From Saprospiraceae bacterium (GTDB taxonomy: Bacteria; Bacteroidota; Bacteroidia; Chitinophagales; Saprospiraceae), in NCBI GenBank assembly GCA_016787285.1, contig JAEUUV010000048.1, forward strand, positions 1 to 32,762: a stretch of 32,762 nt of DNA, in the 5' to 3' direction. The notes beneath the pieces are model-generated. The model saw only the letters and a program-made list of their open reading frames with translations. It was not told the DNA's origin and searched no databases. Below, piece after piece: positions 1 to 32,762 of the stretch; position 1 is the first letter of the stretch, and each line of letters starts with the position of its first letter. A program made the translations under genes and the position numbers.

Positions 1-3
1 CAT

Positions 4-19
4 CAAAAATCGATTTTTG
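4..19. repeat. short perfect palindrome at window edge
   Basis: Eight-base arms meet at a central TCGA, with A5 on one side and T5 on the other. It may be the tail of a terminator or an operator belonging to a gene left of the window; the context is cut off, so its role is unknown. Confidence 0.5.
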
Positions 20-106
20 GAGCCTCTTTGATACTATCGTCCACCCTCAAGCATCAGGCTGCGGAAAGTTCCAAACCAACAAGTGGGCCGCCTGAAATGA
101 AAAAGA

Positions 107-135
107 CCGCCTCATAAGTGCGACTTATGAGACGG
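107..135 (-). terminator. hairpin before the sensor kinase gene, terminator-like on the minus strand
   Basis: The arms at 111-119 and 123-131 pair perfectly over 9 bp around a GCG loop. After one mismatch, three more G-C pairs follow (107-109 with 133-135). On the minus strand the stem is followed by a run of five T, as in an intrinsic terminator; on the plus strand there is no T-run. No minus-strand gene lies to the right to be terminated, so the orientation is odd. It may stop antisense transcription or act as a leader structure. The hairpin also covers the possible GTG start at 118, which argues for translation from 163. Confidence 0.45.
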
Positions 136-162
136 CCTCTATCGCTACCTGAATCCACAGCC

Positions 163-1599
163 ATGTTCACCACCCGCACCTTTCTCTTCGCCCGCGCCTT
201 GATGGCACTCAGCCTGCTTCTGCTGGGCTGTTCGCTGTCGTGGTTTTTGTGGCGGACATACGCCGAGGAAAAAGCGGCGCTTTCCCGCGAGGTGAGTTAT
301 GTGTTCATTAATACCATCCGGAACATCGAAGGGGGATTGCTGGACAAGCTTGTGTTCCGGCGGAATGCAGCCGATGGACACCCCCTTCCGAATTTACCTC
401 AAGTGTTTGTGACCGACTCGGTGAAGATCATGACCTTCGTGGGGCGTGATGAACAGGTGGTGGATACCAGCGGCCGGAATCTGGAAATCCGCGTGAGCCG
501 AACCGGCGGAGATGAAATGCCCGCCAGCGAAATCCAGGGATCAATTTCCATGTTCATTGCAATGGCCGGCGACAGCATGGTGCGCGGCCCCGGACATCTG
601 ATGGACACGGCAGCATTTCTACCGCGTCTTCGCAAAGAGTTTGACTATGCCCTGGCCGCCGCCGGATTACCCGTGCAACACCGAATCAGTCGGGTTGTGG
701 ACGGGCAACCGGAAACGCCCCGGGTGTTGCGCTCGGGCCTGTACACCGACCTGGCCAACGGCGAGCGCTACGGCGCCGAACTGAGTGGCTACGAGCTGTT
801 TTTGGTAAAAAAAATGCTGCCGCAAATCCTGTTTGCGACGCTCTTGTTCGGCTGTGTGGCGCTGGCTTTTTTCTTTGTTTTCCGCGCTTTCCGCGCGCAA
901 AAACGCCTCGCCGACCTGAAAACCGAATTTGTGCAGAACATCAGCCACGAACTGAAAACGCCCATCGCTACCATGAGCGTGGCGCTCGAAGCGCTGCGTA
1001 ATTTCGATGCCCTGAAAAATCCCGGCCAGACAAAGGAGTACCTCGATATTTCCCAACTGGAACTGCAACGCCTTTCCCTGCTGGTGGAAAAAGTGCTGGG
1101 CATTGCCCAGATGGAGCGTGCAGGCGCCGTATTGTCCACGGCAGTTTTTGATTTCCGCGATCTGACCGAAGAAGTGCTTGCAGCCTTGCGGCCCCGCATT
1201 GAGCAGGCCGGCGCGAGCGTGGCGCTGGAAACGGATGGCGCGAGTTTTCAGGTCAATGGCGACAGGCTGCACTTGGCCGGCGTGTTGTACAACCTCTTGG
1301 ACAATGCGCTGAAATACGGCGGAACTCCGACCACTGTTCGTGTACGCCTGTATTCCGAACCCGGCAAACTTCGGCTGTTGGTTCAGGATGACGGCCCGGG
1401 CATCCCTCCTCAGCACCGGGCGCGCATTTTCGAGGCGTTTTTCCGCGTGCCCTCGCAAGCCGGTCACCAGGTAAAAGGCCACGGCCTCGGCCTGAGTTAT
1501 GCTGCCAAAGTAGTGGAACAGCACGGCGGGAAAATTATGCTGGACAGCGAGCCGGGTCACGGCGCTATCTTCACCGTCGAACTGCCTGCACATGCCTGA
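163..1599 (+). CDS. membrane-bound sensor histidine kinase (two-component system, RprX-like)
   Basis: This 478-residue orthodox sensor kinase autophosphorylates and should pass the phosphate to the response regulator that follows. A first membrane segment lies at about residues 6-28, then a sensor region of about 190 residues outside the membrane, then a second membrane segment (the stretch around LLFGCVALAFFFV). The HisKA dimerisation helix carries the phospho-acceptor His262 in ISHELKTP. The ATPase domain has the N box (NLLDNALKY), G1 box (DDGPGI) and G2 box (KGHGLGLS). I chose ATG at 163; an in-frame GTG at 118 lies within a hairpin and would put a charged stretch before the membrane anchor. 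The stop overlaps the regulator start by 8 bp, indicating translational coupling. Domain order and the partner resemble Bacteroides RprX, but the stimulus cannot be read from sequence. Confidence 0.93.
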   Translation: MFTTRTFLFARALMALSLLLLGCSLSWFLWRTYAEEKAALSREVSYVFINTIRNIEGGLLDKLVFRRNAADGHPLPNLPQVFVTDSVKIMTFVGRDEQVVDTSGRNLEIRVSRTGGDEMPASEIQGSISMFIAMAGDSMVRGPGHLMDTAAFLPRLRKEFDYALAAAGLPVQHRISRVVDGQPETPRVLRSGLYTDLANGERYGAELSGYELFLVKKMLPQILFATLLFGCVALAFFFVFRAFRAQKRLADLKTEFVQNISHELKTPIATMSVALEALRNFDALKNPGQTKEYLDISQLELQRLSLLVEKVLGIAQMERAGAVLSTAVFDFRDLTEEVLAALRPRIEQAGASVALETDGASFQVNGDRLHLAGVLYNLLDNALKYGGTPTTVRVRLYSEPGKLRLLVQDDGPGIPPQHRARIFEAFFRVPSQAGHQVKGHGLGLSYAAKVVEQHGGKIMLDSEPGHGAIFTVELPAHA

Positions 1600-2284
1600 G
1601 ATCAAAGTGTTGTACGTAGAAGACGAGCCGTTTTTGGCCAAAATCGTGCGCGAATCGCTCGAAAGCCGCGGACTTGAGGTGCGGCACCTGCCCGACGGGC
1701 GCGGCGCCGTACAGGTTTGCGAACAGTTTGCCCCCGACATTTGCGTGCTGGACGTGATGCTGCCGTTCGACGACGGGTTTACCGTGGGCAAAGCCATTCG
1801 CACGCGGTTTCCGCAGCTGCCGATCATATTCCTGACCGCCAAAGACCAGACGGAGGACGTGCTGGCCGGTTTTGCCGCAGGCGGAAACGACTATGTGCGC
1901 AAACCTTTCAGCATGGAGGAACTCATCGCCCGAATCCACAACCTGCTGCGCTTGCGGGCAGGCGAAAAAAATGCCGCCGTGGCAGTCGAGGTGCTGCCAT
2001 TGGGCCGGTTCCGGTTTTTCCCGCTGCGGCAGGAATTACAATTCGGCGACCAAACCCGCCGCCTCTCGCACCGCGAAACCCAACTGCTGGACATGTTGTG
2101 CCAAAATGCCGGCCAACCCGTGCTGCGCAAAGATATCCTCGATGCACTCTGGGGCAACGACTCCATCTTCAACTCCCGCAACCTTGACGTGTACATCACC
2201 CGCTTGCGCGAGTACCTGCGCGACGACGAGCAGGTGGAGATCATTACGCTGAAAGGGGTGGGGTACCGGTTGGTGGGCGCGTAG
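1592..2284 (+). CDS. OmpR/PhoB-family response regulator (RprY-like)
   Basis: This 230-residue DNA-binding regulator is probably phosphorylated by the kinase encoded just upstream. The receiver domain (about 1-120) has the acidic pair Glu10/Asp11, phospho-acceptor Asp54 in VLDVMLP, Thr82 and Lys104 in the KPFSMEEL signature. A winged-helix domain of the Trans_reg_C type occupies about 130-229 and ends in the usual TLKGVGYRL. The sequence around IIFLTAK, KPFSMEEL and DVYITRLR closely resembles, from memory, RprY of Bacteroides. The residue pair after MLP is FDD rather than the common xMDG. The ATG at 1592 lies inside the end of the kinase gene, so the two form one operon. A repeat-filled spacer follows with no clear terminator. 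Confidence 0.94.
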   Translation: MPEIKVLYVEDEPFLAKIVRESLESRGLEVRHLPDGRGAVQVCEQFAPDICVLDVMLPFDDGFTVGKAIRTRFPQLPIIFLTAKDQTEDVLAGFAAGGNDYVRKPFSMEELIARIHNLLRLRAGEKNAAVAVEVLPLGRFRFFPLRQELQFGDQTRRLSHRETQLLDMLCQNAGQPVLRKDILDALWGNDSIFNSRNLDVYITRLREYLRDDEQVEIITLKGVGYRLVGA

Positions 2285-2319
2285 GGTCAATGGCGACTAT
2301 CCCTCGTAGGGTTAATGGC
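2281..2319 (+). repeat. 14-bp direct repeat at the regulator stop codon
   Basis: The sequence GTAGGGTCAATGGC (2281-2294) recurs as GTAGGGTTAATGGC (2306-2319) with one difference. The first copy contains the stop codon of the response regulator; the second runs into the inverted repeat that fills the spacer. Confidence 0.7.
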
Positions 2320-2483
2320 AACGCGGATTACACGGATTTTGCTGATATCCACAGATTTTTTTAAATCCGTGGTAATCTGCGTTGATCCGTGTAATCCGCG
2401 TTGCCATTGTTGCCGCGCTCGGAAAAATCCGCGGGCATCCGAAACATCCGTGTAATCCGCGTTGCCATTGTTGTCGCGCTCGG
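2314..2483. repeat. inverted plus direct repeat cluster (GGATTACACGGAT family)
   Basis: A 38-bp unit is present twice in direct orientation, at 2385-2422 and 2446-2483, with a single C/T difference and a 61-bp period. Its first 24 bases occur again as an exact inverted copy at 2314-2337. A degraded further copy lies at 2363-2384. The cluster can fold 2314-2337 onto either downstream copy. It fills the gap between the convergent response-regulator and lipoprotein genes, and the last copy ends five bases before the lipoprotein stop codon. It might act as a bidirectional terminator or mRNA 3'-end stabiliser. It resembles dispersed intergenic repeats rather than any insertion sequence; there is no transposase. 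Confidence 0.85.
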
Positions 2484-2487
2484 GTGT

Positions 2488-3690
2488 TCACAAAATCGCC
2501 CGGCTGCGCCGCAGTTCGTCCCGGATATTTGGCTTGAGCCGGTCGGCTGCTTGCATCAACATATCGCTGTCGGGCGGGAAGGGTAGGGGGCGGTTGCCGA
2601 TGCGGGCGCGGGAATCCTTGGTGAGGGCACGCTGGTCGCCCCGGAACGTGGAGGCGTAGTGCTCGAACAGCACCTCGGTGCCCACATCGCGGACGTGGAC
2701 GCGGGCGCTGCGGGTGGCGTCGTAAATTTCCAGCATACCCGTCAGGCGCGCGGCCTTGGTCTGGAACGCCTCCAGCACTTCGGCCCGGATACGCAGTTTG
2801 CGCGGGCGCTTGATGTCGTTGCCGGCGGTGTCTTTTTTCACGTTTCCACGTTCGTCGAGCACGTATTCCCAGCCATCTTCGATTTCCTTCTCGTCGGTGT
2901 AGGTGCGTTCGCTGACGCGCTCGGGGCTGATGTCAATTTGCCGGATGTTGAACACCACGCGGTAATCCACCGGAATTTTGGGGTCGGGTTTGAAGTGGTA
3001 GGCTTTCCAGTCGCTGTCGAGGTCGGAAGCGCCGAAGGCGAGCACGCGGTCGTTGAAATCGCGGGGCAGGATTTTATTGCTCTCGTTGCGCACCTCGAAC
3101 AGGATGTGCGTGGTGCCGAGGTTGACGGCGTCGCGCAGCAGCAGGTCTTTGTTTCGGTAAGTTTTGAAATAGCGGCTTTCGAGGTCTTTGAGCAGCCGGT
3201 GCGCGTTGCGGGCTGCCTGCCGGTCGCCGCGTTCGGCCTGATTGATCAGGTCTTCGGCACACACGTACAGGTACTCGGCGGCCTTTTCGCGGCTTTCGGA
3301 TTCCAGGCGGGCAATGTCCACAAATTCAATTTTGGCGCGGTAGCCCTCTTTGGATACAAGCGGGAGCAGCGGAGCAACGAGGTTTTGGCGGCGACTGATC
3401 TGACGGTGAATGGTGTTGATGCGTTCCCAGTTTTCAGGGCGGTCTACGGCGGCGAGGTTGCGGACGGTGTTCAGGTCGCGGGCCTGCGCTTTGGAGAAGG
3501 CAAGTTCAAGACCCCGCACGATCTCCGTTTTTTTGTTTTTTTTGCCGCGCAATTTGTCCACGGCAAAGGATACGGCCCCGTCGTAGTCGCCGCTTTCAAT
3601 CAAATCCTGCGTGGAGCGGCAGGCAGGCAGTATAGCGACAAGGGCAAGGAGCATAATCAGGGCAAACGGGAGACGATTCATAACCGACAT
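2488..3690 (-). CDS. lipoprotein of unknown function
   Basis: A 400-residue protein with a short hydrophobic signal sequence ending in a lipobox (LPAC, Cys24), so it should be lipid-anchored in the cell envelope. I do not recognise the family. The mature part starts with a segment reminiscent of a TPR helix pair (LIESGDYDGAVSFAVDKL) and is otherwise charged, with many Arg, Asp and Glu and no further membrane segments, so a soluble periplasm- or surface-facing domain is likely. A second in-frame ATG at codon 4 (3681) is an equally reasonable start. The gene is divergent from murQ across a 149-bp gap containing the 12-bp palindrome GTCAAATTTGAC at 3712-3723. Its stop lies five bases from the repeat cluster. 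Real coding is supported by length, a coherent signal peptide and codon use like its neighbours. Confidence 0.82.
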   Translation of the reverse strand: MSVMNRLPFALIMLLALVAILPACRSTQDLIESGDYDGAVSFAVDKLRGKKNKKTEIVRGLELAFSKAQARDLNTVRNLAAVDRPENWERINTIHRQISRRQNLVAPLLPLVSKEGYRAKIEFVDIARLESESREKAAEYLYVCAEDLINQAERGDRQAARNAHRLLKDLESRYFKTYRNKDLLLRDAVNLGTTHILFEVRNESNKILPRDFNDRVLAFGASDLDSDWKAYHFKPDPKIPVDYRVVFNIRQIDISPERVSERTYTDEKEIEDGWEYVLDERGNVKKDTAGNDIKRPRKLRIRAEVLEAFQTKAARLTGMLEIYDATRSARVHVRDVGTEVLFEHYASTFRGDQRALTKDSRARIGNRPLPFPPDSDMLMQAADRLKPNIRDELRRSRAIL

Positions 3691-3711
3691 GGCTTTCGTT
3701 TTTTCTGTTTT

Positions 3712-3723
3712 GTCAAATTTGAC
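3712..3723. promoter_or_regulatory. 12-bp palindrome between divergent genes
   Basis: A perfect GTCAAATTTGAC palindrome lies in the 149-bp gap between the lipoprotein gene (minus) and murQ (plus). The size and place would suit a dimeric repressor site, but nothing ties it to a particular regulator. Confidence 0.25.
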
Positions 3724-3839
3724 CGCAAGTTCCGTCGCCGGGATGCAGGCCGGTTCTTAAAAAATGTTAGGGCGATTTGAAGGTTTGTTAAAAACCTGAA
3801 CGGCTTTCAAACGCCCGCAAACGAAGTTTAAAACACCGC

Positions 3840-4664
3840 ATGGAAAAGATAACTGAAAGTCCCTCGAAGTACCGGAATCTGGAAAACCTGAGCACCGGCG
3901 AACTGTTGGCACATATCAATTCGGAAGATAAAACCGTGCCATTGGCCGTAGAGTGGGCGCTCCCGCAAATCGAGGCGCTGGTGGAGGCCATTGTGCTGCG
4001 GATGCGCGAAGGCGGACGCCTTTTCTATATAGGTGCCGGTACCAGCGGACGTCTGGGAATTCTGGATGCCTCCGAAATTCCGCCAACCTACGGTGCCCCG
4101 CCCGGCTGGGTGGTCGGCCTCATCGCCGGGGGCGACGGCGCCATTCGCAAGGCTGTGGAAGGGGCGGAGGATAGTCCGACACAGGCCTGGGAAGATTTGG
4201 CTGCGCACAGTGTGGATGCGCAGGACCTGGTAGTGGGCATCGCGGCATCGGGCACCACGCCGTACGTAGTGCATGGCCTTCGCGCCTGCCGGGAGCGCGG
4301 CATTGCCACCGGTTGCATTACCTGCAACCCGGGAGCACCTGTTCTGGCCGAAGCGGATTACCCAGTGCTGGTGGTGACAGGGCCGGAATTTGTGACCGGA
4401 AGCACCCGCATGAAAGCCGGGACTGCACAAAAACTGGTGCTGAATATGATTTCCACCTCCGTCATGATTCGCCTCGGTCGCGTGCAGGATAACCGGATGG
4501 TGGATATGCAATTGAGTAACAGCAAGTTGGTGGACCGCGGCACCCGAATGGTCATGCAGGCCACCGGGCTGGACTATCCGGCTGCGCAGCGCTTGTTGCT
4601 GGAGCACGGAAATGTACGGGAGGCCGTGGCGGCGGTAAAAGTGTCACAGAGGCTCACAGAGTAA
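3840..4664 (+). CDS. murQ: N-acetylmuramic acid 6-phosphate etherase
   Basis: This cytoplasmic SIS-domain enzyme cleaves the lactyl ether of MurNAc-6-phosphate to give GlcNAc-6-phosphate and D-lactate during recycling of cell-wall material. The sugar-phosphate loop GAGTSGRLG begins near residue 65. The family's proposed catalytic glutamates correspond to Glu79 in DASE and Glu110 in GAEDS, and the signature TGSTRMKAGTAQK is intact. At 274 residues it is slightly shorter than the 298 of E. coli. The last six or seven codons (ending VSQRLTE) are supplied by the left arm of an inverted repeat rather than by family sequence, which usually ends soon after the motif seen here as NVREAV. The gene stands where many relatives carry str-operon genes ahead of rpsJ. 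Function is well supported; the natural C-terminus is not. Confidence 0.96.
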   Translation: MEKITESPSKYRNLENLSTGELLAHINSEDKTVPLAVEWALPQIEALVEAIVLRMREGGRLFYIGAGTSGRLGILDASEIPPTYGAPPGWVVGLIAGGDGAIRKAVEGAEDSPTQAWEDLAAHSVDAQDLVVGIAASGTTPYVVHGLRACRERGIATGCITCNPGAPVLAEADYPVLVVTGPEFVTGSTRMKAGTAQKLVLNMISTSVMIRLGRVQDNRMVDMQLSNSKLVDRGTRMVMQATGLDYPAAQRLLLEHGNVREAVAAVKVSQRLTE

Positions 4665-4765
4665 CAAGAGGCTCACAGAGACTTTTGCCGACTAAGAGGG
4701 GACGGATTCCTGCGGAATGACAAATAACTCTGTGTCCTCTCAAACTCTGCGAGCCTCTGTGACAC
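4641..4765. repeat. inverted repeat (CACAGAGGCTCACAGAG family) overlapping the murQ 3' end
   Basis: The arms at 4641-4662 and 4744-4765 are 22 bp long and match in 21 positions, separated by 81 bp. Inside, a 14-bp piece of the left arm is repeated directly at 4667-4680 (19-bp period), and a partial CTCTGTGTCCTCT copy lies at 4728-4740. The left arm encodes the end of MurQ, and the TAA stop starts on its last base. The element might terminate murQ transcription and insulate the ribosomal promoter that follows. Confidence 0.85.
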
Positions 4766-4812
4766 TAAAAAAACTGCACGCTAAACTTTTTTAAAAAAAC
4801 TTTTGGAACCCC

Positions 4813-4845
4813 TTTGGAAAACCGGAGTGCGTGTACTTACCTTTG
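4813..4845 (+). promoter_or_regulatory. promoter of the ribosomal-protein operon
   Basis: A Bacteroidota-type -7 box TACCTTTG at 4838-4845 matches TAnnTTTG exactly. A TTTG at 4813-4816 lies 21 bp upstream, the expected -33 position. The start of transcription would fall near 4850, giving an rpsJ leader of about 80 nt. The same 12-base block CCTTTGCAGCCG recurs before rplP. Confidence 0.75.
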
Positions 4846-4930
4846 CAGCCGCTTTTCGGGCAGGGTATCCAAATCAAATTTGGCAGCGCTGAAAAGCAAG
4901 TCACCTGACACAAAATTATTTTCCAAGGTA

Positions 4931-5239
4931 ATGAATCAGAAAATTCGCATTAAACTCCGGTCTTACGACTACAATCTGGTGGACAAGTCCACGGAGAAGA
5001 TCGTCAAGACTGTGCGTGCGAGTGGGGCCGTTGTTACGGGGCCGATTCCGCTGCCGACTGAGAAAGAAATTTTCACCGTGCTGCGCTCGCCGCACGTGAA
5101 TAAGAAAGCTCGGGAGCAGTTCCAATTGCGCACCCACAAGCGCTTGATTGAAATTTACACACCGACACAAAAGACGGTGGACGCCCTCTCCAAACTCGAA
5201 CTCCCGAGCGGCGTTGACATTCAGGTCAAGCTCACCTAA
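4931..5239 (+). CDS. rpsJ: 30S ribosomal protein S10
   Basis: This is the first gene of the large ribosomal operon. S10 sits in the head of the small subunit and is also the NusB partner in antitermination. The 102-residue product has the normal length, starting [16 protein letters not shown], with the conserved extended loop ([21 protein letters not shown]). The longer upstream frame from 4814 runs through the promoter and is not family sequence, so ATG 4931 is the start. There is no Shine-Dalgarno sequence; AAGGTA precedes the ATG by only a few bases. fusA, rpsG and rpsL, frequently just upstream of rpsJ, are absent; murQ is there instead. Confidence 0.98.
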
Positions 5240-5431
5240 CTCGTACATTTTCGGATTCAAGGCGGTTGTTTCCGGCTTGCGTCAAAGTGTCTCTGAAACG
5301 AAACAGGGTCAACTGATGCGGTCGAAAGCGGTTCCGATAAAACGGAAAGACGCTTTTCGTCATTTGCCGCCACCCGCTTCTCCCGAAAAAAATAAAAACA
5401 CCAATCGTTCAACTATAAAAATCGAACTACC
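5240..5431 (+). other. 192-nt rpsJ-rplC spacer with small hairpin
   Basis: The spacer is long for this operon and carries no gene. An 8-bp stem (5342-5349 with 5353-5360, one G-T pair, loop ACG) lies about 70 nt before rplC. A TACATTTT at 5244-5251 is one base from a -7 box. The last 40 bases before the GTG start are A-rich with almost no G. The spacer could host internal control of rplC onward; that is inference. Confidence 0.4.
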
Positions 5432-6052
5432 GTGAACGGTCTGATTGGCAAAAAAATAGGCATGACCAGCATCTACGACAAGACCGGCAAAAATGTCGCT
5501 TGTACGATCATTGAAGCCGGCCCATGCGTAGTCACGCAAGTGCTTGACGAAAAAACGGACGGCTACTCGGCCCTCCAATTGGCTTATGGCGAACGCAAAG
5601 CGTCCAAAACGCCTAAATCCATGGCCGGCCACTTTGAAAAAGCCGGTACGGAACCCAAGAGCCAGGTGCTCGAATTCCGTGACATGAACCTCTCCAAATC
5701 GCTGGGCGACACCATTACCGTGGAAGAAATCTTCCAGGAAGGCGACAAAGTGAATATCGTCGGCACTTCCAAAGGTAAAGGCTTCCAGGGGGTTGTCAAA
5801 CGCCACGGCTTCGGCGGTGTCATGCAGCAAACCCACGGCCAGCACAACCGTTTGCGCGCCCCCGGTTCGCTCGGTAACTCCTCGTTCGCTGCCAAAGTAA
5901 TGAAAGGCATGCGCATGGCTGGCCAAATGGGCAACAAGCGTGTGAAAGTACGCCGCCTTCAAATTCTCAAAGTTTTTCCCGACCAAAACATCTTGCTGAT
6001 CAAGGGCGCAATCCCCGGTCACAAAGGCGCTTTCGTCGTCATTGAAAAATAA
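5432..6052 (+). CDS. rplC: 50S ribosomal protein L3
   Basis: L3 is an early assembly protein of the large subunit whose central loop reaches the peptidyl-transferase region. The 206-residue product starts [14 protein letters not shown] with a GTG codon, the only non-ATG start I assign in the ribosomal block; no ATG exists nearby upstream in frame. The conserved [14 protein letters not shown] and [14 protein letters not shown] stretches are intact. The glutamine methylated by PrmB in E. coli L3 aligns with a serine here (GSLGNSS), which I recall as usual for the phylum. Confidence 0.98.
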
Positions 6053-6085
6053 GGTACCTGACGTTTCTAAATCCGGTTCTGAAAC

Positions 6086-6712
6086 ATGAAACTCGAAGTA
6101 TATAACATTAAAGGTGAAGCCACGGGCCGCTCGGTTGAGCTCCCCGACGAGGTGTTCGGCATCGAACCGCACGAACACAGCGTTTGGCTCGACGTGAAGC
6201 GCTACCTCAATGCGCAGCGTCAAGGCACCCACAAGTCCAAGGAGCGCAGCGAAATGAGCGGCTCCACGCGCAAACTCCACCGCCAGAAAGGCACGGGTGG
6301 TTCGCGTAAGGGCGACATCAACAACCCCCTGTACCGGGGCGGTGGCCGCGTGTTCGGCCCGCGTCCGCGCAATTACGACATTCAGGTAAACGCCAAGGAA
6401 AAGCGCCTCGCTCGCCGCAGCGCTCTCTCCGCCAAGGCGCTGGCCGGAAATATCGTGGTTATCGAAGATTTCTCCTTCGACCAACCCAAAACCAAAGCCT
6501 TTCAGGCAATCCTTCAGGCGCTGAAAGTGGCCGACAAAAAGCCGCTCACCGTGCTCGGCGATTACGACAAGACCCTGTACCTGTCTTGCCGCAACATTGA
6601 GAAAGCCGATATCGCTCCGGCCCAAGACCTGAACACCTACCGAATCATGCGTGCGGGCGCCCTCGTGGTATCCGAAAGCGCTATTGCAAAAATTAAAGAA
6701 GTCTGCGAATAA
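6086..6712 (+). CDS. rplD: 50S ribosomal protein L4
   Basis: L4 (208 residues) lines the constriction of the exit tunnel with its long loop, visible here as the basic, glycine-rich stretch around KLHRQKGTGGSRKGD and RGGGRVFGPRPRNY. The C-terminal globular part (KPLTVLGDYD and the following residues) is also typical. In E. coli L4 represses its own operon through the S10 leader; whether that happens here cannot be told from sequence. It ends two bases before rplW. Confidence 0.98.
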   Translation: MKLEVYNIKGEATGRSVELPDEVFGIEPHEHSVWLDVKRYLNAQRQGTHKSKERSEMSGSTRKLHRQKGTGGSRKGDINNPLYRGGGRVFGPRPRNYDIQVNAKEKRLARRSALSAKALAGNIVVIEDFSFDQPKTKAFQAILQALKVADKKPLTVLGDYDKTLYLSCRNIEKADIAPAQDLNTYRIMRAGALVVSESAIAKIKEVCE

Positions 6713-6714
6713 TC

Positions 6715-7011
6715 ATGGCCAAGCAAATCTTGATCAAGCCGCTCATCACGGAAAAAGCGACCAAACTCGCGGACAAGCGCAATACGTACGTCTTCGTGGT
6801 GAACAAAGACTCGAATAAAATCGAGATCAAAAACGCGATCGAAAAACTGTACAACGTCAGCGTAGACAGCGTGAACACGGCAATTATGCCGGGCAAACCA
6901 AAGTCGCGCAACACCAAGTCAACGGTTGTCCGCGGTGTGAAGGCTTCCTACAAAAAAGCCTTTGTAACCCTCACGCCGGGTGAAACCATCAACATTTTTG
7001 GAGAAGAATAA
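6715..7011 (+). CDS. rplW: 50S ribosomal protein L23
   Basis: A 98-residue exit-tunnel protein that docks trigger factor and SRP. The start MAKQILIKPLITEKATKLA and the core IEIKNAIEKLYNVSVDSVNT are typical, and the length is normal. It starts two bases after rplD and ends nine bases before rplB, so translation is probably coupled. Confidence 0.98.
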   Translation: MAKQILIKPLITEKATKLADKRNTYVFVVNKDSNKIEIKNAIEKLYNVSVDSVNTAIMPGKPKSRNTKSTVVRGVKASYKKAFVTLTPGETINIFGEE

Positions 7012-7020
7012 AATCAGGAT

Positions 7021-7860
7021 ATGCCAGTTAAAAAATTCAATCCGATCACGCCTGGCCTGCGATTCCACATCGCAGTAACCAAATCGGAACTGACGAAAGG
7101 TGCCGAGCCTGAAAAGTCGTTGCTCCTCACCATGGGCAGCACCGGCGGACGTAACAGCGACGGTCGCCGCACCATGCGCTACCGCGGTGGTGGCCACAAA
7201 CGCCGCTACCGGATCATTGACTTCAAGCGCGACAAAGAGGGCATCACGGCAACCGTGCAGTCCATCCAATACGATCCCTACCGCAGCGCCTACATCGCGC
7301 TGGTAGAATACGCCGACGGCGAAAAACGCTACATCCTGGCGCCGAACGGTGTGACGGTTGGGCACCAAATCATCTCCGGTCGCGGGGTTGCCCCTGAAAA
7401 CGGCAACTGCCTGTACCTCGCCGAAGTACCCCTGGGCGCTTTTGTCCACAACATCGAAATCCGTCCCGGTGCAGGCGGTGCGCTCGTACGCAGCGCAGGT
7501 GCCAGCGCCACCATGATGGGTCGCGAAGAACGTTATGCCGTGCTCCGTATGCCCTCGGGTGAGGTGCGCCGCATCCTGCTTAGCTGCAAGGCCACGATGG
7601 GTACGGTCAGCAACCCCGACCACAACCTCGAAATCATGGGTAAAGCAGGCCGAAACCGCTGGAAAGGCCGCCGCCCGCGCAACCGCCCCGTTGCCATGAA
7701 CCCTGTGGATCACCCGATGGGTGGTGGTGAGGGCCGCGCTTCGGGTGGACACCCGCGGAGCCGCAAAGGTCTGAAAGCCAAAGGCATGAAGACCCGTAGC
7801 CTGACCAAAAAATCCAATGCTTTGATCATCAGTCGCCGGAAAAGCGGCTCGTCTAAATAA
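7021..7860 (+). CDS. rplB: 50S ribosomal protein L2
   Basis: L2 (279 residues) is needed for subunit joining and peptidyl transfer. The strongly conserved [23 protein letters not shown] and the [12 protein letters not shown] loop, which holds the functionally important histidine known from E. coli, are present, followed by the basic tail. Length is normal. A (CAAAACT)n array fills most of the gap between this gene and rpsS. Confidence 0.98.
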
Positions 7861-7893
7861 ACATGTTTAGCGTTTTGAATACTGTCGTACCGA

Positions 7894-7927
7894 CAAAACT
7901 CAAAACTCAAAACTCAAAACTCAAAAC
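7894..7927 (+). repeat. heptamer tandem array (CAAAACT)4.9 before rpsS
   Basis: Four perfect CAAAACT units and most of a fifth, ending five bases before the rpsS ATG. The coding strand of the array has no G, so the mRNA leader should be unstructured unless it pairs with a TTTTGAG copy. A single GTTTTGAAT lies just after the rplB stop (about 7872-7880). Confidence 0.93.
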
Positions 7928-7932
7928 AAGGT

Positions 7933-8199
7933 ATGCCTCGTTCGCTTAAAAAAGGCCCGTACGTGCACCACGCTTTGATGGACAAAGTCGCGAAGGCCAA
8001 GCAGAGCAACAAACGTCAGGTGATCAAAACATGGAGCCGCGCTTCCATGATTATCCCGGACATGGTTGGCGAAACAATCGCCGTGCATAACGGCAAAACG
8101 TTCATCCCGATTCTTGTCACCGAAAACATGGTCGGCCACAAACTCGGCGAGTTTGCGCCTACGCGCAACTTCCGTGGCCACGCCGGAAACAGAAAATAA
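7933..8199 (+). CDS. rpsS: 30S ribosomal protein S19
   Basis: An 88-residue head protein that binds 16S rRNA together with S13. [15 protein letters not shown] at the start and the [18 protein letters not shown] ending are standard. Its translation start is immediately preceded by the heptamer array and not by a Shine-Dalgarno sequence. Confidence 0.98.
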
Positions 8200-8249
8200 A
8201 ATTTAGCGATATGCGCTCCTCAGTTGCTCGGTTAAAATCGCTTGCAGCA

Positions 8250-8291
8250 CTCGTAGATCGCAACTCGTAAATCGAAATTCGTAAATCGAAC
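8250..8291 (+). repeat. 14-bp tandem repeat x3 before rplV
   Basis: Three consecutive 14-bp units of form CTCGTAAATCGAAA (8250-8263, 8264-8277, 8278-8291) with three or fewer changes between neighbours. The last unit ends one base before the rplV ATG. Unit sequence differs from the CAAAACT array, but position and A-richness are the same. Confidence 0.9.
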
Positions 8292-8292
8292 A

Positions 8293-8658
8293 ATGGAAGC
8301 AGTAGCAAAATTGCGCAATTGCCCAATGTCGCCGCGTAAGATGCGCCTCGTCGTGGACAATATCCGCGGCAAACGCGTGGTGGATGCCCTGAGCATCCTG
8401 CGGTACACCAACAAGGAATCCGCCGTCTGGCTGGAAAAACTCCTCCTCTCCGCAGTGAACAACTGGGAACAGAAAACGGAAATGGACGGTGGCGCAGACG
8501 ACTACGATCTGTATGTCAAAACCGCCTTCGTAGATCCGGGGAGCATTATCTACCGCTTCTTGCCGGCGCCGCAAGGCCGCGCGTACCGCGTGCGTAAACG
8601 CCGGAATCACGTAACACTGGTTGTTGCAAACCGTATTAAACTCGAAGACGAAGAATAA
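8293..8658 (+). CDS. rplV: 50S ribosomal protein L22
   Basis: L22 (121 residues) contacts all 23S domains and puts a beta-hairpin into the exit tunnel. CPMSPRKMRLVVDNIRGK is the family start and the hairpin region ends in RAYRVRKRRNHVTLVV. The start is set by the ATG directly after the 14-bp repeat array. Length is normal. Confidence 0.97.
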   Translation: MEAVAKLRNCPMSPRKMRLVVDNIRGKRVVDALSILRYTNKESAVWLEKLLLSAVNNWEQKTEMDGGADDYDLYVKTAFVDPGSIIYRFLPAPQGRAYRVRKRRNHVTLVVANRIKLEDEE

Positions 8659-8694
8659 ACCCGCTTCAACGTAAATCTACAATCACTCAATAAA

Positions 8695-9618
8695 ATGGGT
8701 CAAAAAGCAAATCCGATTGGTAATCGCTTAGGCATCATCCGCGGCTGGGACTCGAACTGGTTCGCCGACAAGGACTACGGCCTCAAAGTGGTGGAAGACG
8801 AAAAAATTCGCAACTACCTCCGCGTCCGCCGTCCGAAAACCGCAGTTGCCGATCCGCGTGACCGAAACAAGCCGATGCAAAACGGTATCAGCCGTATCGT
8901 CATCGAACGCACGCTCAAGCGGGTTACCGTCACGATCCAAACCAGCCGCCCGGGTATTATTATCGGTAAAGGCGGTAAGGAGGTTGACCTGATCAAGGAA
9001 GAACTCAAGGTCTTGACCGGAAAGGACGTCCAGATCAACATATACGAAATTCGCAAACCGGAACTGGATGCCAACATTGTCGGCGAACAGATTGCCAAAC
9101 AAATCGAAGCCCGTATCAACTTCCGCCGTGCCGTTAAAGGCGCTATTCAGGGAACGATGCGTGCCGGAGCCGAAGGTATAAAGATTCGTGTAAGCGGTCG
9201 TCTCGGCGGCGCGGAGATTGCCCGCACGGAAGAATACAAAGAGGGCCGCACGCCCCTGCACACCTTCCGCGCCGACATTGACTACGCGCTGGTAGAAGCC
9301 CTCACGGTGTACGGAAAAATCGGCATCAAAGTGTGGCTCTTCAAAGGCGAAGTCCTGGTGAAACGCGAACTGACGCCTTTTGCAAGTGTAGAAGGCGGCG
9401 AACGCGCCGGTGAACGTGGTGGCGAGCGCGGTGATCGCGGTGATCGCGGCGGCGAACGTCGGGGTGATCGTGGTGAACGCGGCGGTGGCCGTGGCGAACG
9501 CGGTGATCGCGGCGGCTCGGGAGATCGTCGCGGTGGCGGCGGTGGTGGAGATCGCCGCGGTGGTGGTGGAGATCGCCGCGGTGGTGGTGGCGCCGGCGCC
9601 GGTGGCCGCAGACGCTAA
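8695..9618 (+). CDS. rpsC: 30S ribosomal protein S3 with long Arg/Gly-rich C-terminal tail
   Basis: The first 232 residues are an ordinary S3: [11 protein letters not shown] start, KH domain with the GKGG loop in [15 protein letters not shown], and C-terminal domain ending near VLVKREL. S3 lines the mRNA entry channel. From residue 233 to 307 there is a 75-residue extension made almost only of Gly, Arg, Asp and Glu, with several RGG, RGD and DRRGGGG blocks, encoded by a low-complexity GC-rich stretch (9391-9618) of GGTGATCGCGG-like units. Such RGG tails bind RNA in other proteins; a role here is inference. A single CACTCAAT unit lies at 8684-8691, just before the start. Confidence 0.97.
9391..9618 (+). 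repeat. low-complexity coding repeat for the S3 RGG tail
   Basis: Degenerate GGTGATCGCGG / GGAGATCGCCGCGGTGGT units encode the Gly/Arg/Asp/Glu tail of S3. Arrays of this kind change length easily by slippage, so the tail may vary between strains. Confidence 0.8.
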
Positions 9619-9681
9619 ACACAGCAACAACCTGACGGTGCAAGCGAAAAATTTAGAGTTCAAAAATCCCGCGATGCACTG

Positions 9682-9711
9682 TACCTTTGCAGCCGTTTTT
9701 CAAAAAAGCGG
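9682..9711 (+). promoter_or_regulatory. internal promoter-like box and hairpin before rplP
   Basis: TACCTTTG at 9682-9689 is a perfect -7 box, and the 12 bases CCTTTGCAGCCG match the operon promoter before rpsJ exactly. No convincing -33 box is seen. It is followed at once by a hairpin (9693-9700 with 9704-9711, loop CAA, one G-T pair). The rpsC-rplP gap is 143 nt, long for this block, so a secondary start feeding rplP onward is plausible. Confidence 0.55.
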
Positions 9712-9761
9712 TTCTATAGAACACAAAATATTGATTGACAGTTTTTTAAACTTTTCATACG

Positions 9762-10181
9762 ATGCTTCAGCCTAAACGTCAGAAATATCGGAAGCAGCAT
9801 AAAGGCCGGAATACGGGTTTGGCATTCAAAGGCAGTTCGATCAATTTCGGCACCTTTGGCCTCAAATCCATGGAATTTTCCCGACTCACCAGCCGCCAAA
9901 TCGAGGCAGCGCGTATTGCCCTGACCCGTAACATGAAACGGGAAGGCAAAGTCTGGATCCGTGTATTCCCGGACAAACCGATCACCACCAAGCCTGCCGA
10001 GGTGCGTATGGGTAAGGGTAAAGGTGCGCTGGATCACTACGTGTGCGAGGTACAACCCGGACGCATGTTGTTTGAGATCGAAGGCGTAAGTCAGGAATTG
10101 GCATACGAATCCCTGCAAAAGGCCGCGCAAAAACTGCCGATCATTTGTAAGGCCGTCACCCGGCATGATTTTGAAGGATAA
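9762..10181 (+). CDS. rplP: 50S ribosomal protein L16
   Basis: A 139-residue protein at the A-site side of the large subunit. [17 protein letters not shown] and the [16 protein letters not shown] segment, whose arginine is hydroxylated in E. coli, are conserved. It follows a promoter-like box and has an AT-rich leader. Confidence 0.98.
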
Positions 10182-10213
10182 GCCACAAAACCATATAAAC
10201 TTTACGCGAACAC

Positions 10214-10477
10214 ATGGCAAAGGAAAATTTGCAACTGGACACGATGGAGATTCCCGACTTGCTGGCGGAAATCACCAGTATGCAGAACGAATACCAGCAG
10301 ATGAAATTCGACCATGCAATACGGGGATTGGCCAATCCGCTCGAAATCCGTCAATTGCGTCGCAAAATTGCCCGCTTCAATACGGAAGTTCGCCAACGCG
10401 AACTGGCCGCTATGGCGCCGGAGCAGCTTATGATGCGCACCAAAATAGTCGAACGTCGCCGTCGCCAACGTCGTTAA
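10214..10477 (+). CDS. rpmC: 50S ribosomal protein L29
   Basis: L29 is a coiled two-helix protein near the tunnel exit. At 87 residues this copy is longer than the common 60-70: about ten extra residues at the N-terminus (MAKENLQLDT) and a basic tail (ERRRRQRR). The core ELLAEI-type helix (here DLLAEITSMQNEYQQMKF) and the RQLRRKIARFNTEVRQREL helix are clear. Position between rplP and rpsQ is the usual one. Confidence 0.95.
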   Translation: MAKENLQLDTMEIPDLLAEITSMQNEYQQMKFDHAIRGLANPLEIRQLRRKIARFNTEVRQRELAAMAPEQLMMRTKIVERRRRQRR

Positions 10478-10503
10478 TTGCACTTAGTCACATCAATTGA
10501 ATA

Positions 10504-10764
10504 ATGGAAGTAGTCAGAAATCTTCGGAAGCAAAAAACAGGTGTTGTCGTGTCCAATAAAATGGACAAGACCATCGCGGTCCAGGTGGAACGCCGCCTCA
10601 TGCACCCGCTCTACGGCAAATTCGTGAAGCGCTCCAAGAAGTTCTTCGCACACGACGAAGAAAACACCTGCAACATTGGTGACAAGGTGCGTATCATGGA
10701 AACCCGCCCCCTCAGCAAAATGAAACGCTGGCGCTTGGTGGAAATACTCGAACGAGCAAAATAA
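10504..10764 (+). CDS. rpsQ: 30S ribosomal protein S17
   Basis: An 86-residue OB-fold primary binder of 16S r[22 protein letters not shown] and the [22 protein letters not shown] ending identify it. Normal length; a 78-nt spacer without a gene separates it from rplN. Confidence 0.98.
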
Positions 10765-10842
10765 TCACAATTGGCAGGAAGCAAACGATGAACGACCCCG
10801 GTCGTTTCAGTTCGCCACCCACCGTCAACCGAATAACAAGTC

Positions 10843-11208
10843 ATGATTCAGCAAGAATCTCGTTTAAACGTGGCCGACAACTCCGGCGCCAAAGAGGTGC
10901 TCTGCATCCGGGTGCTTGGCAGCACACGCCAGCGCTATGCGGGCGTCGGCGACAAGATCGTGGTTACCGTAAAAGACGCCACTCCCGGCGGCCTCAAAAA
11001 AGGTACGGTTTCCAAAGCGGTCATCGTACGTACCCGCAAGGAAATCCGCCGTAAGGATGGATCGTACATCCGTTTCGACGACAACGCCGTCGTGCTGCTT
11101 AACGCCGCCGACGAACCGCGCGGCACCCGTATTTTCGGACCGGTAGCTCGCGAATTGCGCGACAAGGATTACATGCGTATCGTATCGCTCGCACCGGAAG
11201 TGCTTTAA
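10843..11208 (+). CDS. rplN: 50S ribosomal protein L14
   Basis: The 121-residue product starts [19 protein letters not shown], the near-invariant L14 start, and has [18 protein letters not shown] and the [19 protein letters not shown] ending. L14 forms bridges to 16S rRNA and is the docking site for silencing factors. In many genomes it opens the spc part of the operon; here no separate promoter is visible. Confidence 0.98.
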
Positions 11209-11228
11209 TTCGAAATCATTACATCAAC

Positions 11229-11570
11229 ATGGCTACTCAGCAACAAACAAAGCGCCACCAGCCCAAACTGCACATCCGCAAAGGCGACACCGTCATGGTG
11301 ATTGCCGGGGATGACAAAGGCAAAACCGGTGCGGTCATCCAGGTGATACCCGCCAAAATGCGGGCTGTGGTGGAAGGTGTCAACATCGTCAAAAAGCACA
11401 CCAAGGCTACGCAGGATTCGGAAGGCGGCATTGTGGAAATGCCGGCGCCCGTGCATGTGTCCAACCTCGCCCTGCTTGATCCGAAAACCGGCGAAGCAAC
11501 CCGCGTGGGTCGCCGCCTGGAAAACGGCGAATGGGTGCGTTATTCAAAAAAATCAGGTAATATCATCTAG
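11229..11570 (+). CDS. rplX: 50S ribosomal protein L24
   Basis: An early-assembly protein (113 residues) with a KOW motif at about 15-40 ([17 protein letters not shown]) and the [12 protein letters not shown] segment. It has a short N-terminal extension ([13 protein letters not shown]) compared with E. coli. Its TAG stop lies two bases before the rplE ATG. Confidence 0.97.
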
Positions 11571-11572
11571 TG

Positions 11573-12127
11573 ATGGGATACGTAGTTCGTCTTAAAGAAA
11601 AATACAAAAAAGAGGTTGTGCCTGCACTCATGCAGCAGTTCAACTACTCCAGCGTCATGCAGGTGCCGAGACTGGAAAAGATTTGCCTCAACCAGGGGAT
11701 CGGCGCAGCAACCGGCGATAAAAAACTCGTGGACAACGCAGCTGCGGAGATGACTATCATCGCCGGCCAGAAAGCAGTCCCGACCCGCGCACGCACCTCG
11801 GTGTCCAACTTCAAACTGCGCGAAGGCATGCCGATCGGCGTGCGCGTCACCCTCCGCGGCGAGCGCATGTACGAATTCCTGGACCGCCTCATCCACATCA
11901 CCATGCCTCGTGTACGCGACTTCCGCGGGATCAACGACAAAGCCTTCGACGGACGCGGCAACTACAACATGGGCATTACCGAACAAATCGTGTTCCCGGA
12001 GATTGACATTGACAAAGTCAGTCGAATCGCCGGTATGGACATCACGTTCGTCACTACTGCAAACACCGATGCAGAAGCCTACGCACTCCTGAAGGAAATG
12101 GGCCTGCCGTTCAAAAAACAAAGCTAA
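11573..12127 (+). CDS. rplE: 50S ribosomal protein L5
   Basis: L5 (184 residues) binds 5S rRNA and contacts P-site t[22 protein letters not shown] and the [16 protein letters not shown] region are standard. I place the start at ATG 11573; the frame also has a GTG one codon upstream that overlaps the rplX stop. Tight coupling to rplX is likely. Confidence 0.97.
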
Positions 12128-12178
12128 GCGCCAATTCTGAAATTTTCAGCGCAACGCATAAACTTGACTATCTGACAA

Positions 12179-12448
12179 ATGGCAAAGAAATCCGTCATCG
12201 CCCGCGAACACAAGCGCGCCCGCATGGCCGCCAAATACGCCGAGCTCCGCAAGAAACTCAAAGAAGCCGGCGACTACGATGCGCTGGATAAACTCCCGCG
12301 CAACGCAAGCCCCGTACGCCAGCACAACCGCTGCCTGCTCACCGGGCGCCCTAAAGGCTACATGCGCAAGTTCGGTATCTGTCGCGTCAAGTTCCGCCAG
12401 ATGGCCGTCGAAGGCAAAATCCCCGGCGTAACCAAAGCCTCGTGGTAA
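12179..12448 (+). CDS. rpsN: 30S ribosomal protein S14 (zinc-free form)
   Basis: The 89-residue length and absence of the CxxC...CxxC ribbon show the zinc-independent class. [17 protein letters not shown] and the [23 protein letters not shown] region are conserved. S14 completes the head of the small subunit near S3 and S10. Confidence 0.98.
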
Positions 12449-12462
12449 GCCCAACACGGAAT

Positions 12463-12494
12463 CACTCAATCACTCAATCACTCAATCGCTCAAT
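12463..12494 (+). repeat. 8-bp tandem repeat (CACTCAAT)4 before rpsH
   Basis: Three perfect CACTCAAT units and a fourth with one change (CGCTCAAT), ending three bases before the rpsH ATG. A lone copy of the same unit lies at 8684-8691 before rpsC, so the 8-mer is shared between two leaders of the operon. Confidence 0.92.
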
Positions 12495-12497
12495 AGA

Positions 12498-12908
12498 ATG
12501 CACGTCACCGATCCGATAGCAGATTATTTGACCCGCATCCGCAATGCTCAGATGGCGGGCCATCGCATCGTTGAAATTCCGGCCTCCAAGCTGAAAAAGC
12601 GCATGACCGAAATCCTGTACGACCAAGGCTATATTCTCAAATATGCCTTTGAAGACGACAGTGCGACATACAAACAAGGCGTTATCAAAATCGCCCTGAA
12701 ATACGACCCCGTCTCCAAGCAACCCGTCATCCGGGAGCTGGTACGCGTAAGCCGTCCGGGCCTGCGCAAGTTCTCCGGAGCCGGCAGCATCCCCCGCGTC
12801 ATCAACGGACTGGGAATCATGATCGTCTCCACGTCCAAAGGCGTGATGACGGACAAACAAGCGCGCGAGCACAACGTCGGTGGCGAACTGCTCTGCTACG
12901 TCTGCTAA
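12498..12908 (+). CDS. rpsH: 30S ribosomal protein S8
   Basis: A 136-residue primary binder of the 16S central domain. [18 protein letters not shown] at the start and [25 protein letters not shown] at the end are family hallmarks. S8 represses the spc operon at rplE mRNA in E. coli; I see no clear mimic of that site here. The start codon is fixed by the preceding repeat array. Confidence 0.98.
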
Positions 12909-12946
12909 TATTGAGTTTGAATTTTAAAATCTAAATACGGAGAGAT

Positions 12947-13504
12947 ATGTCCCGGATTGGTAAAATGCCGATTAAGCTGCCCGCTAAAGTTGAAGTGACG
13001 GTGGCATCCGACAATACGGTAACGGTTAAAGGCCCGAAAGGTACCTTGTCCCGCAAAGTTGACCCCGATATCAAGGTGTCGCTCGAAGACGGCGAGGTAA
13101 CCGTAACCCGCCCCACCGACCAAAAGCGCCACCGCGCTATGCACGGCCTGTATCGCGCCCTGCTCAGCAATATGGTCACCGGCGTAAGTCAGGGTTTCGA
13201 GCGCGAAATGCAGGTAATCGGTGTAGGTTTCCGGGTAGAAAACCAGGGCAACCTCGTCACCTTCATGCTCGGCTACTCGCACCCTGTGATCTTCGCGGTT
13301 CCTTCCGAGATCAAAGTGACGACCGGCGCCGAAAAAGGTCTGCCGCCTTTCATCAAACTGGAATGCCACGACAAGGAGCTGCTTGGTCAGGTTTGTGCCA
13401 AAATCCGTTCCTTCCGCAAACCGGAGCCTTACAAAGGCAAGGGTATCATCTTCAAAGGTGAAATCCTGCGCCGCAAAGCCGGCAAAACTGCAGGCGGCAA
13501 ATAA
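12947..13504 (+). CDS. rplF: 50S ribosomal protein L6
   Basis: L6 (185 residues) has two similar domains and lies near the factor-binding site. SRIGKMPIKLPAKVEV at the start, VGVSQGFEREMQVIGVGFR in the middle and the EPYKGKGI box near the C-terminus are intact. The TATG start is preceded by GGAGAG, one of the few Shine-Dalgarno-like stretches in this operon. Confidence 0.98.
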   Translation: MSRIGKMPIKLPAKVEVTVASDNTVTVKGPKGTLSRKVDPDIKVSLEDGEVTVTRPTDQKRHRAMHGLYRALLSNMVTGVSQGFEREMQVIGVGFRVENQGNLVTFMLGYSHPVIFAVPSEIKVTTGAEKGLPPFIKLECHDKELLGQVCAKIRSFRKPEPYKGKGIIFKGEILRRKAGKTAGGK

Positions 13505-13567
13505 TCACGTTCGCAATTAACGTACGGCTTCGGTCGGCAATCGAAGCCAAAAAAGTATAGCAACACA

Positions 13568-13918
13568 ATGAAACGTACCAGAAATGCAAGCAGAACGCGC
13601 ATTCACCTGCGCGTCCGCAAAAAAATAAAAGGAACGCCCGAGCGCCCGCGCCTGAACGTTTTCCGCTCAAACAAAGCCATTTACTGCCAGATTATTGACG
13701 ACCTGAAGGGCCATACCCTCGCCGCCGCCGATTCCTGGGAGCAAAAAGGCTTCAGCGGCAACAAAACAGAAATGGCCAAACAAGTGGGTAAAGCGCTTGC
13801 GGAAAAAGCAAAGGCAGCAGGCATCGAAAACGTGGTATTCGACCGCGGCGGATACCTGTATCACGGTCGCGTAAAAGCACTGGCTGAAGGTGCACGCGAA
13901 GGCGGTCTTAACTTTTAA
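13568..13918 (+). CDS. rplR: 50S ribosomal protein L18
   Basis: A 116-residue 5S rRNA-binding protein. [20 protein letters not shown] and the [24 protein letters not shown] ending are standard. Length and place after rplF are usual. Confidence 0.98.
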
Positions 13919-13974
13919 CAGAAATACCTCAGGGCGTCGTATCAATCGGCCCCGATATTCAACGTATATCAAAA

Positions 13975-14496
13975 ATGGCAAAGCAAGAAGTTGACAAGGT
14001 AAAGGCCGCGGAAACGTCCGAAATGAAGGAAAAACTCGTTTCGCTCAACCGTGTGGCTAAAGTTACCAAGGGCGGTCGCACGTTCAGTTTCGCTGCTGTG
14101 GTAGTGGTCGGCGACGGTCACGGCACAATCGGGCATGGTCTGGGCAAAGCACGTGAGGTTTCCGAAGCCATCGGAAAAGCCGTCAAAGACGCCGAAAAAA
14201 ATCTCATCAAGGTACCACTGCTCAACGGCACGATCCCGCATGAGGCGCACGGCAAATACGGCGCCGGTAAAGTGCTGATCAAACCCGCCGCACATGGTAC
14301 GGGTGTAATCGCCGGCGGCGCTATGCGTGCCGTTCTGGAAATGGCCGGGGTTCAGGATGTACTGGCCAAAACCCAAGGATCTTCCAACCCCCACAACGTG
14401 GTAAAAGCCACTATTGACGCCCTGCATAGCCTGCGTAGCCCGGCTGAAGTAGCCCGTCAGCGTGGAATTTCGATGGAAAAACTGTTTAACGGATAA
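13975..14496 (+). CDS. rpsE: 30S ribosomal protein S5
   Basis: S5 (173 residues) helps mRNA unwinding and decoding fidelity. The double-stranded RNA-binding-like N-domain ([23 protein letters not shown]) and the second domain ([33 protein letters not shown]) are complete. It has a short charged extension at the N-terminus. It stops six bases before rpmD. Confidence 0.98.
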
Positions 14497-14502
14497 TATA
14501 CC

Positions 14503-14682
14503 ATGAGCAAGGTCAAGATCACCCTCGTGAAAAGTCCCATTGACAAGCCCAAGCGTCAGAAGCTGACGTTGAAGGCTCTGGGCTTCCGCAAAATGCACCA
14601 AACCGTTGAGCACGAAAACAACCCGCAAATCCAAGGTATGATCCGGGTCGTGCAGCACCTCGTACAGGTCAACAACGACTAA
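14503..14682 (+). CDS. rpmD: 50S ribosomal protein L30
   Basis: A 59-residue product read directly from the sequence between rpsE and rplO. It begins SKVKITLVKSPI, contains KRQKLTLKALGFRKMHQTV and ends MIRVVQHLVQVNND, the L30 pattern of ferredoxin-like fold proteins of this size. The position rpsE-rpmD-rplO is the standard one. It is easily missed because of its length. Confidence 0.96.
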   Translation: MSKVKITLVKSPIDKPKRQKLTLKALGFRKMHQTVEHENNPQIQGMIRVVQHLVQVNND

Positions 14683-14714
14683 CTCGTAACATTCATCGCA
14701 AACACGACGATATA

Positions 14715-15161
14715 ATGGAACTCGGTAATCTTCGCCCGGCCCAGGGCGCCGTCAAAACGCGTAAACGCATCGGACGCGGTACAGGCTCCGGACACGGCGG
14801 TACGTCCACACGCGGCCATAAAGGCGACAAGTCCCGCAGCGGATCGCGTCGCAAGCGCGGCTTCGAAGGCGGTCAAACCCCTATGCAACGCCGCTTGCCC
14901 AAGCGTGGCTTTAAGAATATCAATCGCCTGGACTTTATCCCGCTCAACCTCGGACGCCTTGAGGAGTTGGTGCAGAAAACTGGCCTGAATACGTTTGATG
15001 TGCAAGCTCTTCTGGATGCCGGTATTGCCAAACGCACCGATAAAATCAAAGTGCTGGGCCATGGCTCGCTCACCGCAAAAGTGAACTTGACGGTTCATGC
15101 TATTTCTGCTACTGCCAAAGCCGCTATCGAAGCGCTTGGTGGAAGCGTTCAAATCGTCTAA
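14715..15161 (+). CDS. rplO: 50S ribosomal protein L15
   Basis: L15 (148 residues) is a late-assembly protein with a glycine/basic-rich N-terminal arm that threads into 23S rRNA (RIGRGTGSGHGGTSTRGHKG and the following residues). The globular C-terminal part with KIKVLGHGSLTAKVNLTVHA is typical. It is 15 bases upstream of secY. Confidence 0.98.
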   Translation: MELGNLRPAQGAVKTRKRIGRGTGSGHGGTSTRGHKGDKSRSGSRRKRGFEGGQTPMQRRLPKRGFKNINRLDFIPLNLGRLEELVQKTGLNTFDVQALLDAGIAKRTDKIKVLGHGSLTAKVNLTVHAISATAKAAIEALGGSVQIV

Positions 15162-15176
15162 ACATTCGCCGACGTA

Positions 15177-16544
15177 ATGAAACTGATTTCGGTTTTCAAA
15201 AATATCTGGAGCATCAAAGAACTCCGGGACCGCATTCTCTACACCTTGGCGCTGTTACTCGTATACCGGGTCGGCACATTCGTGGTGTTGCCCGGTGTTA
15301 TTCCTGCTGCCCTGGAAAAAGCCAGCGCCGACCGCGGCGCCAATGATCTTCTTGGACTGATCAACGTGTTCACGGGTGGCGCTTTTGACAACGCAGCCGT
15401 GCTCGCACTCAGTGTGATGCCTTATATTACAGCATCCATCATTGTGCAATTACTCGGTTTTGCCGTGCCGTATTTTCAGCGGCTTCAAACCCGCGAAGGT
15501 GAAAGCGGTCGCAAACGCCTCAATCAGATCACCCGCCTGCTCACGGTGGCAATCAGTATGGTTCAGGGCGGAGGCTACCTTCAGTTGCTGTCCGGCATGA
15601 ATGCCGTTTCCCCGAATATTCCCGAGGGCCTCTTCTGGTTCTCCAATATCATTATCCTGACTGCCGGTACCATCTTCTGTATGTGGCTGGGCGAACGGAT
15701 TACAGACAAAGGCATCGGTAACGGCATCTCCATGATCATTATGATCGGCATCATAGCACGCCTCCCGCAGTCTTTCGTATTTGAGTTCCAAAAGCTGTTT
15801 GGTGACAGCCAGCTATTGCTCTTTGTGGTGGAATTGGCCTTTCTTTTCGTGGTGGTGCTGGCTACTGTGCTGGTTATTCAGGGTGTGCGCCGCATTCCGA
15901 TTCAGTTTGCCAAACGGATGGTGGGACGTACCGGCGGTTCGCTTCCTCAGTCCAGTGCTCGCGATTACCTGCCCCTCAAAGTCAACTCCGCAGGTGTAAT
16001 GCCGATCATCTTCGCACAGGCGCTGATGTTCCTGCCCGCTACGGCAATGCAATACATCGGAGGAGAGGAAGGAGCCGCTGCCGGCGGGCGCATCCACATG
16101 TTCAATGATATCTATTCTCTCGGCTATAACCTGGTGTTCTTCCTGCTGATCGTCATCTTTACCTATGTGTACACGGCGCTGATGATTAACCCCACTAACT
16201 ACGCCGAGTACCTGAAACGCAGCAATGCCTTTATCCCTGGTGTCAAACCCGGAGAAGCAACAGCATCGTACATTGAGAACGTAATGACGCTGATTACTCT
16301 CCCCGGTTCGATTTTCCTCGGTCTGATTGGTATCCTTCCGTCAATTGCCGCTACGCTTGGCGTCAACCAGCAGTTCGCACTCTTCTTCGGTGGCACCACG
16401 CTGCTAATCATGGTCGGGGTTGCGCTGGATACTCTTCAGGTTATCGAAAGTTATTTGTTGACAAAGAAATACGACGGCTTGATCAAGTCCGGTCGCATTC
16501 AAGGGCGCTCTACGCAGGGCCTTCAGATCGGGCAGCCGCAGTAA
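15177..16544 (+). CDS. secY: preprotein translocase subunit SecY
   Basis: The 455-residue channel subunit of the Sec translocon in the inner membrane. About ten hydrophobic helices can be counted. Recognisable stretches are the N-terminal IKELRDRILYTLALLLVYRVG, the plug-region INVFTGGAFDNAAV, LSVMPYITASIIVQLL, and the cytosolic loop IQFAKRMVGR, followed by LPLKVNSAGVMPIIFA. Length is slightly above the E. coli 443. Its place after rplO is the usual one; adk, which often follows secY in other bacteria, is absent and map comes next after eight bases. Confidence 0.98.
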   Translation: MKLISVFKNIWSIKELRDRILYTLALLLVYRVGTFVVLPGVIPAALEKASADRGANDLLGLINVFTGGAFDNAAVLALSVMPYITASIIVQLLGFAVPYFQRLQTREGESGRKRLNQITRLLTVAISMVQGGGYLQLLSGMNAVSPNIPEGLFWFSNIIILTAGTIFCMWLGERITDKGIGNGISMIIMIGIIARLPQSFVFEFQKLFGDSQLLLFVVELAFLFVVVLATVLVIQGVRRIPIQFAKRMVGRTGGSLPQSSARDYLPLKVNSAGVMPIIFAQALMFLPATAMQYIGGEEGAAAGGRIHMFNDIYSLGYNLVFFLLIVIFTYVYTALMINPTNYAEYLKRSNAFIPGVKPGEATASYIENVMTLITLPGSIFLGLIGILPSIAATLGVNQQFALFFGGTTLLIMVGVALDTLQVIESYLLTKKYDGLIKSGRIQGRSTQGLQIGQPQ

Positions 16545-16552
16545 ATATTGTC

Positions 16553-17395
16553 ATGGGTCTTTTCAGTACTGGTTCGGACGGGAAGAAAGTCTTTTACAAG
16601 ACTGACGACGAAATCGAAATGATGCGTCAGGCCAATCTGGTGGTTTCCAAAACACTGGCTTATGTGGCGAGTATTTTGAAACCAGGTATTACCGGACGAA
16701 CTATTGACGAAAAAGCCGAAGAATTCATCCGCGACCACGGAGGTCGTCCAGCCTTCAAGGGCTATAACGACTTCCCCAGTTCACTTTGTGTCTCTTACAA
16801 TGACATTGTCGTGCACGGTATACCCAGTGCGCGCGAGTTTCGGGAAGGTGATATTGTTTCAGTGGATTGCGGGGTGGAACTCAACGGCTATTTCGGAGAT
16901 GCGGCTTTTACGTTTGCTTTCCAAGACGTGCCCGAACCGGTAATGGAATTGCTTCGCGTCACGTACGCGTCGCTTTACAAAGGGTTGGAACAAGCCGTAG
17001 CCGGCAAACGAGTCGGCGATATCTCGTTTGCCATCCAGTACTACTGCGAACGCGAACATCCATACTCGGTTGTACGCGAACTTGTTGGCCATGGCGTCGG
17101 GAGATACTTGCACGAAGACCCGGAAGTGCCCAACTATGGCAAACGCGGCAAAGGCCCGCTGATGCAAAGTGGGCTGGTACTTGCCGTTGAGCCCATGATT
17201 AATCTCGGACGCAAAGAGGTTTTTCAGCACGAAGACGGCTGGACAATCCATACCCGCGACCGGAAGCCCAGCGCACACTTCGAACACTCGGTGGCTGTAC
17301 GAAAAGAGAAACCTGATATTTTGTCTACCCATGAGTACCTTTTGGAAGAGATAAAAAATAATCCGGAACTGAAAGAAGTTTTGCCGAAAAATTAG
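16553..17395 (+). CDS. map: type I methionine aminopeptidase
   Basis: This cytosolic metalloenzyme removes the initiator methionine from new proteins. The five metal ligands are all present: Asp105 (SVDCG), Asp116 (YFGDAAF), His180 (VGHGVGR), Glu213 (AVEPM) and Glu244 (FEHSVAV). His88 in VVHGIP matches the substrate-binding histidine of the family. The 280-residue length is about 15 more than E. coli, from a short N-terminal lead (GLFSTGSDGKK) and a charged C-terminal tail. It is transcribed with secY. Confidence 0.97.
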   Translation: MGLFSTGSDGKKVFYKTDDEIEMMRQANLVVSKTLAYVASILKPGITGRTIDEKAEEFIRDHGGRPAFKGYNDFPSSLCVSYNDIVVHGIPSAREFREGDIVSVDCGVELNGYFGDAAFTFAFQDVPEPVMELLRVTYASLYKGLEQAVAGKRVGDISFAIQYYCEREHPYSVVRELVGHGVGRYLHEDPEVPNYGKRGKGPLMQSGLVLAVEPMINLGRKEVFQHEDGWTIHTRDRKPSAHFEHSVAVRKEKPDILSTHEYLLEEIKNNPELKEVLPKN

Positions 17396-17428
17396 AACTT
17401 TGCAGCCCCAAAAACGGGGGTGTTTTTT
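17395..17428 (+). promoter_or_regulatory. promoter-like box and terminator-like hairpin ahead of infA
   Basis: GAACTTTG at 17395-17402 differs from TAnnTTTG only at the first two bases and is followed by CAGCC, as at the rpsJ and rplP boxes. Next come CCCC (17406-17409), a six-base loop, GGGG (17416-17419) and a run of six T (17423-17428) ending against the infA ATG. The hairpin/T-run has the look of a weak terminator or attenuator placed within the ribosome-binding region. Confidence 0.4.
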
Positions 17429-17647
17429 ATGGCGAAAGAAGATTTGATCAAACAGGATGGCGAAGTAACCGAAGCGCTCTCCAATGCCAACTTCAAGGTA
17501 CGGCTGGAGAATGACCACATTATTTTGGCTACCATCTCCGGCAAAATGCGAATGCACTACATCCGGATACTTCCGGGCGACAAGGTTTCAGTGGAAATGT
17601 CCCCTTACGACCTGACGCGCGGGCGTATAATTTACCGCTACAAATGA
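17429..17647 (+). CDS. infA: translation initiation factor IF-1
   Basis: The 72-residue OB-fold factor binds the A site of the 30S subunit during initiation. [16 protein letters not shown] at the start and [23 protein letters not shown] are near-invariant. A GTG nine bases upstream is in frame, but the family always starts MAKED, so ATG 17429 is used. The T-run before the start is unusual for an initiation region. Confidence 0.98.
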
Positions 17648-17706
17648 CCCGTAAAAGCCCCGGCGATCAAACTAACAGAAACTGAAATACTGAAATTATA
17701 GCCGTC

Positions 17707-17823
17707 ATGAAGGTTAAGGCATCAATTAAAAAGCGATCCGTGGATTGCAAGATCGTTCGACGCAAGGGCAAGCTCTATGTGATCAACAAGAAAAACCCGA
17801 AATTCAAGCAGCGTCAAGGTTAA
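17707..17823 (+). CDS. rpmJ: 50S ribosomal protein L36 (zinc-free form)
   Basis: A 38-residue protein between infA and rpsM, read directly from the sequence: [10 protein letters not shown] at the start and KFKQRQG at the end. Of the four zinc ligands of E. coli L36 (Cys11, Cys14, Cys27, His33) only Cys14 is kept; the others are Ser11, Asn27 and Phe33. This zinc-independent form is, as I recall, common in Bacteroidota. It is too short to be found by most ORF cut-offs. Confidence 0.97.
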
Positions 17824-17830
17824 CATTCAG

Positions 17831-17900
17831 TTTTGAGTGTTGAGTGTCGAGTTTTGAGTTACAACTCAAATCCCACTCAAAACTCAAAACCCAAAACTCA
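17831..17900 (+). repeat. paired TTTTGAG / CTCAAAA arrays between rpmJ and rpsM
   Basis: The left part (17831-17860) holds degenerate TTTTGAG units; the right part (17863-17900) holds degenerate CTCAAAA units, ending ten bases before the rpsM ATG. The halves are complementary and can fold into a long imperfect hairpin in the mRNA. The piece ACTCAAAACTCAAAACCCA here is identical in the rplQ leader. Confidence 0.88.
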
Positions 17901-17910
17901 TAATTCAATT

Positions 17911-18288
17911 ATGGCACGTATTGCAGGTGTGGACTTGCCACGGAACAAAAGAGGGGTCATAGGTTTGACCTACATCTACGGTATCGGCCCGTCGAGCGCC
18001 GAAAATATCCTGTCTAAAGCAGGTATTGATCTCAGCACAAAGGTGGATCAGTGGACGGATGACAATATTAAAACCATCTCCCGAATCATCGCCGATGAGT
18101 ATAAAACGGAAGGCCAGCTTCGCTCGGAAGTCCAGCTTAGCATCAAACGTTTGATGGACATCGGTTGCTACCGGGGGCTGCGCCACCGCAAAGGTTTGCC
18201 TTTGCGTGGCCAACGCACCCGTACCAATGCACGTACCCGCAAGGGCAAGCGCAAAACGGTGGCCAACAAGAAAAAAGCAACGAAATAA
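17911..18288 (+). CDS. rpsM: 30S ribosomal protein S13
   Basis: A 125-residue head protein that contacts the P-site tRNA and 50S bridges. [26 protein letters not shown] and [30 protein letters not shown] are classical. The reading frame is open back to 17833 but that part is the repeat hairpin, so ATG 17911 is the start. It opens the alpha part of the operon. Confidence 0.98.
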
Positions 18289-18387
18289 CACCGGCCCCTT
18301 GGGGTGTCGGCTGGGGCAAACTCGGGCTATTCCCGCTTGTTTCCGCACGGCAACGGACAACAAACAATACTTTTACCTTACGATAAA

Positions 18388-18780
18388 ATGGCAAAAGGAG
18401 CAGCAAAAAAAGTTGTTAAGCGTAAAGTCAAGATCACGCCGGAAGGAATCGTGTACATCCAGTCCAGCTTCAACAACATCATTATCTCCATTACGAACAA
18501 GCAAGGCGAAGTGGTTTCCTGGTCTTCTGCAGGTAAATCCGGCTTCCGCGGATCGAAAAAGAACACCCCGTATGCCGCTCAGGTGTCGGCAAATGACGCC
18601 GCCAAAACGGCATTCGAGGCTGGTATCCGTTCCGTAGAGGTGTTTGTGAAAGGGCCTGGTTCGGGTCGCGAAGCCGCTATCCGGGCAATTGACCAATCCG
18701 GCATCAAGGTAATGGTTATCAATGACGTAACACCACTCCCACACAACGGTTGCCGCCCGCCCAAACGCCGTCGCGTGTGA
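18388..18780 (+). CDS. rpsK: 30S ribosomal protein S11
   Basis: S11 (130 residues) lies on the platform near the mRNA exit. Signatures are [34 protein letters not shown] and the C-terminal [16 protein letters not shown], whose Asn-Gly is a known isoaspartate site in E. coli. The upstream frame extends to 18304 but that part does not match the family; ATG 18388 follows the A-rich ACGATAAA. Confidence 0.98.
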
Positions 18781-18851
18781 TGGGCGTTTGTGTTTTACGC
18801 ACGTGCTTCTACGTTGATTTTTCAAAATTGCATTGACCACATTTTCATACA

Positions 18852-19466
18852 ATGGCTCGTTATACTGGACCAACCACTAAAAAATCCCGTTCGTTCGGCG
18901 AATCGATTTTTGGGTACGATAAATACTTTGAACGGCGCAAATACCCGCCCGGCCAGCATGGACAATCGAAAAAACGGAAAACCAAATCCGACTACTCGAC
19001 CCAGTTGTCCGAAAAGCAAAAAGCCAAGTACACCTACGGTGTGCTGGAACGCCAGTTCCGTCGTACATTCCACAATGCTACCCGCCGACACGGCGTAACA
19101 GGTGAAGTGTTGCTTCAACTACTCGAAGCACGTCTGGACAACACGGTTTTCCGTTTGGGTATATCCCCTACCCGTCGCGGCGCCCGGCAATTGGTCGGCC
19201 ACCGCCACATTACGGTCAACGGCAAAGTGGTCAATATCCCGTCCTACTCCCTCAAACCCGGCGACATTGTAGCGGTACGCTCCAAGTCGAAAAACATGGA
19301 AGTCGTCTCCATGCACGCCGGATCGAAAACCAATGACGTACGCAAGTTCGGCTGGTTGGAATGGAACCCCGACAAAATGCAAGGTACCTTCCTGGCTTAC
19401 CCGCAACGGGATCAGATCCCGGAGAAAATCAACGAACAGTTGATTGTCGAACTTTACTCGAAATAG
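18852..19466 (+). CDS. rpsD: 30S ribosomal protein S4
   Basis: S4 (204 residues) nucleates assembly of the 30S body and in E. coli represses its own operon. [17 protein letters not shown], the [17 protein letters not shown] helix and the S4 RNA-binding domain ([27 protein letters not shown] and the following residues) are all present. No zinc cysteines near the N-terminus, so it is the zinc-free class. rpoA follows after 17 bases. Confidence 0.98.
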
Positions 19467-19483
19467 TACTAGCAACCACATAT

Positions 19484-20482
19484 ATGAGTATACTCAATTT
19501 CCAGAAACCCGACAAAATCCTGCTCCAGAAAGCCACCGATTTCGAGGGCACTTTCGAATTCAAACCCCTCGAGCCCGGATTTGGTCAAACTATCGGCAAC
19601 TCGCTACGCCGTGTGCTGCTTTCCTCTCTGGAAGGCCATGCAATCAGCGCCGTGCGTATTGGTGGTGTGGATCACGAGTTTGCCACCATCCGCGGCGTTG
19701 TGGAAGATGTGGTGGACATTGTGCTCAACCTCAAACAAGTGCGCCTGAAGCCTGTTGTTCAGGACGATAAAGGCCAGCCCGAAAAAATATACCTGACCTT
19801 CAGCGGACGTGAAGAATTCCGCGCAGGTGACATCGAAGAGTTCACCAACGTGTTCAAGGTGATGAATTCCGACCTGCTCATCTGCCGCATGGAACCCGCC
19901 GTCACGCTCGAACTTGAACTCACCATCTCCAAGGGCCGCGGCTACCAGCCCGCCGACGACGGCGCCCCCAAGGATGCGGTGATCGGTGTTATTCCGATTG
20001 ATGCGATTTACACCCCCATCAAAAACGTGTCCTACAAAGTGGAAAACACCCGCGTGGGCCAACGTACCGACTACGAAAAACTGACCATTGACGTTAAAAC
20101 CGACGGTACCATCCACCCGGAAGAAGCCATCCGCGAAGCCAGCCGTATCCTGATCCAGCACCTGATGCTGATCACCGACGATAACATCACCTTCGACACG
20201 CCGGCCAGCCGGGAAGAAAATGTGGTGGACGAGCATATCCTGCACATGCGCAAATTGCTCAAAACCTCACTTGAAGACCTTGACCTCAGCGTGCGTGCCT
20301 ACAACTGCCTCAAAGCAGCCAAAATCAACACGCTTGCCGAATTGGTCAAATACGACACCCATGAACTCCTCAAGTTCCGTAACTTCGGCAAAAAGTCGCT
20401 CGTAGAAATTGAAGAACTTTTGCAGGACAAGGGCTTGACCTTCGGCATGGATCTGGCCAAGTACAAATTGGAAGAAGAGTAA
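19484..20482 (+). CDS. rpoA: RNA polymerase alpha subunit
   Basis: The 332-residue alpha subunit starts polymerase assembly and contacts upstream DNA and activators. The N-terminal dimerisation domain (FKPLEPGFGQTIGNSLRRVLLSSL, GVVEDVVDIVLNLK) is followed by a linker and the C-terminal helix-hairpin-helix domain (SVRAYNCLKAAKINTLAELV, RNFGKKSLVEIEELL). The frame is open further upstream into rpsD, but MSILNFQKPDKI is the family start. A TTTTGAG array begins five bases after the stop. Confidence 0.98.
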   Translation: MSILNFQKPDKILLQKATDFEGTFEFKPLEPGFGQTIGNSLRRVLLSSLEGHAISAVRIGGVDHEFATIRGVVEDVVDIVLNLKQVRLKPVVQDDKGQPEKIYLTFSGREEFRAGDIEEFTNVFKVMNSDLLICRMEPAVTLELELTISKGRGYQPADDGAPKDAVIGVIPIDAIYTPIKNVSYKVENTRVGQRTDYEKLTIDVKTDGTIHPEEAIREASRILIQHLMLITDDNITFDTPASREENVVDEHILHMRKLLKTSLEDLDLSVRAYNCLKAAKINTLAELVKYDTHELLKFRNFGKKSLVEIEELLQDKGLTFGMDLAKYKLEEE

Positions 20483-20486
20483 TTCA

Positions 20487-20556
20487 GTTTTGAGTTTTGA
20501 GTTTTGAGTTTTGAGTTTTGAGTTTTGAGTTGCGAGTTTTGAGTTTTGAGTTGCGA
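20487..20556 (+). repeat. heptamer tandem array (GTTTTGA)n after rpoA
   Basis: Six perfect GTTTTGA units (20487-20528), then variants including two GTTGCGA, over about 70 bp starting just after the rpoA stop. It is the complement of the CTCAAAA arrays, and one of those stands 100 bp further on before rplQ. Confidence 0.94.
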
Positions 20557-20654
20557 AATGCAAGACTTGGGCTTTGCTGAATTTTCTGATTGTTTATACG
20601 CACCATTTTTTCACAAGTGTAGTAACCGTTGAGCGTCGGCATTTCGAGTGGGTT

Positions 20655-20686
20655 AACTCAAAACTCAAAACCCACAACTCAAAACT
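20655..20686 (+). repeat. CTCAAAA array upstream of rplQ
   Basis: Four degenerate CTCAAAA units, ending 43 bases before the rplQ start. Complementary to 20487-20556, so the rpoA-rplQ spacer (247 nt) can form a stem of roughly 30 bp with a loop near 100 nt. Confidence 0.88.
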
Positions 20687-20729
20687 GTCCGACCGCCCCG
20701 GTGCTGCCACCAGCATTTAGGTACCTATC

Positions 20730-21293
20730 ATGCGTCACGGAGACAAAGTAAACAACCTCTCGCGGACGGCTTCTCACCGCCGCGCCCTTCTGGCCAACCT
20801 GGCCATCGCGCTCATTGAGCACAAACGTATTTCCACCACGCTCGCCAAGGCAAAAGCCCTGCGCCGCTACGTGGAACCACTCATCACCAAGGCAAAAGAC
20901 AACACCACGCACTCGCGTCGTGTAGTGTTCAGTTACCTGCAAAACAAAGAGGCCATCAAGGAACTCTTTAGCACCGTTGCTGAAAAAGTCGGTGAGCGCC
21001 CGGGTGGCTATGTGCGCGTCATCAAACTCGGCTTCCGCCGCGGCGACGGCGCCGAAACGGCCCTGATCGAACTCGTGGATTTCAACGAAACCTACAACCC
21101 GAACGCCGGGAAGGTCAAAAAGGCCAAGAAAACGCGTCGTGGTAGCGGCAGCGGTGCTGCGAAGAAAACCGAAGAAACGGCAATTGCAGCAGCAGCACCG
21201 GCACCTGAAGTAGAAGAAACAGTGGAGACTGTTGCCGATGAAACTGCTCCTGAGGTAACCGCTACCGAGGAGGACAAAAAAGAAGATGCCTAA
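20730..21293 (+). CDS. rplQ: 50S ribosomal protein L17 with long acidic tail
   Basis: L17 lies near the tunnel exit. The core (about 1-125) has [48 protein letters not shown] and [21 protein letters not shown]. The remaining 60 or so residues form a basic linker followed by a tail of Ala, Glu, Thr, Val and Pro ending EDKKEDA, which makes the protein 187 residues against 127 in E. coli. Extended L17 tails are known in this phylum. It is the last gene of the block; a strong terminator follows. Confidence 0.97.
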
Positions 21294-21324
21294 GGCACCT
21301 TGCCTTCTATAACTGACCTATTGC

Positions 21325-21362
21325 AAAAGCGATGACCCGGTGTTCCGGGACATCGCTTTTTT
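21325..21362 (+). terminator. intrinsic terminator of the ribosomal operon
   Basis: A 10-bp stem (21325-21334 with 21351-21360), one mismatch, then five more G-C pairs (21336-21340 with 21345-21349) around a TGTT loop. T-rich after and A-rich before, so it should work in both directions and also serve the minus-strand carbonic anhydrase gene that ends at 21393. Confidence 0.93.
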
Positions 21363-21392
21363 AGTTGGCCATATTTCAAATTCCCATTACGT

Positions 21393-22187
21393 CTATTCCT
21401 CGAAAAACCGGATAGCACGCTCCTGAAGCGGCCGCAACGGCCGCGAGTTTTCGTGCATGACTGCCTCGAAAAGTTGGATTTGTGCCGGGGATGCTTCCAC
21501 GGGTTGTGCCAGGACGTACCAAATGACGTTTTGGGTACAGGGCGGCGTGGTGAGTGAGCCGGGATAGGTGTAATAACTCCGGTTGGGCGGCAGCACATCT
21601 GCGGGGTTGTATTCTTCAGATGACTTGTAGTGCGGGCTGCTGCTTGAAGGCAAATGATCCATGAATGCACTCAGAAATGCATTTTCCGCCCCTTCTTCAA
21701 ACAACACGCCTACGACCACACGATTTCCCGTAGCGGGATGCTGATGCACCAAATGTAATTCCAAGGGGGTATGGATACCCTCGATGGCGTGCTCGCTGTG
21801 CGTATGGAAGTGGAACTGGAGCAACTTGTACGTCTCGCCGTTCAGGTTGAGTGTGTTGTTGCCTTTTTCCGTATCAAACTCAATGGTGTGCCCGTTGAAT
21901 TCAATATCGGTTTCAAGGTTGGTGTATTGAAGCGATAGCGCCGACAGCGACGGGTCGAACAACGCTCCTGTAATATTCACGGGAGACTGGAAAATACCAC
22001 TACAATCCGCATAGTCGTCGCAGAGCGACATCCAGTGATCGGGGCCGGCCACGCCTTCGTACTCCCATTTTGTGCATACATCGTCTGCGGGTTCGTCGTC
22101 TTTGCAAGAGTAGGCGAAGATGAGCAGCAATGCGAGCAGGAGTGGCTGCCAAATCGTGTACGTGCTTGTGAATGTACGTGTTGTCAT
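21393..22187 (-). CDS. alpha-class carbonic anhydrase, lipoprotein
   Basis: Zinc enzyme interconverting CO2 and bicarbonate, here anchored by a lipid at the envelope. The ATG at 22187 gives a signal sequence ending in a lipobox (FAYSC, Cys28); the frame is open to 22319 but would place 44 extra residues before the signal. Zinc ligands are His126 and His128 in QFHFH and His145 in ELHLVH; His100 in NGHTIEF matches the proton-shuttle position, and the active-site strand YTYPGSLTTPPC is complete. The 264-residue length is normal. A near-match to a -7 box (AACCTTTG read on the minus strand, plus-strand 22229-22236) lies about 40 bases upstream. It is followed by the shared terminator. Confidence 0.95.
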   Translation of the reverse strand: MTTRTFTSTYTIWQPLLLALLLIFAYSCKDDEPADDVCTKWEYEGVAGPDHWMSLCDDYADCSGIFQSPVNITGALFDPSLSALSLQYTNLETDIEFNGHTIEFDTEKGNNTLNLNGETYKLLQFHFHTHSEHAIEGIHTPLELHLVHQHPATGNRVVVGVLFEEGAENAFLSAFMDHLPSSSSPHYKSSEEYNPADVLPPNRSYYTYPGSLTTPPCTQNVIWYVLAQPVEASPAQIQLFEAVMHENSRPLRPLQERAIRFFEE

Positions 22188-22322
22188 ACGGTAGAAAAGT
22201 ATTTTAGGTGAACAGAATGAACAGGAAGCAAAGGTTTCCCCGAACCAAGTGATGTTTTTCGGCAAATGAGTAGATGTTTTTAGCAAAGTGCCGGGGAGAG
22301 ATGGGGCGGTTATTTGCACATC

Positions 22323-22355
22323 AGACCTTCCAGGTTTTCAAAACCTGGAAGGTCT
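22323..22355. repeat. 33-bp perfect palindrome (AGACCTTCCAGG family)
   Basis: Two 16-bp arms, AGACCTTCCAGGTTTT and its exact complement, around one central base. It lies between the carbonic anhydrase start and the lectin gene end (22386). I recall similar palindromes as dispersed repeats in Bacteroidota genomes. It could act as terminator for the lectin gene. Confidence 0.9.
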
Positions 22356-22385
22356 ATCACGCCTTGGTAATCCGAAAGGTTAGGC

Positions 22386-23132
22386 TTACAGTTTTTTCCC
22401 GTCGCTGGTCTTGCTCGACCAAACAGCCTTGCCGGCGGCATTGTACATCACCAGCGCGCCTTCGTTCTCAAGGGCCATGCGGACGGGTTTCCAATCAGCA
22501 GAGCCGTACTTGGCATCGTGGAATACGTGTGTACCCGTTGCCCAGACGGCTTTGTTGTTGCGGTCGTACACTACGAGGTGCCCATCGGTTTGCATATCCA
22601 GGCGGCAACCGGCGCCGGTGGTAACCATGCTGCACCACACAAAGCGGTCACTGCTCGTATAGATGCACAAATTACCGTCGGTTTGCATTACGAGGTAGTG
22701 TGACTTGTCCGGGGAGTATAGCCGCTCGGTTTCCTTCAGACTTTTGCCCAGGGCCAGGGTGGACGTGGATGTCGTCGCCACATTCAACGTGCCGGTTCCG
22801 CAAAACTTTTTGGTGGATTCCGTGCCCCAGGCCAGCGAGACGGGTTTGGTCAGATCAGTTTGTTTGATGGTCCAGGTTTGTGCAGGGTTATTTTTCCCGA
22901 TTCCACCTACATTGGGGCAGGTGACGCATGTTCCATTCGTGATCTCCAGATTTTGTTTGGCAAATGTGGCGCCTTCGTTCCAATCCAATTTGACGGTGAT
23001 ATTGCCATTGTCATTTGAAACCACAGTAGCCTTTGCGCCTGTTTTGCTGCCGGTACAGGACAAAGAATTTTGCGCGTAAGTCAATAAAGGAAAACTCATC
23101 AGGAGGACGAACATCAATTTAATCTTGTGCAT
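22386..23132 (-). CDS. secreted protein with bulb-type (B_lectin) domain
   Basis: A 248-residue exported protein. Residues 1-20 form a signal peptide ending TYA before Gln21. Residues 21-125 form a Cys-containing, beta-rich region that I do not recognise. Residues about 129-246 form a bulb-type lectin domain with three repeats of the QxDxNLVxY kind: MQTDGNLCIYTSSDRFVWCS, MQTDGHLVVYDRNNKAVWA and LENEGALVMYNAAGKAVW. The second is closest to the mannose-binding consensus; the third is degenerate. The family binds mannose-type sugars, but the ligand here is unknown. It lies downstream of the hybrid kinase on the same strand, and a paralogous lectin lies on the other side of that kinase. A CACTTTTG near-box at 23229-23236 (minus) may be its promoter. 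Confidence 0.88.
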   Translation of the reverse strand: MHKIKLMFVLLMSFPLLTYAQNSLSCTGSKTGAKATVVSNDNGNITVKLDWNEGATFAKQNLEITNGTCVTCPNVGGIGKNNPAQTWTIKQTDLTKPVSLAWGTESTKKFCGTGTLNVATTSTSTLALGKSLKETERLYSPDKSHYLVMQTDGNLCIYTSSDRFVWCSMVTTGAGCRLDMQTDGHLVVYDRNNKAVWATGTHVFHDAKYGSADWKPVRMALENEGALVMYNAAGKAVWSSKTSDGKKL

Positions 23133-23330
23133 GGTTGCTAAAATTTATAAATTCTGATCGCCTACTCTTAACCGGATTTTCGGCTTTCTCCGGTCGCTAG
23201 GGAAATTTTGCTCCCCCGAACGACAGGGCAAAAGTGTCCACCTCTTGAGTGATTTTTCCCGTCAAGTTTGTAGCATTTTCCATCAAAATGAAGACGAAAA
23301 GGGCAAAAAGGGCTGAAAAAGTCGCGTCAC

Positions 23331-26114
23331 CTACACCTCCGAGGGCAACTTTCCGAACCGCTGCCGGAATGCCCGCGAAAACGAACGGGCATCGTCGTAG
23401 CCTACCCGGGTGGCTGTTTGCGCGACCGACATGCCGCCCTGTTCTTCCAGCAGGCGGCGGGCTTCCGTCAGGCGCACGTCAAGCAGGTACTGTACCGGCG
23501 ACAAGCCCGTCAGGCGTTTCAACTGGCGAAGTAAGGTTGATTCGCTCATCGCGAATTCAGTTGCAATGCCTGATACGCTCAGCGTATTGTTGGCAATATG
23601 ATTCCGGACATATTGTTCAAACCGCACCAGCCATTCCTGATCAGAATGTGGTAAAGGTTTGGTAATTGCCTCTGTTCCCGATGCGGCGGCAGTGGCTTCC
23701 TCCCGGCGGATTGCCTGATTGCTCAATAAATTTTTGATGCGCACCAACAGTTCCTCCTCGTCGAAGGGCTTATGCAGGTAGTCGTCCACGCCGATGCGCA
23801 GCGCCTTCAGTTTGTCCTGTGCCTCTGCCCGGGCAGTGAGCATGACGACCGGGATGTGTCGCGTGGCATCATCAGATTTGAGTTTTTCGAGCAACTGATA
23901 GCCGTCCATGACGGGCATCATAAGGTCGGAGAGAATGAGGTCGGGGAATGATGAATGAGGCGTGAGGAGTGATGAATTGGCTGCAACTTGTTTGGTATTC
24001 ATTTTTCTGCATTCAGCGTTCATCATTAAATCCAGCGCTGCCTGTCCGTTTTCAGCGGTAATGATCCGGTATTTTTCCTCCAAAACAGACCGGATATAGT
24101 CCTGAAGTGCGAGGTTGTCCTCCACAACGAGGATGGTGGGTTTTTCTTCCCCCCCGGTATGGCCGGAAACTGATTTTCCCGGCAAGGCCGGGGTTTCGCT
24201 GATCAAGTCATCCTGAAGTATTGGTGAAACCGGAGTTTTTACAGCCTCAGTTGCCGGGGCAACCGGAAATGCCACCCGAAAAATGGAGCCTTTCCCCACG
24301 GTACTTTCCACTTCGATGGTACCCCCAAACAGTTTGGTATACTCCCGGCAAAGCGCCAGTCCGATGCCTGTGCCACCTTCGGCGGGTTTTTCAGGGCGAG
24401 TAGTTTGAAAATAGCGGTCGAACAGGTGCGGCACGTCGTCGGGATGGATGCCGGGCCCGTTGTCGGCTACGTGCAAGTGCAGCATAGCGCTTTTGAGCGA
24501 TACGGTCGTTTCGATGCGACCGCCTGCAGGTGTGAACTTGAAGGCATTGGCAAGCAGGTTGAACAGAATTTGGCGGAATTTTTCCTGATCAAGCAGTATT
24601 GGCGGTGTGTTGTCCGGGGGCAAATGAACAGAAAAGCCGATATTCTTGCGCTCTGCCATAGACTCAAACTGGGTCGTATAGGTGCCGATGAAAGCAGGCA
24701 ACTCGGTCGGCTTCAGGTATATTTCCAGTCGGCCCTGTTCCAGTTTGCGCAAATCGAGGATATCGTTGACGAGTTGCTCCAGTTGCTTGCCGCTTTGGCG
24801 CGCCATCTGCAGCATACGCGCTTGTTTGTCTGTCAGTTGCCCTTTTTGCAGCAGGGTTTGTATAGGGCCGAGCAGCAGGGTAAGCGGCGTACGTAGCTCA
24901 TGTGAGACATTGGCGAAAAAGCGGGACTTGGCCGCATCGAGGGATTTCAGTTGGTCGGCTTGCTCGCGGGTTTTTCGATTGGCTTGCTGCAGACGGACAT
25001 AGTTATAGGCGAGTACAATCGAAACCAGCAGGAGTATGGCGAGCAGCAGGGTTACGAGCCGGCTTTGTTTTTTTTGGGTCTCAATTTGCCTGCCTTGCTC
25101 CTCAATTTGCCAATTTTTTTTCAAATCGGTGTATCGGGCATCTGCAGCCGCTATTTTTTCATAATTCAGGGCCTCGAGGTAAGCCAGTTGCATCTCAAAG
25201 CCTTTTTGGATGTAGTGCAGTGCCGTCGGGCGACGCAAGGTGCGATAAATTTCACCCCGGAGTTTGTAGGTGCCGGCAAGCAGATACAGATGGTCTTTTC
25301 CTCCGGCTTGCATCGCTTTTGCTGCTGTCTTGAACGTGGAATCGGTGTAGGCCAGCGCTTCCAGGGGACGGTTTTGCCCAAAATGCAGGTTCGCTATGTT
25401 CTGGAAAGTCCCGCACATTGCGGAGTAATTCCCTGCCTTGCGGTACCGCTGTATGGCTGCGTGGAAATGCGCCAGCCGGGCAGGGTAGTCCCGCAGGGTA
25501 AGGCCTAAAAGCAAGTGCCCCTCGCCTTCCTCGAATGCCTGCCCAAACTTCGGTGCGGTGCGCAGCACTTCCCGGGCATAATACGCCGAAGAGTCCCTGT
25601 TGCCGAACATCCGGTGCCACGACGAAATCCGGACGGCAAAGCCGGGGTAGAGCGTGTCCAGCCCATGTGCCAAAATAGCACGCTGTGCCAAATGTAACTG
25701 GATGATGCTCTGTTCGGGGCGGTTGATTTCTTCATACAGGGTAGCCAGCACGCGGCAGGCTTCAGCATATATGTCCCATGCTTTTTTAGCCTCACTCAAG
25801 CGCTGAACGCGCAACAGCGTCTGGAGTGTGGTACTGTCCCGGTGTTTTTGCTCCAGCGCCGAAGCAAAAACTAATTGCGCCCGGAGACCCAACGGCGAGT
25901 CGGTTTGGCCGAGCGGACGCAAGTGGTACAGCAGTTTTTCCGAGAGGAGAAGGGCGCTGTCCAACTGGCCGGCAGACAGGTACGTTGTCGCGCGTTCGAG
26001 GTCGGTCAACCGGTCGGCATCCGGTTGTGCCTGAAGATGCCCGACACTCCAAACCCAAAAACAAACGAGGACAACTGCCCGTTGGAATAGTCCTTTCGTA
26101 GCCAAAGCATACAT
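23331..26114 (-). CDS. TPR-type hybrid sensor kinase / response regulator with AraC output domain
   Basis: A single-chain two-component system of 927 residues. Order: signal peptide (1-28), TPR-like helical repeats outside the membrane (about 30-340), one membrane helix (about 352-373), HisKA with His405 in FANVSHELRTP, ATPase domain (DNGPGI and GGTGIGLAL), receiver with phospho-acceptor Asp730 (LSDLMMP), and a C-terminal AraC/XylS pair of helix-turn-helices ending at GKLPSEV. The frame is open upstream to 26279, but that part overlaps the lectin gene; ATG 26114 gives a proper signal peptide and sits right after a promoter box. Between the second helix and third strand of the receiver there are about 25 residues (699-723) foreign to the fold. 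The neighbouring lectins are obvious candidate partners or targets. Confidence 0.93.
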   Translation of the reverse strand: MYALATKGLFQRAVVLVCFWVWSVGHLQAQPDADRLTDLERATTYLSAGQLDSALLLSEKLLYHLRPLGQTDSPLGLRAQLVFASALEQKHRDSTTLQTLLRVQRLSEAKKAWDIYAEACRVLATLYEEINRPEQSIIQLHLAQRAILAHGLDTLYPGFAVRISSWHRMFGNRDSSAYYAREVLRTAPKFGQAFEEGEGHLLLGLTLRDYPARLAHFHAAIQRYRKAGNYSAMCGTFQNIANLHFGQNRPLEALAYTDSTFKTAAKAMQAGGKDHLYLLAGTYKLRGEIYRTLRRPTALHYIQKGFEMQLAYLEALNYEKIAAADARYTDLKKNWQIEEQGRQIETQKKQSRLVTLLLAILLLVSIVLAYNYVRLQQANRKTREQADQLKSLDAAKSRFFANVSHELRTPLTLLLGPIQTLLQKGQLTDKQARMLQMARQSGKQLEQLVNDILDLRKLEQGRLEIYLKPTELPAFIGTYTTQFESMAERKNIGFSVHLPPDNTPPILLDQEKFRQILFNLLANAFKFTPAGGRIETTVSLKSAMLHLHVADNGPGIHPDDVPHLFDRYFQTTRPEKPAEGGTGIGLALCREYTKLFGGTIEVESTVGKGSIFRVAFPVAPATEAVKTPVSPILQDDLISETPALPGKSVSGHTGGEEKPTILVVEDNLALQDYIRSVLEEKYRIITAENGQAALDLMMNAECRKMNTKQVAANSSLLTPHSSFPDLILSDLMMPVMDGYQLLEKLKSDDATRHIPVVMLTARAEAQDKLKALRIGVDDYLHKPFDEEELLVRIKNLLSNQAIRREEATAAASGTEAITKPLPHSDQEWLVRFEQYVRNHIANNTLSVSGIATEFAMSESTLLRQLKRLTGLSPVQYLLDVRLTEARRLLEEQGGMSVAQTATRVGYDDARSFSRAFRQRFGKLPSEV
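23946..24020 (-). repeat. repeat-like in-frame insertion in the receiver domain
   Basis: This 75-bp stretch encodes residues 699-723 of the hybrid kinase, between LDLMM and PDLILSD. It contains direct copies of ATTCATCA and other short A/T/C words (ATTCATCACTCC, CATTCATCATTC on the coding strand), looking like the A/C/T-rich intergenic repeats elsewhere in the window. The frame is maintained. Confidence 0.55.
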
Positions 26115-26119
26115 GGCTG

Positions 26120-26127
26120 CAAAAGTA
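26120..26127 (-). promoter_or_regulatory. -7 box directly before the hybrid kinase start
   Basis: On the minus strand TACTTTTG matches TAnnTTTG and is followed by only five bases (CAGCC) before the ATG at 26114. Transcription would begin at or next to the start codon, so the message may be leaderless. No good -33 box is seen at 19-21 bp. Confidence 0.55.
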
Positions 26128-26170
26128 GTGTGCAGGGGAGAAACCCTTGCCGGAACCAATGGCTTTCCTG

Positions 26171-26731
26171 TCATTGCGGGGTGGAGATTTCTCCAACAGC
26201 ATTGTTCCAGACCCGTCGTCCGGTGGCGCTGTACAGTACAAGCAGGTTCGGCTCCAGAACCAGTTTGACAGGTTTCCATTCGGCTGTTTTGTATTTTTTA
26301 CCGCCCAGAAAAGCGTGTGTCCCCGAGGCCCAAACAGGTTGGAACAATGAGTCATACAATACGAGGTTGCCGTCGTCCTGCATGATCAATTCATAACCGG
26401 GAGTCGTGCGCGTGGTCTTTGCTGTCCACAGGCGCCCGGAAGTATTGTACAAAATAAACTCCCCGTCTTCCGTGAGCCGGGCGCCAAGCCCGGTTTGATC
26501 GCCGTCCAGTAACAGGCCAAAACCGCCGGACCACAGGGATTGGCCGGGGTAGAGCACATTTTTTTCGTCCGTATCGGTGGAGTGGGCGGCTTGAACCGAA
26601 TTTCCCGGCTCTTCCGTTGTGACAACGTTCTGCTCTTTCGATGCGCCCTGCCGGCAAGCCATTAACCAGCAGAGCAGCAAAACAAGGGAATAATGCAGGC
26701 TGACGGGTAGTCGGATGTTGTTGGTTGTCAT
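26171..26731 (-). CDS. lipoprotein with bulb-type (B_lectin) domain
   Basis: A 186-residue lipid-anchored protein: signal sequence ending in LMAC with Cys26, a 35-residue polar linker, then a bulb-lectin domain (about 60-180). Repeats are seen as LTEDGEFILYNTSGRLW, MQDDGNLVLYDSLFQPVWA and LEPNLLVLYSATGRRVW. WASGTHAF followed by AEWKPVKL closely matches WATGTHVF followed by ADWKPVRM in the lectin at 22386, so the two are paralogues sharing the same domain. The stop is 56 bases upstream of the hybrid kinase start, on the same strand. Sugar specificity cannot be deduced. Confidence 0.87.
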   Translation of the reverse strand: MTTNNIRLPVSLHYSLVLLLCWLMACRQGASKEQNVVTTEEPGNSVQAAHSTDTDEKNVLYPGQSLWSGGFGLLLDGDQTGLGARLTEDGEFILYNTSGRLWTAKTTRTTPGYELIMQDDGNLVLYDSLFQPVWASGTHAFLGGKKYKTAEWKPVKLVLEPNLLVLYSATGRRVWNNAVGEISTPQ

Positions 26732-26851
26732 GCCTCGGTACGTTTTTTAGCGGCCTCTTTTTTCGAGCAGATTCATATCGGATGGCCGCGGCAAATAACG
26801 GCTAAAAATTCTGGAATTGACTTCGGATTTTGCCCCTGGGCCAAAACAATA

Positions 26852-26884
26852 CCGTCCTGCCCGGAAAAACACCCGGCAGGACGG
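26852..26884 (-). terminator. hairpin after the DUF5686 gene
   Basis: A 10-bp G-C-rich stem (26852-26861 with 26875-26884) around a 13-base loop in which further pairs can form. On the minus strand it is followed by TATTGTTTTGG, a poor but T-rich tail. It follows the end of the gene at 26933. Confidence 0.6.
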
Positions 26885-26889
26885 CATCA

Positions 26890-26938
26890 CTCGAAACTCG
26901 AAACTCAAAACTCAAAACTCAAAACTCAAAACTTAAAA
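26890..26938. repeat. heptamer array overlapping the end of the DUF5686 gene
   Basis: Seven units on the plus strand: CTCGAAA twice, CTCAAAA four times, CTTAAAA once. On the minus, coding, strand this reads TTTTGAG and includes the last codon and the TAA stop at 26933-26935. Same family and same 3'-of-gene polarity as the array after rpoA. Confidence 0.92.
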
Positions 26939-29539
26939 CTCCAACTGTACCCTTGCCCGAATACCCCACTCGGCCACGTTGGGGTGGTTGAGGTAACTGA
27001 GGCGGCGTACATAGTCCACACGGAAGATTTTGAAAATATTGCCGATGCCTACGCTGGCCTCCATGTAGGGTTTGCGCTCCAGCGTGTAGGTGAGCGGCAC
27101 TCCGTTGGGGTCGGTGGGGAAGTGCAGCAGGCCGTTTTCCGCCGTAGGGCGGTTGCTGTCGTCAAGGCCGCCCCAAAGGGCTTTGAAGGTGAGCATTTCG
27201 CGCCATTTCAGGCGGTTAAACAGCGGGATGCGGTTGAAAAAGAACCCGCCGAGGTTGTAGTTCACCGTGACGGCGGCGTATTTGTCGCTGACGAATTCGA
27301 GGAAGTTCATCAGGTTGTACGACTCCGGTTGGTAGGAGTACGTTTGGTTGGCGCGGTGCATGGTGAGCAGCGGGAACGGCACGGTTCCAAAAGTACGCCC
27401 GCCTTCCAGCACCACCTGCGCCCAGCCCAACGGTGCGGTAAAAAAGTACTTGGAGGCTTTCAGTTGCACCACATTGTACGTGTACTGGCCCTGAAGCAGG
27501 TTTTTGTCGCCGTGGGTGTAGTACAGGTTGAAGATGGGGTAGCGGTTGATGATGGGCCGGCGGTAGTTGGCGCCCTGGTAAAACTTCTCGTTGGGTGCAA
27601 AGCGCAGGTGTACGCCGAATTCGGTCGTGCGGATGTCGGGCAGCACGTCGGGCTGTTCCGGGTTTCCATAGTGGAAACGCAAGGCGCCCGCCGGTTCCTG
27701 AATCTGGTTTTTGAACGAAAACGTGTACGACAGGCCCGATTGGCTTTCCTTGATGTACTCGGCGCCGATCACCTGTTTGTAAATCATCTTGTCGTTCACG
27801 CCGCGCTTGAAGGAGAGGAAAAAGTTGTCTTCCTGCACAAACTGGAGGGACTGGCCGGGTATCTGGGCCTCGTCGTGGAACCACAGGCGCACTTGATTGA
27901 TCGGGTATTTGCGCACCTGGTTGTCGCCGAACGAATACGTGGCGCCGAAGTAGGTTTTCCAGCGCTCGTCCTTGAAACCGTAGGCCGCATATCCTTCCAG
28001 CAGCAGGTTTTTGGAGAAACGGGCGTTCGTGCGACCGCCGAGTCGCGCCCTAAAACCTTCCACCTCGTTGAAACTGTAGAATGTGTTGACCGGCCCGATT
28101 TCCACGCCGCCGATGTCGTGGTAACCCTCGAAAAAGATGCGGGCCACCATCAAAAAGCGTTTGAAAGGGACGTGGTTGTTCAGGGTGTCAATAGTGTGGC
28201 GAATGCCTTGCTCCCGGGCGTTGAGCGATACATGCCGGTTTTCCACCCAGAATTTTTCGGAGAACTGGGCGGGGTTGTCCACGTAAAATACGTTGCTCGG
28301 GAATCCAAAGTACTGGTCGGGCAGTGGCTGGTTGAGCGTGTAGTTCCGGTACGAACTGCTCTTTCGACCGACCAGGCCGCGCATGGTGGAGTCGCGTTTG
28401 AACCCGAAATGCATGACTACTTCGTCCTGCACCAGCATCAGCCGGCGCGTGGTGCCGATGACGGAGTCGGTGCTTTCCGTCCAGTCAAATTCCTGATGCA
28501 CGATCATGCCGCCCACCCAGTTGATGTTGGCTTCCTTGGGTACCGTCAATTCCACTTTGCGCACGGCATACGTGCCGTCGAGTGCGATCCAGAGACTGCC
28601 CTCGAAAGCCCGGTCGCCCCGGGAGCGCGGCGCAAAGTACAGGCGCACCACCTGTGCGTCGCGCAGGCGGGTGGTATCCTGGATGTAAAAGCGGTAGATA
28701 TTGGGTGCTATCGGCGCCAGGGGGCTGACAAACTCCGACGCGGCAATGTTGATCACGTTGTCGTAGATGTCCACGTCCTGGTACAGGTTCTGGACGTACC
28801 CGGCAATACCGTCTTCATCAATGAAGGCAGGTACGGGCGTGTTTTGCTCGCCCTTGACGAAGAACTTTTCGGCGCTCGGGTTTTTGCGGTAGTACACGTC
28901 GGCGAGGCGTTCGTACAGGTAGAAGGGCAGGCTGACGACGCCGTTCGCGCTGGTATCGGCGTTGTCGAATACGAACTTCAGGTTGCGGAACAGGATGTTG
29001 TTGCGCATCTTGTCGTCCACGTTGTTCAGCGAAAACTCCGCCTTGTCGTACTGCTCAAAACTGTAGAAGTCCAGCCCCTCGCGGCGGTTGCGTGCTTTGT
29101 TTTCGATGACGTTGCGGATCAGTTCTACTGCCGGGTTGTCTTTGTTGCGGTATTTTTCATTGCGGATGACAACCTCTTTTAGCGTCTGCGAGCCTTCCTG
29201 CATACGCACCACCAGGTTGGTGTTGGCCTGGCCGGATTTGAGGTCAACAAACATAGGCTGATAGCCTACGTATGTGATTTTCAGACGCTTGGCAGGCTCT
29301 TTGATTTCGAGGCTGAACCGGCCTTCGACATCGGTGCGGGTTCCGATCGTTTTGTCTTCAAATTGAACGGTAGAGTAGGGGAGTGCCTCGCCGGTGGCGG
29401 CATCAACCACCATGCCCGAAGCGCTGGTGGCGGTTTGCGCGACGGAGTATCGGGCATTAAGCAGGAAGGCGCCGAAAAGGACGGGAAGGACGATTCGTTG
29501 AAGGAACGGCAAGCAAGAGGTTTTCACAATTTTGGACAT
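26933..29539 (-). CDS. outer-membrane protein, CarboxypepD_reg-like plus DUF5686
   Basis: An 868-residue exported protein. A signal peptide ends around AQ34-35. A carboxypeptidase-regulatory-like domain (about 36-115: ASGMVVDAATGEALPYSTVQFEDK and the following GT..DVEGRF), as found before TonB-dependent barrels, is followed by the long region typical of DUF5686 and by many amphipathic beta strands ending in aromatic RVQLEF, suggesting an outer-membrane barrel. There is no plug domain, so it is not a normal TonB receptor. Substrate is unknown. The last codon and stop come from a heptamer array. A CACCTTTG near-box at 29610-29617 (minus) is about 70 bases upstream. Confidence 0.9.
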   Translation of the reverse strand: MSKIVKTSCLPFLQRIVLPVLFGAFLLNARYSVAQTATSASGMVVDAATGEALPYSTVQFEDKTIGTRTDVEGRFSLEIKEPAKRLKITYVGYQPMFVDLKSGQANTNLVVRMQEGSQTLKEVVIRNEKYRNKDNPAVELIRNVIENKARNRREGLDFYSFEQYDKAEFSLNNVDDKMRNNILFRNLKFVFDNADTSANGVVSLPFYLYERLADVYYRKNPSAEKFFVKGEQNTPVPAFIDEDGIAGYVQNLYQDVDIYDNVINIAASEFVSPLAPIAPNIYRFYIQDTTRLRDAQVVRLYFAPRSRGDRAFEGSLWIALDGTYAVRKVELTVPKEANINWVGGMIVHQEFDWTESTDSVIGTTRRLMLVQDEVVMHFGFKRDSTMRGLVGRKSSSYRNYTLNQPLPDQYFGFPSNVFYVDNPAQFSEKFWVENRHVSLNAREQGIRHTIDTLNNHVPFKRFLMVARIFFEGYHDIGGVEIGPVNTFYSFNEVEGFRARLGGRTNARFSKNLLLEGYAAYGFKDERWKTYFGATYSFGDNQVRKYPINQVRLWFHDEAQIPGQSLQFVQEDNFFLSFKRGVNDKMIYKQVIGAEYIKESQSGLSYTFSFKNQIQEPAGALRFHYGNPEQPDVLPDIRTTEFGVHLRFAPNEKFYQGANYRRPIINRYPIFNLYYTHGDKNLLQGQYTYNVVQLKASKYFFTAPLGWAQVVLEGGRTFGTVPFPLLTMHRANQTYSYQPESYNLMNFLEFVSDKYAAVTVNYNLGGFFFNRIPLFNRLKWREMLTFKALWGGLDDSNRPTAENGLLHFPTDPNGVPLTYTLERKPYMEASVGIGNIFKIFRVDYVRRLSYLNHPNVAEWGIRARVQLEF

Positions 29540-29627
29540 GAAATACGAATGGATAGTTGTTCTGAATGGGCGGGATTAAAAAAACGGTTATTAGACGGCT
29601 TTGGGTGACCAAAGGTGGCAGCCTCCC

Positions 29628-29713
29628 TTCGTCTGACTACATTTCGTCGTCTGACGAATATGGACTCGTGGCGCACTTCCCACTCGTCAGACGACGAAAA
29701 GTCGTCAGACGAG
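29628..29713. repeat. 32-bp imperfect inverted repeat (CGTCTGACGA family)
   Basis: Arms 29628-29659 and 29682-29713 match at 28 of 32 positions across a 22-base loop. Each arm itself holds two copies of TCGTCTGAC. The right arm covers the stop codon and last two codons of the TetR-type gene, so it can end that transcript; it also lies upstream of the DUF5686 gene. Confidence 0.85.
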
Positions 29714-30325
29714 GCCGCTGCGCAGGTATGCGAGAATCGTTTCCGGCACCACTTTTTTGCGTTCATCTACAAATTTGGAAAAGTCCTCGTCACTCATTTG
29801 GTGTTTCATTTTCAGGATATTCATGCCGAGGAACGGGAACAGCACCAGCGCCATCAGGTTGGCTTCCACCTGGCGGGCATCCACCGGACGGATGTGGCCT
29901 TTGGCTGCCTCTTCCTCCAGTTGTTTCCGGAAGCCGTCGGCGGGCTGCATAGCGCCGGCTTGCTGCATGGCCTGGCACATCGGGGCGTGTTCGCCGCGCA
30001 TTTCGCTGAGGATAAAAATCGGCAGCATCGGCGCCCGCTTGAGCAAATCCGTGATTTGATCCACGAACTTGTAAATTTTCACTTCGAGCGGTAAATCATC
30101 GTTTAAAATTCCGGCAATCGGCACAAAGGTTTGCGCGAAACTCTCCTGAAAAACGGCCTGAAACAGGTTCTCCTTGCTCCGGAAGTAGTAGTTTACCAAG
30201 GCTACATTTGTTTCGGCGCACTCGGCTATGTCGCGCGTGGTGGCGCTTCCAAACCCCTTCTCCACGAACAACTTGCGCGCAGCCTCCTTGATTTTGTCTT
30301 CTGTGCTGGGGGCGTTTCTGGTCAT
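29705..30325 (-). CDS. TetR-family transcriptional regulator
   Basis: A 206-residue helical repressor. The N-terminal DNA-binding domain (about 10-55) has the classic pattern: AARKLFVEKGFGSATTRDIAE, then NVALVNYYFRSKENLFQAVF. The rest is a ligand-binding domain of the usual size without recognisable specificity. The frame is open to a TTG at 30346; I prefer ATG 30325 because a well-placed promoter lies between. TetR regulators commonly control neighbouring genes: either the DUF5686 gene behind it or the divergent secreted-protein genes are candidates. Its last codons lie within an inverted repeat. Confidence 0.93.
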   Translation of the reverse strand: MTRNAPSTEDKIKEAARKLFVEKGFGSATTRDIAECAETNVALVNYYFRSKENLFQAVFQESFAQTFVPIAGILNDDLPLEVKIYKFVDQITDLLKRAPMLPIFILSEMRGEHAPMCQAMQQAGAMQPADGFRKQLEEEAAKGHIRPVDARQVEANLMALVLFPFLGMNILKMKHQMSDEDFSKFVDERKKVVPETILAYLRSGLV

Positions 30326-30343
30326 TGATTTCAAAATTTGCCG

Positions 30344-30375
30344 CAAAGGTATTCAGGTCGCAAGTAATTCGCCAA
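30344..30375 (-). promoter_or_regulatory. promoter of the TetR-type gene
   Basis: Read on the minus strand: TTGG with its TTG at plus 30373-30375, a 21-base spacer, and a perfect -7 box TACCTTTG at 30344-30351. The message would start near 30338, about 13 bases before the ATG. This is the second best promoter match in the window after rpsJ. Confidence 0.7.
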
Positions 30376-30545
30376 GTGCTTTAAATCTTATTTTTAATCA
30401 TTTGCTTAATGTTTGAAATTGAATGTTCCACCAAGTGCTTTTTCCGGCGGCGGTTAAAATGTGGTGCTGTTTTTGTACAAAGAGCAAAAGGCCTGCACCC
30501 CAAAAAAAAATGTCTTTCCCATGCAACTTTGAAGACCGAATCGCC

Positions 30546-30553
30546 TACATTTG
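30546..30553 (+). promoter_or_regulatory. -7 box upstream of the secreted-protein genes
   Basis: TACATTTG matches TAnnTTTG. A CTTTG at 30527-30531 is too close (14 bases) to be an ideal -33 box. If used, it gives a leader of about 190 nt before the gene at 30749, containing a short ORF and a terminator. Confidence 0.45.
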
Positions 30554-30615
30554 TGCTTTGATTACAGCCTTTTCAAGGTTCTTTTTTTAATCCGGAAGTC
30601 AAACTTGTAATTCTC

Positions 30616-30657
30616 ATGAAAGTTAACTGTCTGATCAACAGGGCAAGTTGCCTATGA
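30616..30657 (+). CDS. possible 13-residue leader peptide
   Basis: ATG to TGA encoding MKVNCLINRASCL. Its start context TTCTCATGA is shared with the gene at 31221 (ATTCTCATGA) and close to that at 30749 (TACTCATGA), which hints that it is translated. It ends seven bases before a strong terminator, the usual arrangement of a transcription attenuator. The stretch 30326-30748 holds no other gene: only the two promoters, this short ORF and the terminator. Chance occurrence of so short an ORF cannot be excluded. Confidence 0.35.
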   Translation: MKVNCLINRASCL

Positions 30658-30664
30658 TTTATAC

Positions 30665-30709
30665 GGCGTTGAACGCGGGTACACCTGCGTTCAACGCCTC
30701 TTTTTTTTG
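30665..30709 (+). terminator. strong intrinsic terminator inside the leader of the 30749 gene
   Basis: A perfect 12-bp stem (30665-30676 with 30687-30698), 10-base loop, then TC followed by eight T (30701-30708). It lies 40 bases before the next start codon, on the same strand, and downstream of a promoter-like box. Confidence 0.9.
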
Positions 30710-30748
30710 TCAAAATAAAAATCCACGTTTTATTCAAAATCTGTACTC

Positions 30749-31171
30749 ATGAAAAAGTTTCTACTCAAAACACATCTCGGCGCCCTGCTTACCGTATGTG
30801 CATTTGCGTTTGGACTGAATTTGACCGTGGCTTCCGCCCAAATGGTCAATCCTTCCAGTTCCTCCCAGAATGCCAAGGTCAACTGGGTTGACGCAGCCGA
30901 TGCCATGACGCGTATCAGCCAGGAAATCAACGCACTGGAAGGCTATCTTCAGGGCAAAACAGCCGACCCGCTGGACTACAAACTCAAGTACTACAACCTG
31001 GTGTACCAGTCCATCGAATCCGGCGAAACGGTTCCCCGTTCCGTTGACCTGAACTACATCCTGTTTGTTCCGGGTTTTACCGACAACCCGGATGTGGAAA
31101 TTCCGAACAACCTGCCGCTCCCGATCTGGCAGTCCTACTACTCCAGTTTAGTGGATTTGCTTCAGAAGTAA
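30749..31171 (+). CDS. small secreted protein of unknown function
   Basis: A 140-residue exported protein: basic start MKKFLLKTH, hydrophobic core and cleavage after VASA (residue 30). The mature part is short, acidic and rich in Tyr and Ser, with a predicted helix (DAADAMTRISQEINALEGYL) and a C-terminal WQSYYSSLVDLLQK. I recognise no family. It is 49 bases upstream of the large HYR-domain gene and probably in the same operon, so it may be a small accessory of that surface protein. Its leader holds a terminator, suggesting conditional expression. Confidence 0.85.
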   Translation: MKKFLLKTHLGALLTVCAFAFGLNLTVASAQMVNPSSSSQNAKVNWVDAADAMTRISQEINALEGYLQGKTADPLDYKLKYYNLVYQSIESGETVPRSVDLNYILFVPGFTDNPDVEIPNNLPLPIWQSYYSSLVDLLQK

Positions 31172-31220
31172 TGCCGCGGCGCGGTTTTCTTTATCCATCA
31201 TCATCAAAATTAATATTCTC

Positions 31221-32762
31221 ATGATCACGAAATTTACGCAAAGCATTTCTTTGGGTGCTTCGCAGTTTGTCACCAGGTGGATCGTGGCATTGGCGCTGCC
31301 CTTGCTGGTTGCCCAAACGGCTCAAGCCCAGTTGCCCTATCAGGCTACGGTTTGCAACGATCCTTATGTGCAAGCATTTGGCCAGGCAGGTACCACTTTG
31401 CTGGGCTCGGGCGACGACGTTATTTTCACAAACGTCGCATTGCCTTTTCCTTTCCTTTTTTACGGTACCAATTATACTACGGCCAACATCGGCACGAATG
31501 GTTTTATGTTGCTCAATCCGGGTACCAACCGGGGACTTGGCAACGCCAACCTGCCGACCGCCATCGCCGGCGCCTGTTTGTACCCGTTCTGGGATGACCT
31601 GGACATCAACCCGGCCACTACACCTGGTGCCGGTGTGTACATCCGTACCGACGGTGTGGCGCCCAACCGCATTTTCACCATCGAATGGTACAATGCCGGG
31701 CACTTTGCCGACGTAGCCAACCAGGTGATTACCTTCCAGATTCGGCTCTTCGAAAACGGTAACCGTATTCAATACAAATATTTCGACACGGTATTCGGCG
31801 GCACACAATCCGCATTCGACAACGGCCTGAGTGCAACGGTCGGTCTCGAAGGCCCGCTGCCGGCGCCGCGCCCATTTACACTGGTCGGCTTCAACACGGC
31901 ATCTGTGACCAGCGGCCAGTGCATCGAGTTCGTTCAACCGGCTGCCTGCAACCCGATTGCCGGCCCGACGCTCAACCTAAATACCACAACCGGCCTTTGT
32001 GCATCTAATGCAACCATCACATTGCCGACATTTAACCCTGCCGGCTGCGCTAACGGTACTGCCACAGGACTTCGTTACAGCGTAAACGGAGGTGCATTCA
32101 TAAACCTTACGTTCCCGCTACCGGCATCCATCACGATCAACGGCTTGCCGAAAGGGGCCAATGTGATTTTGTGGCAAACCTATACGATCCCTGCCGGTCT
32201 TATTGCCGGCCAGGCAACTCAGATCGTCAATGTGGTGGACAACGAACCTCCCGGTCTGGTTTGTCCGGCAAATATTATTGTCAACCTGAATCCCGGCGAA
32301 TGCTGCCGGAACATAACCTGGCCGGTACCGGTAGCTACCGACAACTGTCCGTTCCTGATCGGGCCGTTCACCCTGAATACGATCAACTCGGGTGGCAATG
32401 TCAACTCCTCCGGCGGTATGGTATTCTTCAACCTGAACAATACCTCCGGTCAGCCGATCAGCATCACGGCATTTGGCCTGAACATTACGAACGGCACCAA
32501 CGTAAACGTGTACACCAAAGCGGGCACCCACGTAGGCTTCGAAACCAACGCCGGCGCCTGGACTTTGTCCGGCACGCTGAACGCCAACACCGGTCCGTTC
32601 TCCGGTCCGTTCCCTGGCAACGGTACCATCACCCCGGCGCCTGTCAGTTCCGCCGGCGGTGTGATCACGATCCCGCCGGGCCTTTGGGGTATCTGCCTGC
32701 ACCCGACGGGCGCCCAGTCCATCTACACCAATGGTAACGGCGCCAACCAGACCTACACGGAC
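31221..32762 (+). CDS. large secreted protein with HYR domain, 3' end outside window
   Basis: An ATG at 31221 opens a frame with no stop to the last base: 514 codons, incomplete. A signal peptide ends AQTAQA, before Gln37. Residues about 40-240 resemble nidogen-like or related beta domains (LPFPFLFYGTNY, IGTNGFMLL, CLYPFWDDLDINP, FTIEWYNAGHF). A HYR-type immunoglobulin-like domain follows at about 340-380 (PPGLVCPANIIVNLNPGEC and ATDNCP). The remaining part is Gly/Asn/Thr-rich. Proteins of this make-up in Bacteroidota are usually cell-surface or type IX-secreted adhesins or structural proteins with a C-terminal sorting domain, which would be beyond the window. Start context ATTCTCATGA is like that of its neighbours. 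Confidence 0.9.
   Translation, partial: MITKFTQSISLGASQFVTRWIVALALPLLVAQTAQAQLPYQATVCNDPYVQAFGQAGTTLLGSGDDVIFTNVALPFPFLFYGTNYTTANIGTNGFMLLNPGTNRGLGNANLPTAIAGACLYPFWDDLDINPATTPGAGVYIRTDGVAPNRIFTIEWYNAGHFADVANQVITFQIRLFENGNRIQYKYFDTVFGGTQSAFDNGLSATVGLEGPLPAPRPFTLVGFNTASVTSGQCIEFVQPAACNPIAGPTLNLNTTTGLCASNATITLPTFNPAGCANGTATGLRYSVNGGAFINLTFPLPASITINGLPKGANVILWQTYTIPAGLIAGQATQIVNVVDNEPPGLVCPANIIVNLNPGECCRNITWPVPVATDNCPFLIGPFTLNTINSGGNVNSSGGMVFFNLNNTSGQPISITAFGLNITNGTNVNVYTKAGTHVGFETNAGAWTLSGTLNANTGPFSGPFPGNGTITPAPVSSAGGVITIPPGLWGICLHPTGAQSIYTNGNGANQTYTD

Follow-up and report, generated by a model that had tools for sequence, protein, structure and literature searches.

Why do short tandem heptamers, reading CTCAAAA on one strand and TTTTGAG on the other, stand at the edges of ribosomal protein genes in an uncultured Saprospiraceae-type bacterium? 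The window, by which we mean the whole stretch of 32,762 nt that was analysed, holds six such arrays, and the positions, polarity and gene names given for them in the first-pass annotation were confirmed, the last with Pfam (Table 1). Two details needed correction. TTTTGAG copies lie just past the stop codons of rpmJ and rpoA as described, whereas the copy at the DUF5686 gene spans the stop codon itself. CTCAAAA copies directly precede the starts of rpsS and rpsM, but the one assigned to rplQ was found in the apical loop of the rplQ leader, which is kept across the genus, judging from 19 short leaders that were aligned and given a consensus fold. The proposed ability of the two arms to pair is borne out in both gaps, with strong predicted folds for rpmJ-rpsM (-26.8 kcal/mol, z -6.0) and rpoA-rplQ (-81.6 kcal/mol, z -5.5). 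At the gathering threshold, Rfam gave no match at the arrays or the rplQ leader, and its sole match was DUF805b at 23159-23193.

Table 1 Repeat arrays, leader and adjoining genes in the 32,762-nt window
Feature	Position	Strand	Relation to genes	Source
(CTCAAAA)n array, single arm	7894-7927	+	ends 5 nt 5' of rpsS start codon (7933)	
14-nt-unit array, unit ACTCGTAAATCGAA	8249-8290	+	ends 2 nt 5' of ATG at 8293	TRF; ORF position
(AATCACTC)n short-unit array	12460-12494	+	ends 3 nt 5' of ATG at 12498	TRF; ORF
(TTTTGAG)n array on + strand, left arm	17829-17860	-	5 nt past rpmJ stop codon	
(CTCAAAA)n array, right arm, rpmJ-rpsM gap	17875-17908	+	2 nt 5' of rpsM start; pairs with 17829-17860	
(TTTTGAG)n array on + strand, left arm	20486-20552	-	3 nt past rpoA stop codon	
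rplQ leader	20615-20729	+	stem AAGYGYRGTAACYG ... CCRGTGCYRCCAC; variable apical loop holds array 20655-20686	
(CTCAAAA)n array, right arm	20655-20686	+	apical loop of rplQ leader; 43 nt 5' of rplQ start	
(CTCAAAA)n array, 3' end of minus-strand DUF5686 gene	26889-26941	+	includes stop codon (TTTTAAG on sense strand)	
S19 (rpsS)	from 7933			Pfam
L36 (rpmJ)	17707-17823			Pfam
S13 (rpsM)	from 17911			Pfam
RpoA	up to 20482			Pfam
L17 (rplQ)	from 20730			Pfam
DUF5686 gene	26933-29539	-		Pfam

We sampled 910 kb of the same genome (G000), in which contigs L039-L058 and L079-L096 had been picked for holding arrays and L059-L078, L097 and L098 had not. Base shuffling of 20 stretches gave 0 arrays versus 74 in the real sequence, and searching the whole 910 kb for five anagrams of the unit yielded 0 to 12, versus 133 for the real one. 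Overlapping matches to two units in the genome numbered 201 forward and 211 reverse. Reading the pattern backwards was uninformative as a control, both for genome match counts and for the search of relatives, because CTCAAAA reversed is a rotation of itself. Extrapolation from 13 arrays in 247,623 unselected bases gives a genome total of ~290. The arrays are mainly intergenic direct repeats of period 7 (91 of 119 sit in gaps), with a modal arm length of 31 nt and 36 of 91 arms measuring 31 or 32 nt. One arm only is present in 37 of the 57 array gaps, and the other 20 hold two-armed inverted pairs. In this sample, enriched for arrays, 35 of 301 co-directional, 14 of 68 convergent and 8 of 99 divergent gaps carry one.

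The first-pass annotation held that polarity relative to the genes is uniform, and the 910 kb agree: TTTTGAG points outward from the gene at 40 stop contacts and the wrong way at 5, and at starts the ratio is 27 to 1, in a count for which rpsS, rpmJ and rpsK, missed by our home-made gene caller, were added by hand and in which start positions are approximate. Arrays were thus not found equally in both orientations relative to flanking genes, and five of the six exceptions occupy an entire gap of 31-59 nt. Properly oriented arrays at stops are offset by -9 to +7 nt from the stop codon and overlap it in 18 of 40 contacts; no proper arm lay 8-12 nt beyond a stop in this count. TAG is the stop at 12 of the 40 contacts versus 107 of 636 overall. 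At starts the arrays stand 0-10 nt from the codon, the CTCAAAA strand reading toward it. In gaps longer than 150 nt, 26 of 51 arrays fall within 10 nt of a gene, where an untargeted process would place 4.2.

The start contacts, so lopsided and so close, could reflect a translational element, in which an A-rich, G-free CTCAAAA leader aids initiation or binds S1 or cold-shock proteins and the copy after the stop is a by-product. MacGregor proposed such a leader role for TAACTGA repeats of like placement, in the portions of that report considered here (PMC4679880), and G-poverty is general upstream of starts, the 40 nt before array-free starts having G 0.169 and C 0.280 (n=457). However, stop contacts outnumber start contacts, convergent gaps carry arrays and the orthologous starts of sister species are without the CTCAAAA unit; we consider this account improbable. 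Downstream of array-free stops in G000, no G/C skew was found.

Supply of stop codons by the outward strand was rejected as the sole cause of the polarity because TAACTGA-kind arrays in two other species face stops properly (25562 and 5906 in G043; 174426 and 5823 in G046), even though a pure repeat of their outward strand, AGTTATC, is free of stop codons. The TAACTGA scan of stops in these two species gave 11:0 proper to wrong, a count that includes CTCATAA arrays; mutually overlapping there, the scans for TAACTGA, AATAACC and CTCATAA are not independent. Other units follow the rule less well. Proper to wrong contacts at stops were 3:4 for CTCTCAC, 0:1 for CTCACTC and 0:1 for CACTACT in G043/G046, 7:3 for AATCAATCG and 5:2 for ACTCATC in G000, and 2:1 for TAACTGA in G006. 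In G022, where the CTCATAA and CTCAAAA scans overlap and are not independent, they were 6:2 for CTCAAAA, 3:1 for CATCATT, 2:1 for CAAACTT and 2:1 for CACTCAT. Scans with AAACTCG and AACACTC likewise overlap CTCAAAA, and AACCAATC overlaps AACCAGTC. These counts speak against a universal polarity rule.

Some arrays are translated in frame within tolerant stretches of proteins. The stop-free strand is the sense strand in 17 of 22 in-gene arrays, some of which may be gene-caller errors. In an acyl-CoA synthetase the array stands in for 13 residues with the length unchanged against 7 of 7 aligned orthologues, which makes it a replacement of host sequence rather than an insertion. Outside this protein there is no support for gap length being conserved on replacement as a rule, since only one of nine low-identity intergenic gaps agreed within 3 nt (permutation p 0.11). 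For G000, no empty site could be matched to a filled one by near-identical flanks.

Absence from close relatives, which the first pass had named as evidence against a signal, applies to the unit and not to the class of structure. Most relatives searched are without the unit: a three-unit match occurs in 3 of 40 genomes, the own one counted. Among 28 genus loci, however, the rpoA-rplQ gap holds 13 long inverted repeats (score at least 14), 12 of them with periodic arms, built across the genus from nine units; the other 15 loci score below 14. At orthologous gaps, sister species carry a different unit or lack an array altogether. G024 and G042, whose loci are 95.7% identical, share an identical rpsM-rpsK hairpin and differ in the rpoA-rplQ unit. 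Six gap pairs in G043 and G046 had been labelled as having replaced arms, of which only 11606 (outer arms) and 18555 are clearly unrelated by eye; these arms are complementary within each species, and at 11606 the centres look alike. Inverted repeats of any type reach a score of at least 14 in 19 of 112 own gaps (unselected stretches and the window), at median distances of 32 and 29 nt from genes, with G>C in the left arm of 11 and G<C in 7.

Might the pairing itself be what is kept? An intercistronic RNA hairpin after the stop could set mRNA processing, 3'-end protection or translational coupling, its sequence free to change as long as pairing and stop proximity persist. The strong folds of both intercistronic gaps, the contact with stops and the long inverted repeats present in both G043 and G046 at 6 of 7 convergent gaps, even where the arms differ, all suit such an element. 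Yet most array gaps are single-armed, arms also occur in divergent gaps and within proteins, and over half of the genus rpoA-rplQ loci do without a strong inverted repeat. Of 22 hairpins, only 1 is followed by TTTT within 12 nt, and G+C make up 2 of the unit's 7 bases, hence intrinsic terminators were rejected. The processing or stability signal proposed in the first pass keeps its observational basis (polarity, position at gene ends, ability to pair) and falls short as the main explanation, because arms in divergent or convergent gaps are not both between the stop and start of one transcript and because of single arms, in-protein copies and turnover of the unit. We regard the RNA element as rather doubtful. 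Nor did the suggested trans-pairing between 3' ends and 5' leaders find support as the main explanation: with one unit and few variants common to all copies, such pairing could hardly be gene-specific.

Between sister species the repeat at a given site changes or is missing, which points to fast-changing repetitive DNA settling at gene ends and not to a conserved RNA signal. We favour, with a probability of about 0.5, a fast-turnover, palindrome-forming repeat that spreads at the DNA level, with selection at gene ends setting position and orientation. Across the genus, units of 7-9 nt are repeated into arms with a preferred length of 31 nt, single or as inverted pairs, and it is an even bet that CTCAAAA is one species' version of this genus-wide class of short-unit, palindrome-forming repeats. 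New copies would arrive as short patches, either replacing the sequence already there or being joined to it, and fold-back copying or conversion would hold the arms of a pair complementary. Selection would then account for the position and orientation that remain. The G-poor CTCAAAA strand would be tolerated within genes and over start regions because it is without stop codon, ATG, GTG or TTG; the TTTTGAG strand at a 3' end would offer a fresh stop whatever the reading frame; and where arms are paired, symmetry would dictate the second one. Intercistronic RNA hairpins are expected from such pairs, probably as a tolerated consequence and not as the cause of the arrays. Short-patch double illegitimate recombination is a possible route of spread, and our literature search found no paper on it.

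For this DNA-level reading we count the contact polarity and closeness to stops, the share of TAG stops, the preferred arm length, the unit differences between species, the unrelated arms that stay complementary in G043 and G046, the replacement within a protein, the stop-free sense strand of most in-gene arrays, the G-poverty before array-free starts and the occurrence in gaps of all orientations. Against it count the excess at gene edges, the empty zone 8-12 nt past stops, polarity that stop supply leaves unexplained, the lack of skew past array-free stops, the less tidy behaviour of any-type inverted repeats and the rarity of length-preserving replacement in gaps. An unlikely further idea is that an active process writes short species-specific units from coding borders outward over whatever sequence stands there. 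Intergenic hairpins would then be rewritten in a new unit from time to time, with position and pairing retained, as a gene punctuation that does not depend on sequence and is maintained by rewriting rather than conservation.

Two other mechanisms fare worse. REP/REPIN-like palindromes moved by a Y1 (RAYT) transposase would match arrays that are palindromic, mostly intergenic and present in hundreds of copies, as REP/REPINs are in the parts of the literature considered (PMC3116915, PMC3733652), and Y1_Tnp occurs in 34 of 42 genus genomes. However, the heptameric arrays have units replaced among species and no Y1 gene nearby in the fetched stretches: none of nine G000 Y1_Tnp stretches (3-5.5 kb each) holds a CTCAAAA array, nor any of 16 when other species are included. 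Several of these stretches have palindromes of their own, and G053, with no Y1_Tnp match, carries a hairpin of repeat units in its rpoA-rplQ gap. RAYT mobilisation is unsupported for the CTCAAAA unit and seems very unlikely. In telomerase-like templated addition, DNA broken or nicked close to a gene border would gain copies of a species-specific unit in the outward direction before being rejoined. Without further assumptions this would explain outward TTTTGAG at both gene ends, single arms and mixed-unit gaps (read by eye). It leaves breaks at codon borders unexplained, and in-gene copies are internal; we hold it to be most improbable.

Cyanobacterial short tandemly repeated repetitive (STRR) sequences, which are degenerate heptamer arrays, resemble the arrays here in being intergenic, multicopy and lineage-specific; we know of no gene-end polarity or inverted pairing for them. 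Rickettsia palindromic elements are in-frame repeats tolerated in proteins and are much longer than the 31-nt arms here, one of which replaced sequence without a change in length. TAACTGA heptamers occur as direct repeats in Beggiatoaceae, cyanobacteria and five Bacteroidetes (MacGregor 2015, PMC4679880). As far as the consulted portions of that report go, they resemble our arrays in being mostly intergenic, often ending a few nt before starts in one orientation, overlapping stop codons in the stop-encoding orientation and seldom lying within ORFs. TAACTGA-like arrays are also present in G043 and G046 with like polarity, in a scan that also catches the related CTCATAA arrays. In contrast, the unit here is CTCAAAA (910 kb of G000 hold one TAACTGA-like array), varies by species, to the point that a shared gap can hold different units in two sister species, prefers a 31-nt arm and adjoins stops at least as often as starts; inverted pairs fill over a third of array gaps, where the same portions report one inverted repeat, for BOGUAY. 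Geobacter metallireducens has multicopy tandem octamers (GTTGCTYN) and heptamers (MTYCTGA), among others, paired on opposite strands at variable distance like our inverted pairs and interpreted as global-regulator sites; their units differ from CTCAAAA, and the part of that paper considered makes no mention of codon abutment, gene-end polarity or replacement between relatives (PMC2700814). The favoured reading generalises both published kinds.

Where relatives do without them, hairpins in essential operons are poor ground for inferring function. Earlier heptamer reports, in the portions considered, each dealt with one unit or one genome and left the origin open (PMC4679880, PMC2700814). The genus described here displays the whole class: its units are many, stand at both ends of genes, form inverted pairs, turn up inside proteins and, at a shared gap, differ from one sister species to the next. 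It offers a comparative system in place of anecdote, in which the generating process becomes testable.

The window corresponds to contig 182 in a draft genome of 5.56 Mb and 345 contigs, and its closest named relatives in one scan are Saprospiraceae/Saprospirales metagenome assemblies (L129–L132; 84–87% S4 identity). The six TTTTGAG/CTCAAAA arrays of the first-pass annotation are all present, beside the genes it had named: S19, L36, S13, RpoA, L17 and a DUF5686 protein (Pfam). Two of its placements need correction. The array before rplQ lies 43 nt off the start codon, inside a conserved rplQ leader whose apical loop holds it, and the array at the end of the DUF5686 gene contains the stop codon instead of standing just after it. 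The annotation had also claimed the same polarity relative to genes throughout, and a strand count in a 910,627-base sample bears this out. Calling an array proper when its TTTTGAG strand (or equivalent) reads outward from the gene, contacts within 12 nt of the codon are 40 proper vs 5 wrong at stops and 27 vs 1 at starts. One rule covers the TTTTGAG arrays after stops and the CTCAAAA arrays before starts: the strand leading outward from the gene is TTTTGAG.

No other short tandem unit comes near CTCAAAA in frequency in this sample, which is enriched for it (98 Tandem Repeats Finder rows; runner-up unit 10). Base shuffling of 20 stretches left 0 arrays vs 74 real ones, and 20 unselected contig stretches hold 13 arrays in 247,623 bases, which extrapolates to about 290 in the genome. 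C runs adjoining CTCAAAA arrays at contig starts probably mark assembly breaks. At a score of at least 14, and with one ACTCATC array excluded, the sample has 119 CTCAAAA arrays, of which 91 stand in gaps, 22 within called genes and 6 at ends or elsewhere. Sixty-two of the 91 gap arrays stand on the expected side of a gene at a distance of at most 10 nt; 6 are equally near on the opposite side. In gaps longer than 150 nt, 26 of 51 arrays are this close, vs 4.2 expected under uniform placement. Proper arrays at stops have offsets of −9 to +7, and 18 of the 40 overlap the stop codon. Five of the six wrong contacts fill a gap of 31–59 nt and thus touch both genes; the sixth is the end of a tandem series.

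Both arms of a hairpin are present in 20 of the 57 array gaps, TTTTGAG first and CTCAAAA second, 1 to 257 nt apart; 36 of the 91 gap arrays are 31 or 32 nt long. The reverse order within 60 nt occurs twice, both times in a tandem series: in one gap (L055) and inside one called gene (L062). Intrinsic termination was rejected, TTTT following the hairpin in 1 of 22 cases. Arrays occupy gaps of every orientation (co-directional, 35 of 301; convergent, 14 of 68; divergent, 8 of 99; gaps of at least 25 nt, in a sample enriched for arrays), and by eye some gaps (L086, L087, L095) carry different units on their two sides. Since arrays occur in all gap orientations and mixed-unit gaps exist, polarity looks like a property of the gene border and not merely of a symmetric hairpin.

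Other units mostly follow the same rule in the window's own genome (G000) and in related ones. The exceptions are CTCTCAC at stops, though its starts conform, CTCACTC, CACTACT, and TAACTGA in G006.

Orientation of short-unit arrays at gene borders (proper:wrong)
Genome	Unit	Stops	Starts
G000	ACTCATC	5:2	6:1
G000	AATCAATCG	7:3	5:0
G000	CATCGCT	7:0	3:1
G000	AACCAGTC	0:0	2:0
G022	CTCAAAA	6:2	8:0
G022	CATCATT	3:1	2:0
G043+G046	CTCATAA	8:0	4:0
G043+G046	TAACTGA-like (scan has arrays in common with CTCATAA)	11:0	9:0
G043+G046	AGGACTC	9:0	
G043+G046	CTCTCAC	3:4	11:1
G043+G046	CTCACTC	0:1	
G043+G046	CACTACT	0:1	
G006	TAACTGA	2:1	

Inverted repeats of any kind give a weaker picture of polarity and position. 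Among 112 own gaps, taken from unselected stretches and the window, 19 score at least 14 (shuffled gaps, 0), at medians of 32 and 29 nt from genes, with G exceeding C in the left arm in 11 and the reverse in 7.

When the same gaps were compared in relatives, CTCAAAA itself appeared in few, and other units stood in its place. A three-unit CTCAAAA match is found in 3 of 40 relatives and, across the class, in 6 of 395 genomes, own genome counted in both; no other genome has more than 7 matches. At rpoA-rplQ (gaps of 40–500 nt; loci from the 30 listed of 38 matching genomes), an inverted repeat with a score of at least 14 stands at 13 of 28 genus loci, 12 of them with periodic arms, and outside the genus at 1 of 13 and 2 of 35. 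Nine units were read at these loci: TTTTGAG, AATGATG, TTAATGTGC, GAGGATTC, AGCAGGC, GAGTTAT, AGTGTTA, AAGGTTTC and ATTGGTGA. Strong inverted repeats are scarcer at rpmJ-rpsM (3/24), rpsM-rpsK (3/30), rpsK-rpsD (4/23) and rpsD-rpoA (1/29). G024 and G042, with 95.7% locus identity, share the rpsM-rpsK hairpin to the letter and differ in their rpoA-rplQ units. G043 and G046 were compared over 47 orthologous gaps: strong inverted repeats stand in both species at 11, in one at 6 and in neither at 30. At two of these gaps the arms are clearly unrelated across species and complementary within each; one gap looks nested, its outer arms common and its centre replaced. By eye, a CGTAGAGT-like core recurs in several hairpin centres of G043, G046 and G016 despite differing outer arms. 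No description of unit replacement at orthologous gaps was found in the titles and abstract openings searched, all of non-subscription papers.

Features with coordinates
Feature	Stretch	Position	Strand
rplQ leader	window	20615–20729	
Rfam DUF805b RNA (RF02914) match, 37.6 bits	window	23159–23193	minus
Tandem repeat hairpins between two genes, period 73 nt	L055 (G000 contig 79)	6443–6753	
Gap with unrelated outer arms	G043/G046	11606	
Gap with unrelated arms	G043/G046	18555	
Nested gap	G043/G046	5688	
C runs adjoining CTCAAAA arrays	L056, L068, L096	first 120 bases	

The rplQ leader, present in the window and in the rpoA-rplQ gaps of L099–L128, has a stem that is conserved among 19 aligned short genus leaders, with some pairs varying on both sides (A-T/G-C at one; C-G, T-G and T-A at two others). 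Its apical loop is variable and houses a repeat array in three species (L099, L102, L103). In the window, neither the arrays nor this leader matched an Rfam family at the gathering threshold.

Inside proteins, an acyl-CoA synthetase (Pfam AMP-binding) has 13 array-encoded residues where all 7 aligned orthologues, of those found, carry VDELDHDMPPNQP or similar, with length unchanged and flanks conserved. The 15 array residues of a FolC-like Mur ligase lie in a variable stretch somewhat shorter than in most relatives. In two more proteins the array sits in a variable stretch that does not allow insertion to be told from replacement, and G022 seems to carry peptides of another unit in both of these proteins. 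For 17 of the 22 arrays in called genes, the stop-free strand is the sense one. Mobilisation of the array by a Y1_Tnp transposase was not supported for this unit: none of 9 own-genome Y1_Tnp stretches contains it, and several contain other palindromes. The RAYT-like Y1_Tnp genes of L259, L264, L265, L266, L271 and L272 have their own flanking palindromes, different each time, which are candidate REP/RAYT families of the genus.

The account of TAACTGA arrays (MacGregor, PMC4679880) has them ending directly before start codons, in five Bacteroidetes, and overlapping stops in the stop-encoding orientation; that of the Geobacter metallireducens genome (PMC2700814) describes octamer and heptamer arrays paired on opposite strands. 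Judged by these descriptions, the present arrays unite features of both. The TAACTGA-like arrays of G043/G046 (L209–L214, L229–L240) are near the published Beggiatoaceae heptamer, with the same orientation toward starts and the reverse one after stops.

Most likely, the repeat spreads and gets rewritten at the DNA level and is tolerated at the least harmful sites. At starts, translation would act as a filter, because G is scarce upstream of starts also where no array stands and the CTCAAAA strand is free of ATG, GTG, TTG and stop codons. At stops, TTTTGAG would provide a stop codon in any frame, and the remainder of the pattern would follow from pairing. However, border crowding exceeds the prediction of simple tolerance, and TAACTGA-kind arrays follow the rule at stops, where the pure repeat supplies no stop codons; a process that seeks out gene borders may therefore contribute, as may a role of the RNA near the codons.
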